Both the position numbers and the translations under genes were made by a program. This document shows positions 1 through 64,000 of a stretch of 64,000 nt of DNA, one piece after another (within the stretch, counting starts at the first letter, position 1; the number at the start of each line of letters is the position of its first letter). The stretch is from Hyphomicrobium facile (GTDB lineage Bacteria; Pseudomonadota; Alphaproteobacteria; Rhizobiales; Hyphomicrobiaceae): assembly GCF_900116175.1 (NCBI RefSeq), contig NZ_FPCH01000001.1, forward strand, positions 808,501 through 872,500, written 5' to 3'. The notes beneath the pieces are model-generated. The model was not told where the DNA came from. It made no database searches and saw only the letters and a list, made by a program, of their open reading frames with translations.

Positions 1-1
1 T

Positions 2-106
2 GATCACCGCGATACGCTGCTCACGGAGGAGGAACGGCAGACGAAGAATACGATGATGATCTGCTGCTCGCGCGCGCGAAGCGACGTGCTCGTTTTGGAT
101 ATCTGA
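2..106 (+). CDS. C-terminal end of a VanB/PDR-type oxidoreductase (partial)
   Basis: An open frame runs in from the left edge and stops at TGA 104-106. Its last residues include DHRDTLLTEEER, then CCSRAR, then LVLDI. This pattern closes the plant-type ferredoxin domain of vanillate O-demethylase reductase (VanB)/phthalate dioxygenase reductase proteins; the Cys before SRAR is the last 2Fe-2S ligand in that family. Such proteins carry electrons from NAD(P)H through FMN and a 2Fe-2S centre to a Rieske oxygenase. Only about 34 codons are visible, so the partner oxygenase and substrate are unknown. The family call rests on a short but distinctive tail. Confidence 0.62.
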   Translation, partial: DHRDTLLTEEERQTKNTMMICCSRARSDVLVLDI

Positions 107-241
107 CACCAATCGCGACGAAGGGAGGCGAGCCGCCGAAAAAATGACGACTGATGCAATAGAGCGCCAGTGGCGCGATCTCGCTTAAAGGGGTCTCCGA
201 CGTGCTGTCCTAAAAAAACTAAAAATTCAGGGAGGGTGCCA

Positions 242-427
242 ATGAAGGAATCTGTAGTCCACGAAAGTGAAATCCAGAAAGAGTTGAACCGCCGGCTCGA
301 TATCGTTCTCCGGGACGGATACCAAGATCCTGCCAGAGCCGACATTTCCCGGTGGGAATTGGTGCTCTGGTTCAGTTTTGCGATACTCATCGCTGCGATC
401 ACAGCTGTCATCCGGACGGGGGTTTGA
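242..427 (+). CDS. 61-residue single-pass membrane protein upstream of an NCS1 permease
   Basis: The ATG at 242 follows a purine-rich ribosome site (GGGAGG, about 229-235). The first 40 residues are polar and charged, rich in Glu, Arg and Asp. One hydrophobic helix follows (roughly residues 40-57, WELVLWFSFAILIAAITAV), and the protein ends shortly after it. This predicts a soluble N-terminal part and one C-terminal membrane anchor. The stop lies one base before the start of the permease, so the two are very probably co-translated. I do not recognise the family. By position it could be an accessory subunit of the transporter. Confidence 0.7.
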   Translation: MKESVVHESEIQKELNRRLDIVLRDGYQDPARADISRWELVLWFSFAILIAAITAVIRTGV

Positions 428-428
428 C

Positions 429-1853
429 ATGGCTGGATCCGCAACGAATTTTACGGGCGCCAGTTCTGCCTTCGGCACGCTCCCGGTTCTAAAAGAAGAA
501 CGTCAGCTCGGACTATTGGACCACTCTTGGGTCAACATCGGAATCGCGGTCGCCACCTGGGCCTTTCTCCTCGGTGGAACGACTGCGATGTTCGTCGGTG
601 CGCGCGATGGCATCGCGGCCATCATTATCGGCAACGTCATCGGCGTCGCGATCGTGTCGGTGAGTGTTTGCCTCGGCACGAGCAAATACGGCGTCGAACA
701 ATTTACGTTTGCGCGCAGCGTTTTCGGGCGTGCAGGCGTGCTGATGCTCGTGTGCATCTTTCTCGCGATCTACGGTGTCGGCTGGTCGTCCGTCTTGGCG
801 ATCATGTTCGGCCGCGCGATCAGCGAGGTCACGAACAGCACGGCCGGAACGACCATAGGTCCGAACGATCTCGGGGTGACGGCATTCGCGATCATCGCCA
901 TCGCGGTTTCCTGGGTGCTTCTCTGGAAAGGGCCGACTGCGGTCAAATGGTTGAACCGGATCGTGGGGCCCGGAAAACTCGCGCTCTGCGCGGGTATCTT
1001 GATACTTCTCTTCGCCGAGAAATCATGGAGCGCCATCGCTGCTGCGGCCCCGCTGCAGCCGTTCGACGATCCGAGCACGAATTTCATGGTCGCGGTCGAG
1101 ATCAATCTTGCCGCGAGTTTCGGATGGTGGCCGATCCTCGGCAATATCGCTCGCTTCACCAAGACGCCGCGTGCAGCATTGTGGCCGAATATCACCGGCA
1201 TCTTCGCGGCAGCGGTCGTCGGCGAGGTGATCGGACTGCTGGCGGCGCTGAGTCTCGGCAATTTCGATCCCACGGCTTGGATGATCCCGCTCGGCGGAAT
1301 GACCATCGGCGTCATCGCGCTGCTGTTCATCGGCTTGGCGAACATCACTGCGATCGTCAGCATCTTCTACGGAATGTGCCTCGCGATGCGACAGGCGGGA
1401 GGGCGGCGCTTCGAGAACATCCCTTGGGGTGTCTTGACGGGCGCCCTCTTCATTCCGGTGATCATCGTCTCGTTCTTCCCAGCCCAGATCTACGACAATT
1501 TCTTCGTATTTCTTGCGTGGACTGCGCTCGGCTTCGCGCCTCTCTCCGGCGTTACGGCGGTCGATTACATCCTGTTGCGGCGAGGGCAGGTGAACTCACG
1601 CGACCTTTACCGCGACGAGCCTGGAACAGACTACGCGTTCTGGGGCGGAGTTAACTGGATCGCTTTCATCGCGCTCATCGTCGGCGGGCTCGTCTACTAC
1701 GCGCTCTTCAACCCGCTGTCGCTCACCGCACACAACGCCCTGTTCAATGTGATCAGTGCGTCGGTCCCGTCATGCATCGCGGCGGGATTGGTCCACTATG
1801 TCTTGACCAAGAGTTTGTTGCGGCCGGGCGGAAGAGGTGGATACGCCGCGTAA
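429..1853 (+). CDS. NCS1-family (purine/cytosine permease-like) transporter
   Basis: This 474-residue protein has about twelve hydrophobic segments and the general layout of nucleobase:cation symporter-1 proteins. It begins with a soluble N-terminus, then the helix WAFLLGGTTAMFVG; a GVGWSSVLA stretch lies in helix 3, and the protein ends in a basic tail (RPGGRGG). NCS1 proteins import cytosine, purines, allantoin, hydantoins or thiamine precursors with H+ or Na+. The substrate cannot be told from sequence alone. The ATG at 429 is chosen because it starts one base after the 61-residue ORF; an upstream start at 378 would overlap that gene. A terminator follows directly. With the VanB-like reductase upstream, uptake of a compound degraded by a Rieske oxygenase is plausible. 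Confidence 0.82.
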   Translation: MAGSATNFTGASSAFGTLPVLKEERQLGLLDHSWVNIGIAVATWAFLLGGTTAMFVGARDGIAAIIIGNVIGVAIVSVSVCLGTSKYGVEQFTFARSVFGRAGVLMLVCIFLAIYGVGWSSVLAIMFGRAISEVTNSTAGTTIGPNDLGVTAFAIIAIAVSWVLLWKGPTAVKWLNRIVGPGKLALCAGILILLFAEKSWSAIAAAAPLQPFDDPSTNFMVAVEINLAASFGWWPILGNIARFTKTPRAALWPNITGIFAAAVVGEVIGLLAALSLGNFDPTAWMIPLGGMTIGVIALLFIGLANITAIVSIFYGMCLAMRQAGGRRFENIPWGVLTGALFIPVIIVSFFPAQIYDNFFVFLAWTALGFAPLSGVTAVDYILLRRGQVNSRDLYRDEPGTDYAFWGGVNWIAFIALIVGGLVYYALFNPLSLTAHNALFNVISASVPSCIAAGLVHYVLTKSLLRPGGRGGYAA

Positions 1854-1859
1854 CGTTGC

Positions 1860-1892
1860 AAAGCGCCGGCCATTGTGCCGGCGCTTTTTTTT
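1860..1892 (+). terminator. Rho-independent terminator after the permease
   Basis: An 11-bp perfect stem (AAAGCGCCGGC, loop CATTGT, GCCGGCGCTTT) runs straight into a run of eight or more T. It starts 7 bases after the permease stop codon. Confidence 0.92.
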
Positions 1893-2048
1893 GATTTTCA
1901 AAGCCGCTCGCATTTTCACTGAATGCTATTTCTCGTGTGCGCCGGCTTTTGCGTGCGCTTCCGTTCGCATTATTGGCGTTGTTCGCCCCATTCGATCCGG
2001 TCGGGATCGAGGGGGCACGGATAATGGTGAAATTTCAAAGGGTGTGAG

Positions 2049-2125
2049 TGGTAGCGGGAGGCGGACTTGAACCGCCGACCTAAGGATTATGAGACCTTCG
2101 CTCTAACCACCTGAGCTATCCCGCC
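2049..2125 (-). tRNA. tRNA with CAT anticodon, probably elongator tRNA-Met
   Basis: On the minus strand a 77-nt cloverleaf is readable: acceptor GGCGGGA pairs with TCCCGCT, then the discriminator A and an encoded CCA. The D arm reads AGCTCAGGTGGTTAGAGC, the anticodon loop is CTCATAA, and the T loop contains GGTTCAAGTCC. The anticodon is CAT. The 1-72 pair is G-U, so it is not initiator tRNA-fMet, which has a mismatch there. Elongator Met fits best; tRNA-Ile2 (CAT modified by TilS) cannot be excluded by eye. The closing pair of the anticodon stem appears to be U-U. Confidence 0.92.
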
Positions 2126-2272
2126 ACACCGGCCAGCATGCTGGCACTAAGGCGACCGTCTATAGGGAGCACCGCAGCTTTCTGTCAACACGGCGCTCCG
2201 TCCCGGCGGCACATCAGTGCCAACAAAATGCGATAGGGCCGGGAAGGACACTAATTTCGCGTATTCCGCGGG

Positions 2273-3034
2273 CTATTCCGCCGCAACCGGGCGCTGGCTG
2301 ACTTCCCCTTCCTTGCGGAAGCGCATCATCGTGAAAATGCCCCAGGGCCGCAGCGCCTTACGGTCTATCAGCTTCAGTTCGGGGCAGACCATCACGCGGG
2401 AGACGTCGAAGACCGAGTGCCAGCCCACGAGATCGGCGAACGGCGCCATCTGGCGCTCGACCCAGCCGCGGACGCCGTCTTCCTGGCTGAAGTGGTTGAC
2501 GAGCATGACTTCGCCGCCCGGCTTCGTCACCCGCGACAATTCCTGCATGACCTTCTGCGGATCGGGCACGACGGTGATCACATACATCGCGACCGTCTTG
2601 TCGAAGGAGTTATCGGGGAAGCGAAGGTTGCTCGCGTCCATCTCGTAAAGGCCCGAGACGTTCGTCAGCTTCTCGGATTTGACGCGTTCGCGCGCCTTAT
2701 CGAGCATCTCCGGCGCGAGATCGATGCCAACGATGTCCAAATGCTTCTTGTATTCGGGGAGCGAGAGGCCGGTGCCGACGCCAACTTCGAGCACGCGTCC
2801 ATCACCGGAATTGATGATTTCGACGGCGTGGCGGCGCCCGGCGGTCGAGATCGCGCCGAAGGTATAATCATAAACTGGGGCCCAGCGACGGTATGCGTCG
2901 CGGACCTGGCCTTCATCGAGCTGCAAAACCTTCGCTTCCGAACGCCTTTTCTGTGCTCCCGCACGCGCTCCTGACGAGGCGTGGAAGCCCGAAGGCTTGT
3001 TATCGCTCACTGCCCGATCTCCATTCGTCCGCAA
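2273..3034 (-). CDS. pmtA: Phosphatidylethanolamine N-methyltransferase, PmtA type
   Basis: This 253-residue class I SAM methyltransferase has the SAM-binding motif LEVGVGTG (about residue 95), then VGIDLAPEML and the acidic segment YEMDASNLRFPDNSFD. The stretch RRWAPVYDYTFG preceding the fold is characteristic of the rhizobial/Rhodobacter-type PmtA group. The enzyme methylates phosphatidylethanolamine in up to three SAM-dependent steps towards phosphatidylcholine, an abundant membrane lipid of Hyphomicrobium and relatives. The N-terminal 45 residues are basic and probably disordered. It is encoded next to the tRNA and is followed upstream by mnmA in the same direction, with a 19-bp gap between them. 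Confidence 0.88.
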   Translation of the reverse strand: MRTNGDRAVSDNKPSGFHASSGARAGAQKRRSEAKVLQLDEGQVRDAYRRWAPVYDYTFGAISTAGRRHAVEIINSGDGRVLEVGVGTGLSLPEYKKHLDIVGIDLAPEMLDKARERVKSEKLTNVSGLYEMDASNLRFPDNSFDKTVAMYVITVVPDPQKVMQELSRVTKPGGEVMLVNHFSQEDGVRGWVERQMAPFADLVGWHSVFDVSRVMVCPELKLIDRKALRPWGIFTMMRFRKEGEVSQRPVAAE

Positions 3035-3053
3035 CCGAATTCATGCGATGTGC

Positions 3054-4277
3054 CTAGCGGCCCGCGCCGGCCATCGTGTTGTTCCTAGCCACCTCACCGG
3101 TGGCATTCGTGGCCTTGATCGTTTTTGCAATCCAACCCCCGCCGAGGACACGTCCCTCCGTCCCGGCATCGGCATAAAACACGCACGCCTGTCCCGTCGC
3201 AATACCCTCTTCGCCGTCAGCAAGCTCGACTCGGACCGCGCCGTTCTCTTCGACGGTCAGAATGGCGGGCCGGAGCGTCTGCGACGATCGCATGCGAACA
3301 TAGAGGGAGAGGCCACCTTCCGCGACCTCGCTCAGAGGCTTTTCCCCGAGCCAATTGACGTTGCGGAGCATTAGGGCCGCCGTCTGCAAGGCGGATCTCG
3401 GGCCGACGACGACTTCATTCTTGGAGGCGTCGAGACGGACGACGTAAAGCGGTTCCGCAGCCGGAATTTTGATGCCGCGGCGCTGGCCGACCGTGTAATG
3501 CACGATGCCGTCGTGCCGGCCGAGGATGCGGCCGTCGAGGTGCACGATATTTCCGGAATCGAGTGCGCTCGGCTTCAGCCGCTCGATCACGTCGGTGTAC
3601 TTGCCCGTCGGAACGAAGCAGATGTCCTGGCTGTCGGATTTGTCGGCCACCGGGAGATTGAAAGAGCGGGCAAGGTCGCGCACCGCTGACTTCTGCATCC
3701 CGCCGATCGGGAACCAGAGCGAAGCGAGCTGCTCCTTCGTGATGCCGAATAGGAAATAGCTCTGGTCGCGGTCCGTATCGACGGCGCGGGCGAGAACAGG
3801 ACCGTCTTCGGTATCGCGCCGCTGAACGTAGTGACCCGTTACGAGGACTTCGGCGCCCAGATCCTTGGCCGTGTCGAGAAGATCGCGAAACTTGATTTCG
3901 TTATTGCACGTGACGCAGGGGATCGGCGTTTCGCCGGCGACATAGCTCTCGGCGAACGTCTCGATGACCTTGGCTGCGAAGCGGGTTTCGTAATCGAGGA
4001 CATAGTGCGGGATATCGAGGGCTTCCGCCACGCGGCGGGCATCGTGGATATCCTGGCCGGCGCAGCAGCTGCCTTTGCGGCCCGACGCGGTGCCATGATC
4101 ATAAAGCTGCAGCGTGACGCCGATGACGTCGTGACCGGCCGCCTTCATGATCGCCGCGGCGACCGAGCTGTCGACGCCGCCGGACATCGCCACGACAACC
4201 CGCTTTTTCTTTGCGGCCGTCTGAATTGGGGCGCGAGATGCACTGCTGGCGGCAGGTGTTGTTTCGAACTGGTTCAT
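3054..4277 (-). CDS. mnmA: tRNA 2-thiouridine(34) synthase MnmA
   Basis: The protein has the PP-loop pyrophosphatase motif SGGVDSS near the N-terminus, the catalytic pair in [11 protein letters not shown] and SQDICF, and the family signatures [16 protein letters not shown] and GQRRGI. MnmA activates U34 of tRNA-Lys, -Glu and -Gln with ATP and inserts sulfur received through the Tus relay. The ATG at 4277 ([11 protein letters not shown]) is preferred over an upstream start at 4313; a 20-residue low-complexity lead precedes the PP-loop domain. The length of 407 residues is slightly longer than usual because of this lead and a short C-terminal tail. Confidence 0.95.
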
Positions 4278-4681
4278 GCGATCGACTGGCTCGGGTTCCT
4301 GGCAAGGGAGCACGGAAAAGCTCCTACAACAATATCCCGGCGCCGCTATCCTTCAAAAGATCCAAGAGATTCAGAGAATTGTCCTAGAGGGGACGTTTGT
4401 AATCTCAGCGGGTATTGGTCTCAGCCATCAATAATTATCAAATCGGCCGTCTGCAAGGCGGCGTGGCGCGCAGGCCCCGTGTTTGGCCCAATTTTCGCTG
4501 GAAGACGTCCTAGCTGACGCACTGCTTCAGTTTGGTACGGGGCGCCTCGAAGGGGCCCGTTTCAGCGGATGCAATGTGGAATTGGCACGCCCATTTATAT
4601 GTTTTTCACTCAATGGGTTAGTGCTAATTTAATCGCATGCGGTTATAACTAACCCTGGTCAAAGAGTGTGTATTGAGTATC
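4278..4681. other. Intergenic region between mnmA and sciP
   Basis: About 400 bp separate the divergent starts of mnmA and sciP. I see no coding frame with a ribosome site. The last 70 bp are AT-rich and contain the CtrA-like box and inverted repeat annotated separately. The rest should contain the mnmA promoter, which I cannot place. Confidence 0.6.
4615..4655 (+). promoter_or_regulatory. CtrA-like box and inverted repeat upstream of sciP
   Basis: TTAG (4618-4621), seven bases, then TTAA (4629-4632) matches the CtrA consensus TTAA-N7-TTAA at 7 of 8 positions. The same segment begins a perfect inverted repeat, GGGTTAG (4615-4621) and CTAACCC (4649-4655). The box lies 50 bp before the sciP start codon, where CtrA would contact a promoter. 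In Caulobacter, sciP is itself a CtrA-activated gene (established knowledge), so this site fits. Confidence 0.55.
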
Positions 4682-4960
4682 ATGACCGAACAGCAAATGA
4701 GAGCGCGCGGGCGCTACGTGATCGGACCCGATGGGTCGCCGCTCACGGTCGCAGACCTTCCCCCGCGGGATACGAAACGATGGGTCATCCGCCGCAAGGC
4801 TGAGGTGGTTGCCGCTGTCCGCGGTGGTCTTCTCAGTATCGAAGAAGCTTGCGAGCGATATACGTTGACCGTCGACGAGTTTCTGTCGTGGCAGCGTTCT
4901 ATCGACAAGCACGGCTTGCCCGGGCTGCGCGCAACGCGTCTGCAGGACTATCGTGACTGA
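4682..4960 (+). CDS. sciP: SciP-like CtrA inhibitor (DUF1153)
   Basis: This 92-residue protein carries the DUF1153 core: GRYVIGPDGSPLTVADLP, then KRWVIRRKAEVVAAV, SIEEACERY, and FLSWQRSIDKHGL. It is a helix-turn-helix protein. In Caulobacter SciP binds CtrA and blocks CtrA-activated transcription without changing CtrA DNA binding. The ATG at 4682 is chosen; a TTG at 4673 would add three residues. It lies on the same strand as ctrA, about 2 kb upstream, and has a CtrA-like box in front of it, suggesting a feedback loop. Confidence 0.93.
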   Translation: MTEQQMRARGRYVIGPDGSPLTVADLPPRDTKRWVIRRKAEVVAAVRGGLLSIEEACERYTLTVDEFLSWQRSIDKHGLPGLRATRLQDYRD

Positions 4961-5005
4961 CTAGAAGTCACCTGAAGCCTGCGGATCGACACATCAGAGA
5001 AAAGT

Positions 5006-5656
5006 CTAGGGTTGCTGGGCCGGCTTGGCCTGAGCAGCTTTGACCTTGGGCTTTTGATCCTTACTCTTCTTCACCGGCTGTACTGCGTTCGCCGTTTCCG
5101 GCGGCGCGGGGATCCAGCCGGGAGTTGGAGAGGTTGTTGCGCATCCATCCGTGCCTTTCGCCCAACGCGAGATATCGTCCGTCATAGCGGCGGCGAAGGG
5201 GTTCGGCATTTTCCGGTTTTCAGCTGTCAGATTGGCAGAAGAGTCGCCGGTCGGCTGGATGGCGATGACGAAGGCTTTGGGTCCGCGCGGATTGGGCTGC
5301 GACGAATCACGTTCATGAATGACGATCTCGGCTTTGCCGCCGCGTGAGGGCGCGTCCGCGGTCGCGTGGAAGACGTAATCCTTTTTTAGCGGACCGCCGA
5401 CAGGGAACCAGCAGGTCATCGCGCCTCGCGCCAACCTCGAATAAATCTCAGTCGCCGAGCCAGTCGCGCCCGATATTAGCTTGCCGCCTTGGGGTTCGCC
5501 CGGCAACGCGGCGACGGTCGGGGTATTTTCACTGGTCGACGGGATGCTCAGAGACTGCAATTGTGATTGCAATTCTGGGGCATTGCCTGCGCAACCCGTC
5601 AACGCCGCTATCGTGAGCAGCGCCGGCACCAATATTGATGGACGGCGAACAGGCAT
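5006..5656 (-). CDS. Putative lipoprotein of unknown function
   Basis: The 216-residue product begins with a lipoprotein signal peptide: basic MPVRR, a hydrophobic stretch, and the lipobox LTGC with Cys22 as the lipidated residue. A Ser/Pro-rich linker follows, then a compact domain (about residues 60-175) containing TCWFPVGGPLKKDYVFHA. It ends in a Lys/Pro/Gln-rich tail (KKSKDQKPKVKAAQAKP). I do not recognise the domain. It should sit in the cell envelope. It is encoded between sciP and fliJ on the opposite strand to sciP. Confidence 0.75.
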   Translation of the reverse strand: MPVRRPSILVPALLTIAALTGCAGNAPELQSQLQSLSIPSTSENTPTVAALPGEPQGGKLISGATGSATEIYSRLARGAMTCWFPVGGPLKKDYVFHATADAPSRGGKAEIVIHERDSSQPNPRGPKAFVIAIQPTGDSSANLTAENRKMPNPFAAAMTDDISRWAKGTDGCATTSPTPGWIPAPPETANAVQPVKKSKDQKPKVKAAQAKPAQQP

Positions 5657-5934
5657 TTTTCCCCGAGCGGCGGCTCACATAGACTCATTTGATGAACACA
5701 AATGCGAGTTGCAACTCGTGCCCGCCTCGCCCGATTTGAGCAAGAGGTCACAAGTGCTTAAACGGCGAAGCCAACAGAAATTGGAGGGGAGAAAGGCGGC
5801 GTCTTTCAGGCGGGCCGCGTCGCCGGGGTCTTGGAGGCCGGGGGCTCGTCGCTCGAGGCCAGGATGCGGAGGGACCCGGGCTTTGCACGCAGAGCCCGGA
5901 GTCATAGGTTTGTCCGGCGGTGGGCCGGGCTTAT
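5657..5934. other. Intergenic region between the lipoprotein gene and fliJ
   Basis: No credible gene is seen in about 280 bp. It includes a GC-rich inverted repeat (CCGGGCT, 9-base spacer, GAGCCCGG, around 5877-5902) that could fold downstream of fliJ, but it lacks a T-run on either strand. Confidence 0.4.
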
Positions 5935-6318
5935 TCAGCGAAGCGCTGTAATTCCGAACGGCCGGTCACGACGGCCGGCGCGGGGATCATCAAGATTGGC
6001 GGCCTGCTGGGCGGCGCGAGAGAATTGCTCGACCGTATCGTCGCGTTCGCGAACGGCGGCTGCGAGTTTCTCGCGGAGGCCTTCGGTCGACTGTCTGAGG
6101 TTGTCACGGCGCTGGGCTGCCGCTTTCGCGAACGTCGAATAAGAAAAGTGTGCCCGGTCGCGAATACCCGTCCGATCTTCCTCGAGTTGGATCTGGCGTT
6201 CGAGATCTGACGCCATTTGATCGAATTCGCGAATAATTCTTTCCAGGTCGTCAACCTTCCTAGACTTCTCTTCTACTTCACGACGCTTCAGGCGCATGGC
6301 CAGGTCACGTGACTTCAT
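5935..6318 (-). CDS. fliJ: Flagellar export protein FliJ-like coiled coil
   Basis: This 127-residue protein is almost entirely charged and helical (MKSRDLAMRLKRREVEEKS, then IIREFDQMASDLERQIQLEE), with the length and heptad character of FliJ. FliJ is a soluble component of the flagellar type III export apparatus that links the ATPase FliI to the export gate. The segment RAHFSYSTFAKAAAQRRDNL is typical of alphaproteobacterial members. The ATG at 6318 is preferred to one at 6333. fliI, often adjacent, is not in this window. Proximity to ctrA supports the call, since ctrA and fliJ are neighbours in many Rhizobiales. Confidence 0.72.
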   Translation of the reverse strand: MKSRDLAMRLKRREVEEKSRKVDDLERIIREFDQMASDLERQIQLEEDRTGIRDRAHFSYSTFAKAAAQRRDNLRQSTEGLREKLAAAVRERDDTVEQFSRAAQQAANLDDPRAGRRDRPFGITALR

Positions 6319-7002
6319 CGTCCGATACCCCAAACAAATTCGAACTTATCTCAGTCCTCAGGTACCCAAGAAGCGTGCCAATCAAGAATAAGGCTTTGCT
6401 GCTACAGCAACCATGAAGAAATGCGTTAATGCCGACGGGCCGCCGCGTTGCACCAGCAGTCCGAAGACCCTCAAAAATATGTATGACATACTGCACTTAA
6501 GTTGCGGTAAAGCAACGGGTAACTATTTCTGACGACGCGTCTCGTTTGGGGGCAAAATTTAGTTCGAGGCGGTCTAGGGCATTCTTCCGAATTCTGTTAG
6601 CTCTTGATTCGAGCCGAATGCAGGTCAGAAGCGATCGGAGAGGTCAGGTAACGGGGTGGGCGCCTCGGAATCGGGCCTTGCGGAAGATCTGTCGGCGGTC
6701 AAGAGGGGCGCAGTTCTAATATTTTGATGTAATGGCGGGCCATGCTCTGGCGCGAACGAGGCATCTTTTTGCCTCGCGACCGGCAGCGGCGCGACCCGCT
6801 TCGCGGAAGCCATGTCTCCAGTAGTTGCTGCCAGAACACCGGCAAGTCGCTGCATGGTGAATTAGCTAACGCGAATTAGGGTTTGTTAACCTCTCGTCGC
6901 TAACTTCCTAACGATCGCTTAGCTCGATTGTTGTGCGTTTTCTTTGAGCGAAGGACAGACATAGCGCGGACACGGATCGTATAGGGCACCAGAGGGACGG
7001 TC
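6319..7002. other. Regulatory region between fliJ and ctrA
   Basis: About 680 bp between the divergent fliJ and ctrA genes. It holds an AT-rich segment (6480-6600) with TTAA-N7-TAAA at 6497-6511, a near match to a CtrA box, and two GANTC motifs (6606-6610, 6668-6672), the CcrM methylation sequence. A minus-strand frame of 76 codons (6625-6855) has no ribosome site or recognisable domain, and I do not call it a gene. The ctrA-proximal part carries a cluster of TTAA-type elements annotated separately. Confidence 0.55.
6862..6922 (+). promoter_or_regulatory. Cluster of CtrA-type half sites upstream of ctrA
   Basis: Within 61 bp there are TTAG (6862), CTAA (6866), TTAG (6876), TTAA (6886) and CTAA-N7-TTAG (6908-6922). 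The last has the exact spacing of a CtrA box and matches TTAA-N7-TTAA at 6 of 8 positions. The cluster ends 80 bp before the ctrA start. Autoregulation of ctrA through such sites is known in Caulobacter; that it happens here is an inference. Confidence 0.45.
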
Positions 7003-7701
7003 ATGCGGGTTCTACTCATTGAAGACGACAGTGCCACGGCGCAGAGCATCGAGCTTATGCTTCAGTCGGAAGGTTTTAACGTTTACACGACGGATCTCGG
7101 CGAAGAGGGCGTCGATCTAGGTAAGCTTTATGATTACGATATCATTCTCCTAGATCTAAACCTCCCGGATATGAGCGGTTACGAAGTTCTGAAGACACTT
7201 CGCGTTGCGAAGGTCGGAACGCCGATTCTTATTCTGTCGGGTCTTGCAGGTATCGACGACAAGGTTCGGGGTCTCGGCTTCGGCGCCGACGACTACATGA
7301 CGAAGCCCTTCCATAAGGATGAGCTCGTCGCACGCATTCAAGCGATCGTGCGCCGTTCGAAAGGACACGCCCAATCGGTTATCGAAACCGGCGACCTTCG
7401 CGTCAATCTCGACACCAAGACAGTCGACGTCAATAACCAGCGCGTACATCTGACAGGTAAAGAATATCAGATGCTCGAGCTCCTTTCGCTCAGGAAGGGC
7501 ACGACGCTGACCAAGGAGATGTTCCTTAATCATCTCTACGGCGGGATGGACGAGCCGGAGCTGAAGATCATCGACGTCTTCATCTGCAAGCTCAGGAAGA
7601 AGCTTCAGGCAGCGACTGGCGGCAAACACTACATCGAAACCGTCTGGGGCCGCGGATATGTGCTGCGCGATCCGGGACATGAAGGTTCGGAAGCCGCTTA
7701 A
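7003..7701 (+). CDS. ctrA: Cell-cycle response regulator CtrA
   Basis: This 232-residue OmpR-type regulator has a receiver domain with acidic pocket EDD (residues 7-9), phosphoacceptor Asp51 (LLDLNLPD) and Lys in TKPFH. The winged-helix DNA-binding domain includes [26 protein letters not shown] and [10 protein letters not shown]. These match CtrA closely. CtrA controls replication, division and polar or flagellar genes through TTAA-N7-TTAA sites. The protein ends in Ala-Ala, the C-terminal signal needed for ClpXP degradation of CtrA in Caulobacter. SciP and RcdA are also encoded in this window. A cluster of TTAA/TTAG motifs precedes the gene. Confidence 0.97.
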
Positions 7702-7733
7702 TCAATCGCGTTCGAATAGTTTCGTTCACGCGC

Positions 7734-7756
7734 ACAGGGGCCATGATGGCCCTTGT
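7734..7756 (+). terminator. Hairpin after ctrA, possible terminator
   Basis: ACAGGGGCC, loop ATGAT, GGCCCTTGT forms a 9-bp stem with one G-U pair, 33 bp after the ctrA stop. The following sequence, CGTGTTTATG, has only a weak T-run, so termination may be partial. Confidence 0.45.
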
Positions 7757-7884
7757 CGTGTTTATGGGGTTGGCTTCGGCAAATCCTTCGAGCGGGTTTG
7801 CTTCAAATGGTTCGGCGACCTGGGTGCCGTTGCCGACGGACTGCGCCACCGCACTTTCTCTCAGTCATTGTCGCCTAAACGCAA

Positions 7885-7908
7885 TCAGGGGCCCACGAGG
7901 ACCCCTGA
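7885..7908 (-). terminator. Hairpin downstream of the outer membrane barrel gene
   Basis: TCAGGGG (7885-7891) and CCCCTGA (7902-7908) form a perfect 7-bp stem, about 50 bp past the stop of the minus-strand barrel gene. On the minus strand it is followed by TTGCGTTTAGG, with a short T content. A weak terminator candidate. Confidence 0.35.
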
Positions 7909-7955
7909 AGGAATTTCTGCAGTGCCTTACCGGCGAGCGTCCTTACCCGCTAGCG

Positions 7956-9302
7956 TCAGGGGCGCCAGTTCACAGACAGGCGGCCCGTCTGGATATCGGG
8001 GTCGATGCGCGCCGCCAGGCTGCCTGACATTGCGAATAGCGGCAATTCTTCGCTCTCGAGGTCGATGTAGCGGTATTCGGCTTTGAGCGAGAGCGAATCC
8101 CAGATTTTTGTTTCGACACCGGCGCCGATGAATGCGCCCGACAAGCGCTTTGAATCGTAAATCACCCCCGAGCCCTCGCCGAGAATGCTGATCGTGGTCT
8201 GTTCCATTCCCGCGTTCGCGTAGCCGCCGCTGACGAACAGCAAGGTGTCGGGAGTGGTGAGGTAACCGAGCCTACCGCCGACCATCAGGATGTTTTTGAA
8301 GCCGCCGTGGCTGCTCCAAAGTTCTTGGCTATCAACTCCGTCACTAGCAAAATTGCTGTCGTTGTAGCTCAGGTTCGAGAAATCGGCGTCAGCGAACGCA
8401 CCGACGACGAACCGTTCTCTGAACTGATAGTCGTAGCCGACAGATGCCGAGATGAAGCCGCCGTCATTGCTGACAGGATTGTTGAAAGGACCTGCATCCG
8501 CGCCGAAGGATTCCTGCTTGTTGGCCACGCTATAGCCCGTACCGAAGCCCAAGTATGGGCCGGTCCAGCTCGAGGTGATCGGCGGGATCGAATTGTCGAC
8601 AACGTCCTTTTTGCCGTCACCAAAGCGATAGTTCAGCGACATCCGGATTGTCTGGATTTTCGGCTTGAACCTTTCGGTGAGGACATCTTCGAGCGCAATT
8701 TCCTCAGCCCGCATCGATGTATATCGGTACTCTGCCTTCAGGCTGAAGCCATTACCGATCAATGTTTCAACACCACTTCCCAGGAAGTAGCCGTTGAAGC
8801 TTCCGAGATTCGCGCGGATCGGGCCGGAGCCGAAATTGATGGATACGTCACTCGGATCGGAACGGGCGTAGCCGAACGTCGAGAAAAAGAGTGTCGACGG
8901 CGCGACGAGATAGCCGACCCGGCCGCCAACCGAAAGCTGATCCCCGATCTTAAAGTGCCCTATGTCGGGCGGAAGGAGACTGGAAAAGTGGGTATCGATG
9001 TCCGAGAAATCGTAGTCGACGAAAGCGCCTACGACCAGAGGTCCGAACAGGGCGTGATCATAGCCGGCGCTGAGAGTAAGGAAGCCGCCCGTACCTGCTT
9101 GGCCGTCCTTCATCGATTTGACGGCGATGGGATCCTCATCGAATTCCGTCAGAAACGAGTTGCTAGTGCGGGTGTTCGTCATCCCGTAGCCACCGCCGAT
9201 ACCGATATACGGTCCTGCCCAGTCATTGGCAGCAGCGGGCCCCGCGGCGACAATCGATGTGCCTGCGGCGACTAATGCGAAACTGGCACGATTTCTAATC
9301 AT
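7956..9302 (-). CDS. Outer membrane beta-barrel protein with two tandem barrel domains
   Basis: The 448-residue product has a cleavable signal peptide (MIRNRASFALVAAGTSIVAAG, then PAAANDW). Two homologous halves follow. The first opens with WAGPYIGIGGGYG (about residue 28) and the second with SWTGPYLGFGTGYS (about residue 245). Each half contains AGYDHALFGPLVVGAFVDYD or VGYDYQFRERFVVGAFADAD, then GRLGYL or GRVGYL, and ends with LKAEYRY. This is the rhizobial Omp25/porin-like eight-strand barrel unit, present twice. Usual members have one unit of about 200-230 residues. The gene stands alone. Role: envelope structure or small-molecule passage; not predictable. Confidence 0.88.
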   Translation of the reverse strand: MIRNRASFALVAAGTSIVAAGPAAANDWAGPYIGIGGGYGMTNTRTSNSFLTEFDEDPIAVKSMKDGQAGTGGFLTLSAGYDHALFGPLVVGAFVDYDFSDIDTHFSSLLPPDIGHFKIGDQLSVGGRVGYLVAPSTLFFSTFGYARSDPSDVSINFGSGPIRANLGSFNGYFLGSGVETLIGNGFSLKAEYRYTSMRAEEIALEDVLTERFKPKIQTIRMSLNYRFGDGKKDVVDNSIPPITSSWTGPYLGFGTGYSVANKQESFGADAGPFNNPVSNDGGFISASVGYDYQFRERFVVGAFADADFSNLSYNDSNFASDGVDSQELWSSHGGFKNILMVGGRLGYLTTPDTLLFVSGGYANAGMEQTTISILGEGSGVIYDSKRLSGAFIGAGVETKIWDSLSLKAEYRYIDLESEELPLFAMSGSLAARIDPDIQTGRLSVNWRP

Positions 9303-9491
9303 GGCTCTCTCCGAGAGGCGTCAGCCAACGGCTTGTCAGTGGGCTTGAATGCGCGATTTACGGGGCCCATATGGCCCACTCATTGATATCGTTATCTGAT
9401 TCGCGGACTAAGGAAGACGTCGCGCCAACGGGACGCTTCGCTATGAGCGGTGGATTGTTTTAAAACCACAGAGCAATTCGGAGTTAGACCT

Positions 9492-10154
9492 ATGAGTGAT
9501 GCGCGCCGCAACCCTTCATCCCAACTCAAAGCCGCGATCGTCCGCGTGACGCCATTCGAGCAGAATTGCACGCTGATTTGGGACGACGCGACGAAGGTCG
9601 GAGCTGTCGTCGATCCGGGCGGGGATCTCGATCGAATCGAACGGGGAATCAAAGAAGCGGGAATTACCGTCGAGAAAATTCTGCTGACGCACGGCCACAT
9701 CGATCACGCGGGCGGCGCCGCCGATCTCCGCGACCGGCTTGGCGTGAAGATCGAAGGTCCGCATCGGAACGATGCCGTGCTGCTCGATGCGCTCGAGAAG
9801 CAGGGGGAGATGTACGGCATCTCCGGTGTTCGTAATGTCAAACCCGATCGTTGGCTGGACGAGGGCGACAAGGTCACCGTGGCCGGACACGAGTTCGAGA
9901 TTTTTCATTGCCCCGGACATTCGCCGGGGTCCGTCGTCTTTTTCGACCGGCGGCAGAAATTTGCGCTGGTCGGCGACGTGATATTCCGCGGATCGATCGG
10001 GCGGACCGATTTTGCCTACGGCGACCACGAAGCATTAATATCGTCGATCAAGACGAAGCTTCTGCCGCTCGGCGACGACATTGCGTTTATTTGCGGTCAT
10101 GGTCCGCCGAGCCAGTTCGGGCCGGAACGGCTGACCAATCCGTTTCTGGTCTAA
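9492..10154 (+). CDS. MBL-fold metallohydrolase, YcbL/glyoxalase II-like
   Basis: This 220-residue protein has the metallo-beta-lactamase fold motifs in order: THGHIDHAGGA (dinuclear zinc site), HCPGHSPGSVVF (third His), VGDVIFRGSIGRTDF (bridging Asp) and CGHGPPS (last His). The short length and the SIGRTDF segment place it with YcbL-type glyoxalase II-like hydrolases, which cleave S-acyl glutathione thioesters. The substrate is not certain. Start: ATG 9492 (MSDARRN) rather than 9450. It is divergent from the barrel gene, and I see no partner glyoxalase I nearby. Confidence 0.85.
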   Translation: MSDARRNPSSQLKAAIVRVTPFEQNCTLIWDDATKVGAVVDPGGDLDRIERGIKEAGITVEKILLTHGHIDHAGGAADLRDRLGVKIEGPHRNDAVLLDALEKQGEMYGISGVRNVKPDRWLDEGDKVTVAGHEFEIFHCPGHSPGSVVFFDRRQKFALVGDVIFRGSIGRTDFAYGDHEALISSIKTKLLPLGDDIAFICGHGPPSQFGPERLTNPFLV

Positions 10155-10184
10155 AAGTTCGCGGACTTCGGCGGCCAGATCGAA

Positions 10185-10571
10185 TCAGAACGAAAACGTG
10201 TATGAGCCGCCGAGGCAGCCGAAAATTCCGCATTCGCGCTGGAGCGTGCCGTAGCCGCCGCTCGAGATCGAATTATCGTCGCTGCCGAAGAAGTCGACCG
10301 TTTGAACGCGAAGCGTTTCTTCGCAGCTTCTTCTGCAGTCCACCCAAGCGCCGCGCGGAAGCTGGACTTGCCAACCCCACCTTGGCGCCCGCCGGACGAC
10401 GCTCGAGATCTGCCCGTTGCCGAAGCGGCTGTAAGCGGTAATTACCTCGCCCTGCTTGTAGTTCGAGCGGAGGCGGCCGATGTGAGCGTCCGCAGCGGGC
10501 GGGATTGCCGTGGTGAAGGCGGCCGCGACGGCGGCAGCTGCCAGCATTTTTGCGCGCATAGAGAATCTCAT
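10185..10571 (-). CDS. Small secreted protein of unknown function
   Basis: The 128-residue product has a Sec signal peptide (MRAKMLAAAAVAAAFTTAI, then PPAADAH). The mature part of about 95 residues contains SRFGNGQISSVVRRAPRWGW, LPRGAWVDCRRSCEETLR and a Gly/Ser-rich C-terminus with RECGIFGCLGGSYTFSF. There are four Cys residues, consistent with disulfides in the periplasm. I do not recognise a domain. Its C-terminus converges on the MBL-fold gene 30 bp away. Either Met1 or Met6 could be the start; the signal peptide fits both. Confidence 0.68.
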   Translation of the reverse strand: MRFSMRAKMLAAAAVAAAFTTAIPPAADAHIGRLRSNYKQGEVITAYSRFGNGQISSVVRRAPRWGWQVQLPRGAWVDCRRSCEETLRVQTVDFFGSDDNSISSGGYGTLQRECGIFGCLGGSYTFSF

Positions 10572-10591
10572 CCTTTGGCTTGGCTTTTCCG

Positions 10592-11092
10592 CTAACGCGA
10601 CATCGAAATGTTGACGCCCTTGAACGACGGCCCGCTCGTCGCGACGGTGACCGAGTGCGAGCCGCCCGAAATCGCGACCGACATCGAACCGTTGATGCCG
10701 CCGCTGATTGCGAGGTTCATCCGATTGGGCGTTGCCCGTCCCGCGACTGTGCCGGACTGATTGTACGTGCGCTCTTCCCAGTCGCCGCTCACCGTGCCGT
10801 TGGCATTGGTGAGATTGGCTCTGAGCTCGACCTTTGCGGAAGCGTTGGCGCAGCGGATCGAAAGACCGAGATTGGTCGGGCCGCCGTTGTTCGTATAATA
10901 GCCTTTGCAGCGGAGGCTTTCCGTCTTGCCATTATCGAAGCGGGCCGTGCCCGATCCGGACCACGTGCCGGCGAGTTCGACGAATGGATTGTCCGACGCC
11001 GCGATAGCGGGGTTGAACGATAAGGCCACGCCGACCGCTACGACGGAGGCCCACGCCGATATTGACGCTGCAAGTCTGTGATTGCGCACCAC
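10592..11092 (-). CDS. Secreted protein, paralogue of the divergent gene at 11416
   Basis: I choose the GTG at 11092 because it follows AAGGAAGAA and starts directly before a clear signal peptide (VRNHRLAASISAWASVVAVG, ending NPAIAA). Longer frames to 11254 are not needed. The mature protein begins NPFVELAGTWSGSGTARF and contains ESLRCKGYYT, LSIRCANASAKVELRA and GTVSGDWEERTYNQSGTVAG. A two-Cys, beta-rich small domain of about 135 residues is likely. The same pattern (SLAGRWVG, TLRCDDG, VTGAWQDKINDIGGTVSG) occurs in the divergent neighbour. Periplasmic role unknown. Confidence 0.7.
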   Translation of the reverse strand: MVRNHRLAASISAWASVVAVGVALSFNPAIAASDNPFVELAGTWSGSGTARFDNGKTESLRCKGYYTNNGGPTNLGLSIRCANASAKVELRANLTNANGTVSGDWEERTYNQSGTVAGRATPNRMNLAISGGINGSMSVAISGGSHSVTVATSGPSFKGVNISMSR

Positions 11093-11415
11093 GTATTCTT
11101 CCTTCCAAACGGTGAGCCCCCGAAGCGGCGACATTATTGTCTGATGTAAGCCGATTTGCGAGCCATATGGGCACGGCGCTGCTGCGCGTTCAAACGTGTT
11201 GCCGCCGGGCGACAGTGGGGGGGTACATCCGCCCGGGAGCGATGCAGCTTCCAAAACGACGTGTAGCCCGCGAGTTACCCAAATACGGCCTACAAAGGGT
11301 CGCGATCCGATTTCAAACTCCCGGTATTGTAGGTGGCGCTCAGAAAACAGCGGCTTTGCCGTGGGCGGGACTCGGGGTGCGCCATAGCCAATATCAATGT
11401 TGAGGGAGTTGAGTC
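11093..11415. other. Intergenic region between divergent secreted paralogues
   Basis: About 320 bp between two divergently transcribed paralogues. It must contain both promoters. I see no confident promoter element or other gene in it; short overlapping frames on both strands lack ribosome sites. Confidence 0.5.
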
Positions 11416-11919
11416 ATGGGTCGGGCGTACCGCATTGGCACGTATGTCGTTGTTGCAAGTATTTCAAGCCTAATTGCTACGGAGAACCGGGCGGCTGCGC
11501 CGATCGACCCGCTCGCGAGCCTCGCGGGGCGCTGGGTGGGAATGGCGACGATGACGTCCATGTCGGGGCCGGCGTCCAACTTCAAATGTGTCGTGACCTA
11601 CGTCGAACGCAAGGATGGCGTGCAGGGAATGCGGCAGACGCTGCGTTGCGACGACGGTTCGAACTTCAAGCTCCACGCCGCGACCGATCTTTCCGTGGAA
11701 GGTGAGAAGGTTACGGGCGCATGGCAGGACAAGATCAACGACATTGGCGGCACGGTTTCGGGCATCGTCACGGCCGACGGCTTCGACGTGCAGCTCTCGG
11801 GGCAATTCTTTGAAGCCCACATGGCGGTTGCCGGGCAGGGCTGCGATCAGTCCGTCAAGGTTCTTCCGCGAAATCCGGACGTCTTCCGGGAACTCGCTGC
11901 GACGCTGAAGAAGTGCTGA
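11416..11919 (+). CDS. Secreted protein, paralogue of the divergent gene at 10592
   Basis: The 167-residue product has a signal peptide (MGRAYRIGTYVVVASISSLI, ending ENRAAA) and a ribosome site GAGGGAG just upstream. The mature part opens DPLASLAGRWVGMATM, then KCVVTYVERKDG, MRQTLRCDDG, and VTGAWQDKINDIGGTVSG. Its order of motifs mirrors the divergent neighbour, pointing to an inverted duplication. The C-terminus adds GQGCDQSVKVLPRNPDVFREL with an extra Cys pair (the last residue is Cys). I do not recognise the domain; a periplasmic location is likely. Confidence 0.72.
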   Translation: MGRAYRIGTYVVVASISSLIATENRAAAPIDPLASLAGRWVGMATMTSMSGPASNFKCVVTYVERKDGVQGMRQTLRCDDGSNFKLHAATDLSVEGEKVTGAWQDKINDIGGTVSGIVTADGFDVQLSGQFFEAHMAVAGQGCDQSVKVLPRNPDVFRELAATLKKC

Positions 11920-11937
11920 GCTGACTGGCGCCTGCTT

Positions 11938-12585
11938 TCAGAACGGCTCGACGATCTGACAGACGGTCGGCGGCGCGTTCGATTTCTGATCGTAGCGGAA
12001 ATCCAGGATCAGATTGAAGACGTCTTGGGGCCATGAGGCGGGATAGCTGCCCTCACGGCCGCCGAGAAGCGCCGCGATCTCCGGCAGCTTGCCGTGGTGC
12101 CAGCAGATGACGATCGTTTTCCCGTGATAGCCGGGCTTTGAAAAGATCTCGGCGACGAGGCTCTTGAAGGCCTTGTCCTCGATATGGTGCTGAACTTCGA
12201 TACCGAGCGCGGCGGCGAGGGGCCTCATGGTTTCTATCGAACGGATCGAGCGCTTCGAGCGGGCCGCCGCATAAATGAAATCGGGACGGCCGAACGTCTC
12301 GGGGATGTAGGTCACGAGACGCTGAGCGCGCTTGGTGCCTTCGGCCGACAGCAAGATGTCGCTGGTATCTCCCGTCTTCTCGGCGTGACGCATCAGCAGG
12401 ATCCGGCCCGGTCCGCCCGCGGGGTGATGCGTTGCCGTTATCTCTTCGGCAGTGGTGCCGCGCAGTGCTGCCCAGAGCGATTTGGCGCGTGCGCACAGCC
12501 ATGCCTTGATACCGCGGCCCGGTTCCGCAGACTCTTTCAAATGCCGTTCCTTCCGTGAGTTTCCGTCATTCGCGCGTTGCGCCAT
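11938..12585 (-). CDS. Histidine phosphatase family protein (SixA-like), copy 1
   Basis: The phosphoglycerate-mutase-type motif ILLMRHAEKTGD holds the catalytic RH. The second conserved region is ARSKRSIRSIETM, and the second catalytic His lies in VICWHHGKLPEIAALLG. The fold occupies roughly residues 60-215. The N-terminal 60 residues are basic without a clear signal peptide; the ATG at 12585 (MAQRANDG) is used. The C-terminal FNLILDFRYD and QIVEPF match the adjacent gene, so the two are tandem duplicates. Substrate unknown; SixA relatives dephosphorylate phosphohistidine, but these proteins are larger. Confidence 0.78.
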   Translation of the reverse strand: MAQRANDGNSRKERHLKESAEPGRGIKAWLCARAKSLWAALRGTTAEEITATHHPAGGPGRILLMRHAEKTGDTSDILLSAEGTKRAQRLVTYIPETFGRPDFIYAAARSKRSIRSIETMRPLAAALGIEVQHHIEDKAFKSLVAEIFSKPGYHGKTIVICWHHGKLPEIAALLGGREGSYPASWPQDVFNLILDFRYDQKSNAPPTVCQIVEPF

Positions 12586-12663
12586 TGGCGCAAGCGTCCC
12601 CAGTTGTCGCCGCGCACGCGTTTTCGTCGAAGCGCGAGGACTTTGCAATGATCTCGCAGATCT

Positions 12664-13305
12664 TCAAAACGGTTCGATGACGCGATTGACGGTCGGTGCA
12701 CGGCCCGAGTTCGGATCGTATTGCAAATCGAGGACGAGGTTGTAGGCGTCCTCCGGCCACGGATCGGGATAGCTACCGGCGGGGGCGCCGAGCAGCGCCG
12801 CCATTGCGGGTAAATTTCCGTGATGCCAGCAGATGACGAGGGTTTTTCCCTTGAAGTCGGGATCGTCGAAAATCTCCTGAATAAGATCGGCGAAATCGCG
12901 ATTTTCGAAATCGTGCAGCACATTCATTCCGAGCGCGTCCGCAAGCGGCTGGACGGTTTCTCGCGGGCGGTTCGAATGCTTCGAATGGGATGTGGCGATG
13001 ATGAAATCCGGTTTGCCGAACGTTTGCGGAATATAGGTCGCCAGATGTTCGGCGCGCGCATGGCCGGTGTCGGACAAATCCTCGTCTTCGGGATCGTCGG
13101 TCTTGTCGGCGTGGCGCATCAGGATGATGCGCTTCGGTCCGCCCATGAAGTGTTGGATCGGTGCATAGTCGCTGGCCTGCTCGCGCGCCGAGGCGGTGCT
13201 GGCCCATTCGCCGTTGGTCTGCGAGAGGACTGTCATCGCGGCGACGCCCGTTACAAGAAGTGCCGCCGCCGCGAAGCGCCGATATAGGGCAGAGACGCAT
13301 TTCAT
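12664..13305 (-). CDS. Histidine phosphatase family protein (SixA-like), copy 2, probably exported
   Basis: This 213-residue paralogue of the gene at 11938 has IILMRHADKTDDPED, ATSHSKHSNRPRETV and LVICWHHGNLPAMAALLG, so both catalytic His and the Arg are present. Unlike copy 1 it begins with a hydrophobic segment (FAAAALLVTGVAAMTVLS) that looks like a signal peptide or anchor, so it should act outside the cytoplasm. Both copies end in IVEPF or VIEPF. The spacing of 78 bp and shared strand suggest one transcript, with this gene first. Confidence 0.78.
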   Translation of the reverse strand: MKCVSALYRRFAAAALLVTGVAAMTVLSQTNGEWASTASAREQASDYAPIQHFMGGPKRIILMRHADKTDDPEDEDLSDTGHARAEHLATYIPQTFGKPDFIIATSHSKHSNRPRETVQPLADALGMNVLHDFENRDFADLIQEIFDDPDFKGKTLVICWHHGNLPAMAALLGAPAGSYPDPWPEDAYNLVLDLQYDPNSGRAPTVNRVIEPF

Positions 13306-13323
13306 GCTTTTTCTCCGGCTGAA

Positions 13324-13770
13324 CTAGACCCACGCCTCGCCATCGGCGGAGTCGGGCAAGGCCCTCGGCCGGCCGCTCTCATCCAGGGCGACGAATGTGA
13401 AATGGGCGCGGGTAACGCACGTTTGGGATTCGCTGTCGCGCGGCCGCCTCCAGGCTTGAACGTCGAACGTCATCGAGGACCGTCCGCGCTTGATCATGCG
13501 CGCCCAGACCGTCAATTCGTCTCCGACTCTGACGGGCTCGTGAAAGCTCATGCCCTCGACGGCGACGGTGGCGCAGCGTCCCTGGCTAACGCGTGCCGCG
13601 GCGCTGCCGGCGGCGAGATCCATCTGGGACATGATCCAACCGCCGAAGATGTCGCCCGCGGGATTGGTGTCGGCGGGCATTGCGATGGTGCGAATGACCG
13701 GATCGCCGGACGGCATGGGCAGATGTGGGGCTGTTCGATGCCGCTTCTTTTCGGGTGTCTCGACCGTCAT
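13324..13770 (-). CDS. Acyl-CoA thioesterase, YciA type
   Basis: The hotdog-fold signature PADTNPAGDIFGGWIMSQMD contains the conserved Asn and Asp of YciA/acyl-CoA thioesterase II-like enzymes. It is followed by FHEPVRVGDELTVWARM and ARAHFTFVALDESGRPR (residue wording from the C-terminal half). Such enzymes hydrolyse medium- or short-chain acyl-CoA in the cytoplasm. The ATG at 13770 (MTVETPEKK) is preferred over the longer frame from 13881 because the family normally has about 130-150 residues. It lies 18 bp downstream of, and on the opposite side from, the histidine phosphatase start. Confidence 0.83.
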   Translation of the reverse strand: MTVETPEKKRHRTAPHLPMPSGDPVIRTIAMPADTNPAGDIFGGWIMSQMDLAAGSAAARVSQGRCATVAVEGMSFHEPVRVGDELTVWARMIKRGRSSMTFDVQAWRRPRDSESQTCVTRAHFTFVALDESGRPRALPDSADGEAWV

Positions 13771-13977
13771 GTCCGCGAACCTTTCTGTATGCGGACGATG
13801 CCGCGATCTGTCATGGGGCCTCCTTCCAGCCCCCAAAAGGGCAAAAAGGGGCGGAGGGAAGATGCGCAGCATAGCGCCCAAGGTTCAAAACCGGCGCACA
13901 TCGTCAATCCTTACGCAACCTTCGTTGCCTAATTTTGGCGAATAGGCCTCACAACTGATTCGAGTTGCGATACCGCC

Positions 13978-14280
13978 ATGACGTCCGCCACCCCAGATCG
14001 CGAACTGCTGCAGCAACTCGCGAACATCCCTGAAGTTGCGCTGAGCGGTTTTTCCGTACGGGAGGGCCTTTCCGGCACGGGCGTGACGGTGATGAAGGGC
14101 CGGAACTATTTCGGCAGCTGGCGGGCGGTGGATCGGCAACTTGTGTGGGTCCCGGCCAACCTGACCGAACCGGGCCATATCGTCGAAACTGTCGACGAGG
14201 CCGTTCGCCATACCCTGCTCCTGATTTTAAAGAGCATCGAAACGACGCGCACGAAGCCGCCTCGCTCGATGGCAAGCTGA
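13978..14280 (+). CDS. Small protein of unknown function
   Basis: The 100-residue product has no signal peptide or membrane segment. It contains LLQQLANIPEVALSGFSV, VTVMKGRNYFGSWRAVD and LVWVPANLTEPGHIVETVDE. The pattern suggests a small mixed alpha/beta domain. I do not recognise a family. No strong ribosome site is visible before the ATG. It is transcribed in the same direction as the DUF3617 gene downstream, with a 118-bp gap. Confidence 0.55.
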   Translation: MTSATPDRELLQQLANIPEVALSGFSVREGLSGTGVTVMKGRNYFGSWRAVDRQLVWVPANLTEPGHIVETVDEAVRHTLLLILKSIETTRTKPPRSMAS

Positions 14281-14398
14281 CCTCGCGGGTCCAAGACCGG
14301 ATCGCAATCAAAAATTCGACTGGCGAACGGGTTTCAGTTCGGGAAAATTGGCGCGACATGGACGCCATCAGCCCGGAGCATGACCCTTGAACTTGAAA

Positions 14399-14929
14399 AT
14401 GACTTCCCGGACGTTATCGCCCGTTCTCTTTCTTGCTTTCGCAGTGTCCGCCGCCGCCGATCCGATCGAGCTGCCGGCGCGCAAGCCTGGCTATTGGGAA
14501 ATCCTCATGACGCATAAAGAAAATGCGCCGGTGATGACGCTCCATGCCTGCATCGACGCGGCGACGGATAAAGTCATGATGGATGCGGGAATGGACGCGA
14601 TGCAAAGCATGTGCTCCGAGCGTGAGATCAAGCGTGACGGCGATGCCTACGTTTGGGACACGACGTGTACGATGGATTCCATGAAGACGACGTCGCACGT
14701 TGTGATCACCGGCGATTTCCAATCTGCCTATCAGATGACCATCAGCGGAGAGATCAGCGGTCTCGGCGCGCCTCATAAAATTGTCACGACGCAGAAGGCG
14801 AAATGGCTCTCGGATGCTTGTCCCGCCGGAGTGAAGGCAGGTGACCTGCAAATGCCGGGTGGGCTCACGGTCAACACCGGCGAGATGATCGATGCGCTGG
14901 GCGTGGCGAAGACGCCCTGGCGGCCATAG
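14399..14929 (+). CDS. DUF3617 family periplasmic protein
   Basis: After a signal peptide (MTSRTLSPVLFLAFAVSAAA) the mature protein opens LPARKPGYWEILMTHK, the usual entry of DUF3617 proteins (PGxW). Four Cys (HACIDA, SMCSER, DTTCTM, SDACPAG) match the family's pattern, together with a YQMTISGEISGLG strand. The function of the family is unknown; members are exported and small. The ATG at 14399 is preferred; a TTG at 14387 would add four residues. A GC-rich hairpin follows the stop codon. Confidence 0.78.
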   Translation: MTSRTLSPVLFLAFAVSAAADPIELPARKPGYWEILMTHKENAPVMTLHACIDAATDKVMMDAGMDAMQSMCSEREIKRDGDAYVWDTTCTMDSMKTTSHVVITGDFQSAYQMTISGEISGLGAPHKIVTTQKAKWLSDACPAGVKAGDLQMPGGLTVNTGEMIDALGVAKTPWRP

Positions 14930-14956
14930 CACTTGAATTGAAATTCGATGAGGGTG

Positions 14957-14986
14957 CTGCGGCCGCCGCCTTGAGGACGGCCGCAG
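14957..14986. terminator. Hairpin between convergent genes
   Basis: CTGCGGCCG (14957-14965) and CGGCCGCAG (14978-14986) form a perfect 9-bp stem, placed between the stops of the convergent DUF3617 and DJ-1/PfpI genes. The flanking T-run is short (TTAT on the plus strand), so strength is uncertain. Confidence 0.5.
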
Positions 14987-14992
14987 TTATCG

Positions 14993-15571
14993 TTACGCGG
15001 CGAGCACGGCGCGGTCGTGTTTTCCTTCCTCGATTTCTTCGATGATCTTCGCGACGAAGGCTTCGATATCGCCGGGGTTACGGCTCGTTACGATGCCGTC
15101 TTCGGATACCACGGGTTCGTCGACCCAGTTGGCGCCGGCGTTGATCATGTCCGTTTTGATCGAGGTGTAGGATGTCGCCTTGCGGCCGCGGACGGCGTTG
15201 GCTTCGATCAACAGCCACGGTGCGTGGCAGATCGCGGCGACGACCTTGCCGTCGGCGAGGAACGCCTTGATGAGCTTAATCGCTTCGGGGTTCTGGCGCA
15301 GCGTGTCGGGGTTCATCTGACCGCCGGGCAGCACGATTGCGTCGTAGAGCGAGGTTGACGCTTCGCCCAGTTCCATGTCGACTTTGACGGGTTTGCCCCA
15401 GTCTTGATTTTGCCAGCCGATGATCGAGTCTTTTTGTTTTCGCTGTTTTGGTGCGCAGACATGCACCAGCTGGGCGACCGCCTTCAACTTTTCGCGCGGA
15501 ACGTCGAGTTCCGATTGCTCGAAACCGTCGGTCGCGAGAATAAGAATTTTTGCTTTCGAGATCTTGGGCAT
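14993..15571 (-). CDS. DJ-1/PfpI family protein (type 1 glutamine amidotransferase-like)
   Basis: This 192-residue protein has the DJ-1/PfpI nucleophile elbow VAAICHAPWLL, with Cys as nucleophile, the preceding acidic motif TDGFEQSELDVP, and VLPGGQMNPDTLRQ. Length and motifs fit the YhbO/PfpI stress-related group, which has been described as proteases, chaperones or deglycases; the true activity is disputed. The start ATG 15571 (MPKISKAK) is chosen over one at 15607. It is cytoplasmic. The gene is convergent with the DUF3617 gene and co-directional with the GYD-domain gene. Confidence 0.88.
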   Translation of the reverse strand: MPKISKAKILILATDGFEQSELDVPREKLKAVAQLVHVCAPKQRKQKDSIIGWQNQDWGKPVKVDMELGEASTSLYDAIVLPGGQMNPDTLRQNPEAIKLIKAFLADGKVVAAICHAPWLLIEANAVRGRKATSYTSIKTDMINAGANWVDEPVVSEDGIVTSRNPGDIEAFVAKIIEEIEEGKHDRAVLAA

Positions 15572-15673
15572 TGGAGGGTCCTCGATTGCCTTGCAACTGA
15601 GAAACAACCAATCGGGCTCATCGGAGTTCCGCCCTGCGGCAAGGGCGGTTTGAGGCGCTTCAGCCGATGTCGC

Positions 15674-15967
15674 TCACACCATTTTATTGAGGATTCTGCC
15701 CATTTCCTCGAACGAAAAGGCGCGCAGCGTTTGCGTTCGCACATTGCCGCGGGTGGAGACGCTCAATGCCAACGCTGTGGCCGTCTCGTCGTCGGGCGCC
15801 TCGCAGATCGCGACGGAGTCGAAGGTCCCGATCGTCCAATAGATGTCTTTGACCGTGACGCCAGCGTTCGCGGCCATGGCTTTGAACTTGTCGCCACGAC
15901 TTATCGTGTCTTTTGCGTCGTGAATGCCTTTGTCCGTGAAGTTGGCAAGAATGATAAATGTTGCCAT
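15674..15967 (-). CDS. GYD domain-containing protein
   Basis: The 97-residue protein begins MATFIILANFTDKGI after a good ribosome site (GGAGGCTCTC). The rest, including VKDIYWTIGTFDSVAICEAP and LSVSTRGNVRTQTLRAF, matches small dimeric alpha/beta GYD proteins, in which the WTIGTFD strand corresponds to the name-giving GxYD segment. Their function is unknown. It is probably cytoplasmic. A longer frame to 16021 exists but lacks a ribosome site. Confidence 0.82.
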   Translation of the reverse strand: MATFIILANFTDKGIHDAKDTISRGDKFKAMAANAGVTVKDIYWTIGTFDSVAICEAPDDETATALALSVSTRGNVRTQTLRAFSFEEMGRILNKMV

Positions 15968-16056
15968 GAGAGCCTCCATTGTGGCGGTGCTCCCCGTTGT
16001 CGCGGATGTTAGATCGCGCAACCGATCAAATGTAGGAAAATCTACGGCTCCTGCTG

Positions 16057-18903
16057 CTACTGGCCGGGCCGGCCGGTTTTCTTGGGGCGGCCGCGGCGGC
16101 TCTTCTTCTCCGTGCCGCCCTCGTATTCGCGGGTCCGCGTCGGGATCGATATCCGCGAGGGCTTTTCGCCGGATTTCAAAGGCAGGGACGCGTGCGGACC
16201 CATTTCGTCGAGCGTCGGCTTATGCGGGCCTGCAATCTTCTCGCCGAATGCGCCGGCTTTCACGCGGCTATCGACGTGTTGCGTGCGAGCCGGGACTGGC
16301 CGGTCGGTGCCCGGCCCCATGTCGTCGAGCGAAGGCTTCTTAACGCGGGACGTCGACTGCGCGTACGTCGGCTGCACGGGTTCGTATTCCGTTTGCACGC
16401 GGGAGCCGGACGCCGGTCGCGGCGGGACGTTGGCGCTCGGGCCGTACTTTCGCGAACCCTTGAAGCTGCCGGCTTTGTCTTCGACTTCGGACTGCCGCGC
16501 CAATGGATCGTCGGCGATGGCGAGTTCGGTCTCGCGCAGGCGCTTGACCTCGTCGCGCAGTCTCGCTGCGGTTTCGAATTCGAGATCGGCTGCAGCCTCT
16601 TTCATGCGCCGTTCCATATCGGCGATGACGGCCTGCAAGTTGTGGCCGAGCACCTGCACGTTGTCGCCGTCCGCGAGGCCGGCATCGACGGTGACGTGAT
16701 CCTGCTCGTAGACGGATTGCAGGACGTCTTGGATGTTGCGCTTGATGCTTTCCGGCGTGATGCCGTTCGCCGCGTTCCAAGCAAGCTGCTTCTCGCGGCG
16801 CCGATCGGTTTCGGCCATCGCGCGCTCCATCGACCCGGTGATCTGGTCGGCGTAGAGAATGACCTTGCCGTCGACGTTACGCGCGGCGCGGCCGATCGTC
16901 TGCACGAGGGACGTTTCGGAACGCAGGAAGCCTTCCTTGTCGGCATCGAGGATGGCGACCAAAGCGCATTCCGGAATGTCGAGACCTTCGCGCAGAAGGT
17001 TGATGCCGATCAGAACATCATAAGCGCCGAGGCGAAGATCGCGGATGATCTCGATGCGCTCCAGCGTTTCGATATCGGAGTGCATGTAGCGCACGCGCAC
17101 GCCGTTCTCGTGCATGTATTCGGTCAGGTCTTCGGCCATGCGCTTCGTCAGCACGGTGACGAGCGTGCGATAGCCCTTCTGCGAGACTTGGCGAACTTCG
17201 TCGAGAAGATCATCGACCTGGGATTTCGCCGGACGCACCTCGACGAGCGGATCGACGAGGCCGGTCGGGCGAATGACTTGTTCCGCGAAGGTGCCGCCTG
17301 TTTGTTCGAGTTCCCAACTCGCGGGCGTTGCCGACACGAATACGGATTGCGGCCGCATCGCGTCCCACTCCTCGAAGCGGAGCGGCCGGTTATCCATGCA
17401 GGAGGGCAGGCGGAAGCCGTACTCGGCGAGCGTCGCCTTGCGCCGGAAGTCGCCGCGGAACATGCCGCCGATTTGCGGCACCGTCACATGGCTTTCGTCG
17501 GCGAAGACGAGGGCGTTGTCGGGCAGGTATTCGAACAGCGTCGGCGGCGGATCGCCAGGGTTGCGGCCCGTCAGATAGCGCGAATAGTTTTCGATGCCGG
17601 CGCACGAGCCGGTGGCCTCCATCATCTCCATGTCGAACGTCGTGCGCTGCTCCAGGCGCTGGGCTTCGAGAAGCTTGCCGGCCGCATAGAGTTCCTCGAG
17701 GCGCTGCTTCAGCTCCGTCTTGATCGACTTGATCGCCTGCTGCAGCGTCGGCTTCGGCGTCACGTAGTGCGAATTCGCGTAGAGTTTCACGAGCGCCAGT
17801 TCGTCGGTCTTGTTGCCCGTCAGGGGATCGAACTCGACGATCGACTCGATCTCGTCGCCAAACATCGAGAAACGCCAGGCGCGGTCCTCCAAGTGGGCCG
17901 GGAAAACTTCGACGGTGTCGCCACGCGCGCGGAACGTGCCCCGGACGAAATTCTGATCGTTGCGGCGGAAGTGAAGGGCGACGAGGTCGGCCAGCAGTTG
18001 GTCGCGCGAGAGCTGTTCTCCAACGCGAACGGTGAACGTCATGGCCGTATAGGTTTCAACCGAGCCGATACCGTAGATGCACGACACGGACGCGACGATG
18101 ATGACGTCATCGCGCTCGAGGAGCGCGCGCGTCGCGGCGTGGCGCATACGGTCGATCTGTTCGTTGATCGACGCTTCCTTCTCGATATAGGTGTCGGTGC
18201 GCGGCACGTAGGCTTCGGGCTGGTAGTAGTCGTAATAAGAAACGAAGTATTCGACGGCGTTGTTGGGGAAGAAGCTCTTGAACTCACCGTAAAGCTGCGC
18301 TGCGAGCGTCTTGTTCGGCGCGAGGATGAGCGCCGGACGCTGCGTCCGCTCGATGACGTGGGCCATCGTGAAGGTTTTGCCGGAGCCCGTTACGCCCAGC
18401 AGCACTTGGTTATGGTCGTGTTTGCCGACGCCTTCGACCAGCTCCGCAATGGCTTGCGGTTGATCGCCTTTCGGCTCGTATTCCGAGACGATTTTGAACG
18501 GGACCCCGCCTTCGCTTTTCTCGGGCCGCTCAGGCCGGTGGGGAACGAACGTCGGCATGCCGCCCGAGACGATCGGGTGTGTCGCCATCAGTGGCTGGCG
18601 AGACAGCAGCTCATTCGCCCGTTCGGAGCGCTCCTGCGGCTTGGTCAGAAGGGCGGTGAGGCTATCGGTCAGGCTTTCGCTGCCCATTGGCGGGCGCGGA
18701 CCGGACTGGCGCAGCGCAGGCAGGCTCGGAAGGCCCGTCGCTCCGCGCTTCGGCGAAAAGTCGGCAGGTGCGAAATAGGAACCCGCTTCTCCAAAGCCCG
18801 GCGTTCCGGCCTCCGTCTCCATAGGAGGCTGAGTCGGCTTTCCCGACTTGCCGCGGGAAGGGCGAGGTGCTTTCGGACCGGGTGTTTTTGTTGGTGCTGA
18901 CAC
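16057..18903 (-). CDS. uvrB: UvrABC system protein B, with N- and C-terminal extensions
   Basis: UvrB is the damage-verifying helicase-like subunit of nucleotide excision repair. Present are Walker [11 protein letters not shown], the beta-hairpin region [15 protein letters not shown], the helicase motifs [12 protein letters not shown] and [12 protein letters not shown], and the C-terminal UVR motif ([19 protein letters not shown]) that contacts UvrA and UvrC. At 948 residues it exceeds the usual 670-700. About 130 Pro/Gly-rich residues precede the core. A basic tail of about 120 residues follows UVR, with the repeated phrases KPSLDDMGP and KPTLDEMGP. The start is a GTG at 18903 without a clear ribosome site; Met28 (18822) is an alternative. 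Confidence 0.95.
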
Positions 18904-19175
18904 AGACTGAATATAGGAAAGGAGGCCTTAGTCATAAATGCCGATTTGAAGCTACAGTGTCACGCCTCCGCAATACGACAAAATTCGGAGCGAATTGGTT
19001 CCCCAAAATTCTCCTTACGGAAGAGTAAGTTCGGTCGTTCTTCTCGCAGTGATAGCGAAGCGGGACCAACTTGGAGTTTGGGAGTTATCCGGTTGGGAGT
19101 TGGGGGCCGCTTCCGGCCGACCCGTTTGGCCGGTTCTGGCGGACAATAACCCAAACAGCGAATACGGAGACTTAA
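18904..19175. other. Intergenic region between uvrB and the PsiF-like gene
   Basis: About 270 bp between divergent genes. No gene is supported. I looked for an SOS box for uvrB: GTTC-N4-GTTC occurs near 19030, but the alphaproteobacterial spacing of seven bases is not met. Confidence 0.45.
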
Positions 19176-19403
19176 ATGATCACCACCCGATTGATTGCTG
19201 CTGCAGTTGCCGCCACGTTCGTGATGGGCAGCGGAGCCGCATTCGCCGCCGCCACCGATAAGTCGGCTGCGTCCATGGAGTGCTCCAAGCAGGCGGACGC
19301 CAAGGGCTTGCACGGCAAGGAGCGGAAGAAATTCCGCGAGCACTGCAAGCAGGAGATGATGCATTCGAAGGACATGATGAAACCGGAAGAGAAGAAATAC
19401 TAA
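19176..19403 (+). CDS. Small secreted PsiF-like protein
   Basis: The 75-residue product has a signal peptide (MITTRLIAAAVAATFVMGSG, ending AAFAAA). The mature part contains ECSKQADAKGLHGKERKKF and EHCKQEMM, the Cys/Lys pattern of the PsiF repeat named for the E. coli phosphate-starvation protein. There is one repeat, whereas E. coli PsiF has two. Function unknown; periplasmic. The gene is followed by a strong terminator, so it is probably monocistronic. Confidence 0.72.
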   Translation: MITTRLIAAAVAATFVMGSGAAFAAATDKSAASMECSKQADAKGLHGKERKKFREHCKQEMMHSKDMMKPEEKKY

Positions 19404-19435
19404 TACCGGTCATCGCATAATCGTCTAAGTGAGAG

Positions 19436-19462
19436 ACCCCACCGTCCCCGGTGGGGTTTTTC
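19436..19462 (+). terminator. Rho-independent terminator after the PsiF-like gene
   Basis: ACCCCACCG, loop TCCC, CGGTGGGGT, followed by five T. A 9-bp perfect stem, 33 bp after the stop. Confidence 0.9.
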
Positions 19463-19516
19463 CTTATGGCGGCAAGATGCGCTGGCGATGTGGTATTCAT
19501 TGCGTGGAGGTGCGTC

Positions 19517-20248
19517 ATGGCGCACACGGAGAATTCCAAAACTGCGCTCGTCACGGGCGCCAACCGGGGGATCGGATTCGAGATCGCTCGTCAACTTGCG
19601 GCCCAGGGTTTCCATGTTCTCGCCGGTGTGAGATCGCGCGAAAAAGCAGTCACCGCTTCAGAAGATTTCGAGAAGGTGGGCGTCACCGTTACGCCGGTCG
19701 TTCTCAACTTGGCGGACTCGGGACGTTTATCGGCTGCACTTAGCGAGCTCGAGCTCACGTCGCCGCCGATCGACGTCCTGGTGAACAACGCCGCCATTCT
19801 GATCGATGGGCCGGGTGGCTTCAGCTCGAGTTTTTTCGACATGACGGACGACATCTTCGAGCGCACCTGGGAGACCAACGTGTTGGGAGCGGCCGTCACG
19901 ATGCGCGCGCTCATTCCCGGCATGCTCACGCGGGGCTACGGCCGCGTCGTCAACATGTCGTCGCTTGCGGGGCAGCTCGCCAACATGGGCTCTGGCTATC
20001 CGGCCTATCGCGTCTCGAAGGCAGCGCTGAATGCTCTAACGCGCGTTGTCGCTGCTGAAGCGGGGGCGTCGGGTGTAGATGTGAAAGTCAACGCCTGCTC
20101 CCCGGGTTGGGTCAGGACCGCCATGGGAGGCGGGGCGGCGCCTCGCTCTCCAGAAGAAGGCGCGGAAACAGCGATTTGGCTCGCGATGCTGGATAGCGCG
20201 GGGCCGAACGGCGGCTTTTTTCAGGATAAGGAACAGCAGCCTTGGTGA
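19517..20248 (+). CDS. Short-chain dehydrogenase/reductase
   Basis: A 243-residue classical SDR. The cofactor motif TGANRGIGFEIA is near the N-terminus, NNAAIL follows, the catalytic Ser is in VVNMSSLAG and the catalytic Tyr/Lys in YRVSKAAL, then SPGWVRTAMGG. The C-terminus (GPNGGFFQDKEQQPW) is typical of the plant/bacterial carbonyl-reductase-like SDRs that use NADPH. Substrate unknown. ATG 19517 (MAHTENSK) is used rather than 19451, since the extra residues come from the terminator region. Confidence 0.88.
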   Translation: MAHTENSKTALVTGANRGIGFEIARQLAAQGFHVLAGVRSREKAVTASEDFEKVGVTVTPVVLNLADSGRLSAALSELELTSPPIDVLVNNAAILIDGPGGFSSSFFDMTDDIFERTWETNVLGAAVTMRALIPGMLTRGYGRVVNMSSLAGQLANMGSGYPAYRVSKAALNALTRVVAAEAGASGVDVKVNACSPGWVRTAMGGGAAPRSPEEGAETAIWLAMLDSAGPNGGFFQDKEQQPW

Positions 20249-20337
20249 GGGCTTCTATGATTGGCGATGGCTACTCCCCTTGCGGGGAGCCGGCCGCCAT
20301 CGTCAGCACTTGCTGAAAAAAGGAAGTCAGCTCGTCG

Positions 20338-20823
20338 TCAGAGCGTGCGGCCGGTGCGGCCAGCTACGACAGGAGCGCCGCCCTGCTGGATTTCCATGAC
20401 GAAGCGAATCGGTCGAGCGGCCGTGTCGCCCAGGTCACGCGCCGTCACGAGCACCAAGTGGCTTGGTCCCGACGATGTGTCGATCTGGGTGATTTGGGGC
20501 GAGAAGTCCGCAACGGTTGCGACTTCGAGCGTGCGCCGGACGCCGCCGAGGTTCATCGATATCTGGTCGCCGACAGAGATCGTCTTGGTGACGGGGGCCG
20601 TGCCGTCGCGCATGGCGGTCAGCCAGAAGTCTTCCGAACCAGAGATCGGGGCGTTGGCTGAAGCGACTTGCTTGGCCTCGACGCTGGTTTTGTTGAGGGC
20701 AGTCTGAAAACTCTTCCGGAGGACGGTTTCGCTGTTGGCGAAAAACAATGCGCCAGCGATGGCGGCAACAGCAGCGCCGGCCGTCAAGCCCAACCAGAAG
20801 GGTCTCAATTCCTGCTTCGTCAT
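20338..20823 (-). CDS. Membrane-anchored protein of unknown function
   Basis: The 161-residue product starts MTKQELRPFWLGLTAGAAVA and has one N-terminal hydrophobic segment (about residues 10-30), followed by an extracytoplasmic domain rich in beta-strand pattern (SEDFWLTAMRDGTAPVTKTI, VGDQISMNLGGVRRTLEV, LVLVTARDLGD). It ends in RTGRTL. No family recognised. The gene lies 111 bp from, and on the same strand as, the membrane protein gene at 20935, so the two may form a transcript. Confidence 0.62.
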   Translation of the reverse strand: MTKQELRPFWLGLTAGAAVAAIAGALFFANSETVLRKSFQTALNKTSVEAKQVASANAPISGSEDFWLTAMRDGTAPVTKTISVGDQISMNLGGVRRTLEVATVADFSPQITQIDTSSGPSHLVLVTARDLGDTAARPIRFVMEIQQGGAPVVAGRTGRTL

Positions 20824-20934
20824 GCTTCGGCCTCCAGCATTCCTATCAGGTTGGCGAAAACGGCGCAGATGCCCGCTCGCCGCCTCCAGAGGTACAGTCG
20901 AGATTAAGGCAATTCAATAGCGCGTCACGCCACA

Positions 20935-21375
20935 TCAGCCGCATACCGTATCCCGGCAGGGGGAAACGGCAAGATTCGGGGCATAAGTGCGGCGAAGATG
21001 CCTAAGAAACGCTAAGTTCAGTGCGGCCATCAGGGAAAATGCGACCCCGAGCAATCCCCAGGCGGCCGATTGGCTGGTTTGGCGGTAGACCGCTTCGGCC
21101 GGGGAACTGGCGGTCGCTATGGCGACGATGGGCAGCGGGCCCTGCTCGGCGAGAGCCTTCACGCCTGCCGGGCTGACGGCGAGCTGGATGCCCGCGAATG
21201 CGGCGGGGCTCGTTCCGGCACTGACGGGCGCCACGAACATCGTCGAGACCAGAACGAACGCCAACCCGCTGATGACAATGTCGATTATCGGACGCCACAG
21301 GCGGCGCCGGTATTTGGGTTTCGCCACGCCGTTCCGTCGACGCGCACGAGCTTCCGGCTTAACGCTGGCTGGCAT
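20935..21375 (-). CDS. Two-helix membrane protein of unknown function
   Basis: This 146-residue protein has a basic N-terminus (RARRRNGVAKPKYRRRL), a first membrane helix (IIDIVISGLAFVLVSTMFV), an intervening 40-residue loop, and a second helix (AAWGLLGVAFSLMAALNLAF) followed by a basic stretch. It ends with a Cys pair (PCRDTVCG). No family recognised. The loop is expected on the periplasmic side by the positive-inside rule. It is co-directional with the anchored protein at 20338. Confidence 0.6.
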   Translation of the reverse strand: MPASVKPEARARRRNGVAKPKYRRRLWRPIIDIVISGLAFVLVSTMFVAPVSAGTSPAAFAGIQLAVSPAGVKALAEQGPLPIVAIATASSPAEAVYRQTSQSAAWGLLGVAFSLMAALNLAFLRHLRRTYAPNLAVSPCRDTVCG

Positions 21376-22882
<1,507 letters not shown>

Positions 22883-22914
22883 GATCAAAACTTGAGATCA
22901 AAATTTGCGAAACA

Positions 22915-22944
22915 AAAAGCGCGCGACCTCGGTCGCGCGCTTTT
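22915..22944. terminator. Bidirectional terminator between aatA and a convergent gene
   Basis: AAAAGCGCGCGACC and GGTCGCGCGCTTTT form a long perfect stem with a 2-base gap, flanked by an A-run on the left and a T-run on the right, so it can act on both strands. Confidence 0.92.
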
Positions 22945-22973
22945 CAAATTCAGCGCTGGGCGTTGTTCGTTTC

Positions 22974-23222
22974 TCAGGCCGGCGTTGCGCCGTGATGAAC
23001 GAAGCGATCGGTGAACCAGTCCCACGCGTTGGCGATGTGGCCGGTAAGCGGCTTACCATCGACGGCAGGAACAACCGGTCGCCAAATCGCAATCGCCGTC
23101 GGCGGCTGCGACTTGAATTCAAACACCTGAGGTTCGGCGCCGAAAGCGTCGGGGAGTTGTTCTTCGGCGGCCATGACATATCCGGCAGCGTTGGCCGCGG
23201 ACATCAGTGTTTCGATACTCAT
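22974..23222 (-). CDS. Small protein of unknown function
   Basis: From ATG 23222 (MSIETLMSAANAAGYVMAAE) the product has 82 residues. It contains AIWRPVVPAVDGKPLTGHI and ends AWDWFTDRFVHHGATPA. No membrane segment or signal is visible. I do not recognise a family. An upstream in-frame start at 23318 would give 114 residues, but its N-terminus is basic and unlike the rest. The gene faces the aminotransferase terminator. Confidence 0.55.
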   Translation of the reverse strand: MSIETLMSAANAAGYVMAAEEQLPDAFGAEPQVFEFKSQPPTAIAIWRPVVPAVDGKPLTGHIANAWDWFTDRFVHHGATPA

Positions 23223-23584
23223 AACCCAGCCTCGCATTTCCTGAGCCAATATCCCTCTGGCTCGTTCCGTATTTCTCGCCAGTGCCCTATGAACGCGCGA
23301 AACGCCGGAAGAGTTCACAATGCGACAAGTTTAAAGTTATTCAAGTTATTTTTGTCTTTCCGGACCCCTCCGGAAGGATATCGCGAGAAGTAGCTTTGGC
23401 GGCGCAGTAATAGATCCCCGCATATTGAGTAATTCTACCGCGTTGCAATAAATTTTTCACGAAACTGTGCGGTGATTCCCGTTGTGCCTCTACCGCTTTG
23501 GAGCGAGCATTCCTCCAGCCGCTCTCTTCCGAGGTGCGGGGCGCGGCTTGCATGGTCGCGCGCCTCGCAACATCGGAGGCAATC
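23223..23584. other. Intergenic region upstream of the EF-G-like gene
   Basis: About 360 bp between divergent genes. It has an AT-rich patch (about 23320-23360 and 23440-23460) that could hold promoters. No gene or RNA structure is seen. Confidence 0.45.
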
Positions 23585-25669
23585 ATGACGAGCTCAGATG
23601 GCCCGAAGGGCGGGAACGGCAATCAAAGTACCAGGGCTGGGGTCCGAGGCGCGCGATGCGTTGCGCTCGTCGGGCCCTTTGCCAGCGGTAAGACGACACT
23701 TCTCGAAGCCATACTCGCCCGCACCGGCAGCATTTCTAGGGCCGGTTCGATCACACAAAATTCGACGGTCGGCGATAATTCGCCAGAGGCCCGTGAGCAC
23801 GCGATGAGCGTCGGCCTTAACGTCGCGGACGCTGCATTTCTCGGTGAAAATTTCACGTTTATTGACTGTCCGGGCTCCGTCGAGTTCGCGCATGAGGGCA
23901 CACTCGCGCTTCCTGCCTGCGATATGGCCGTCGTCGTTTGCGAAGCCGATCCGAAGCGCGTCTCTGCCCTCCAAGTCATTCTCAAGCAACTCGATGATGC
24001 GGGCGTTCCGCACATCGTGTTCCTGAACAAGATCGATACCTCGCCCATTCCGGTTCACGACGTCATTCCGAGCCTGCAGCCGGCAAGCGCCAAACCGCTC
24101 GTGCTGCGCCAGATGCCGATCTGGGAAAACGGGATAGCAACGGGCTTCGTCGATCTCGCGTCGGAGCGTGCGTACGTTTACCGCGAACATGCATCGAGCA
24201 AGATCATCGAGCTGCCGTCGGCGATCGAAGCGCGCGAGAAGGAAGCGCGATTCCAGATGCTCGAGAAGCTCGCTGATTACGACGACGAACTGATGGAGCA
24301 GTTGCTGGCGGATATCCCGCCGCCGAACGACCGCGTTTTCGACGACCTCTCCAAGGAGCTTCGCGATGGCTTGATATGTCCTGTCCTCATCGGCTCGGCC
24401 GAGCACGGGCACGGAATCCTTCGGCTGTTGAAGGCGCTTCGTCACGAATGTCCGACCGTCGAGGATACGGCGAAGCGGTTGAATCTCGATGGTCTCAAAT
24501 CCGCGGCGTACGTCTTCAAGAGCGTGCATACGAAGTCGGGCGGAAAATTATCGTATACGCGCGTTTTCGCGGGAGAAATCGCCGATGGCGCGACGGTGAC
24601 CGGCCGCAGCGGGCATGAGCAGCGCGTCGCCGGTATCTTCACCATTCGCGGCGAAGAGGCGATCAAGCGTGGGCCCGCCAAGGCGGGCGAAACGGTGGCG
24701 CTGGGACGGCTCGATTCCATTCACTCGGGCGAGACGATCGCAGTCGGCAAGACGGCGATAGCGCAACTGCGCGTACCGGAGGCACCGCAACCGGCGCTCG
24801 CAATTGGGCTCGGCCTCAAGGATCGCAAAGACGAGGTGAAGCTTTCGTCCGCCGTTGCCAAGCTGATCGACGAAGATCCGTCGCTGATGCTCGAACACAA
24901 TGCCGAGATGCATCAAATTCTGCTGCACGGACAGGGCGAGATGCATCTTCGGGTGGCGCTCGAGCGGCTGCTGCGCAAGTACGGCATCGAAGTGGTGCGC
25001 GAGAAGCGGCGTGTCGGGTATAAGGAAACGATACGATCGTCGACCGAAGTTCGCGGACGGCACAAAAAGCAGTCCGGCGGGCATGGCCAATTCGGCGATG
25101 TGAAACTCGACATCAAGCCGCTACCCAGAAGCGGCGGCATCACCTTCAGCGAAACGATCACAGGCGGGGCCATTCCGAGGAACTTCATTCCCTCGGTCGA
25201 AATCGGCGTGCGCGATTATCTCACCGAAGGTCCGCTCGGCTTTCCCGTCGTGGACGTTGCGGTGACGCTGACGGATGGGTCGTTCCACTCGGTCGACTCC
25301 TCCGACATGGCGTTCCGGCAGGCGGGAAGACTCGCCATGACGGAAGGATTGCCGAAGTGCAATCCGGTTCTGCTCGAGCCGATCATGGCCGTATCGATCG
25401 CGGTGCCGTCGGAGTCCAATGCGCGGATCAACGGCATCATCTCGCAACGGCGCGGCCAGATCCTCGGCTTCGACGCACGTCCGGATTGGCCGGGATGGGA
25501 TTTGATCCAGGCTCATATTCCGGAAGCGGAGATGGATAACCTGATCATCGATCTCAGATCGGCGACGGCCGGTGTCGGCTCGTTCACCTTCGGGTTCGAT
25601 CATCTCTCGGAAGTGTCGGGACGGCTCAAGGACCAGGTCCTCGCTGCCAGCCGTGCGGCTGCCGAGTAA
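23585..25669 (+). CDS. Elongation factor G-like GTPase (EF-G paralogue)
   Basis: A translational GTPase of 694 residues. The G1 loop is GPFASGKTTL, G3 is DCPGS and G4 is NKID, so it should bind GTP. The switch-I region normally reading RGITI in EF-G is replaced here (AREHAMSVGLNV), which marks the EF-G-like/EF-G II group rather than canonical FusA. Domains II to V follow, including HGQGEMHLRVALERL and GGAIPRNFIPSVEIGV. Family members have weak or specialised ribosome functions. ATG 23585 (MTSSDGPKGG) is chosen; the longer start at 23498 lacks support. A terminator follows. Confidence 0.88.
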   Translation: MTSSDGPKGGNGNQSTRAGVRGARCVALVGPFASGKTTLLEAILARTGSISRAGSITQNSTVGDNSPEAREHAMSVGLNVADAAFLGENFTFIDCPGSVEFAHEGTLALPACDMAVVVCEADPKRVSALQVILKQLDDAGVPHIVFLNKIDTSPIPVHDVIPSLQPASAKPLVLRQMPIWENGIATGFVDLASERAYVYREHASSKIIELPSAIEAREKEARFQMLEKLADYDDELMEQLLADIPPPNDRVFDDLSKELRDGLICPVLIGSAEHGHGILRLLKALRHECPTVEDTAKRLNLDGLKSAAYVFKSVHTKSGGKLSYTRVFAGEIADGATVTGRSGHEQRVAGIFTIRGEEAIKRGPAKAGETVALGRLDSIHSGETIAVGKTAIAQLRVPEAPQPALAIGLGLKDRKDEVKLSSAVAKLIDEDPSLMLEHNAEMHQILLHGQGEMHLRVALERLLRKYGIEVVREKRRVGYKETIRSSTEVRGRHKKQSGGHGQFGDVKLDIKPLPRSGGITFSETITGGAIPRNFIPSVEIGVRDYLTEGPLGFPVVDVAVTLTDGSFHSVDSSDMAFRQAGRLAMTEGLPKCNPVLLEPIMAVSIAVPSESNARINGIISQRRGQILGFDARPDWPGWDLIQAHIPEAEMDNLIIDLRSATAGVGSFTFGFDHLSEVSGRLKDQVLAASRAAAE

Positions 25670-25693
25670 GGGCACTGTTTCGGATTCGAATGG

Positions 25694-25720
25694 AAAAGGG
25701 CGGTCCGCACCGCCCTTTTT
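25694..25720 (+). terminator. Rho-independent terminator after the EF-G-like gene
   Basis: AAAAGGGCGGT, loop CCGC, ACCGCCCTTTTT. An 11-bp perfect stem with a T-run, about 25 bp after the stop. Confidence 0.92.
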
Positions 25721-25769
25721 CGTTGCAGAGCTGCTAGCGTGACTCGCGATATTCATTGCGGAGATGAAA

Positions 25770-26255
25770 ATGTCTGCGGAAAAGAGGGAACTTCCGTTGG
25801 CGGTCGAGGCAGCCGCGGTTCCACCAAGAACGAAGCCCTCGAATTATCCCGAGCCATTCTATTCCCGGATGTTGAAGCGGGAGAAGCGTGCGCTGGGCGA
25901 CCAGTTCGGCCTCAAGAACTTCGGCGTCAATCTCACCCGGCTCCGGCCGGGCGGCGAATCCGCACTTCTTCATCGCCACAGCAAACAGGACGAATTCGTC
26001 TATATCATCGAGGGACAGCCGACGCTGATAACGGACGTGGGCGAGATTGAACTCACCCCTGGCATGTGCGCGGGCTTTCCTGCAGCGGGCGTCGCGCATC
26101 AGCTCGTCAATCGGACGGATCGCGACGTCGTCTATCTCGAAATCGGGGATCGCTCGCCCGGCGATACCGGGACCTACCCTGCGGACGATATCGAAGCACG
26201 CCTCGGCGCGGACGGCCGCTGGCTATTCACGCGCAAGGACGGAACGCCCTATTAG
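25770..26255 (+). CDS. Cupin domain protein
   Basis: The product of 161 residues contains a single conserved cupin barrel: HRHSKQDEFVYIIEGQPTL (cupin motif 1, metal ligands His-His-Glu) and PAAGVAHQLVN (motif 2, His). N- and C-terminal extensions of 40 residues flank it. Many such proteins bind Fe, Mn or Zn; function cannot be assigned. ATG 25770 is chosen since GGAG sits 6 bases upstream; ATG 25764 is too close to it. The TAG stop overlaps the fdsD stop on the other strand (shared bases 26253-26254). Confidence 0.82.
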   Translation: MSAEKRELPLAVEAAAVPPRTKPSNYPEPFYSRMLKREKRALGDQFGLKNFGVNLTRLRPGGESALLHRHSKQDEFVYIIEGQPTLITDVGEIELTPGMCAGFPAAGVAHQLVNRTDRDVVYLEIGDRSPGDTGTYPADDIEARLGADGRWLFTRKDGTPY

Positions 26256-26494
26256 CGCGCAGCCGCTTTCGCCGGGCTTTTGGGGCCTTTGAAGTAATCG
26301 GCCATCGCTTCGAGAAACAACGGCGACAAGCCTTCGCCGCCGGCATCGATGTGGGCCTTCAGAGCGTTGCGCATGCGCGGCTCCCACGAGGCATGGATGT
26401 GCTTGGAGATGCCGTCGAGGGCTTCGGGCTTCGGGTAGACGGCGAAGTAGTCCGTGATTTGATTGGCCATGCGGACGAGATCGGAAGCTTGCAT
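26252..26494 (-). CDS. fdsD: Formate dehydrogenase delta subunit
   Basis: The 80-residue protein starts MQASDLVRMANQITDYFAVY and contains HIHASWEPRMRNAL and LSPLFLEAMADYF, the pattern of FdsD. This small subunit is found in NAD-dependent molybdenum formate dehydrogenases and helps bring the complex into active form; its exact action is not settled. It is the last gene of the fds operon, 32 bp after fdhD. The stop (TAA on the minus strand) shares sequence with the stop of the convergent cupin gene. Confidence 0.93.
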   Translation of the reverse strand: MQASDLVRMANQITDYFAVYPKPEALDGISKHIHASWEPRMRNALKAHIDAGGEGLSPLFLEAMADYFKGPKSPAKAAAR

Positions 26495-26526
26495 CAGGTT
26501 TCTCGATTGAGATTGGATTGCGTTGA

Positions 26527-27345
26527 TCAGGAATGGAATACGACGGGGCCACCTGGCCCGCGAGACGCCAGAAAGAGATCGGCTTTCTTGGCGAGTTCAA
26601 GGGCGAGGACGGTCGGCGCGGAGACGGTCACCAGAGCCTGGATGCCCGCTGTGACTGATTTCTGCACCAGCTCGAAGCTGCAGCGGCTGGTCATCAAGAC
26701 GAAGCCGTCCGTCCGATCGATGCCTTGCGTGTAGAGGGCGCCGATGAGTTTATCGAGGGCGTTGTGGCGTCCGACGTCCTCACGGACGAAGCGGATCTCG
26801 CCGTCCTTCGATACCCAAGCTGCGCCGTGAACAGACCGGTTGAAGCGGTTCATCGGCTGGTGGTCGAAGAGGTCCCGCTCGGCGCGCCGTATCGCATCAG
26901 GACTTGGCGACCATGTCCGGCCGAGCTGCTGCAATGGCCGAACGGCGGATTCGATGTCTTCGACGCCGCAGAGGCCGCAACCCGTGCGGGCCTCCATGGT
27001 GCGGCGCGCGAGGCGCGATGTTTCGATCGCAGTCTCAGGCACGGCGACGTCGATGGCCATGCCGCCTTCGACCGGCATCACGAGGATGCCTTGGATCTTG
27101 GACGGATCCGGGACGATGCCTTCGCCGACGAGAAAGCCGACGGCGAAATCGCGGAGATCCGCCGGCGTCGACATCATGACCGTGTAGGGCTCGGAGTTGA
27201 TCTGCAGCGCGACCGGCACCTCCTCGGGGAGCTGCCATGTCACGGACTGCGTGCCGGAGGCCGTCTGCAGCTCGCCCACGGCGGGGCGCGAGCAAAGCTC
27301 CGCTCCACCCTGAGGCTGCTTGACGTCCTTCGGAACGACATTCAT
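26527..27345 (-). CDS. fdhD: Formate dehydrogenase accessory sulfurtransferase FdhD
   Basis: This 272-residue FdhD has the catalytic Cys motif RTGCGLCGVEDI (CxxC loop) and the conserved FVREDVGRHNALDKLIG, and TSRCSFELVQKSV in the C-terminal half. FdhD moves sulfur from the cysteine desulfurase to the bis-MGD cofactor of the formate dehydrogenase, and is needed for activity of the enzyme. It is placed between fdsA and fdsD, which is the usual fds operon order. Gap to fdsA is 31 bp. Confidence 0.96.
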   Translation of the reverse strand: MNVVPKDVKQPQGGAELCSRPAVGELQTASGTQSVTWQLPEEVPVALQINSEPYTVMMSTPADLRDFAVGFLVGEGIVPDPSKIQGILVMPVEGGMAIDVAVPETAIETSRLARRTMEARTGCGLCGVEDIESAVRPLQQLGRTWSPSPDAIRRAERDLFDHQPMNRFNRSVHGAAWVSKDGEIRFVREDVGRHNALDKLIGALYTQGIDRTDGFVLMTSRCSFELVQKSVTAGIQALVTVSAPTVLALELAKKADLFLASRGPGGPVVFHS

Positions 27346-27376
27346 CGCAATTCAACTCCAGGCTGGCGGGCCGAGA

Positions 27377-30295
27377 TTACTCGGCCGGTTCCAGCTTCTT
27401 TTCCTTGCCGATGCGCTTGTTCTCGACTTCGCGCTCCTGCCACTCGGCCTGCCACTCGGACGGGTGGTTGGACACGGTCACCTGCACCGCCGTCACCTTG
27501 TACTCGGGGCAGTTGGTCGCCCAGTCCGAGTTGTCCGTGGTGATGACGTTGGCGCCCGTGACCGGGTGATGGAACGTCGTATAGACGACGCCCGGAGGCA
27601 TCCGGTCGGAGATCTTGGCCGTCAGCGTCGTGGCGCCGACGCGGCTCGCGAGCGACACCTTCATGCCGGTCTTGATGCCGCGCAGTTCCGCGTCGCTCGA
27701 ATGGATCTCGAGGATGTCCTCGGGGTGCCATGCGACGTTGTCCGTACGCCGCGTCTGGGCGCCGACGTTGTAGTGCGCCAGGATGCGGCCGGTCGTGAGG
27801 ATGAGCGGGAAGTTGCGGTTCGAGCGTTCCGCCGTCGGGACGAAGCCCGTCAGCATGAAGCGGCCCTTACCGCGCGTGAACTCTTCCGTGTGCATGACAG
27901 GCGTGCCCGTCGGGTGCTCTTCGTTGCACGGCCACTGGATCGAGCCCAGCTCATCGATCCGATCGAAGGAAACACCCTCGAACGTCGGTGTGAGGCGAGC
28001 AATCTCGTCCATGATCTCGGCCGCATTGTTATAGCGCATGGGATGGCCCATGGCGGTCGCGATGCGGGAGACGACTTCCCACTCCGGCATTCCCTGCTTC
28101 TCACGCATCACCTTGCGCACGCGATTGATGCGGCGCTCGGCGTTCGTGAAGGTGCCGTCCTTTTCGAGGAACGACGTGCCGGGCAGGAACACGTGCGCGA
28201 ACGCTGCCGTCTCGTTCAGGAAGAGATCCTGCACGATGACGATGTCCATCGAGGACAGCGCGTGTTCGACGTGGTGCGTGTTGGGGTCGGACTGGGCGAT
28301 GTCCTCGCCCTGGATGAAGAGGCCCATGAACGAACCGTCGGAGGCGGCGTCGAACATGTTCGGAATGCGAAGGCCCGGCTCGGCTGCGAGCTTGACGTTC
28401 CATTCCTTTTCGAAGACGGCGCGGGTCTCGGGAACCGAGACGTGGCGGTAGCCGGGCAGTTCATGCGGGAACGAGCCCATGTCGCACGAGCCCTGCACGT
28501 TGTTCTGGCCGCGCAGCGGGTTCACGCCGACGCCCTCGCGCCCGATGTTGCCTGTCGCCATTGCGATGTTGGCCATGGCCATGACCATCGTCGAGCCCTG
28601 GCTGTGCTCGGTGACGCCGAGGCCGTAGTAGATCGCGGCGTTGCCGCCGGTTGCGTAAAGCCTGGCTGCTTCGCGGACCTGCTCTGCCGGGACGCCGGTG
28701 ATCGGTTCAAGGGCTTCCGGAGAATTTTCCGGCCGCTTGATGAACTCTTCCCAACGAAAGAAGTCGGTCGGCTCGCAGCGGCGCTTAACGAACTTGCGGT
28801 CGATGAGGTTCTCGGTCGCGATGACGTGACCGATGGCGTTCATGATAGCGACGTTCGTCGAAGGCTGAAGCTGCAGATGGTAGGCAGCTTCGACGTGCGG
28901 CGAGCGGACGAGTTCGATCCGGCGGGGATCGACGACGATCAACTTGGCGCCCTCACGAAGGCGCTTCTTCATGCGCGAGCCGAAGACCGGATGTGCGTCG
29001 GTCGGGTTGGCGCCGACGAGAAGTATCACGTCCGTCTTGTCGACGCTCTTGAAGTCCTGAGTACCGGCGGATTCGCCGAACGTCTGCTTCAGACCGTAGC
29101 CGGTCGGCGAGTGGCAGACCCGGGCGCAGGTGTCGATGTTGTTGGTGTTGAAGGCGGCGCGGACCATGCGCTGGACGGCGTAGACTTCCTCGTTCGTCGT
29201 GCGCGACGACGTGATGCCGCCGATCGAATCCTTGCCGTATTTCGCTTGCGTTTCCTTGAGGCGCTTCGCGGCGTAGTCGATCGCCTCGTCCCACGACACG
29301 ACCTGCCACGCATCGGTGATCTTTTCACGGATCATCGGCGTCAGCACGCGCTCCTTGTGGGTCGCGTATCCGAAGGCGAAGCGGCCCTTAACGCACGAGT
29401 GGCCTTCGTTGGCGCCGCCGTCCTTATAGGGCACCATGCGCGCGACTTCCTCGCCGCGCATTTCGGCTTTGAACGAGCAGCCGACGCCGCAGTAGGCACA
29501 CGTCGTCACGACGGAGTGCTCAGGCTGGCCAAGGTCGAGCACCGACTTTTCGATCAGTGTCGCGGTCGGGCAGGCCTGCACGCAGGCGCCGCAGGATACG
29601 CATTCGGAGGCCAGGAATTCTTCGTCCATGCCGGCGGAGACGTGCGAAGCGAAGCCGCGGCCGTCGATCGTCAGTGCGAACGTGCCCTGAACTTCCTCGC
29701 AGGCGCGAACGCAACGCGAGCAGACGATGCACTTCGAGGGATCGAACTGGAAGTAGGGGTTCGAGCCGTCCTTCGGCTTGAACATATCGTTGGCTTGGCC
29801 GTCGGCGCGCTTCGCGAAGACGTGGTTTTCGCCGTCGTAGCCGTAGCGCACTTCGCGGAGGCCAACGGCGCCCGCCATGTCCTGCAGCTCGCAGTCGCCG
29901 TTGGCGCCGCAGGTCAGGCAGTCGAGCGGGTGGTCGGAGATGTAAAGCTCCATGACGCCCCGGCGGATGTTCGCGAGACGGGGATTCTGCGTCGTGACCT
30001 TGATGCCGGGCGCGACGGGCGTCGTGCACGAAGCGGGTGTGCCCCTGCGGCCTTCGATTTCACAAAGGCAAAGGCGGCACGAGCCCCAAGCGTCGAGGCT
30101 GTCAGTTGCGCAGAGCTTTGGTATCTGGATACCGAGCTGCATTGCGGCGTTCATGATCGAGGTGCCTTCGGCAACCGTGATCTCTTGGCCGTCGATCTCG
30201 AGCGTCACCATCTTGGTGGCGTCGGTGATCTCTGGGCTGGGCGTGCCGTAGTCGATCTCTTTGATGAGAGTCATCGGCTTGACGTGGTGGTTCAT
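27377..30295 (-). CDS. fdsA: Formate dehydrogenase alpha (catalytic) subunit
   Basis: The 972-residue subunit has an N-terminal 2Fe-2S ferredoxin domain (Cys62, 73, 76 and 90), a His/Cys 4Fe-4S site (DHPLDCLTCGANGDC), two 4Fe-4S clusters (CIVCSRCVRAC; CVSCGACVQAC), then the MopB domain with Cys266, 269, 273 and 301. The molybdenum ligand is a Cys (ARVC394H), so this is the non-selenocysteine form, followed by HSPTGYG. The domain order matches the NAD-dependent FdsA/FdhF type. It oxidises formate to CO2 and passes electrons to FdsB. It is cytoplasmic, with no Tat signal. Confidence 0.97.
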   Translation of the reverse strand: MNHHVKPMTLIKEIDYGTPSPEITDATKMVTLEIDGQEITVAEGTSIMNAAMQLGIQIPKLCATDSLDAWGSCRLCLCEIEGRRGTPASCTTPVAPGIKVTTQNPRLANIRRGVMELYISDHPLDCLTCGANGDCELQDMAGAVGLREVRYGYDGENHVFAKRADGQANDMFKPKDGSNPYFQFDPSKCIVCSRCVRACEEVQGTFALTIDGRGFASHVSAGMDEEFLASECVSCGACVQACPTATLIEKSVLDLGQPEHSVVTTCAYCGVGCSFKAEMRGEEVARMVPYKDGGANEGHSCVKGRFAFGYATHKERVLTPMIREKITDAWQVVSWDEAIDYAAKRLKETQAKYGKDSIGGITSSRTTNEEVYAVQRMVRAAFNTNNIDTCARVCHSPTGYGLKQTFGESAGTQDFKSVDKTDVILLVGANPTDAHPVFGSRMKKRLREGAKLIVVDPRRIELVRSPHVEAAYHLQLQPSTNVAIMNAIGHVIATENLIDRKFVKRRCEPTDFFRWEEFIKRPENSPEALEPITGVPAEQVREAARLYATGGNAAIYYGLGVTEHSQGSTMVMAMANIAMATGNIGREGVGVNPLRGQNNVQGSCDMGSFPHELPGYRHVSVPETRAVFEKEWNVKLAAEPGLRIPNMFDAASDGSFMGLFIQGEDIAQSDPNTHHVEHALSSMDIVIVQDLFLNETAAFAHVFLPGTSFLEKDGTFTNAERRINRVRKVMREKQGMPEWEVVSRIATAMGHPMRYNNAAEIMDEIARLTPTFEGVSFDRIDELGSIQWPCNEEHPTGTPVMHTEEFTRGKGRFMLTGFVPTAERSNRNFPLILTTGRILAHYNVGAQTRRTDNVAWHPEDILEIHSSDAELRGIKTGMKVSLASRVGATTLTAKISDRMPPGVVYTTFHHPVTGANVITTDNSDWATNCPEYKVTAVQVTVSNHPSEWQAEWQEREVENKRIGKEKKLEPAE

Positions 30296-30328
30296 CGATC
30301 GTCCTCGTTGAGGATTCTAATCCTGAAA

Positions 30329-31894
30329 TTACTCTGCAGCGTCCGCGAGAAACTTATTCGGCGACGGCTTGTGGAAGTCCTCGGGGAATCCACGAACCGC
30401 ACTCATGACTGGGAACGGCGTCAGACCGCCCATTGCGCAGAGCGAGCCGTCGGCCATAGTCACGCAAAGATCTTCGAGCAGTGCCAAATTCTTCGTGCGA
30501 TCGATGTCGTCGATGATCTTGTCGATCACCTCCACGCCGCGCGTCGAACCGATGCGGCAGGGCGTGCACTTGCCGCAACTTTCGATCGTGCAGAATTCCA
30601 TCGCGAAGCGCGCCTGCTTGGCCATGTCGACAGTATCGTCGAAGACGACAAGGCCGCCGTGGCCGACCATTGCGTCGACCTTGGCGAATTCCTCGTAGTC
30701 CATCGGAACGTCGAACTTGGATTCAGGAATGTACGCGCCGAGCGGGCCACCGACCTGGACCGCACGAACCGGACGGCCAGTCGCCGTGCCGCCGCCCCAG
30801 TCTTCGATCAGCTGACGCGTCGTAACGCCGAAGGCTTTCTCGACGAGACCGCCCTGCTTGATGTTGCCTGCGATCTGGAACGCCAGCGTGCCGCGCGAGC
30901 GTCCGACGCCATAGTCGCGATAGAACTCGCCGCCCTTGTCGATGATGATCGGTACGGCCGCGAAGCTCATCACGTTGTTGATGATCGTCGGCTTGCCGAA
31001 CAGGCCTTCGATTGCGGGAATCGGCGGCTTGTAACGAACGATGCCGCGCTTGCCCTCGATGCTTTCAAGCATGGAGGTTTCTTCGCCGCAGATGTAGGCG
31101 CCTGCACCCATGCGTACGAAAAGATCGAAGGAATGTTTCGTTCCCTGAATATTGTCGCCGAGCCAGTTGGCGCGACGCGCAATCTCGATTGCTTCACGCA
31201 GGACGTGCACCGAGTGCGGATATTCGGAACGGACGTAGATGTATCCCTTCTGCGCGCCGCCGGCGATGGCCGCGATCGTCATGCCTTCGATGAGGCAGAA
31301 TGGGTCGCCTTCCATCAGCATGCGGTCGGCGAAGGTGCCGCTGTCGCCTTCGTCGGCGTTGCAGGCGACGTACTTTTCACCGGCCGGGAGATCGTGAACC
31401 GTTTTCCATTTGATGCCGGTCGGGAAGCCGGCGCCGCCGCGGCCGCGAAGGCCCGACGTCGTCACTTCCGTCACGATGTCGATCGGCTTCATCTGGAGGG
31501 CTTTCGCCAGTCCGACGAAACCGCCGTGGCTGCGATAGTCCTCGATCGAAAGAGGATCGGTGATGCCGCAGCGCGCGAACGTCAGCCGTTCCTGATTTTT
31601 GAAATATGGAATTTCTTCCGTGAGGCCGTGGCCCAACGCATGGGCCTTGCCTTCGAGAAAACCCGCATCGAACAGGCTCGCAACGTCGCTTGGCGCGACT
31701 GGGCCATAGGCGACGCGACCGTTCGCAGTCGTCACCTCAACGAGCGGCTCGAGATAGAGCATGCCGCGCGAACCGTTGCGGACGATCTCGACTTGGAGTT
31801 TCCGCTTTTTCGCTTCTGAGGCGATTGCGGCTGCAACTTCATCGGCGCCGACAGAAAGGGCCGCAGCATCACGTGGTACAAAGATCTTGATCAT
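30329..31894 (-). CDS. fdsB: Formate dehydrogenase beta subunit (NADH/FMN)
   Basis: This 521-residue protein is a fusion seen in FdsB. A thioredoxin-like domain occupies about residues 1-100, and the NuoF-like part follows, with GLRGRGGAGFPTGIKWK (FMN/NAD binding), ICGEETSMLESIEGKRG and the 4Fe-4S site CGKCTPCRIGSTRG near the C-terminus. It receives electrons from FdsA through FeS clusters and reduces NAD+ at FMN. The ATG overlaps the fdsG stop by 4 bp (31891-31894), a mark of translational coupling. Confidence 0.96.
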   Translation of the reverse strand: MIKIFVPRDAAALSVGADEVAAAIASEAKKRKLQVEIVRNGSRGMLYLEPLVEVTTANGRVAYGPVAPSDVASLFDAGFLEGKAHALGHGLTEEIPYFKNQERLTFARCGITDPLSIEDYRSHGGFVGLAKALQMKPIDIVTEVTTSGLRGRGGAGFPTGIKWKTVHDLPAGEKYVACNADEGDSGTFADRMLMEGDPFCLIEGMTIAAIAGGAQKGYIYVRSEYPHSVHVLREAIEIARRANWLGDNIQGTKHSFDLFVRMGAGAYICGEETSMLESIEGKRGIVRYKPPIPAIEGLFGKPTIINNVMSFAAVPIIIDKGGEFYRDYGVGRSRGTLAFQIAGNIKQGGLVEKAFGVTTRQLIEDWGGGTATGRPVRAVQVGGPLGAYIPESKFDVPMDYEEFAKVDAMVGHGGLVVFDDTVDMAKQARFAMEFCTIESCGKCTPCRIGSTRGVEVIDKIIDDIDRTKNLALLEDLCVTMADGSLCAMGGLTPFPVMSAVRGFPEDFHKPSPNKFLADAAE

Positions 31895-32421
31895 TCCGCG
31901 GCTTCCTTCTCGAGTCCGCCGATGATCTCATCGAAACGTTTAGGATCGACTTTGCCGTAAAGTTTTTCGCCGACCATGATGGCGGGCGAGAGCGCGCAGT
32001 TGCCGAGGCAGAAGACCTGCTCGATGGTGACCATTCCGTCAGCCGTCGTACCACCGAGTGACGTGCCCAATGATTTCTCAGCGTGCTGACACAACGCGTC
32101 CGTGCCCATCGACTGACAGGCTTCGGCGCGGCAGATCTTAACGACGTGCTTGCCGACCGGATGACGCTTGAATTCATGGTAGAACGTCAGCACCCCGTAA
32201 ATTTCGGCGCGCGAGCGGTTCAATGCCTTGGCGATGACCGGCAACGTCGCGTCCGGCACGTAGCCGAGCTGGTGCTGCAAGTCGTGGAAAATCTCAAGAA
32301 GCTCGTCAGGCTTGTTTCCGTGGCGTGCACATGACGCCAGCGCCGCGACCTCCGCAGGGGTCGGGGCCGGGAATTGATCCACCCGTGAGCCGTTCGTTTG
32401 CTTTACGGCTTTCTTCGCCAT
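31891..32421 (-). CDS. fdsG: Formate dehydrogenase gamma subunit (NuoE-like)
   Basis: This 176-residue protein is NuoE-like, with the 2Fe-2S ligands in CRAEACQSMG and FCLGNCALSPAIMV (C-x4-C and C-x3-C). The leading segment FHDLQHQLGYVPDATLPVIA is typical. It relays electrons with FdsB in the diaphorase part of the complex. It is the first structural gene of the operon, with a 204-bp gap behind it that holds the putative LysR box. The stop overlaps the fdsB start. Confidence 0.95.
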   Translation of the reverse strand: MAKKAVKQTNGSRVDQFPAPTPAEVAALASCARHGNKPDELLEIFHDLQHQLGYVPDATLPVIAKALNRSRAEIYGVLTFYHEFKRHPVGKHVVKICRAEACQSMGTDALCQHAEKSLGTSLGGTTADGMVTIEQVFCLGNCALSPAIMVGEKLYGKVDPKRFDEIIGGLEKEAAE

Positions 32422-32539
32422 GTGTGGCGTTTCCTCAGTGTTTTGTTGGCGGTCGCCGTGATCTGAAAGGCCACTTTGCCGCGTGACGTTAAGTGTGTCA
32501 TCCGGTCTCGTTATTCAAATCGATATGATCGATCTCACT

Positions 32540-32554
32540 ATAGATACCGTCTAT
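32540..32554. promoter_or_regulatory. Candidate LysR-type box upstream of fdsG
   Basis: ATAGA (32540-32544), TACCG, TCTAT (32550-32554) is a perfect inverted repeat of the ATAG-N7-CTAT class that LysR-type regulators often bind. It lies about 120 bp upstream of the fdsG start and 70 bp from the end of the LysR gene. A further pair GTTATT (32510-32515) and AATAAC (32565-32570) flanks it. Binding by the neighbouring regulator is inferred. Confidence 0.55.
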
Positions 32555-32625
32555 GAGGCGACGCAATAACTGAGGTGAAACTCACAGTTTGAGGCAAACA
32601 CGGGCGACTAAGTGTCTATTTCCCT

Positions 32626-33531
32626 TCAGGAAATAATGTTTACTGAAAATTTAGCGGCAGTCGCCTGAAAGGCGCGCACGAGGGGTGCGACAGGATCGCG
32701 GTCCTGGGTTACGAGGCCAACGCTATGGGCAACCTTCGGTTCGACGAGGGGAATGGCTTTCAATTCAGTGTCGCTGCCGAGCAGGTCTAAAAGATAATGC
32801 GGCATCACGCTGGCGAGCTGCATCAGCCTGACATTCGAATAAAGATTAATGACCGAGTTGGTCTCGAGCGCGGGCGACGGGCGGCATCCGGCATCGTGAA
32901 AGGCCCGGTCGATGATTCGCCGGTTCTGCATGTTCGAAGTCAGCAGTCCGAGCGGCAATTCGGCGGCTTCGCGCCACGTCACGGTCTCGCGATTGGCGAG
33001 GGCGTGGCCGCCGGGGATGAAAAGACAGTAGTGCTCGGTATAGAGAGGCGTCGCGACGAGGCCGTTGATCGGCTCGTTGTCGAGATAGGTAATGCCGGCG
33101 TCGATCGAATAATCCTCGAGCCCGCGCAGAATTTCTTCCGAGCTCATCGACATGATCGTGAAGTTAATCTGCGGGTGCAGCTGTTGAATGTCGCGCGTGA
33201 GGTAGGGGAGCATCGGCAATGCCGACGGTATCGCGCCAAGTGTCAGCCGCCCGGTCAGGCCGAAATCGCTGATCGCCAGGTGGGCCAGCTCTTGATGCAT
33301 CGAGGCCCAGTTGTTGAGGATGAGCTGCGCCCATTTGAGGACGCGCTCTCCTTCCTGGGTCAGGCCCTGGTAACGCTGTCCGCGCTCGACGATCGGCACG
33401 CCGAGCTCGAGCTCGAGCTGGCGGATACGCCCCGAGAGCGTCGGCTGGGTGACGTTGCAGGCCTGGGCTGCGCGCGTGAAATGCTTTTCGCGGGCGAGGG
33501 CGACCAGATATTGAAGCTGGCGGATGTCCAT
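32626..33531 (-). CDS. LysR-family transcriptional regulator, probable activator of fds
   Basis: The 301-residue protein begins MDIRQLQYLVALAREKHFTR, AAQACNVTQPTLSGRIRQLE, the classic N-terminal winged helix. The type 2 periplasmic-binding effector domain covers residues 90-295 (LTLGAIPSALPMLPYLTRDI; GITYLDNEPINGLV). Such regulators (for example FdsR in Cupriavidus) sit upstream of fdsGBACD and respond to formate; that role is inferred here from position. It is transcribed in the same direction as the operon, separated by a 204-bp gap that carries the inverted repeat at 32540. Confidence 0.88.
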   Translation of the reverse strand: MDIRQLQYLVALAREKHFTRAAQACNVTQPTLSGRIRQLELELGVPIVERGQRYQGLTQEGERVLKWAQLILNNWASMHQELAHLAISDFGLTGRLTLGAIPSALPMLPYLTRDIQQLHPQINFTIMSMSSEEILRGLEDYSIDAGITYLDNEPINGLVATPLYTEHYCLFIPGGHALANRETVTWREAAELPLGLLTSNMQNRRIIDRAFHDAGCRPSPALETNSVINLYSNVRLMQLASVMPHYLLDLLGSDTELKAIPLVEPKVAHSVGLVTQDRDPVAPLVRAFQATAAKFSVNIIS

Positions 33532-33558
33532 TCGTCTCTCTCTCCCGAGAGAGGGCTA

Positions 33559-33578
33559 ATCATCGACGGTTCGATGAT
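33559..33578. promoter_or_regulatory. Palindrome upstream of the LysR gene
   Basis: ATCATCGA (33559-33566), CGGT, TCGATGAT (33571-33578) is a perfect 8-bp inverted repeat, 28 bp ahead of the start codon. It could be an autoregulatory operator. The sequence between it and the start also contains CTCTC/GAGAG arms that overlap the ribosome site (GGGAGAGAGAG). Confidence 0.4.
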
Positions 33579-33647
33579 CAAATGCAATCGAGCAGCCCGT
33601 TCAAGGCTCGATCGGCCCGTACAGCGGGCAGGAAGCCGGAGGCGAGC

Positions 33648-34391
33648 TCAGAAGTCGAGGCCGCCCGCATCGAATACGTGACCTGAGAGCGAGCGTCCCC
33701 GGCGCGAGGCGAGGTGGAGCGCCAAAGTGGCCACGTCCGGCTCGTTCGTGAGATAAGCGCCAGAGCGGCTGCCGTCGTAGAAGGCTCGAGGGCCGACGCC
33801 GTTGATGCGAATGCCTTTACCCGCCCATTCGCGCGCTTCGTTGGCGATCATTGCAGCCAGTGCTGTCCGGGCAAAACCGGCGACGGCGGCCGAGCGGCGA
33901 TCTTGCGGCTCGGGCATTTTCAAGACGTTCAGGACCATGCCCTCGCTCAGTACGAGGTTCATGCGGTTGGCGACGACGCGCGTCAGCTGTGCGAGCGGCG
34001 CCAGCTTCGCCGAGACGAGGGCTTCGAGATCGCCTTCGCCACGAATCGCCTGAATCTCGGCGGAGGAGATTGTCGCCATGTTGATTGCAACATCGAGGCC
34101 GCCATAGGCCTGGGCCGACGTCTGCGCGAATTTCGCGGCGCAATCGGCCGTCGATATGTCGAGGGTGTGGAGGCGAATTTCGCTGGCGCTTTGCGAGAGC
34201 AGGGCGGCGAGTTCGACCAGTTCGGGCGAAAGGTCGGTCGTATGGACAACGAGCCGGGCCTTCAGATCGGCGAAGGCACGTGCAACGTCAACGCCGGCGA
34301 TGCCAGTCAGGCCCGTGATCAGGATGCGTGCGCGCGCAAGTTCACTCGAGACTTCACTTTCGACGCTGGCACCTACTCGATCCATGTACAT
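33648..34391 (-). CDS. SDR-fold protein lacking the catalytic Tyr-x3-Lys
   Basis: An SDR fold is visible: LITGLTGIAGVDVARAFADL (a modified TGxxGxG), VHTTDLS, DVAINMATI, and C-terminal GGLDF. However, the region where YxxxK should be reads AAVAGFARTALAAM, so the catalytic Tyr and Lys are absent. It may bind NAD(P) as a regulator or scaffold, or carry out a different reaction. The start ATG 34391 follows AGGAGG with suitable spacing; 34412 is possible but weaker. It is divergent from the EAL-like gene, with a 333-bp gap. Confidence 0.72.
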   Translation of the reverse strand: MYMDRVGASVESEVSSELARARILITGLTGIAGVDVARAFADLKARLVVHTTDLSPELVELAALLSQSASEIRLHTLDISTADCAAKFAQTSAQAYGGLDVAINMATISSAEIQAIRGEGDLEALVSAKLAPLAQLTRVVANRMNLVLSEGMVLNVLKMPEPQDRRSAAVAGFARTALAAMIANEAREWAGKGIRINGVGPRAFYDGSRSGAYLTNEPDVATLALHLASRRGRSLSGHVFDAGGLDF

Positions 34392-34412
34392 GCGCTCTTC
34401 CCCTCCTGACAT

Positions 34413-34724
34413 ACGCTAACCGGCAAACGCGAGAGGCGCCGTCGGTCGGACAATAGCACGCCGATTCGCCTAACGAGATCTAAACAGCGCGCCGATTCGG
34501 GTTTGTGGGAGACGGGTCAAGGGCGCTTTTGCGGCTATGCACCGCCGCCGGCGATATGTTCGAAGCATAGAATCATGTGACCGGCGCGCCCCGCCGGGAG
34601 TATGATTTGCTTGGTTGTGGCGATGCCGCGCGAAAAGGTGGTGATAGCGGCCGCCGGTACATTGCTTCCCTTCATCTGTCTGCGAAGGTTGAGGCAAGAC
34701 GAATCGAAGGCAGCCTGGAACACC
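34413..34724. other. Intergenic region between the SDR and EAL-like genes
   Basis: About 310 bp between divergent genes. An imperfect direct repeat (GCACGCCGATTCGCC and GCGCGCCGATTCGGG, about 34456 and 34487) is present. The frame leading into the EAL-like gene is open from 34602, so an earlier start cannot be excluded. Confidence 0.45.
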
Positions 34725-37109
34725 ATGACAAAGCAGGACAATTCAAAGCCGCAAGCAAGTGTCGATCAATCCGACACGCTTGCGCCGTCGCAGGCTCTCT
34801 CTCAAAGCGCCGGGCAAGCTCCCGGACAGGGTGCCGGGCCAGCTCCGATGCGAGGTCCAATGGCTGGCCCTGCGAATGGGTCGGCGAATGGCCCCGTGGA
34901 GCCATCAATCGGTCCGGCGACCGGTCAGGCCGTCGACGCGCCGCGCGAGCCTCGATCGCGCGATGGGCTTATCGTTGCATCAATCCTGATCGTGTCGGCG
35001 GCGATTACGATGATGTGCTTTTCGCAGCTCGGCCTTTCCATGCCGATCTCGATTGCCGCTGGCGCCGTTGCGCTGTCGCTGTTGATGCTGATTCACAAGC
35101 AGGTGCAGAAATCGGCGCAGATTGCGGCTCTCAAGGCGGAACTTGCACGAGCCGAGTTTGGGCAGGCGCGCCATGACGTGAAGCTGAACGGCGCAAAGCA
35201 GAAGGTCTCACAGGCGCGTCCGGCGCCAGCGGTGGCCGCGCCCGGTCCGTCGCTTCCGTCAGCTCCGAGCGCACCGGCAGCCGTGAATGCTCCGGCAGCT
35301 TCGAGCACGCCGGAATCGCGCATTCGCGAACTGAGCCGCGATATCGGCAATTTGGTTCCGCGCGCCGAACCGGCGGCTCCTGCGCAGTCAGGGGCCGCGA
35401 CCCAGCCGCATCACGCAGCTGCCGGTCTTTCGAGTGCCCGGCCTCTCGCATCCGTTGACGCCGACAGGGCAGGCCGCTCAGCGCCGCATGCGCCGATGCA
35501 GCCCGCTGCCGAACCTACTCCCGCAAAACCCGCTGCTGAGTCCAAGGGCCGTCCGGTCTTTTCGGCACCGGCGAGCGAAAGGCCGGTTCCCGAAACCGGC
35601 CGCGAGCGCTGGTCATTCCGGCGGCGCGTCGATGTTCAGCCGCAGCAGCCACCGGCCAAAGGGCTCACACTGCCGCCGGGCTGGTCTGCTTCGGCCAACG
35701 CGATGCCGAAGGGCGGCGTGGCGATGACGATCGAAGGCGATCTCGAGCTGGTGCAGCGGAAGATCAAAGAACTCGCTGACGAGGTGAACGCTGCCGAGGC
35801 GCTGCGCGCGCCGAAGTCTTCGCGTGCGAATGAGCTGCCGAAGCCGAGCGCCAGCGCGCTGGAAGATTCCATCGGTGCGCTGAGGGCCGTCGCAACCAGC
35901 ATGCGCCAGCGGCCCGCGGGCTTCGGCGATTTCCTTCCAACGCATGATGCGGCCACACCGGCACCGAAGCCCGCACCGGCTCCGGCTTCGGTGACGGCCC
36001 CAGCAGCATCGATGCAGGCGGCCGCACCTGCACCGGTTTCGCCAGCGGCGGAGCCCGTTCAGTCGCAGGGTCTCGGAGAACTCGTCATTCCGGCGACTGC
36101 GGAGCGCATTGCCGGGTTCGAGCCCGAAGATTCCGTCGACGACGCTGCGTTCCGCGAAGAAGAAGCTGAGGCTGAATTGGGCCGTCATGAGCCAAATCTA
36201 AGTGGGCTGAGCCTTGCCGAGATGGAGCGCGCAAATCCGGGCAGCACTCAGCGTGATGCTCCGCCGCTTCCAGAGCTGACGCTTCCCGAACTGCCTATCC
36301 TGGAATTCAGTGCTGAACCGGCGCCTACTCCGGAATTGCCGCCGCGTATCGCCTCGATCGCTCGCGCGATCGAAGACGACGCGATCGACGTGACGCTCGG
36401 GCCGATCGTGACAATCGCGGAGCATTCCGTCAGCCATTATGAAATGACGGCCAACCTGCGTTCGGCCTCCGGCGAAGCGCATGACGCAAGCGAGCACGAT
36501 TTCACGCTGGTCGGTGGCGATCTCGATACGCGTTTCGATATCTCGCGTCTCAATCGCGCCGCGGCTCTCGCGTCCCGAATGGATGCGCGCGACAAGGGCG
36601 GTTCGCTGCTGACGAGCTTTCTCGGCTCGTCGGTCACGAGCAGGGCATTCCTCGAATCCTTCGCTCACGCCTACGAAGTCCGGCCGAGAATTTCCGCTCA
36701 GCTCGTGTTGACGTTCTCGCAACACGCGGTCGACGAGTTCACTCCGGCCGCATGGCAGGCGCTGCGCGACATGCATTCGTTCGGATTCCGGCTTGCGCTC
36801 GACAAAGTCACGCACATGGGAACGGACTTTGCCGCGCTCCAACAAGCGGGCTTCCGATTCGTCAGGTTCGGCGCACAACCGCTGCTCGAGGGGATGAGAT
36901 CACGCGACCGCTTCGTGCCGGCGGATGAAATCCTGCAGCGGGTAACGCTGGCGGGTCTATCGGTGATAGCGAGCGGTATCACGGATGCAGCGATGCAGAA
37001 GCGCTTGCTCGATGCGGGCATTCTGCTTGGCCAGGGACCGCTCTTCGGCGCACCCCGCCAGGTCAACATCGATGGGAGTCGTCCGGCCAAGCATTCGGCG
37101 GCGGCGTAA
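34725..37109 (+). CDS. Membrane protein with a degenerate EAL domain
   Basis: From ATG 34725 (MTKQDNSKPQ) the product has 794 residues. A disordered lead is followed by two membrane helices (LIVASILIVSAAITMMCF; ISIAAGAVALSLLMLI), then a coiled segment (LKAELARAE), then about 450 residues rich in Pro and Ala with low sequence complexity. An EAL-like domain lies in the last 190 residues (LVLTFSQHAVDEFTPAAW, LDKVTHMGTDFAALQQAGF, GITDAAMQKRL, GQGPLFGAPRQV). The defining EAL motif and the DDFG-type Asp pair are replaced, so c-di-GMP hydrolysis is unlikely; ligand binding or scaffolding is possible. A hairpin follows the stop. Confidence 0.78.
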   Translation: MTKQDNSKPQASVDQSDTLAPSQALSQSAGQAPGQGAGPAPMRGPMAGPANGSANGPVEPSIGPATGQAVDAPREPRSRDGLIVASILIVSAAITMMCFSQLGLSMPISIAAGAVALSLLMLIHKQVQKSAQIAALKAELARAEFGQARHDVKLNGAKQKVSQARPAPAVAAPGPSLPSAPSAPAAVNAPAASSTPESRIRELSRDIGNLVPRAEPAAPAQSGAATQPHHAAAGLSSARPLASVDADRAGRSAPHAPMQPAAEPTPAKPAAESKGRPVFSAPASERPVPETGRERWSFRRRVDVQPQQPPAKGLTLPPGWSASANAMPKGGVAMTIEGDLELVQRKIKELADEVNAAEALRAPKSSRANELPKPSASALEDSIGALRAVATSMRQRPAGFGDFLPTHDAATPAPKPAPAPASVTAPAASMQAAAPAPVSPAAEPVQSQGLGELVIPATAERIAGFEPEDSVDDAAFREEEAEAELGRHEPNLSGLSLAEMERANPGSTQRDAPPLPELTLPELPILEFSAEPAPTPELPPRIASIARAIEDDAIDVTLGPIVTIAEHSVSHYEMTANLRSASGEAHDASEHDFTLVGGDLDTRFDISRLNRAAALASRMDARDKGGSLLTSFLGSSVTSRAFLESFAHAYEVRPRISAQLVLTFSQHAVDEFTPAAWQALRDMHSFGFRLALDKVTHMGTDFAALQQAGFRFVRFGAQPLLEGMRSRDRFVPADEILQRVTLAGLSVIASGITDAAMQKRLLDAGILLGQGPLFGAPRQVNIDGSRPAKHSAAA

Positions 37110-37138
37110 CCAGCCGGAACCATGCCGACTGTGACGAC

Positions 37139-37162
37139 GGAGCCGGATGACAGTCCGGCTCC
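37139..37162 (+). terminator. Hairpin between the EAL-like and HAD genes
   Basis: GGAGCCGGA, loop TGACAG, TCCGGCTCC form a 9-bp perfect stem, followed by TGCTCGTTTAT. It may terminate or attenuate transcription into the HAD gene. Confidence 0.5.
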
Positions 37163-37232
37163 TGCTCGTTTATAGGCCGCAAATCGAGGTCGCATATCGC
37201 ATATCGCGTAAAGGACCTCGGGCAAGGTCCGT

Positions 37233-38087
37233 ATGTCTGCCATTCCGCTGTTCTCTTCCATCGTTCCGTTCGCGGCCTCGTCCGACCTCTGGTTCGTCGA
37301 CATCTGGGGCGTACTGCACAATGGCGTTCGGCCGTTTGCATCGACGGTTGCGGCTTGCGAGGCTTTCCGGAAGCAGGGCGGCACTGCGCTTCTCGTCACC
37401 AACTCGCCGCGTCCCCATGACAGCGTGACCCGGCAGCTCGACAGTATCGGCGTGGCACGCTCCGCTTACGATGGCATCGTGAGTTCGGGCGATGTCTCGC
37501 GCAGCCTCATCGCAGCTTGGGCGGGCCGGCCTATCCTGCACATCGGGCCATCGCGCGATCTGCCGATCTTCGCCGGACTTGGCGCAGTGCCTGGGGCATC
37601 CGCGGACGATGCGGACGTCGCCGTCTGCACGGGGCTCTACGACGATGAAACCGAGACGCCGGAAAATTATTCTGAGCTGCTTCAGAAGCTCAAGGCGCGC
37701 GACGTGCCGATGGTCTGCGCCAATCCCGACTTGAAGGTCGAGCGCGGCGGCCGGATCATTTATTGCGCCGGTGCGATCGCGAGCGCGTACGCGGCGCTGG
37801 GCGGCGACGTGAGCTATGCCGGAAAGCCCTACCAGCCAATTTACGATCTGGCGCTGCGTACGGGATCTGATATCCGCGGAGTTCCCGTTCCCAAGGACCG
37901 CGTGCTCGCGATCGGCGACGGCGTCGCCACAGACATCGCGGGAGCGGCGGGGTTTGGCATTCGTTCGGTGTTCATCGCGAGCGGCATCCATGTCGGCTCG
38001 GACGAGGCCCTCACGGGAGCGGCCGGGCGGCTATTCCCAGCGGGTGGGCCGCAGCCGGTCGCTCTCATGCAAAGTTTGGTTTGGTAG
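37233..38087 (+). CDS. HAD-superfamily hydrolase, TIGR01459 type
   Basis: The 284-residue protein has the HAD motif I SDLWFVDIWGVLHNG (Asp nucleophile and following G/L pattern), motif II LLVTNSPR, and motif III/IV VLAIGDGVATDIAGAAGFG. This is the class IIA NagD-like layout, annotated as TIGR01459 and common in Rhizobiales. The members dephosphorylate unknown substrates, with 4-nitrophenyl phosphate activity in relatives. It lies downstream of the EAL-like gene in the same direction, as in many Rhizobiales, and converges with the quinone oxidoreductase. Confidence 0.85.
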   Translation: MSAIPLFSSIVPFAASSDLWFVDIWGVLHNGVRPFASTVAACEAFRKQGGTALLVTNSPRPHDSVTRQLDSIGVARSAYDGIVSSGDVSRSLIAAWAGRPILHIGPSRDLPIFAGLGAVPGASADDADVAVCTGLYDDETETPENYSELLQKLKARDVPMVCANPDLKVERGGRIIYCAGAIASAYAALGGDVSYAGKPYQPIYDLALRTGSDIRGVPVPKDRVLAIGDGVATDIAGAAGFGIRSVFIASGIHVGSDEALTGAAGRLFPAGGPQPVALMQSLVW

Positions 38088-38114
38088 GCCGATCGCGATC
38101 GCTCGACTGGCCGA

Positions 38115-39113
38115 TCAGGCGACGGTCAGCACGATCTTGCCGATGTGCGCGCTGCTCTCCATCCGTGCGTGCGCTTCGCTTGCGCGAGCGAGGGGATAGG
38201 TGCTGTCGATCGGTATCTTGATCTTGCCGGAGACGATGAGCGGCAGAGCGTGCTCCTCGATGCTGCGGGCAATTTCGCCTTTCACCTCGGCGGTGCGAAT
38301 GCGCAGCGTCGATCCCGTGAGCGTCAGCCGTTTCAGCATCACGCGTATGAAATCGACCGTTGCGGTCGATCCTTTCTGAAAGGCGATGTTGACGAGGCGG
38401 CCATCGTCTCCGAGCGAGCGAATGTTCTTCTCGATGTAATCGCCGCCGACCATGTCGAGGATGACGTCGACGCCCTTGCCCGCGGTCTCGCTCTTGATCA
38501 CCTGCGCGAAATCGTGCGTCCGGTAATTGATGGCGACGTCGGCGCCGAGGGCGCGGGCGGCTTCGCACTTTTCATCCGAGCCGGCGGTGGTGAAGACGGT
38601 TGCGCCGAATGCCTTCGCGAGCTGGATTGCGGTGACGCCGATGCCGCTCGTGCCGCCGTGGACGAGGAATTTCTCGCGTGCCTTCAGGTGGCCGCGGTCG
38701 AACACGTTGTACCAGACGGTGAAGAACGTTTCGGGGATCGCTGCCGCTTCGGTGAACGAGATCGCGTCCGGCTTTTTGATGCAGCTGAGTTCGGACACGG
38801 CGACGAATTCGGCATATCCGCCGCCCGGAACGAGAGCCATAACCGGGTCGCCAACGGCGAATTGACCGGCTCCCTCGCCAAGCGCGGCAATGACGCCTGA
38901 GACTTCGAGGCCTGGAAGTTCGGAATGACCTTTGGGCGGGGGATAATTTCCCTGCCTCTGCAGCACGTCCGGCCGGTTCACTCCGGCAGCTCTAACCTTG
39001 ATCAGGACTTCGCCCGCTTTGGGCTGCGGCACCGGCAAATCAGTCAAGCTCAGCACGTCGGGGCCGCCCGATCCCGCGATCACAACGGCCTTCATCGATG
39101 TCGGGAGACTCAT
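38115..39113 (-). CDS. NAD(P)H quinone oxidoreductase (zinc-free MDR, PIG3-like)
   Basis: This 332-residue medium-chain dehydrogenase/reductase has no zinc-ligand cysteines. It has VNRPDVLQRQGNYPPPKG (GroES-like domain), the Rossmann motif VHGGTSGIGVTAIQLAKAFG, and the substrate/dimer region DMVGGDYIEKNIRSL. These are typical of PIG3/TP53I3-type quinone reductases, which use NADPH. ATG 39113 (MSLPTSMKAVV) is preferred over 39239; MKAVV at 39095 is also possible. The gene is divergent from the DUF1192 gene, 146 bp apart. Confidence 0.88.
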   Translation of the reverse strand: MSLPTSMKAVVIAGSGGPDVLSLTDLPVPQPKAGEVLIKVRAAGVNRPDVLQRQGNYPPPKGHSELPGLEVSGVIAALGEGAGQFAVGDPVMALVPGGGYAEFVAVSELSCIKKPDAISFTEAAAIPETFFTVWYNVFDRGHLKAREKFLVHGGTSGIGVTAIQLAKAFGATVFTTAGSDEKCEAARALGADVAINYRTHDFAQVIKSETAGKGVDVILDMVGGDYIEKNIRSLGDDGRLVNIAFQKGSTATVDFIRVMLKRLTLTGSTLRIRTAEVKGEIARSIEEHALPLIVSGKIKIPIDSTYPLARASEAHARMESSAHIGKIVLTVA

Positions 39114-39259
39114 CTCGCTCGCTTTCTCATTGAAGATAGCCGAGAGGAATGCACTGGGATGCCAAGCGGGGCAAGCGTGCGCGTATGGCGGCGACCAACT
39201 CTCGACGCCCCTTCGCGTCTCAAATAAGCTGACGGACAAGAAAAATTGGAGGAACAGTC

Positions 39260-39451
39260 ATGGACCTCGATGATTTGATGCCGCGAAAGAAGCCGAGCGG
39301 GGCTGCTATCGGAGACAATCTCGAAACGCTGTCGGTCGCCGAGCTTGAAAAGCGGATCGCGGATCTCAACGCGGAGGTCGCGCGCGTGAACGTGGAGCTC
39401 GATCGCAAGCGCCAGCACGAAGCCGCGGCGCGCGCACTTTTCAAATCGTGA
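39260..39451 (+). CDS. DUF1192 family small coiled-coil protein
   Basis: The 63-residue protein MDLDDLMPRKKPSGAAIGDN then LSVAELEKRIADLNAEVARV matches DUF1192, a short family of Rhizobiales and relatives. It has an acidic start and a coiled-coil helix ending RQHEAAARALFKS. GGAGG lies 10 bp before the ATG. Function unknown. The nearest downstream feature on the strand is the CtrA box and terminator region before rcdA, about 220 bp away. Confidence 0.85.
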   Translation: MDLDDLMPRKKPSGAAIGDNLETLSVAELEKRIADLNAEVARVNVELDRKRQHEAAARALFKS

Positions 39452-39567
39452 AGCAGCTCTGAAGCATCTATTTGAAATGCGCTTTGCGGTGTCCGATTTT
39501 GGGATTGGACCAATTTGGCGCAATGTCTCGATTTGCTAACGCTGGAACCGTGCGCGGATGGTTTCAC

Positions 39568-39582
39568 TTAACTGAACTTTAA
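39568..39582 (+). promoter_or_regulatory. Exact CtrA box TTAA-N7-TTAA
   Basis: TTAA (39568-39571), CTGAACT, TTAA (39579-39582) is an exact consensus match. It lies 117 bp after the DUF1192 stop and 251 bp before the rcdA start. A factor-independent terminator at 39671-39700 lies between the box and rcdA, so the box may serve a short transcript (see the candidate RNA at 39597) rather than rcdA directly. Confidence 0.7.
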
Positions 39583-39596
39583 GCATATCCGGCCAT

Positions 39597-39700
39597 TTTG
39601 AGACTCGATCCAGGCCATCTGGATAAAAGCGGTCCCTCTGCCGCTTGTTGACGCCTCACTGTTGACCTTCGAGCCGCTCTTTGAGGGCGGCTCTTTTTTT
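39597..39700 (+). ncRNA. Candidate small RNA behind a CtrA box
   Basis: Downstream of the exact CtrA box a -10-like CATATC (39584-39589) is in place. A hairpin AAGCGG/CCGCTT (about 39627-39646) and a strong terminator (GAGCCGC, loop, GCGGCTC, then seven T; 39671-39700) follow. No ORF with a ribosome site is present. The unit would be about 104 nt. An alternative is that the terminator belongs to a long 3' end of the DUF1192 mRNA. The start is an estimate. Confidence 0.35.
39671..39700 (+). terminator. Strong terminator before rcdA
   Basis: GAGCCGC (39671-39677), loop TCTTTGAGG, GCGGCTC (39687-39693), then seven T. It should end any transcript coming from the DUF1192 gene or from the CtrA box at 39568. 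Confidence 0.9.
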
Positions 39701-39832
39701 GCATTGTCCACAGGAGGTTCGCCGGAAGTGGGGATAGATGCCCCGTTTTGGGCATTCTTCTTAACTATGGTGCACTAATGTCAGTTCGTGGTAGCAGTTG
39801 CGGACGGGTAAGCGTTTGTATCGTTGAGGGTC

Positions 39833-40381
39833 ATGAGTAACGTATATCGCGTGGACGGCGCGCCTGCGGGCGGCGCCACAACGGTCTCGTTCGGTGAGCG
39901 GTTTCAGTCCTCCGAGCAGTTTGACCACATCTTCAAGGAAGGCATGGCGCTCGTTGAGCGCACGGCAAGCTACCTTGATGGACCGGGCCGGAAAGAGGCC
40001 AAGGATCTCGTAGGCGGCGTGGGCGTGCTCTATGCCACCGAAAGCATGAGGCTTACAACTCGGCTGCTCGACCTTGCTTCGTGGCTCTTGATCCGTCGCG
40101 CGCTGCGTGAGGGTGAGATCACCGACGAAGAGGCTCAGAAGAAGCGCCGCCGCGTGAAGCTGCAGGCTTTCGGCCGGCCGTCGCACGTCAAAGGCTACAC
40201 CGAGCTTCCGCAAGGTTTGCAGAACCTGATCGAGGAAAGCTTCCAGCTTCACGATCGCATCTCGCAGCTCGATCGCGTGTTGGCGAAGCCTTCCGCTGCC
40301 GAGACGCCGCAAGCGGCCGTCAATCCGGTTGCACAGCAGGTGGGCCTGCTCGAGCGCGCGTTTTCAGTGAAATTCAGCTGA
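39833..40381 (+). CDS. rcdA: RcdA-like regulator of CtrA degradation (DUF1465)
   Basis: This 182-residue all-helical protein has the DUF1465 pattern: FGERFQSSEQFDHIFKEGMA, TASYLDGPGRKEAKDL, YATESMRLTTRLLDLASWLL and VKLQAFGRPSHVKGYTELP. In Caulobacter RcdA is an adaptor that, with CpdR and PopA, helps bring CtrA to ClpXP. ATG 39833 (MSNVYRVDG) has GAGGG just upstream; a TTG at 39824 is less likely. It is followed by a strong bidirectional terminator. TTAACTAT at 39761-39768 is a possible CtrA half site. Confidence 0.9.
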   Translation: MSNVYRVDGAPAGGATTVSFGERFQSSEQFDHIFKEGMALVERTASYLDGPGRKEAKDLVGGVGVLYATESMRLTTRLLDLASWLLIRRALREGEITDEEAQKKRRRVKLQAFGRPSHVKGYTELPQGLQNLIEESFQLHDRISQLDRVLAKPSAAETPQAAVNPVAQQVGLLERAFSVKFS

Positions 40382-40404
40382 ATTCAAATTCAGCTACGAA
40401 CGCA

Positions 40405-40432
40405 AAAGGCCCGGTCTCGCGACCGGGCCTTT
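40405..40432. terminator. Bidirectional terminator between rcdA and rpmE
   Basis: AAAGGCCCGGTC, loop TCGC, GACCGGGCCTTT form a 12-bp perfect stem flanked by A-rich and T-rich ends, between convergent genes. Confidence 0.92.
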
Positions 40433-40467
40433 GCTTTTCCAGAGAGTGCGTTCGACGCCTTTGGCGA

Positions 40468-40692
40468 TCAGAACATGCCCTCGAACTTCTTCTTGAAGCG
40501 CGACAGGCGGCCGCCACGGTCCATCAACTTCGCGTCGCCGCCGGTCCAGGCCGGATGCGTGTTCGGGTCGATGTCGAGGGTCAGCTTGTCGCCGGCCTTG
40601 CCATAGGTCGAATAGGTCGTGAATTCCGTTCCGTCCGTCATCACCACTTTGATCTCGTGGTAATCCGGGTGAAGGTCGGCGTCTTTCTTCAT
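40468..40692 (-). CDS. rpmE: 50S ribosomal protein L31
   Basis: The 74-residue protein [20 protein letters not shown], then [20 protein letters not shown] and FKKKF, is bacterial L31. It lacks the four zinc-binding Cys of the C+ form, as usual in alphaproteobacteria. L31 bridges the two ribosomal subunits. It is divergent from the ABC exporter, an arrangement also common in Rhizobiales. Confidence 0.97.
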
Positions 40693-40978
40693 GGCCTTGT
40701 GTCCGTCTTGAATGCGATTTTCACGGCGAAGCTCTGGCGAGCCTCGGCCCCGGTTTGTGCAGAGGGGACTGAATTGCCGCGTTCTTTAGCCGAGATAAGC
40801 CTGCCGCACAAGGCCAGATAACGGCCTCAAGTCGCGCCTAACCTGAGGAAACTGTAAGCCTTCCAGGCCAAAAAGCGGCCCATTGTCTCTTGAGCCTAGC
40901 TGCCCGGTGGGGCATGGTCCGGGCCGGCTTCAGGGTTGAAATATCTTGTTTCCCCAAGCTTTGGACCAAAAAAGGCCG

Positions 40979-42802
40979 ATGAGCAGCGACGTAGCAGATC
41001 AGGGCTCGGAACGGGCCCAGCCCGACCATGAAAACACGCGGCAGTCGAAGCGCTTGGCGCTCAAGCCGCTCTTAACGCTGAAGCCGCTGATCCTCAGTCA
41101 CAAGGGCGCCCTGTGGGGCGCGATCATCGCTCTGGTCGTCTCGGCGATTGCGATGCTTTCGGTGCCGCTTGCTGTCCGCCGGATGATCGACAACGGCTTC
41201 GGCGGCAACGATTCAACGCTGATCAACAACTACTTCCTGACGATTATCGCCATCGGCCTCGTCATCGCGGTCGCGAGCCCGGCCCGCTTCTATTTCGTCA
41301 ACTGGATCGGAGAACGGGTCGTTGCCGACCTTCGAGCCAAGGTCTTTGCGCAGCTCGCGAAGCTCGGCCCCGCCTACTTCGATCTCAATCACTCCGGCGA
41401 GATCATGAGCCGGCTGACGGCGGACACCACGCAGATCAAGGCCGTCGCCGGGACGGCGCTCAGTCAGGCGGCGCGCAACGCCATCATGCTGATCGGCGCG
41501 CTCGTTATGATGTTCATAACCAGCCCCAATCTGTCGGCGCTGGTGTTCCTCGCCATTCCCATCATCGTTCTTCCCCTCGTCGGATTCGGGCGCGTCGTGC
41601 GGCGGTTGTCGCGGCAGGCTCAGGATACGCTCGGCGAGGCTTCGGCTTACGCCTCTGAAAACCTCGGCGCCTACCGGACGATGCAGGCGTACGTGAACGA
41701 GAAGACGGTTTCCGATCGCTTCGCGCGCGCCGTCGAGCGGACGTTTGCCGCGGCGCGGCGGCGGATGCTTGCCCGCGCGGCGCTGACCTTCGTCGCTATC
41801 TTGCTTACCGTCGTGAGCGTCACGGGTGTGCTTTGGTATGGCGCGTCCGAGGTCGTCGTCGGCGATATGACCGGCGGCCGGCTCGGGCAATTCGTTCTTT
41901 ACGCACTCTTTGCTGCCGGCGCGCTGGCCGAGCTGTCGGAAGTGTGGGGGGAAATGAGCCAAGCTGCCGGCGCCGCCGAGCGGCTTTCGGAAATGATGGC
42001 GACGGTACCCGATATCCGTTCCCCCGAGCATCCGACGCCTTTGCCCGAACCTTCAATTGGCACTATCGCATTTGAGAACGTGAGCTTCGCCTATCCGACG
42101 CGCCCCGCCGAGATGGCGCTCGATGGCGTATCGTTTCGCGCGAATTCCGGCGAGACGCTGGCGCTCGTTGGCGCTTCGGGTGCGGGGAAGTCGACGATCT
42201 TCAACCTGCTCCTTCGTTTCTACGATCCCAACGAAGGCATCGTTCGCGTCGATGGGGTGAATGTACGGGATGCCGACGTCGCGGCGCTGCGCCGTCAGAT
42301 CGCGCTCGTGCCGCAAGACGTTGCCCTCTTTGCCGATACGGTCGCGGAGAACATCCGTTACGGAACGCCGGGAGCGACGCTTTCGGAAGTTCGGCGGGCT
42401 GCGACAGCGGCCCAGGCGGACGACTTCATTCGCCGCCTTCCGGACGGTTACAATACCAAGCTCGGCGAACGCGGTACTTCGCTTTCGGGCGGCCAACGTC
42501 AGCGGATCGCCATTGCACGCGCCATTCTGAAAAACGCGCCGATCCTGCTGCTCGACGAGGCTACGAGCGCGCTCGACGCCGAGAGCGAAGGGGCTGTCCA
42601 GCGCGCGCTCGAAGACCTGATGAAGGACCGGACGAGCATCGTCATCGCGCATCGGCTCGCTACGGTTCAGAAGGCCGATCGCATTCTCGTCATGGAGAAG
42701 GGGCGGATCGTCGAAGCCGGGACGCATGTCGAGCTTGTCCGCCGGGGCGGGATTTATGCGCATCTCGCCGAGCTTCAATTCGGGCGCGAAGCCGCCGAGT
42801 AG
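40979..42802 (+). CDS. ABC exporter, fused membrane and ATPase domains (MsbA/multidrug type)
   Basis: The 607-residue protein has an N-terminal 40 polar residues, six membrane helices (about residues 50-330, starting ALWGAIIALVVSAIAML) and the ATPase domain with Walker A GASGAGKSTIFN, signature LSGGQRQRIAIARAIL, Walker B ILLLDEATSALD and switch HRLATVQ. It is a half-size exporter that would act as a homodimer, exporting a lipid or drug with ATP. ATG 40979 (MSSDVADQG) is preferred over 40946. The cargo is unknown. It stands divergent from rpmE. Confidence 0.93.
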   Translation: MSSDVADQGSERAQPDHENTRQSKRLALKPLLTLKPLILSHKGALWGAIIALVVSAIAMLSVPLAVRRMIDNGFGGNDSTLINNYFLTIIAIGLVIAVASPARFYFVNWIGERVVADLRAKVFAQLAKLGPAYFDLNHSGEIMSRLTADTTQIKAVAGTALSQAARNAIMLIGALVMMFITSPNLSALVFLAIPIIVLPLVGFGRVVRRLSRQAQDTLGEASAYASENLGAYRTMQAYVNEKTVSDRFARAVERTFAAARRRMLARAALTFVAILLTVVSVTGVLWYGASEVVVGDMTGGRLGQFVLYALFAAGALAELSEVWGEMSQAAGAAERLSEMMATVPDIRSPEHPTPLPEPSIGTIAFENVSFAYPTRPAEMALDGVSFRANSGETLALVGASGAGKSTIFNLLLRFYDPNEGIVRVDGVNVRDADVAALRRQIALVPQDVALFADTVAENIRYGTPGATLSEVRRAATAAQADDFIRRLPDGYNTKLGERGTSLSGGQRQRIAIARAILKNAPILLLDEATSALDAESEGAVQRALEDLMKDRTSIVIAHRLATVQKADRILVMEKGRIVEAGTHVELVRRGGIYAHLAELQFGREAAE

Positions 42803-42821
42803 GCGGCTCGACGGACGTTCT

Positions 42822-42836
42822 TTAACGTTTCATTAA
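42822..42836 (+). promoter_or_regulatory. Exact CtrA box TTAA-N7-TTAAC after the ABC exporter
   Basis: TTAA (42822-42825), CGTTTCA, TTAA (42833-42836), followed by C, is an exact match to the extended CtrA consensus. It lies 19 bp after the exporter stop and 13 bp before the ATG of a 40-codon ORF. No other plus-strand gene lies downstream before 48 kb, and the minus strand to its left is the antisense of the exporter. Confidence 0.65.
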
Positions 42837-42849
42837 CATCCGCGTGCTG

Positions 42850-42972
42850 ATGATTGCTGTCATGAAAGCACTGACGGTCATTGTCGTTCTGTTTGGCTGT
42901 TTCGCGTACGATATCTCGTACAACAACGCCGAGCTGATCCATTGGCTCGCGGACACGCTCAGACTCTCATAA
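42850..42972 (+). CDS. Putative 40-residue membrane protein
   Basis: The frame from ATG 42850 reads MIAVMKALTVIVVLFGCFAY, then DISYNNAELIHWLADTL, ending RLS, and stops at TAA 42970-42972. It predicts one hydrophobic helix and a short amphipathic tail. No ribosome site precedes it. The box at 42822 would place a transcript start near 42860, so a leaderless start at the inner ATG 42862 (MKALTV) fits the geometry. Coding status is not proven. Confidence 0.42.
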   Translation: MIAVMKALTVIVVLFGCFAYDISYNNAELIHWLADTLRLS

Positions 42973-43002
42973 ATCCAAGCTTTTGCTTTGTGGCCGGTCA
43001 CG

Positions 43003-44031
43003 CTAGCGGTTCGTGAGTTTCAGCTCGATGCGGCGGTTCTTTTGGAAGGCTTCTTCCGTCAGGCCCGGATCGATCGGCGCAAATTCGCCGTAGCCCGCGG
43101 CTACGAGGCGATCAGGCGGGACACCGCGCGATATCAGATATTTGACCACGGACGAGGCGCGTGCGGTCGACAGTTCCCAGTTCGATGGAAATGCCGATCT
43201 CGAGATCGGGCGGATGTCGGTGTGGCCGTTGATCTGCAGCGCCCAGTCGATGTCGGGCGGGATTTCCTTTTGAAGCTCCAGGATCGCCGATGCGATCTGA
43301 TCCATCGCGGCGTCACCCTCCGGCGTCAGCGTCGCCGATCCGGCCGGGAAGAGGACTTCCGATTCAAACACGAAGCGATCGCCGGCGATGCGGATGTCCT
43401 TGCGATCTTTCAGTAGTTCTCTGAGGCGGCCGAAGAAGTCCGATCGATAGCGCTTCAGTTCCTGCACCTGCTGTGCGAGCGCGGTGTTCAGGCGGGCGCC
43501 GAGGTCCTTGATGGTCTTGTCGCTCTCGGTCGTCTTCTTCTGTGAAGCATCGAGCGCGTCGCTCAGAGCGGCGATCTGCCGGCGCAAGGCGACGAGCTGC
43601 TGATTGAGCAGGTCGACCTTCGACAGCGCTTCGGCGGAAATGTTCTTCTGCTTGTCGAGATCGGCGCCGAGTGCCGCGATCCGGCCTTCCGCCGCTTTGG
43701 CGCGGTCATCGGCGCCGAGACCTGCGCCAGTCAGTTTCTCATTCTCGGCCTTCACGGACGAGAGGGAGGCTTGCAGGGCCGCCAGATCGTCCTGGGCCGA
43801 TTGCGATTTGCCTTTCTCGAGCGAAAGCATCGAGGTCAGCTCGCTGATCTGCTGGGTCAGACGCTGGAGGGCGGAGTCTTTTCCCGTTGCCTCTTGGGCC
43901 GAGAAGTATTGGGCGATCATGAAGATCGACATCAACAGCGTGACGACGAGAAGCAGTGTCGACAGCACGTCGACGTAGGCAGGCCAGAACTCCCCGTATT
44001 CACCGCTGCGACGGGACCGTCCGCGTGCCAT
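43003..44031 (-). CDS. MotB/OmpA-like inner membrane protein
   Basis: The 342-residue protein has an N-terminal membrane helix with an internal Asp (WPAYVDVLSTLLLVVTLLMS), as in MotB-type proton channel subunits. A coiled-coil region follows (about residues 50-190), then a C-terminal OmpA domain binding peptidoglycan (VLFPAGSATLTPEGDAA; INGHTDIRPIS; NRRIELKLT). It should form a motor-like complex with the MotA-like protein encoded 6 bp upstream. This pair has no flagellar context. The role is unknown; an envelope function is plausible. Confidence 0.85.
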   Translation of the reverse strand: MARGRSRRSGEYGEFWPAYVDVLSTLLLVVTLLMSIFMIAQYFSAQEATGKDSALQRLTQQISELTSMLSLEKGKSQSAQDDLAALQASLSSVKAENEKLTGAGLGADDRAKAAEGRIAALGADLDKQKNISAEALSKVDLLNQQLVALRRQIAALSDALDASQKKTTESDKTIKDLGARLNTALAQQVQELKRYRSDFFGRLRELLKDRKDIRIAGDRFVFESEVLFPAGSATLTPEGDAAMDQIASAILELQKEIPPDIDWALQINGHTDIRPISRSAFPSNWELSTARASSVVKYLISRGVPPDRLVAAGYGEFAPIDPGLTEEAFQKNRRIELKLTNR

Positions 44032-44037
44032 GCGCCT

Positions 44038-45087
44038 TTACACTCCGCGCTTCATGGCGTCGGCAAGGTTGCGCAGCATGGCGGCGACCTCGGCTTGGCT
44101 TTGTGCCTGCTCATCGACCCACTCGCGGACGACTTTTTGCTCAGAGCGCATCTGCGTGACGAGTTGGTTGACGCCGCGCGCGAGGTCCCGGACGTCGTCC
44201 TGGGGGGCCACGGCTTTTGCGGGCACGGCTGCCTGATCGACGACGCGGTTCGCGAAGTCCTCGAGCGAGCGCTGCATTTCGACAACCGCCGACAGGAGCT
44301 GGCGATTGACGTAATCATTCGTATGGGCGCCGGTGCCGGCGGGCGTCAGCTCGGTGATGCCGGACAGCCATTCCTCGAGCTCGTTGTAGAAGCGGTTGTG
44401 GGCGTGGCTCGCCTGAAGCTCGAGGAAGCCCAGAACGAGGGAACCCGAAAGGCCTAGCAGCGATGACGAAAACGCGGTGCCCATGCCCTTCAGCGGCGCC
44501 GAAAGCCCGGCCTTCAGGTCGCTGAAGAGCTGGACGTTATCGGTCGCTTTGCTGTCCAGCGTGTCGATGGCGGCGCCGACCGACTGGATCGTCTCGAGGA
44601 GGCCCCAGAACGTTCCGAGCAGGCCGAGAAAGACGAGCAGGCCGACAAGGTAGCGGCCGGTATCGCGGGCTTCGTCGAGCCTGGAGCCGATCGAATCCAT
44701 GAACGAGCGCATCGCGGCGGTCGACAGCGAAAGGGTGCCGGTCCGGTCGCGCAGCATCGTCGCCATCGGCGCGAGCAGCACGGGGCGGGCGCTGATCGAG
44801 AGGCCGGGGTCGGAAATGCGGAAGGCGTTAACCCAACGGATTTCGGGGTAGAGGCGGAAGACCTGGCGGTAGGCGTAAACGATGCCGAGCGCCAATGCCC
44901 CGACAATCAGGCCGTTGAGGCCAGGATTGTTCAGGAACGAGTGCTTCAATTGATCGAACAGAATGGCGGCGAGAAAACCCACCAACGTCAAAAAAATCGT
45001 CATGCGCAGCAGGAAGACACCGGGTGGTGTCAACCGCCGTGATACCGGGGCCAGTGCCGAAGCATCGCCCGGGCGGATCTTCGCCAT
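44038..45087 (-). CDS. MotA/TolQ/ExbB-like inner membrane protein
   Basis: The 349-residue protein has four membrane helices (VFLLRMTIFLTLVGFLAAIL; GLIVGALALGIVYAY; YLVGLLVFLGLLGTFWGLLE; GMGTAFSSSLLGLSGSLVLG). The motif FLGLLGTFWGLLETIQSV near helix 3 is the TolQ/ExbB/MotA hallmark (GTxxGL). A C-terminal helical region follows (QRSLEDFANRVVDQ, EQKVVREWVDEQ). It likely forms a pentamer with a dimer of the OmpA-domain protein downstream and uses proton flow. It is not close to Tol or flagellar genes. Confidence 0.85.
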   Translation of the reverse strand: MAKIRPGDASALAPVSRRLTPPGVFLLRMTIFLTLVGFLAAILFDQLKHSFLNNPGLNGLIVGALALGIVYAYRQVFRLYPEIRWVNAFRISDPGLSISARPVLLAPMATMLRDRTGTLSLSTAAMRSFMDSIGSRLDEARDTGRYLVGLLVFLGLLGTFWGLLETIQSVGAAIDTLDSKATDNVQLFSDLKAGLSAPLKGMGTAFSSSLLGLSGSLVLGFLELQASHAHNRFYNELEEWLSGITELTPAGTGAHTNDYVNRQLLSAVVEMQRSLEDFANRVVDQAAVPAKAVAPQDDVRDLARGVNQLVTQMRSEQKVVREWVDEQAQSQAEVAAMLRNLADAMKRGV

Positions 45088-45205
45088 TCGTCCTTGCCTC
45101 CGGAACGCCCCGCTGGTCCTGCAGAACCTTAGCGCAAGGCTGTTCCATCGAAAACGGGCAACATCATGCCAAAGTGGCGGCCGCCCCGCGGCTATGCGGC
45201 ACGAT

Positions 45206-46000
45206 TCAGCCTTTATTGAAGAGGAATGACCCCAAAGCTTTGTGAATGTAGGGGTTAGCAGCGATAATATCGCCAGTTTCCATCATTTTGTCGCTGCCGG
45301 CCAAATCGGTGACGAAGGCGCCGGCCTCGCGGGCGATGACGATGCCCGCCGCAACATCCCACGGCTGAAGATTGTGCTCCCAGTAGGCGTCGAACCGCCC
45401 GGCTGCGACGAAGGCGAGGTCGAGCGCGGCGGAGCCCGTCCGGCGGATACCCGCGACTTCGTTCATCAAGAGGTCCATCTCTTTCAGGTAGCGCGCCTTG
45501 CCTTCGCGGCCACGGTGCGGAATTCCGGTCGTCACGAGGGCATCGCCGAGGCTTTTGCGCGCCGCGACCCGCAGGCGGCGATCGTTCATGTACGCGCCCT
45601 TGCCTTTTTCGGCCGTGAAGAGCTCGTCGCTCGCCGGATTGTAAATGACGCCCGCAACGAGCTGGCCTTCGCGCTCAAGGCCGATCGAGACAGCGAACAG
45701 CGGGTTCGAATGCAGGAAGTTCGTCGTGCCGTCGAGCGGATCGACGATCCAGCGGTGCGTCTTGTCGGCGCCGACGATCTCGCCCCGTTCTTCCATGAGA
45801 AAGCCGTAGGTGCCGCGGGACTTCGACAGCTCCTTGAAGATGATGTCTTCGGCCTTGTGATCGGCGGCGGAGACGAAATTGGCCGGTCCCTTGATCGAGA
45901 CCTGCAGGTGCTCCACCTCGCCGAAATCGCGGGAGAGGCTGCGTCCCGCCTTGCGTGCGGCCGAGATCATGACGTTGAGTGTCGGCGATACGTTATTCAT
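45206..46000 (-). CDS. Inositol monophosphatase family protein
   Basis: The 264-residue protein (ATG 46000, MNNVSPTLNVM) has the lithium-sensitive phosphatase motifs GFLMEERGE (metal-binding Glu), WIVDPLDGTTNFLHS (metal-binding Asp pair) and NLQPWDVAAGIVIAREAG. It is of the SuhB/IMPase group; E. coli SuhB also helps ribosomal RNA processing. The substrate may be myo-inositol 1-phosphate, fructose 1,6-bisphosphate or related sugar phosphates. The long frame beyond 46000 is the antisense of the Sel1 gene and is ignored. Confidence 0.9.
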   Translation of the reverse strand: MNNVSPTLNVMISAARKAGRSLSRDFGEVEHLQVSIKGPANFVSAADHKAEDIIFKELSKSRGTYGFLMEERGEIVGADKTHRWIVDPLDGTTNFLHSNPLFAVSIGLEREGQLVAGVIYNPASDELFTAEKGKGAYMNDRRLRVAARKSLGDALVTTGIPHRGREGKARYLKEMDLLMNEVAGIRRTGSAALDLAFVAAGRFDAYWEHNLQPWDVAAGIVIAREAGAFVTDLAGSDKMMETGDIIAANPYIHKALGSFLFNKG

Positions 46001-46110
46001 TTCGTTGATCCGGACGGGCGCAAAAGGGGAGAGCCGGGCTCTAACTGCTCTTCGACCCTGTGGCAAGGCGACTGAAAGGCCAAAGCCTCGTGCCGAAGCC
46101 TCGTGAATGG

Positions 46111-47202
46111 CTACTGGAGTTCGGCCATGCCGGGATCGGCCCCAATACGGTCCGCCCAGGCGGATGCTTCGGCTTCCGCTTTCTGCCGGTCGGCCTTGGG
46201 CATGTTCGCAATCCGCGCGTCGAGCTCTTCGTCTTCGAAACCATGCTTTTTGGCGATGAGCCGCCACTTGGCGGCTTCGACCGGATCTTTCTTTACCTTG
46301 ATGCCGTCGAAATAAATGTAGGCCAAACGATTCTGGGCGCCCGCGATGCCCTTGTCGGCCGCGGCTTTCATCAGAATTGGGATTTTGGGCTCGTCTTTCG
46401 TAAGGCCCATGCCTTGGATCAATCTCACGGCGTAATCGTACTGCGCCTCGGGATAGCCCTGCTCGGCGGCTCGGGATAGCCAACGGGCGGCTTCGAGCGC
46501 GTCGGCCGCGACGCCCGATCCGGTCTGATAAAGTTCGGAGAGATCGTACTGCGCCTGAGGCAAGCCCTTTTCGGCGGCGTAGCGGATGTGCTGGTAGGCG
46601 CGAATGGGGTTTTCGGGTTTGCCATCGCCTTTGAGGAAAAGAAGGCCGAGATTGTAATTGGCTTCGGCGTGGCCGGTCAGCGCCGCCTTTTCGAACAGCT
46701 CGGCGGCGGCTTTGCGATCCTTTTTCACGCCGCGGCCTTCGGCGTACGAGATGCCGAGCGCGAACGTGCCCTGCATGTCGCCGAGATCAGACGCGCGCTT
46801 GTAGTATTCGAAGGCTTTCTTGTCGTCCTTCTGGACGCCGAGACCTTCCGTGTAGATCCGCGCGATCAGCGTGTTGGCCTGCGCTTCGCCACGCGCGGCT
46901 GCTTCTTCCGCAAGCTTGAGCGCCGTCAGGTACTGTCCCTGATCGAAGGCCGTATAGGCCGCGTCGTCGCCGGTCGCCGGCACGGTCGAGGGAATTGTCT
47001 TCTGGACTTCGGACGTTCCCTGTTGCGACGGAGGCGCGGATTGCGGCTCCTTCTTTGGAGAGGGTGCGAGCTTCGGCACGGGCGTTTCGGTATCGCGCGA
47101 GAACCACGAGCTGCTGTCCGCCAAGAGCGGTGCAGCCGCGCCAAAGCCGGCGAGCGCCAAGACTGTTAGCGGTACGATGAACTTCGTCGCGCGTGCTGTC
47201 AT
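46111..47202 (-). CDS. Sel1-like tetratricopeptide repeat protein, exported
   Basis: The 363-residue protein starts with a signal peptide (MTARATKFIVPLTVLALAGF, ending AAPLLAD). A Pro/Ser-rich linker comes next (residues 30-75). About six Sel1 repeats fill residues 80-330, with signature stretches such as ALKLAEEAAARGEAQANTLI, YTEGLGVQKDDKKAFEYYKR and ASDLGDMQGTFALGISYAEG. Sel1 proteins mediate protein contacts in the envelope. The stop is not the end of the transcript: the thiE-like gene overlaps the start by 4 bp (47199-47202). Function unknown. Confidence 0.88.
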   Translation of the reverse strand: MTARATKFIVPLTVLALAGFGAAAPLLADSSSWFSRDTETPVPKLAPSPKKEPQSAPPSQQGTSEVQKTIPSTVPATGDDAAYTAFDQGQYLTALKLAEEAAARGEAQANTLIARIYTEGLGVQKDDKKAFEYYKRASDLGDMQGTFALGISYAEGRGVKKDRKAAAELFEKAALTGHAEANYNLGLLFLKGDGKPENPIRAYQHIRYAAEKGLPQAQYDLSELYQTGSGVAADALEAARWLSRAAEQGYPEAQYDYAVRLIQGMGLTKDEPKIPILMKAAADKGIAGAQNRLAYIYFDGIKVKKDPVEAAKWRLIAKKHGFEDEELDARIANMPKADRQKAEAEASAWADRIGADPGMAELQ

Positions 47203-47852
47203 CTCGCTGGCTCCGGAGTCCTTATGGCCTCGGAAAATTCGCGAATGCGCGCAACGGCTGCTGCTTCCGTATCCTGTGGCCCGAGGCGAACGGAAACGAA
47301 GTCGGCGCCAGCTGCGGCGAGACTATGTGCTGCTTCCGGATCATCGACATCGAAGGCGACCGACGGGATTTCGAATACTTCGCTCCACCACGCGATCAGG
47401 TCGAGCTGGCGCTCGGCGGCTTTGGCGCGGTCTTCGACGTGGGGCGGAACGCCAAACGCAATGTAATCGGCACCCGCTTCGGCGACTTCCATCGCATCGT
47501 GGCGGCTGCGTCCGGCATCCACTCCGATGACCGTTCCGGCCGGCGCCGATAGCTTCAACGTTTTGAACTGACGGACGATATCGCGCGACCACGGCAGGTG
47601 GATGCCGTCGGCACCGAGCATCGTAGCGTCCTCCAGGCTTGAAGTGACGAGGGCCGCGATGTTCCTCTTCTGAGCCTCTGCAACGAGCTTGCGGGCCAGT
47701 GCTTCGTCCACAGACGTTCCATCAGTGGGGCGGATAAGAACGCTCGCGATGGTGGCGGCGCCGGACGCCGCGGCGAGCAGGCTCAACGCGTGCGCTGCGG
47801 GAGTTCCCGCGTCGATCTCGAAGTCAAGGTAGAGGCTGGTGGCGCTCGACAA
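47199..47852 (-). CDS. Thiamine-phosphate synthase-like protein (ThiE superfamily)
   Basis: The 217-residue protein has a TIM-barrel with AGADYIAFGVPPHVE, and DGIHLPWSRD as in TMP synthase (TIM barrel ThiE-type). The usual pyrophosphate-binding residues cannot be confirmed by eye. Rhizobial relatives are annotated as thiamine phosphate synthase; it could also be TenI-like. It overlaps the Sel1 gene by 4 bp, suggesting co-translation. No other thi genes are seen nearby, so a role in thiamine synthesis is uncertain. Confidence 0.72.
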   Translation of the reverse strand: MSSATSLYLDFEIDAGTPAAHALSLLAAASGAATIASVLIRPTDGTSVDEALARKLVAEAQKRNIAALVTSSLEDATMLGADGIHLPWSRDIVRQFKTLKLSAPAGTVIGVDAGRSRHDAMEVAEAGADYIAFGVPPHVEDRAKAAERQLDLIAWWSEVFEIPSVAFDVDDPEAAHSLAAAGADFVSVRLGPQDTEAAAVARIREFSEAIRTPEPAR

Positions 47853-48188
47853 GCGATAGGCTCCGGTTCAGGCCCGCTCTTCAAAGCCGATTGCGGCGGA
47901 AACAAGAAGCGGGCGGCTTTCAACGTGGATTGGCAAGGTGGTTTGCCAACGTGGTTTGGGGCCCTGGGTTGCAGTAATCGGCGCTATACTCAAGACGATT
48001 CGAGTTTTCTCAGTCACAGACGGGTTTTTTCGCCGGAATCCGGGGCTTTGGCAGTTTACCAGTTTGGGGGAACGGGCCAATGTCGCCCCATCTCTGAGTT
48101 TCGGCGTTTTTCCGCCAACTTGAGGGCTCACGTAGTGTCGGCAACGCTGGCATCGCCGCGCCTCTCGCCTATCGGAGCCACACGGGGA

Positions 48189-50528
48189 ATGATCACATTT
48201 TCTCTTCGCCTTCTGGGCGTCAGCTTGCTGGGTATCGGTTCAATCGGCGTCAATTCGGCTGCAATGGCCGAGCCCCCTGTTCAAATTTCATCAGAGAGCG
48301 GAACGACGACGTATTTTCCGCAGTCGAACACAACGACCGGCGCCATTCCCGCTTCGGACGCTGCGAAAGACGCGGCTGCTGCAGCTGCTGCTACAACACC
48401 TGAAACGCCTCCGGCTTCGAGACCAACACCTCCGGCGACCGCTGCGGTAACGCCGCCGACCGAAATGCCCGCACCCGCTAGCCCGAGCGTATCCGCGCCG
48501 CCTCCATCGGATGCAGCGCCAGCTGCCATCACTCCAGCAGCCACTACTCCCGCCGCTACCACTCCCGACGCGACTCCGGCGCCCGCCGCTGTTGAGCCGG
48601 CTGCTGCACCGGCGGATAGCGCCGCCCAGCCGAAGACCGAACCGATCCCCGCTGTTGCGGCTCCCGTCGCGCCGCCCGTCAACCCGATCGTGGCGGCTGC
48701 GCGAGCGAAGCTCGGCGACAAGGCGCTCGGAGGGCGGGAAAACATTGCCGTCGACGTTGCAGCGGCGCGCGACTTCTACAATTCGCGGACCGAACCGCTT
48801 TGGGTGAACGACAGCGGCTTCACGCATAAAGCCAAGGCTGTCATTTCGACGCTCCGGAGCGCCGACGATTGGGGGCTTGAGCCTTCCGATTTTGTCGTGG
48901 CGAACATAGCGAGCGGTGCGAGTGCGGAAGCGCTCGGTGCCGCAGACGTTCAGCTCACGCTTGCCGCTCTGAAATATGCTCGCTTCGCGCGCGGGGGCCG
49001 TCTCGATCCTGTGGCGCTGAGCAACATTCTCGACATGAAGCCGCCGGTGAAGGACGCGAAGACCGTCATCAGCGAACTCGCGAGCGTTGCAGAGCCTGAC
49101 GCTTATCTGCGTGGATTGAATCCGAAGCACGTCGGCTTCGAGCGCCTGCGTCAGGCGCTTCTGAAAGCGCGCGGGCCGAAGCAGGAAGAAGAGCCCGTCG
49201 ATCCGGCGCTCCTCGTCAAGCTGCCGCAAGGCAAGCAGCTAAAACCCGGCGCGGAAGACGATCAGGTTGCACTCTTGCGCCAGCGCTTGAAGATGCCTGC
49301 GGCAAATCCAGAGGACGAGCGCGTCTATGACGACGAACTCGTCGATGCGGTGCGTGGCATTCAGCGCGACAATGGTCTCAAGGCCAACGGCATTTTGAGC
49401 GACCGCGTGCGCACGGCTCTGAACAAGGCGGGAGAGCCGAAGCGCGCCGATCCCAAGCAGAACGTCGACCGGCTCATCGCCAATATGGAGCGTTGGCGCT
49501 GGCTGCCGGTGGATCTTGGGCCGCTCTACGTGATGAACAACATTCCCGAGTTCACCAGTGAAATCTGGAAGGGCAACCACCTCGAACTCAAACAGAAGAT
49601 GATTGTTGGCCAGCCGTCTTGGCCGACGCCTGTGCTGGCAGCGAACATGCAGTTCGTGATCTTCAAGCCGAGCTGGGGCATGCCTGACGGCATCAAGTCC
49701 AAGGAGCTTCTGCCGCGCCTCAGAAGCGCGTCGGGCGGCGGCACCGGCATCGGTTTCTTCGATCAGCTGTTCGGCGGTGGCGGCGGAAGCGGCGGCGCGC
49801 GCGTGCTCGAAGCCTACAAGCTGCAGGTCTACTACAACGGCCGGCCGGTCGATCCGGATTCGGTCAACTGGAGCACTGCCGATATCCGCCAGTACAGCTT
49901 CACGCAGCCGCCTGGCGCAGATAATCCGCTTGGCCTCGTGAAATTCCGGTTCCCGAACCGGCACGATGTTTACATGCACGATACGCCCGAGCGCGGCCTG
50001 TTCGCCCAAAGCTATCGTGCCTTGAGCCATGGCTGCATGCGCGTCGAGGAGCCACGGCGCACGGCTGAAGTTCTTCTTGCCGAAGACAAGGGTTATTCGC
50101 CTGAAAAAGTTGGCCAGCTCTGGGACAGCGGCGCGAGCGTTACGCTTTCAAAGGAAGTGCCGGTCTATCTCGTCTACTTCACGGCTCGCGTCGATGACGA
50201 TGGACGTCTCTTGAGCTACGCAGACCTCTACGGTCATGACGGGCGGATCATGTCGGCGCTGCGCGGGCGTCCGGTTCGCTATACGGCACCCGAGGCCTTC
50301 GATCCGGCTGAAACGAGTGCGCGCGACGGCGTGCCGACCGCGTCCAACGATGCGGGTGGCGCGACAGTTGGTGCCGATGCGGGCTCCGATAGCATGATGG
50401 ATGCTCCGCCGCCTTCGAAGAAGAACCAGAATCAGAAGAAGAGCGCGTCTGCGAAGCAGCAGAAGCCGCAAGGCAAGAGTACGGGCGGCACCATTCAGGA
50501 TGCGCTTTCGAACATCTTCCTGAACTAA
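48189..50528 (+). CDS. L,D-transpeptidase of the YcbB/LdtD type
   Basis: From ATG 48189 (MITFSLRLLGVSLLGIGSIG) the protein has 779 residues. A signal peptide is followed by about 150 residues of Ala/Pro/Thr-rich repeats (residues 40-190), then the scaffold and peptidoglycan-binding domain (AARDFYNSRTEPLWVNDSGF), and the YkuD catalytic domain with SHGCMRV: Cys616 is the catalytic nucleophile and the His just before it is part of the site. LdtD-like enzymes make 3-3 peptide crosslinks in peptidoglycan. The tail is Lys/Gln-rich. The extension of the frame back to 47790 is rejected. Confidence 0.9.
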   Translation: MITFSLRLLGVSLLGIGSIGVNSAAMAEPPVQISSESGTTTYFPQSNTTTGAIPASDAAKDAAAAAAATTPETPPASRPTPPATAAVTPPTEMPAPASPSVSAPPPSDAAPAAITPAATTPAATTPDATPAPAAVEPAAAPADSAAQPKTEPIPAVAAPVAPPVNPIVAAARAKLGDKALGGRENIAVDVAAARDFYNSRTEPLWVNDSGFTHKAKAVISTLRSADDWGLEPSDFVVANIASGASAEALGAADVQLTLAALKYARFARGGRLDPVALSNILDMKPPVKDAKTVISELASVAEPDAYLRGLNPKHVGFERLRQALLKARGPKQEEEPVDPALLVKLPQGKQLKPGAEDDQVALLRQRLKMPAANPEDERVYDDELVDAVRGIQRDNGLKANGILSDRVRTALNKAGEPKRADPKQNVDRLIANMERWRWLPVDLGPLYVMNNIPEFTSEIWKGNHLELKQKMIVGQPSWPTPVLAANMQFVIFKPSWGMPDGIKSKELLPRLRSASGGGTGIGFFDQLFGGGGGSGGARVLEAYKLQVYYNGRPVDPDSVNWSTADIRQYSFTQPPGADNPLGLVKFRFPNRHDVYMHDTPERGLFAQSYRALSHGCMRVEEPRRTAEVLLAEDKGYSPEKVGQLWDSGASVTLSKEVPVYLVYFTARVDDDGRLLSYADLYGHDGRIMSALRGRPVRYTAPEAFDPAETSARDGVPTASNDAGGATVGADAGSDSMMDAPPPSKKNQNQKKSASAKQQKPQGKSTGGTIQDALSNIFLN

Positions 50529-50548
50529 ACCGGTAGTGACCGAGACAC

Positions 50549-50583
50549 AAAAAAAGAGCGGATCGTCGATCCGCTCTTTTTTG
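50549..50583. terminator. Bidirectional terminator between the L,D-transpeptidase and aldolase genes
   Basis: GAGCGGATC (50556-50564), GTC, GATCCGCTC (50568-50576), with an A-run before and a T-run after. It serves both convergent genes. Confidence 0.93.
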
Positions 50584-50608
50584 TTTGCCAAATTTCGATT
50601 GGTGGCGA

Positions 50609-51643
50609 TCAGGCCGCCTTCTCCAGCGTCGCGTTCCATTTGCCGAGAGCGGCAAGGCTATTCATCTTCGCGCGATGCGTGAATGCGCGCTGACCGGCTG
50701 CAACGTTTTCCGGCTTGCCGCCCCACGCCTGGATCGCTGCGGCTTGCAGCGCCCGGCCGTAGGAGAACGTCAGCGGCCAGGGCAGCGGACCCGAAGCATT
50801 CATGAGCGACAGGTGCTGGGTGGCGGCTTCGTCGGACTGGCCGCCCGACAGGAACGCAATTCCCGGGACGGCTGACGGCACCGTTTCCTTCAGGCACTTG
50901 ATGGTCTTTTCGGCGACTTCGGCGGGGCTCGCCTGCTTCGCTGATTTCTGCCCGGCGATGACCATGTTCGGTTTCAGTACGATGCCTTCGAGTTGGACAC
51001 GCGCGTCGTAGAGTTCGCGGAACACCGTGCGGAGCGTCCATTCCGTCACGCGATAGCATTCGTCGATGTCGTGACCCGAATGCGGGCCGTCCATCAGCAC
51101 CTCAGGCTCGACGATCGGAACGATGCCGGCTTCCTGGGCGAGGGCTGCGTAGCGCGCGAGTGCGTGGGCATTGGCCTTGACGCAGTTCCAGCTCGGCAAG
51201 CCATCGGCGATGGTGATGACGCCGCGCCACTTCGCGAAGCGAGCGCCGAGCTTGTGATATTCGGCGAAGCGTTCGCGCAGGCCATCGAGGCCTTCGGTGA
51301 CGGTCTCGATCTTCGAGGTCGGGCCGGCGAGGGGCTTCGCGCCGACGTCGACCTTGATGCCCGGAATGGATCCGGCCGCCTTCATGATGTCGACGAGCGG
51401 CGTGCCGTCCTTCGCCTTCTGCCGGATCGTCTCGTCATAGAGGATGACGCCGGAAACGTAATTCTTCATGCCCTCCGTCGCCCGGAACAACATCTCGCGG
51501 TAATCGCGGCGGCTGTCCTCGGTCGAGGCGAGTTTGATCGTGTCGAAGCGCTTTTTGATCGTGCTCGTGCTTTCGTCGGCAGCGAGAATGCCTTTTCCAG
51601 GCGCAACCAGAGCGCGGGCGATATCTTCAAGTCTTTCGCTCAT
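50609..51643 (-). CDS. Class I fructose-bisphosphate aldolase
   Basis: This 344-residue protein has the eukaryote-like class I aldolase active site: GKGILAADESTSTIKKRF, the lysine in GARFAKWRGV and the Schiff-base Lys in GIVLKPNMVIAGQ, and FLSGGQSDEAATQHL. The enzyme cleaves fructose 1,6-bisphosphate to dihydroxyacetone phosphate and glyceraldehyde 3-phosphate (or the reverse in gluconeogenesis). It is downstream of gap in the same direction, separated by a terminator hairpin. Class II aldolase is common in alphaproteobacteria; class I is less so but known. Confidence 0.94.
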   Translation of the reverse strand: MSERLEDIARALVAPGKGILAADESTSTIKKRFDTIKLASTEDSRRDYREMLFRATEGMKNYVSGVILYDETIRQKAKDGTPLVDIMKAAGSIPGIKVDVGAKPLAGPTSKIETVTEGLDGLRERFAEYHKLGARFAKWRGVITIADGLPSWNCVKANAHALARYAALAQEAGIVPIVEPEVLMDGPHSGHDIDECYRVTEWTLRTVFRELYDARVQLEGIVLKPNMVIAGQKSAKQASPAEVAEKTIKCLKETVPSAVPGIAFLSGGQSDEAATQHLSLMNASGPLPWPLTFSYGRALQAAAIQAWGGKPENVAAGQRAFTHRAKMNSLAALGKWNATLEKAA

Positions 51644-51685
51644 TTTTGCCTCCGTAGGCCGCTTTCAAATTGATTACTCATGAAA

Positions 51686-51712
51686 ACGGGCGCCGTTCGC
51701 AGCGCCCGTCAG
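51686..51712 (-). terminator. Terminator between gap and the aldolase gene
   Basis: On the minus strand ACGGGCGC, a short loop, GCGCCCGT then TTTTC form a stem of eight bases followed by a T-run. It lies just after the gap stop codon, so aldolase may be served mostly by its own promoter or by read-through. Confidence 0.75.
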
Positions 51713-51719
51713 AATTCGG

Positions 51720-52730
51720 CTAGATCAGCTTCGCCATCGCAACGGCCGTGTCGGCCATGCGGTTCGAAAAACCCCATTCGTTATCGTACCACGTGACGAC
51801 GCGAACGAAGTTCCCGTCGATCACCTTGGTTTGATCGAGCGCCACCGTCGAGGAAGCCGGGTCGTGATTGAGGTCCATCGAGACCAGCTTGTCGCTCGTA
51901 ATCGCCAGGATGCCAGCGAGACGGTTCGACTGCGACGCTTCGATGAGGGCGTTATTCACTTCCTCGGCCGTCGTGTTGCGCTTGGCGACGAACTTGAAGT
52001 CGACCAGCGAAACGTTCGGCGTCGGCACGCGCATGGACGCGCCGTCGAGCTTGCCGTTCAGCTCGGGGATGACGAGGCCGACGGCTTTGGCGGCGCCGGT
52101 CGTCGTCGGGATGATGTTCAGCGCTGCAGCGCGGCCGCGATAGAGGTCCTTGTGCAGGGTGTCGAGCGTCGGCTGGTCACCCGTGTAGGAATGGATCGTC
52201 GTCATGAAGCCGTGCTGAAGACCGATCGCATTATGGAGCACGTGGACGACTGGCGCGAGGCAGTTCGTCGTGCACGACGCGTTCGAGACGATCAGATGGT
52301 CCTTCGTCAGCTTGTCGTCGTTGACGCCGTAGACGACCGTCAGGTCGGCGTTGTCGGCAGGAGCCGAAACGAGCACGCGCTTCGCGCCCGCGTCGAGGTG
52401 CGCCTTTGCCTTGTCTTTCGACGTGAAGATGCCCGTGCACTCGAACGCGATGTCGACGCCGAGGGCTTTGTGAGGAAGCTCAGCCGGATTCTTGATCGCG
52501 GTAACCTTGATCGGTCCGCTGCCCGCGTCGATCGTGTCGTCTGAGACCTTTACCGGTTTCGGAAAACGCCCGTGCACGCTGTCGTAACGCAGCAGATGCG
52601 CGTTCGTTTCGACGGGGCCGAGATCGTTGATGGCGACGACTTCGATATCCGTGCGTCCACTCTCGATGATTGCGCGCAGCACGTTACGGCCGATGCGGCC
52701 GAAACCGTTGATCGCCACCTTCACAGTCAT
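51720..52730 (-). CDS. gap: Glyceraldehyde-3-phosphate dehydrogenase, type I
   Basis: The 336-residue protein MTVKVAINGFGRIGRNVLRA has the NAD-binding motif near the N-terminus, the catalytic Cys in SNASCTTNCLAPV and His in IHSYTGDQ, and WYDNEWGFSNRM near the C-terminus. It oxidises glyceraldehyde 3-phosphate with phosphate in glycolysis or acts in reverse in gluconeogenesis. ATG 52730 follows GGAGGA about 12 bp upstream. pgk, which usually follows gap in alphaproteobacteria, is absent here. An inverted repeat lies at 52769. Confidence 0.97.
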   Translation of the reverse strand: MTVKVAINGFGRIGRNVLRAIIESGRTDIEVVAINDLGPVETNAHLLRYDSVHGRFPKPVKVSDDTIDAGSGPIKVTAIKNPAELPHKALGVDIAFECTGIFTSKDKAKAHLDAGAKRVLVSAPADNADLTVVYGVNDDKLTKDHLIVSNASCTTNCLAPVVHVLHNAIGLQHGFMTTIHSYTGDQPTLDTLHKDLYRGRAAALNIIPTTTGAAKAVGLVIPELNGKLDGASMRVPTPNVSLVDFKFVAKRNTTAEEVNNALIEASQSNRLAGILAITSDKLVSMDLNHDPASSTVALDQTKVIDGNFVRVVTWYDNEWGFSNRMADTAVAMAKLI

Positions 52731-52768
52731 TCTCGGGGGTCCTCCGGGTAAGATTTTATGCTGGGGTT

Positions 52769-52788
52769 GATGAGATGTAGGTCTCATC
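52769..52788. promoter_or_regulatory. Inverted repeat upstream of gap
   Basis: GATGAGA (52769-52775), TGTAGG, TCTCATC (52782-52788) is a perfect 7-bp inverted repeat with a 6-base spacer, 39-58 bp upstream of the gap start codon. It could be an operator for a sugar- or carbon-responsive repressor or form an mRNA hairpin. No binding protein is known from the sequence. Confidence 0.45.
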
Positions 52789-53009
52789 TCCGTTATCGCC
52801 AGTAATTGCGGGTCTTTAACGTCACTTAATGGGCCGCTGTCAATCATTCAGCTCCGTCGATGGGACGTCCGCGCCTGCAAATCTTTGCGTTCAACGGGGT
52901 ACAACACGGTCTCGTTTATTGACTGCGTTTACCTTCGCCACGTAACGTAGAGGGCAAGCATAGGTGATAGATGCGTCAATCGTGTCGCCCGAAAGGGCGA
53001 TTAGAGGCC

Positions 53010-53231
53010 ATGACTGAACGCAACACCGTTAAGATGAAACGCGCGGACGACGTCAAGTCGGCCCGCAAACCGGCTGGCGACGTTGAGTTGCGGTCGGAGA
53101 ACGCGCGCCTCAGGGCTGAACTCGCGGCCGCGCAGCAACGGATCGCGGAGCTCGAGCAGCGGACTGCGGATGCGCTGAACCGGATTGATTGGGTTCTCGA
53201 TTCGCTTCATAGTCTGCACGAGAGCGGTTGA
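53010..53231 (+). CDS. zauP: ZauP-like coiled-coil protein, partner of ZapA
   Basis: The 73-residue protein (ATG 53010) has polar residues then a coiled-coil (ELRSENARLRAELAAAQQRI, AELEQRTADALNRID). In Caulobacter the gene just upstream of zapA encodes ZauP (DUF4164 family), a coiled-coil partner that helps ZapA bundle FtsZ at the division plane. Length and position match; the call is by position and structure, not by a unique motif. An earlier start at 52971 would add 13 residues. Confidence 0.7.
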   Translation: MTERNTVKMKRADDVKSARKPAGDVELRSENARLRAELAAAQQRIAELEQRTADALNRIDWVLDSLHSLHESG

Positions 53232-53276
53232 CTGTGAGCGTCGTTCAAGGGGAGAGCGGCGGAGCTGCCGGATAGA

Positions 53277-53624
53277 ATGGCCGAAGTCCCGTTCACCTTC
53301 AATCAACGCACCTATCGCTTCCAGTGCGAAGAGCACGACGCTCAGCGCCTCACCGATATCGTTGATTATTTGAGTTCGAAGCTCGATGCGGTCGTGCGCG
53401 AACACGGGGCCATCGGCGACGAGCGATTAATCTTGATGGCAGCATTGATGGTAACCGACGAGCTATTCGACGCGCGGGCGGATGTCGACGAATTGCTCGA
53501 AGGCAGCTCGCCGGCTGCCAGATCGGCCGCCATTCGCTCGATCAGGGACGAATCCGGCGAAGAGGCCGACGAGGACCACGAGGACGAAGATCTCGAGCCC
53601 GTGCGGCGGCGCGCCAAAGGCTAG
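53277..53624 (+). CDS. zapA: Cell division protein ZapA
   Basis: The 115-residue protein MAEVPFTFNQRTYRFQCEEH, then DAQRLTDIVDYLSSKLDAVV, and RLILMAALMVTDELFDARAD has the ZapA fold: an N-terminal beta-hairpin head and a coiled-coil tail. The acidic C-terminus (EEADEDHEDEDLEPV) is characteristic for alphaproteobacteria. ZapA bridges FtsZ filaments. It lies 45 bp downstream of zauP and upstream of a 6S RNA and the 5-formyl-THF cyclo-ligase gene, as in E. coli (zapA-ssrS-ygfA). Confidence 0.92.
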   Translation: MAEVPFTFNQRTYRFQCEEHDAQRLTDIVDYLSSKLDAVVREHGAIGDERLILMAALMVTDELFDARADVDELLEGSSPAARSAAIRSIRDESGEEADEDHEDEDLEPVRRRAKG

Positions 53625-53721
53625 TACGGCGTACATCCCTCGTGGCAGCCTCCATAGCAGCGGGAATCGACAGCCAATCCGGCGGTAACCCTGGATTTTT
53701 CCCGTCACCTAACTTAAATCA

Positions 53722-53880
53722 GTCATGCTGCGGGGCTCGTCAGGGACAAATGACCCGGGGGCCTATAAGATCCGCACGGGTGCTGTCCCTGTCCGGAGCC
53801 GTGGCTTCGGACACATGGTGCCCACCTACAATCGTAGGGACCACGCGGGATCATGTTCCCAACGGCCTTCGCGGCACTTA
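53722..53880 (+). ncRNA. ssrS: 6S RNA
   Basis: The stretch folds into a closed rod: the ends pair (TGCTGCG at 53726-53732 with CGCGGCA at 53870-53876), inner arms pair (GATCC near 53769-53773 with GGGATC near 53848-53853), and a perfect apical hairpin (GTCCGGAGCC, 53791-53800; GGCTTCGGAC, 53803-53812) closes the top. Length is about 158 nt. In many bacteria 6S RNA sits exactly between zapA and the 5-formyl-THF cyclo-ligase gene, as here. 6S RNA mimics an open promoter and binds sigma70-RNA polymerase. Ends are estimated to a few bases. Confidence 0.82.
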
Positions 53881-53913
53881 TTTCGACGGAAAGAGCGTTT
53901 GACTGCGGAAGCT

Positions 53914-54489
53914 ATGCCAGACGCAAAGAAAGAGCTGAGGGCCGAAGCGTTTCTTCGGCGTAAAGACGCCTTTGAGCGTCACGGAGCGGAGGCGAGCCGC
54001 AAGATTGCGGCTCAGGGCCTCGATTTTCTTGGGATCAAGGCCGATGCGGTCGTCTCGGGTTTCGCCGCTATCCGCGACGAGATCAATCCGGGGCCGCTTA
54101 TGGCGTGGCTGCAGGCCGAAGGGTTCCGGCTTGCTCTCCCCGTGATGCAAGGCCGTGGGAAGCCCCTTCTGATGCGATCGTGGTCGCCCGGCGACGCCAT
54201 GGCGCCAGCGGCCTGGGGGATTGCGGAGCCGCTCGAGGATAAGCCGGCCGTCGACCCGGACGTCGTTCTGGTGCCGCTCCTGGCATTCGACGGACGGGGC
54301 TACCGGCTCGGCTATGGCGGCGGTTTCTACGACCGGACGCTCAAGCGATTGCGGGCGTTAAAACCGATCGTCGCGGTCGGCATCGCCTACGATGAACAAA
54401 GGGTCGACGCGGTGCCGGTCGAAAGCTATGACGAGAAACTCGACTGGGTTCTGACGCCTTCAGGCCCGCAACGTTGCCTCGACCCTTGA
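53914..54489 (+). CDS. 5-formyltetrahydrofolate cyclo-ligase
   Basis: The 191-residue protein from ATG 53914 (MPDAKKELRAEAFLRRKDAF) has VVSGFAAIRDEINPGPL and YRLGYGGGFYDRTLKRL, the ATP-binding GYGGG(Y/F)YDR motif of the MTHFS family. It converts 5-formyl-THF to 5,10-methenyl-THF with ATP. In E. coli the orthologue is ygfA (fau), next to ssrS. The frame stays open upstream to 53725, but that would translate through the 6S RNA and is rejected. Confidence 0.93.
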   Translation: MPDAKKELRAEAFLRRKDAFERHGAEASRKIAAQGLDFLGIKADAVVSGFAAIRDEINPGPLMAWLQAEGFRLALPVMQGRGKPLLMRSWSPGDAMAPAAWGIAEPLEDKPAVDPDVVLVPLLAFDGRGYRLGYGGGFYDRTLKRLRALKPIVAVGIAYDEQRVDAVPVESYDEKLDWVLTPSGPQRCLDP

Positions 54490-54502
54490 TCCGGAATCCT
54501 TG

Positions 54503-55330
54503 ATGCGTCTTTTGTTTCTCGGCGATATCGTCGGTCGCCCTGGCCGAACGGTGGTTTGCGATGCATTGCCGGGCCTCATCAAACGCTATGGACTGGATTT
54601 CGTCGTGATCAACGGCGAAAACTCGGCCGGCGGCTTCGGGATTACAGAGGCGATCCTCAACGATCTCATCGATGCCGGCGCCGATTGCGTGACGCTCGGC
54701 AATCATTCGTTCGATCAGAAGGACGCTCTGGTCTTCATCGAGCGTCACGACCGGCTGATCCGTCCTCTCAATTACCCCAAGGGAACGCCGGGCAAGGGTG
54801 CGACCTTGCTCAAGGCCAAGAGCGGGGCAGATGTTCTCGTCGTGAACGCCATGGGGCGTGTTTTCATGACCGAGCTCGACTGCCCGTTCCGTGCGGTCGA
54901 CAATGAGATTACCGCGTGCGCGCTGAAGCACGGCGCGGACGCGATCCTGGTCGACTTTCACGCCGAAGCGACGAGCGAGAAGCAGTCGATGGGCATCTTC
55001 CTCGACGGGCGCGTCAGTGTCGTCGTCGGGACGCACACGCACACGCCAACGGCGGACGGCCGCATCCTTTCGAGCGGTACGGCCTATATGTCGGACGCGG
55101 GCATGTGCGGTGACTACAACTCGGTGCTCGGCATGGATTCCGAGGAGCCGCTCAACCGGTTTTTGACCCGCATTCCGCGCGGCCGATACGAGCCGGCCAC
55201 CGGACCCGGAACAATTTCGGGATTTGCGGTCGATATCGATGACAAAACGGGTTTGGCCGTGAACGCCGGGCCTTTGCGCCTCGGCCCGCACCTCGAGATG
55301 GCCGTTCCAGCGTTCTGGTCGGACACCTGA
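54503..55330 (+). CDS. Metallophosphoesterase, TIGR00282/YmdB type
   Basis: The 275-residue protein MRLLFLGDIVGRPGRTVV has GDIVGRPGR (metal ligand), NGENSAGGFGIT, TLGNHSFDQKDAL and VVGTHTHTPTADGRIL, the metal-binding motif set of the YmdB family. B. subtilis YmdB is a cyclic nucleotide phosphodiesterase affecting biofilm and sporulation; the alphaproteobacterial substrate is unknown. ATG 54503 is preferred over TTG 54500. It follows the cyclo-ligase in 14 bp, probably on one transcript. Confidence 0.9.
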   Translation: MRLLFLGDIVGRPGRTVVCDALPGLIKRYGLDFVVINGENSAGGFGITEAILNDLIDAGADCVTLGNHSFDQKDALVFIERHDRLIRPLNYPKGTPGKGATLLKAKSGADVLVVNAMGRVFMTELDCPFRAVDNEITACALKHGADAILVDFHAEATSEKQSMGIFLDGRVSVVVGTHTHTPTADGRILSSGTAYMSDAGMCGDYNSVLGMDSEEPLNRFLTRIPRGRYEPATGPGTISGFAVDIDDKTGLAVNAGPLRLGPHLEMAVPAFWSDT

Positions 55331-55427
55331 AGACGAGCTTGCCGCCGATGTCTTGACCGGGGCGCGGCCGTTGCGCAAAAGACGGGCTTAAGATCAGCGC
55401 ATATTTCCAAGTCAAGCGAGCACGAGC

Positions 55428-56177
55428 ATGGCCGGCCATTCGCAATTCAAGAACATCATGCACCGCAAGGGCAAGCAGGACGCGATGCGTTCGAAGCTCT
55501 TTGCGAAGCTTGCCCGCGAGATCACTGTCGCCGCCAAGTCCGGAACGCCGGATCCCGATATGAATCCGCGGCTGCGCCTCGCCGTTCAGGAAGCGCGGGC
55601 CGAGAACATGCCGAAGGATAATATCGAGCGCGCGATCAAGAAGGCGCAGGGCGGCGATCTCGCGAACTACGAGGCGGTGCGCTACGAGGGCTATGCGCCG
55701 GGCGGCGTCGCTGTGATCATCGAGGCGTTGACGGACAATCGCAACCGCACGGGTGGCGTGGTGCGCAGTGTGTTCACGAAATACAACGGCAACCTCGGTG
55801 CGACGGGCGCGGTCAGCCATATGTTCAATCATGTCGGCGAGATCACGTACAAGGCAGCAGCGGGCTCGGCCGAAACCGTTCTCGAAGCTGCGATCGATGC
55901 CGGAGCCGACGACGTCGTGTCGGACGCAAATGGTCACGTCATTGCTTGCGGGTTCGAGACATTGGGCACTGTTGCCGCCGAACTCGAGAAGAAGCTCGGC
56001 CAAGCTCAAAGCGTCAAAGCGATCTGGAAGCCTAACCTCACGACGCCGGTCGAGGAGGACAACGCTCAATCCATCATGAAATTGCTGGCGGCGCTCGAAG
56101 ACGATGACGACGTGCAGAACGTCTTCGCCAACTTCGAAATTTCCGACGACGTCATGAAGAAGCTGACGGCGGCTTGA
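55428..56177 (+). CDS. yebC: YebC/PmpR family regulator
   Basis: This 249-residue protein starts [20 protein letters not shown], the family signature. It continues with [29 protein letters not shown] and [20 protein letters not shown]. YebC proteins were called transcription regulators; more recent work links relatives to translation of difficult sequences. The length of about 249 is normal. It lies ahead of ruvC, with the 701-residue hydrolase gene in between, as the RuvC block in alphaproteobacteria often starts with yebC. Confidence 0.97.
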
Positions 56178-56201
56178 CGGAAACGCGATCGTCCGCTGCC
56201 G

Positions 56202-56519
56202 CTATTCTCCGGGATAGAATATTCCGAACACTGCATAGACAAGTCCGGCAATGAGCATCAACAGGCCGACGATGCCGGCGAGTTGGGCCATGGCGTTCCG
56301 GAAATTCGCGGCCGCTCGCTTCTTCGCCGGGCTTTGCGCCCCGGCCGGGACCTTCGCCGGAGGATTTTTCAAAAGTTTGTTAATGGCAGCTTCAGTCGTG
56401 GCGGCGGCGATTTCGCCTGCCGCGCTGTTGCGCCGGGACCACCGAAATAACCAGAAACCGGCAAGGATCAGCAGTAAACCCGCCACAATCCAGTGCGGAT
56501 GAGAAAATGTCGGGTCCAT
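56202..56519 (-). CDS. Two-helix membrane protein of unknown function
   Basis: The 105-residue protein has a first membrane helix (IVAGLLLILAGFWLFRW, about residues 10-26), a charged middle with Lys/Pro (KLLKNPPAKVPAGAQSPAKK) and a second helix (AQLAGIVGLLMLIAGLVYAV) ending IFYPGE. No family recognised. It converges with yebC 25 bp away and is divergent from the hydrolase gene. The charged middle should be cytoplasmic. Confidence 0.62.
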   Translation of the reverse strand: MDPTFSHPHWIVAGLLLILAGFWLFRWSRRNSAAGEIAAATTEAAINKLLKNPPAKVPAGAQSPAKKRAAANFRNAMAQLAGIVGLLMLIAGLVYAVFGIFYPGE

Positions 56520-56682
56520 GACGTCCTCATCAAGTCGGATTGGTTACGAAGGATGCTGGTCAATCGGCAACACTTAAGCCGAAATCGCGTGTTCTGACGA
56601 GGCCCCTGGAGGGTTCCGAGGGGTATCGCGGATCGCGTCAAAGGCATTATGATTGGGCAGCATACTGCGTACGGGGGAATGA

Positions 56683-58788
56683 ATGGCGGCGGACGGACCA
56701 TCGGGGGGAAGGGGCCGTGTTCGCGTCGGGCTTGTCGTTGTCCATGGCGTCGGTGAGACCGAGCCTGGTTATTGCGTCAACGCCGTTCTCGATACTCTCG
56801 CTCAGACGCGGCCGGGCTACAGCGTTTCGCCCGCCAACGAATACAACCGGATGGCCGAGCCCGAGATCGGGACGCCGGCGCCGGTATTTCCCGTCATTCG
56901 CCGGGGCGCGGCGCACACCAGCGGCATCGAGATCGAGGCGGTTGAACTGCACTGGGCCGATCTGACGACGGTTCAGGAAGGCCGCGTGAACACGCTGCTG
57001 CAGCTCTTCCGCGTCATCTTCGAATCTCATCACCTCGTGGACGCGATGCTCGACCGGTCACGGGATGCGATCTCGTGGCTTCTCAGGAAAATACTCTGGA
57101 TCGCCGGCTGGCTCATTCGCGGCCCGAGTGCGGCGCTGACGATCGTGACGTCGGTGATCTGTGGTCTTTTTCTTTTCGAGCCCGCAACTCTGACGACCGA
57201 CGTCGTGGACGTGAGATCGCAGGTGCTGATCGTCACTGCGATGATGTTCGTCGGATCGCTCTACGTCTTCTACAAGATTACGCGGCAACAGGATTACTCT
57301 TGGTACGACACCGTGTTCTGGCTCGCCATCGCGGCGCTCGCGGTTTTTGTGCTGACGTTTTACGACGTGCTGTTGCCGCTGCTTAAAATCGTTCCTGATC
57401 TCGAGATTGGTCCGGAACGCGGAGCTGGCGTGCATGCGGTGGATTGCGCAATCGCCGGGTCGTCGGCGGCGGCTTGCTACATCAACGGACTTTACAAAGT
57501 CATCATCTGGGGCTGGCGCATCTGGGGCGGCGTGATGCTGTTCGCCACGGCGTTGCTCGGCCTCGCTTATTTGCGTGCGCTGAAGACGGGAGATCACTCG
57601 CGCTTGGCGACCGTCTCGACGAGCATCGCCATTTTGATCATGCAATTCCTGCTCTGGACGACGGTCGTCGTCAGCGCGATCTATCCGATCCTCAATCGCG
57701 CCGAGACGATCACGACACTCAAGGAAGCAAAGCCGTTCATCGAGCGCGCGATCGAGGCGCATCAAATCGACAGGACCAGCGCGGTCGCGAAGCTCGTGCA
57801 GGTTCCCAATATCGAACTCGACTGGATCGGCCGCTTCAAATTCATCTTTGCGGCTGCCGCGCTGACCGTGATGCTGTTCATCATCGGCGGCGGCATTCTG
57901 ATCGAACTCAGGCATTTGCGGGCACGACGAGGGCTTTCCGATCTCGAGCACACGGCGCGGAACATGCCGAGGCTCCTGTTCAATCCCTTTCTGGTCGCGC
58001 TGCTGATCGTGGCGTTCATCGTCGTCATGGCGCTGGTGTTCGTGCAGCCCTATCTCGACAGCAACCACGTCTTCGTGACGCTGCGCAGCTACATTCTTCC
58101 GGTCGCGGCTGTCGTTGCGCTGGCGCTTCCGTTCTTCTTCGGGCGGCGCATTGCGAACGTCGTCAACGTCGCGCGCGATCTCATCGACCACCATTATCAG
58201 CCGCGGCAGGAGACGGCCGCGTACTTCATCCCGTCAGCATTTCGCTCGCGTTTTCGCCATTTGCGGCGCGAGCGACTCCAGGGGCGGCTCAACCTCGTTC
58301 TCGAACATTTCGTGCAGAACCAGGGATACGACGGCGTCATCTTCCTGGCGCACAGCCAGGGCTCGGTCATCGTGTATGATTTCCTGCGTGATAACGGCCC
58401 GCATTACGCGCGACTGGGCGACGCTTCGCCGGCGCTGCTGACGTTCGGCTCGCCGCTCGGCACGCTCTATCAAAAATATTTCCATGAGTACTCGGCATCG
58501 AAGGGGGCACCGCTCGGCATCGCCGCGAGCCTGAAATGCTGGATCAATCTTTATCGTGTCGACGATTACATCGGCGGGCGCATCAACCCGCCGCCGGGGC
58601 TTCGCGTCGACAATCATGTGATGGGGATTGGAGGCCACACCGGCTACTGGACTGAGCCCGCCGTTGCCGAGGCCCTCGACGCCATTCTGACGGGCAAGGT
58701 TGCCGACGCGACGAAGCCGCCGCCGCTGCCGCCGCCACCTATGACGCCTTCGGCGCCCTATGCGGTTCGTGCTATGCGGAGAGCATGA
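56683..58788 (+). CDS. Membrane-spanning alpha/beta hydrolase-like protein
   Basis: The 701-residue protein starts with [20 protein letters not shown], the beginning of an alpha/beta hydrolase fold, then has about eight membrane helices (roughly residues 140-500). The nucleophile elbow follows in [16 protein letters not shown] (Ser at the elbow), then [26 protein letters not shown] (possible acid) and GIGGHTGYW (possible His). The fold appears to be split by a membrane insert. A Pro-rich tail ([17 protein letters not shown]) ends the protein. The stop overlaps the ruvC start (ATGA at 58785). Substrate unknown. Confidence 0.72.
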
Positions 58789-59312
58789 ATGGACGAACGA
58801 TTCGCATTATCGGCATCGACCCCGGCTTGCGGCGGACGGGATGGGGCATCGTCGAAAGCGACGGCGTCCGGCTCGGGTACGTCGCGTCCGGCGTCATCAC
58901 GCCCCCGAAGGACGACGATCTCGCCTATCGGCTTTCCGCGCTTTTCGATGCCGTGACGAGCGTCATCCAGAGCTTCAGCCCGTCGGAAGCCGCGGTCGAA
59001 GAGACCTTCGTCAACGAGAACCCGCGTTCGACGTTGAAGCTCGGACAGGCGCGCGGCGCCGTTCTGCTCGCTCCCGCGCGGCTCGGATTGCGCGTCGCCG
59101 AATACACTCCGAATTTGATCAAGAAGTCGGTGACCGGCGCGGGACACGCTGAAAAGCAACAGATCCAGGCGATGATCGGCTTTCTCCTGCCGAAGGCGAC
59201 GTTCGGATGCGCGGATGAAGCCGATGCGCTGGCGATCGCCATCACGCACGCGCATCACCGCGTCAGCCGGCAGCGCCTGGCGGCCGTTGCAACCAAGGTC
59301 GCTTCCACATGA
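58785..59312 (+). CDS. ruvC: Holliday junction endodeoxyribonuclease RuvC
   Basis: The 175-residue protein has the active-site acids in [30 protein letters not shown] and [15 protein letters not shown], and [15 protein letters not shown]. RuvC resolves Holliday junctions after RuvAB branch migration. The start overlaps the hydrolase stop and the end overlaps the ruvA start by 4 bp (59309-59312), consistent with one operon. Confidence 0.97.
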
Positions 59313-59932
59313 TCGGCAAGCTCAAAGGCAAGGTCGACGCTGTCGGCGAAAGCTATGTCCTCATCGATGTCAACGGCGTCGGCTACGAAGTGCAGGCGTC
59401 GTCGCGGACGCTGCGCAATTTGAAGCCGGGCGACGACGTGGCGCTGACGATCGATACGCACGTGCGCGAGGATGCGATCCGGCTTTTCGGGTTTCAGAGC
59501 GAGTTCGAGCGGAGCTGGTTCCGGACGCTGCAGTCGATCCAGGGTGTCGGCGCGAAAGTCGCGTTGAGCGTTCTCGGCATCATGTCGCCGCAGGATCTCG
59601 CGAGCGCGGTGGCGCTCGGCAACTGGGCCGCGGTCGAAGAGGCGCCGGGCGTCGGCAAGAAGCTCGCTTTGCGCATCGTCGCCGAATTGAAGGACAAGGC
59701 GCCGGGGCTGGCGATCGGAGGCCATGCCATCCCGGCGGCCGGCCATGCGACGCTGCAGCCGAATGGCTCCTCCGCGGGATTGGCCTTCTCGGAAGCCCTC
59801 TCGGCGCTGACCAATCTCGGCTACAACCCGGCCCAGGCCAGTGCCGCGGTCGCCATTGCTTCGAAAGAGCTTGGAGATGCGGCGGATACGGCTGGGCTCA
59901 TCAAGCGTAGTCTCAAGGAACTGGCTCGCTAG
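59309..59932 (+). CDS. ruvA: Holliday junction DNA helicase subunit RuvA
   Basis: This 207-residue protein starts [20 protein letters not shown] (OB-fold domain) and has the paired helix-hairpin-helix motifs [17 protein letters not shown] and [19 protein letters not shown]. The C-terminal domain (about residues 155-207) binds RuvB. RuvA holds the junction and loads RuvB. It overlaps ruvC by 4 bp. A 47-bp gap separates it from the small membrane gene. Confidence 0.97.
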
Positions 59933-59979
59933 AGCGCGCGCGCGCCCCGCAAAATCTTCATCGGAACAGTTCGCTAATT

Positions 59980-60399
59980 ATGAGAAACATTACTTTGAGC
60001 AACACACAACGCGCGCTCTGGATGGTGCTGATCACCTCGCTGGCGGTTCCGTTCTTTGCGGGCATCATCGATCTCGGGCTGATGCTTCTCAGCCCGGCAA
60101 CCGATTTCCTGCTGCCTTCGCGTGGCGGCGAAGGCCTTGGCAAGGCCGGGATCGACGCGTTCGTCTGGAGCGCTTTTCCGGCGACGGTTTCGGCGCTGGG
60201 CTTAACGCCGTTCGTTTTGCAGAACGGCACTTACGGCTGGCTCGAGGCGGCGGTTGCGGGTGTTCTCGGGTTCATGGCGGCGGCAATCATTTTCCCGTTG
60301 GACGCGAGTGCGGGCGTGCCTTTCCTGGCGTTCGTCGCGGGTCTTCTCTTCATCGGCATGCGGGCGCTGCTGATGACGATCGGCATTCTCAAACACTGA
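59980..60399 (+). CDS. Small membrane protein between ruvA and ruvB
   Basis: The 139-residue protein MRNITLSNTQRALWMVLITS has about four hydrophobic segments (ALWMVLITSLAVPFFAGIID; ATVSALGLTPFVLQ; AAVAGVLGFMAAAIIFPLDA; FLAFVAGLLFIGMRALLMTI). No family recognised. In most bacteria ruvA and ruvB are adjacent, so this gene is an insertion into the operon; codon composition looks like that of its neighbours. It probably shares the ruv transcript. Its role, if any, in recombination is unknown. Confidence 0.65.
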   Translation: MRNITLSNTQRALWMVLITSLAVPFFAGIIDLGLMLLSPATDFLLPSRGGEGLGKAGIDAFVWSAFPATVSALGLTPFVLQNGTYGWLEAAVAGVLGFMAAAIIFPLDASAGVPFLAFVAGLLFIGMRALLMTIGILKH

Positions 60400-60463
60400 A
60401 ATCGGGCTTCAGACGTCAGCCGGTCGACTTGACGGCGCTGGCGAATAGCCTCACGAACAAACC

Positions 60464-61510
60464 ATGACCGACAGGCTCGTCAGCAGCGCGCGAAAAGACG
60501 TCGACGCCTTCGAGGCGACGATACGTCCGCAATCGCTCGACGAATTCGTCGGGCAGGAGCAGGCGCGCGCCAACCTTCGGGTTTTCATCAAGGCGGCGCG
60601 CGGGCGGGGCGACGCGCTCGACCATGTGCTCTTTGCCGGTCCTCCGGGTCTCGGCAAGACGACGCTGGCGCAGATCCTTTCGAAGGAACTCGGCGTCGGA
60701 TTTCGGGCAACGTCGGGGCCGGTGATCTCGAAGGCTGGCGATCTCGCGGCGCTCCTGACCAATCTCGAAGAGCGCGACGTGCTCTTCATCGACGAAATCC
60801 ACCGGCTCAATCCGGCTGTCGAAGAAATACTCTATCCGGCCATGGAGGATTTCCAGCTCGATCTGATGATCGGCGAGGGGCCGGCGGCGCGGTCGGTGCG
60901 CATCGATCTGCCGAAATTCACGCTCGTCGGCGCGACGACGCGGGCGGGACTGCTGACCAATCCGTTGCGGGATCGCTTCGGGATTCCCGTCCGCCTCAAC
61001 TTCTATTCGATTGCGGAACTCGAACTGGTCGTCGGCCGCGGTGCGCGCGTGCTCGGCGCGCAGATGTCTCCCGACGGCGCGCGTGAAATCGCCAAACGCT
61101 CGCGGGGCACGCCGCGGATCGCCGGGCGTCTTCTTCGCCGCGTTCGCGATTTCGCGTCGGTCGAAGGGGCGGTCGTCATCAACGCCGAGGTCGCCGACCG
61201 GGCGCTGACGATGCTCGAGGTCGATGGCGAGGGGCTGGACGCGCTCGATCACCGCTATCTCGGGTGCATCCTTCACAACTACGAAGGCGGGCCGGTCGGT
61301 ATCGAAACGCTGGCCGCGGCGCTTTCCGAGCCTCGGGATGCGCTTGAGGAGATCGTGGAGCCCTTTCTTCTGCAGCAAGGGTTCATCGGCCGCACCCCCC
61401 GCGGGCGGGTTTTGACGCTCAAGGCTTATCGCCATCTTGGGGTTAACGGGCCCGCGCGCGCGGCCACGCCGGAACTGCCTATTTTTGAGGACGACGAGGA
61501 CGGGACTTAA
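60464..61510 (+). CDS. ruvB: Holliday junction DNA helicase subunit RuvB
   Basis: This 348-residue AAA+ ATPase has Walker [15 protein letters not shown], Walker [13 protein letters not shown], sensor [14 protein letters not shown] with the arginine finger in LRDRFG, and a winged-helix C-terminus ([13 protein letters not shown]). RuvB drives branch migration of Holliday junctions as a hexamer with RuvA. It begins 65 bp after the small membrane gene. The acidic C-terminus (EDDEDGT) is common in alphaproteobacteria. Confidence 0.97.
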
Positions 61511-61631
61511 CGCCGCTCTCGCCCGTCTTGGCCCGCTTTGGGGTGGCGAAGTTCACGGATTCGACAGCATTCTCAGGCCAGGATGAGGGAAGGCTTCGTC
61601 CTTCCGCTGCACGGTTCGAGGGAAAACGGGT

Positions 61632-62576
61632 TTGATCAGTCGCCGCGATTTGCTGAAGTTGACTGGCGTGGCCGGGGTCGGCTCGACGGCGCTCAGCGGT
61701 TACGCGCTCGCCGAAGCCTTCCGCGAAAGAGTGACTTCGTACAACTTGACGCCTCCCAACTGGACGCCGGGTCTCAAGCTGAAGTTTGCGGTGCTCGCGG
61801 ACCTTCACGTTTGCGAACCCTGGATGTCGGTCGAGCGTCTCGAAGTCATCGTCGAGCAGACGAACAGCCTCGGTGCGGACGCCATACTGCTGCTCGGGGA
61901 TTACGTCGTCGGTCATCGGCTCGGGAAATATTCGGGGGCCGTGAGCAGTGGCGCTTGGGCGACCGTTCTCAGTAAGCTCAAGGCGCCGCTTGGCGTCCAT
62001 GCGGTTCTCGGCAACCACGACTGGTGGGAATCGCGCGACGTGCAGAAAAAACGCGCGGGCCCGACGCCTGCCGGATTGGCGCTGCAAGTGGTCGGCATTC
62101 CGGTCTACGAGAACAATGCCGTGCGCCTCGAGAAGGATGGGCAAGCTTTCTGGCTCGCTGGTCTCGGCGATCAATGGGCGTTCTGGCCGCGAAACGAAGA
62201 ATACGACGAGTTCGTGCAAGGGGGCAAAATCGCCTATCACGGCGTCGATGATCTTCCGGCGACGCTCCGGCAGGTGACGGACAGCGCTCCGGTGATCCTG
62301 ATGGCGCATGAGCCAGATATCTTTCCGAAGGTTTCTAACCGGGTTTCCTTGACGATCGCCGGTCACACGCATGGCGGCCAGGTTCGGATATTCGGATATG
62401 CGCCCATCGTGCCGTCGCGTTTTGGATCACGTTATGCGTACGGTCACATCGTCGAGGACAAGCGGCACATGATCGTCTCGGGCGGTCTTGGGTGCTCGTC
62501 GTTGCCGATCAGATTCGGCTCTCCGCCCGAAATCGTCGTCATTGAGCTTGGCGGGTCCGAAGGGGGCGAAGTTTGA
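61632..62576 (+). CDS. Tat-exported metallophosphoesterase
   Basis: The start is a TTG at 61632. It is chosen because the next residues ISRRDLLKLTGVAG form a twin-arginine (Tat) signal followed by a hydrophobic stretch. The calcineurin-like metal site is complete: LADLHVCEPWM, LLLGDYVVGHR, LGNHDWWESRD, MAHEPDI and AGHTHGGQVRI. The Tat signal suggests a folded, metal-loaded enzyme exported to the periplasm. YaeI-like relatives act on phosphodiesters, such as lipid-linked ones; the substrate here is unknown. It ends overlapping the ybgC start. Confidence 0.88.
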   Translation: MISRRDLLKLTGVAGVGSTALSGYALAEAFRERVTSYNLTPPNWTPGLKLKFAVLADLHVCEPWMSVERLEVIVEQTNSLGADAILLLGDYVVGHRLGKYSGAVSSGAWATVLSKLKAPLGVHAVLGNHDWWESRDVQKKRAGPTPAGLALQVVGIPVYENNAVRLEKDGQAFWLAGLGDQWAFWPRNEEYDEFVQGGKIAYHGVDDLPATLRQVTDSAPVILMAHEPDIFPKVSNRVSLTIAGHTHGGQVRIFGYAPIVPSRFGSRYAYGHIVEDKRHMIVSGGLGCSSLPIRFGSPPEIVVIELGGSEGGEV

Positions 62577-63064
62577 CCCGCGAGCAGTGGCCCGATCTTG
62601 CCGGGCGCATCGTTCGCGATGCGGGCGGTCAGCGGCACATTCTTCCCGTTCGCGTCTATTTCGAGGACACCGACGCAGGCGGCCTCGTCTATCACGCCTC
62701 GTACGTGCGCTTCGCGGAACGCGGCCGCACCGATTTTCTGCGCCTTCTCGGCACCGACGCCCGGCGTTTGATCGACGGTTCCGAGAGCACCGAACCCGCG
62801 GCCTTCGTCGTTCGGCGGATGAGCTTCGACTTCGCGCGTCCCGGACGCATGGACGATCTCCTGGAGGTCGAAACGCGCGTCAAGGAGCTTGGCGCGGCCA
62901 GCGTAACGCTCGATCAGACGATCAGTCGCGATGGCATGCGTCTCGTTTCGGCCGAGGTCGTCGTGGTGCTCGTGTCGATTTCAGGGAAGCCGCTCCGCTT
63001 GAGCGACGCTGTGCGCGAAGCCTTCCAAGCGCATGCGGCGGGGGCGAAAAATTCCCGGACGTAA
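62573..63064 (+). CDS. ybgC: Acyl-CoA thioester hydrolase YbgC (Tol-Pal associated)
   Basis: This 163-residue 4HBT hotdog enzyme has VYFEDTDAGGLVYHASYVRF, AERGRTDFLRLLG, with the active-site Asp in the ED(T)DAGG motif. YbgC hydrolyses short-chain acyl-CoA or acyl-ACP and is encoded at the head of the tol-pal cluster. The start is TTG 62573, overlapping the previous stop (TTGA); there is no better start before the conserved domain. tolQ follows after a 358-bp gap. Confidence 0.93.
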   Translation: MTREQWPDLAGRIVRDAGGQRHILPVRVYFEDTDAGGLVYHASYVRFAERGRTDFLRLLGTDARRLIDGSESTEPAAFVVRRMSFDFARPGRMDDLLEVETRVKELGAASVTLDQTISRDGMRLVSAEVVVVLVSISGKPLRLSDAVREAFQAHAAGAKNSRT

Positions 63065-63422
63065 GTCTCGGCGCGCAATATTTCGCCGGCGCCATCAAAG
63101 CGCGTCCACACGCCGATTGACATTCGTGACCCCGGTCGTCATGGCTCATCATGAGGTAAATGGCCGCGTTTTTCGTGGATAAACACGACGATGCGTCATT
63201 GCCATCGGCTACATCAAGCCCTCGTTTCGTCATATTGGGCGTCAAAAGCTCTGGATGCGAATGAGTGTGGTGGGCGATGGCGCTTGCTGCCGGGGTGGAC
63301 GTCATTACGCCGTCATACGCAAACTTCATCGGGCCCGCGCCGGGCGCGTCCCAATGCTGCCGAAATTCAACGGCCCGTGCGGCTCCGTACGGGTATCGCA
63401 ATTCTTCGACATGGATGGTGAA
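63065..63422. other. Intergenic region between ybgC and tolQ
   Basis: About 360 bp without a supported gene. It contains a GC-rich pair of inverted-repeat arms (around 63320-63350) and a frame to 63421 that is not convincing. A tolQ promoter is likely here. The gap is longer than usual between ybgC and tolQ, which are often close. Confidence 0.5.
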
Positions 63423-64000
63423 ATGAATCCCGCGGATGTCGCCCAAAGCGCCGTTGCCCCGGTCGGAGCGAGCGGCGTCTCGTTCATCGAACTGTTTTTG
63501 CATGCGAGCCTTACCGTCCAAATCATCATGACGGGGCTTGGCATCGCGTCCGTCTGGTCGTGGGCGATCATCTTCGAAAAGCTCCTCGCCTTCCGGCGTG
63601 CTCGCATCGAGAGCGACCGCTTCGAGCAATTGTTCTGGTCGGGTCAATCGCTCGACGAGCTTTACGCGAACCTGTCGCGCGGGCGGACGATCACCATGGC
63701 GGCGCTCTTCGTTGCCGCGATGCGCGAGTGGAAGCGCTCGGTCGAAGGCAACATCCGCGCGCTCGGTGGCATTCAGCTGCGCGTCGAGAAGGTGATGGAC
63801 GTCACGATCAGCCGGGAGATGGAACGTCTCGACCGGCGCTTGCTGTTTCTTGCGACCGTTGGTTCGACGGCGCCGTTCGTCGGCCTGTTCGGTACGGTCT
63901 GGGGCATCATGACGAGCTTCCAGTCGATCGCGGTTTCGAAGAACACCTCGCTGGCGGTTGTTGCACCTGGTATCGCGGAAGCCTTGTTCGCGACGGCACT
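63423..64000 (+). CDS. tolQ: Tol-Pal system protein TolQ (runs off the window)
   Basis: The visible 192 codons start MNPADVAQSAVAPVGASGVS and include the first membrane helix (LTVQIIMTGLGIASVWSWAI) and the second (LLFLATVGSTAPFVGLFGTV, then WGIMTSF), which contain the TolQ/ExbB GTVWGIM motif. TolQ forms the proton-driven inner membrane motor with TolR that energises TolA and Pal during division and keeps the envelope stable. The gene continues past 64000. An ATG at 63413 is out of frame. Confidence 0.95.
   Translation, partial: MNPADVAQSAVAPVGASGVSFIELFLHASLTVQIIMTGLGIASVWSWAIIFEKLLAFRRARIESDRFEQLFWSGQSLDELYANLSRGRTITMAALFVAAMREWKRSVEGNIRALGGIQLRVEKVMDVTISREMERLDRRLLFLATVGSTAPFVGLFGTVWGIMTSFQSIAVSKNTSLAVVAPGIAEALFATA

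Follow-up and report, generated by a model that had tools for sequence, protein, structure and literature searches.

A BjrC1505-family small RNA gene with a probable CtrA-activated promoter upstream of rcdA in Hyphomicrobium facile

Features of the locus and structure of the RNA

The window, by which we mean the whole 64-kb stretch of Hyphomicrobium facile DNA that was analyzed, carries an exact CtrA box, a predicted -10 element and a small RNA with its own terminator between the gene of a DUF1192 small protein and rcdA. The presumed regulator gene, ctrA, lies in the same window. The features considered here are the following.

7003-7701, + strand: ctrA, the presumed regulator (ORF; 87% identical over 224 aa to an approximate CtrA query sequence)
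39260-39451, + strand: upstream neighbour, gene of a DUF1192 small protein (Pfam PF06698, 79.8 bits)
39568-39582, + strand: CtrA box TTAA-N7-TTAA (TTAACTGAACTTTAA), exact match, spanning roughly -38 to -24 relative to the predicted RNA start
39594-39599, + strand: predicted -10 element CATTTT (box-anchored base frequencies in the window's own family)
39606-39700, + strand: BjrC1505-family small RNA of about 95 nt (Rfam RF02356 and model R1; 5' end predicted)
39608-39624, + strand: hairpin 1, ATCCAG/CTGGAT (fold; helix paired to 99.1% across the alignment of 73 sequences, compensatory changes included)
39627-39646, + strand: hairpin 2, loop CCCTCT, consensus CUCCUGU (fold; helix 99.1% paired; anti-Shine-Dalgarno-like)
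39647-39666, + strand: conserved linker and probable seed, consensus TGTTTGACGCCTCCCTGTT, here GTTGACGCCTCACTGTTGAC (alignment A1)
39671-39700, + strand: factor-independent terminator, 10-bp stem plus seven T (fold; helix 99.0% paired)
39833-40381, + strand: downstream neighbour, rcdA, encoding a protease adaptor, DUF1465 (NCBIfam NF051867, 183.6 bits)

An earlier description of this DNA, made without database searches (the sequence-only reading), had named the downstream gene rcdA, as the NCBIfam match bears out; the encoded protein is 99% identical to the RcdA of a Hyphomicrobium sp. MAG. The same description had placed a 6-bp hairpin and a strong terminator with seven T behind the box, in a stretch free of ORFs. 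Folding recovered the hairpin, in which 39608-39613 pairs with 39619-39624, and the terminator, whose stem at 39671-39693 is followed by the seven T and is conserved among the aligned sequences; it also yielded the second hairpin at 39627-39646, additional to the single one described before. No ORF of at least 60 aa overlapped 39568-39700. The fold of 39597-39700 was better than that of all 200 shuffled sequences (z -3.3). The 19 base pairs of the RNA body were formed in 99.1% of the cells of the alignment of 73 sequences, 11 of the 19 had changed on both sides, and none of 500 shuffles reached the observed level of covariation.

The linker GCCUCCCUGU was intact in 169 of 202 genomes of the order and its CCUCCC core was kept in 180 of them; in the H. 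facile copy this core reads CCUCAC. Ten of the 202 genomes were without even CUCCC, nine of these belonging to the window's own family. Within Hyphomicrobium the core (39654-39659 here) varies among CCUCAC, CCUCUC and CCUCCU, loci L236, L239 and L315 being among the examples. Judged from these letters, it is as if the targets or the function of the RNA had shifted in this lineage.

Family membership and promoter region

Rfam family RF02356 (BjrC1505) covered 39561-39700 over model positions 1-140 with 54.3 bits, the gathering score being 50. The H. facile RNA shares sequence and structure with the family over the full model: the three-helix body, the conserved linker GACGCCUCCCUGUU and the terminator can all be aligned, the CCUCCC core differing by a single substitution. 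It departs from the Rfam entry in this CCUCAC and in the reading of the first 45 nt or so, which the entry includes and which we read as a promoter with a CtrA box. Five other Rfam families matched the 3' part of the RNA, all below their thresholds. Among them were suhB/mmgR (RF00519; 29 bits against a gathering score of 41) and SorY (RF02651; 24.4 bits against 111), which cover just that 3' part and have in common with the BjrC1505 consensus a CCUCCCU...ACUU ahead of the terminator. The window also holds a 6S RNA gene at 53722-53881 (RF00013, 63.7 bits).

Madhugiri et al. (2012) reportedly confirmed BjrC1505 of B. japonicum on gel blots and by sequencing, and found less of it in nodules. The sequence-only reading had suggested a new element of the CtrA circuit. 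As an RNA it is not new, being already catalogued as RF02356, so CtrA control alone is the candidate novelty, and this link was absent from the literature searched: neither a CtrA-controlled RNA at rcdA nor CtrA control of BjrC1505 was found in the main texts of open-licence articles, the founding BjrC1505 paper lying outside that set. BjrC1505 occurred there as a name in a table.

Pattern matching confirmed the exact CtrA consensus that had been claimed at 39568-39582, as well as the presence of two exact boxes in the window, against 0.09 expected from dinucleotide shuffles. Yet the accompanying chance estimate of 0.1 to 0.2 sites per 64 kb proved too strict, as the 4.43-Mb genome has 26 exact sites, which makes 0.38 per 64 kb. 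A backward control pattern gave 33 sites genome-wide against these 26, and rarity of the box was rejected as an argument. Since exact sites show no genome-wide excess over the backward control, the box alone is not improbable; it is the arrangement of box and RNA that goes beyond chance, because it is conserved among relatives. The other exact box of the window, at 42822-42836, lies 25 bp 5' of a 36-codon ORF (42862-42972), which has a hydrophobic start and comes directly after an ABC-transporter gene.

The lack of enrichment, together with the fact that Rfam models the box stretch as RNA, would suit a real RNA in which TTAA-N7-TTAA reflects an AT-rich -35 region or RNA structure, with no action of CtrA. 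We placed the pairs of the Rfam alignment on box-anchored ungapped sequences. Those of the first 43 positions or so were formed in 47% of the cells across 186 genomes, compared with 32 to 42% for slid partners and with 99.1% for the pairs of the body. Family f32 taken alone (13 genomes) is a point on the side of RNA structure, with 63% of the cells paired against 22 to 49% for slid partners. Against it, both TTAA halves were far more conserved than the spacer in the box-anchored alignment, most spacer positions being free and T being frequent at position 3 of the first TTAA, and CtrA of S. meliloti is reported to bind the corresponding region (PMC4433202). An RNA without any action of CtrA seems to us very improbable. 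For most of the order the pairing comparison suggests instead that the 5' part of RF02356 (39561-39605 here) is promoter DNA modelled as RNA, and the family boundary looks too wide at this end.

The -10-like hexamer of the sequence-only reading stood in part. In the box-anchored loci of the window's own family the two most conserved positions were A at +27 (frequency 0.86) and T at +31 (0.82), and CATTTT at 39594-39599 retains both, but the element is weak and a sigma-70 promoter scan called no promoter at this locus. A recount led us to reject an order-wide TAnnnT -10 element: the full motif at box+26 to +31 is largely a property of the own family (22 of 36 loci, versus 6 of 97 in other families). 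In the other families a TA lay within box+25 to +29 in 80 of 97 loci. Of 133 loci, 31 were without the TCCAG of hairpin 1; among the 102 that have it, it stood at box+39 to +41 in 91. With a -10-like element near box+26 and hairpin 1 near box+39, the start is therefore predicted near box+38, which is 39606 here. The roughly 100-nt RNA proposed before is thus retained at about 95 nt, with its 5' end predicted.

The position of the box relative to this start bears on the sense of the regulation. For one Caulobacter promoter pair, the authors of PMC4287350 attribute activation to a CtrA motif whose 5' end is at -39 and repression to one at -14. The 5' end of the box lies here at about -38 of the start predicted from relatives, near the activating -39. 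CtrA might still repress a real RNA, which would then be made only in the absence of CtrA: boxes closer to the start are read as repressing in the same source (PMC4287350), and the start used here is itself predicted. As that predicted start puts the box 5' end at about -38, we regard repression as unlikely.

Conservation of the box, RNA and rcdA arrangement

The 169 loci fetched through Rfam had an rcdA ORF on the same strand in 156 cases and a DUF1192 relative, by phmmer, in 131. A box with at least 7/8 matches ended 105 to 132 nt before the RNA end in 153 of them, a count that is biased because the RF02356 model covers the box, and that was set aside. Model R1 is a covariance model of RNA bodies cut after the promoter and has no box column. 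For its training 75 bodies were chosen among the 169 loci, up to 12 from the window's own family and up to three from each other family of the order, on condition that the box matched at 6/8 or better; the final 73 exclude the aberrant L127 as well as L110, whose sequence is identical to that of L104. As the bodies were cut at box+37, the 5' end of R1 reflects the chosen start and does not tell where exactly the RNA begins. R1 scored 64.6 bits on the H. facile copy (39606-39700), a sequence that is in the training set.

The sequence-only reading had proposed a covariance search of related genomes and a check on whether box, hairpin and terminator stay together in close relatives, and both gave positive results. 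R1 found the RNA in 354 of 397 genomes of the order, many of them shared with the Rfam survey, in which RF02356 matched 254 of 297 genomes of the order (222 above the cut-off), 32 of 289 genomes of the class (three of these being members of the order) and none of 14 control genomes. In the nine genomes of the window's genus that were examined, the RNA was present in all nine, with rcdA, and the box was 8/8 in seven and 7/8 in two; the arrangement was likewise kept across the order.

We examined 82 R1 loci, hand-picked from the match lists and so not a random sample. L227 (at a contig end) and L256 (a second, weak match within one genome, with a box of 4/8) were not counted, leaving 54 loci of the order and 26 outside it. 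Among the 54, all outside the R1 training set, a box of at least 7/8 was found within 65 bp upstream in 53, versus 2 of 320 control segments of the same length, rcdA was downstream in 53, and the best box match ended 21 to 23 bp before the R1 start in 45. Outside the order a box of at least 7/8 accompanied the match in just 9 of 26 loci and rcdA in 8 of 26, which makes it probable that many of these matches belong to other RNAs carrying a CCUCCC-terminator module. Five of them (L277, L280, L283, L286 and L287) are RNAs that share a GACGTGAAGCCTCCCTGT...terminator module; immediately upstream of them no box reached 5/8, and the sequence fetched around them had no rcdA. The RNAs with the GACGTGAAGCCTCCCTGT-terminator module possibly form a wider superfamily with suhB/mmgR and SorY.

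The arrangement was also recovered from the side of the protein. Among 46 loci found by RcdA alone, in genomes that overlap with the earlier sets, R1 gave a strong match in 40, a weak one in one and none in five, one of the latter (L352) having just 130 bp available upstream of rcdA. The 41 loci with the RNA had a box of at least 6/8 in every case and of at least 7/8 in 34, the latter level being reached in none of 235 controls. None of these locus counts should be read as independent events, because the genomes are related.

CtrA, rcdA and the putative action of the RNA

CtrA orthologues were found in 80 of 80 genomes tested. Degenerate CtrA-like sites (6/8) lie at 6875 and 6908, upstream of ctrA in the window (6875-6922), and from their sequence and position may possibly be autoregulatory. 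Family membership, structure, box position, synteny and the presence of CtrA are established by computation.

In line with the premise of previous genome surveys, the box could be the CtrA site of rcdA, and hairpin and terminator an attenuated leader that tunes read-through into rcdA. An rcdA ORF did lie downstream of the RNA in the 156 of 169 and 53 of 54 loci mentioned above. According to the articles cited, both S. meliloti and agrobacteria have CtrA motifs 5' of rcdA (PMC3616915, PMC10469942), predicted CtrA control of rcdA is described as conserved (PMC2877005), and the S. meliloti rcdA promoter gives a CtrA ChIP-seq signal (PMC4433202). However, PMC4433202 does not see S. meliloti rcdA respond significantly to CtrA depletion. 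The terminator, moreover, is conserved, its helix being 99.0% paired, and loci L104 and L110 keep the RNA although the rcdA ORF is about 1 kb downstream; on these two grounds an attenuated leader is disfavoured.

Boxes of at least 7/8 were also present in the gap between terminator and rcdA, in 47 of 195 genomes of the order versus 3% of shuffles. In family f21, which from its likeness to the S. meliloti locus is presumably Rhizobiaceae, a separate exact box follows the terminator in 16 of 17 genomes, often TTAACCCTTTCTTAA (L251 and L297 are among these loci), a further argument against a leader; outside f21 a box of at least 7/8 was present in 31 of 178 genomes, and in the window's own family in 0 of 49. 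With a second box in 47 of the 195 gaps, rcdA itself may be subject to CtrA too in a minority of genomes, a point against our main reading. S. meliloti Ak57 (CP090106, labelled pSymB) shows the order DUF1192 gene, TTAACCGCAAATTAA box, RNA, terminator, second exact box and rcdA (DUF1465), followed 3' by rpmE and then by an ABC transporter gene. Its RNA scored 40.1 bits with R1 and 27.2 bits with Rfam, the latter below threshold. In agrobacteria rcdA has multiple starts, with CtrA sites further upstream than in Caulobacter (PMC10469942). A CtrA-driven RNA, as a missing CtrA target in S. meliloti, would explain part of these findings and of the binding without rcdA response, an explanation that is weakened because S. 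meliloti rcdA has its own exact box. For H. facile we give the leader little credence, and the sequence-only reading, which had offered it as a second option, was right in finding simple CtrA activation of rcdA a poor fit, as the conserved terminator between box and rcdA supports.

We think it likely that 39568-39700 is a stand-alone gene of a trans-acting BjrC1505-family sRNA with a CtrA-activated promoter. The possible CtrA-controlled small RNA before rcdA that had been put forward from the sequence is supported in this form, the unit being conserved in the genus and across the order. With the box overlapping the -35 region, phosphorylated CtrA would bind to it and recruit RNA polymerase; transcription would start near 39606 and end at the terminator at 39700. 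Because the terminator would stop transcription there, the CtrA input would feed the RNA of about 95 nt rather than rcdA. Through two anti-Shine-Dalgarno-like C-rich stretches, the loop of hairpin 2 and the linker, the RNA would probably cover ribosome-binding sites of mRNAs in trans. Other anti-Shine-Dalgarno RNAs block ribosome-binding sites in trans, and by analogy the conserved CCUCCC suggests pairing of this kind. We infer CtrA binding and activation, the exact start, the trans action and the targets.

The ctrA mRNA was considered as a conserved target and found little support. Between the RNA and ctrA positions -35 to +15 in 81 genomes, the mean duplex energy was -30.2 for matched and -30.6 for permuted pairs, with 92% of permutations equalling or beating the matched pairs (44% in the own family, 62% in other families and 7.5% in the nine genomes of the own genus). 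The longest Watson-Crick run against ctrA -30 to -1 was 5.44 in matched and 5.26 in permuted pairs, a value reached by 1.75% of permutations with kinship ignored, by 12% in the own family and by 54% in the own genus. Accordingly, a 9-nt match between the H. facile RNA and the ribosome-binding stretch of ctrA in the same genome is not counted as evidence. By duplex energy among 80 ORF starts of the window, spurious frames included, ctrA ranked 8th and rcdA 37th.

Three described sRNAs invite comparison, each on the basis of the cited parts of the articles. CcnA of Caulobacter crescentus is also a CtrA-linked ncRNA, but it measures 182 nt and is part of the replication origin, whereas the RNA described here has about 95 nt and lies between the DUF1192 gene and rcdA; for S. 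meliloti the authors of CcnA report no clear detection of a similar homologue (PMC8959179). EcpR1 (SmelC291) and GspR of S. meliloti are trans-sRNAs acting on cell-cycle genes, and EcpR1 is broadly conserved in Rhizobiales (PMC4414408, PMC7143759). EcpR1 is stress-induced and located downstream of divK-pleD (PMC4414408), in contrast to the flanking DUF1192 gene and rcdA of the present RNA, and neither EcpR1 nor GspR is described in those parts as CtrA-driven or as lying at rcdA (PMC4414408, PMC7143759).

A wider proposal can be put forward only tentatively, and we lean slightly against it: a Hyphomicrobiales-wide, CtrA-activated anti-Shine-Dalgarno sRNA might be the missing CtrA output of the rcdA locus, with Caulobacter CcnA as its functional counterpart at a different place in the genome, and might repress mRNAs of the cell cycle or of polar development. 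The 5' end of Rfam RF02356 deserves re-examination. If CtrA does drive this RNA, CtrA would gain a post-transcriptional arm, and the master regulator of the cell cycle would have direct control of an sRNA present in most examined genomes of the order. That CtrA controls rcdA counts as part of the conserved circuit, and a CtrA-driven RNA would account for part of the S. meliloti and agrobacterial observations that fit this view poorly.
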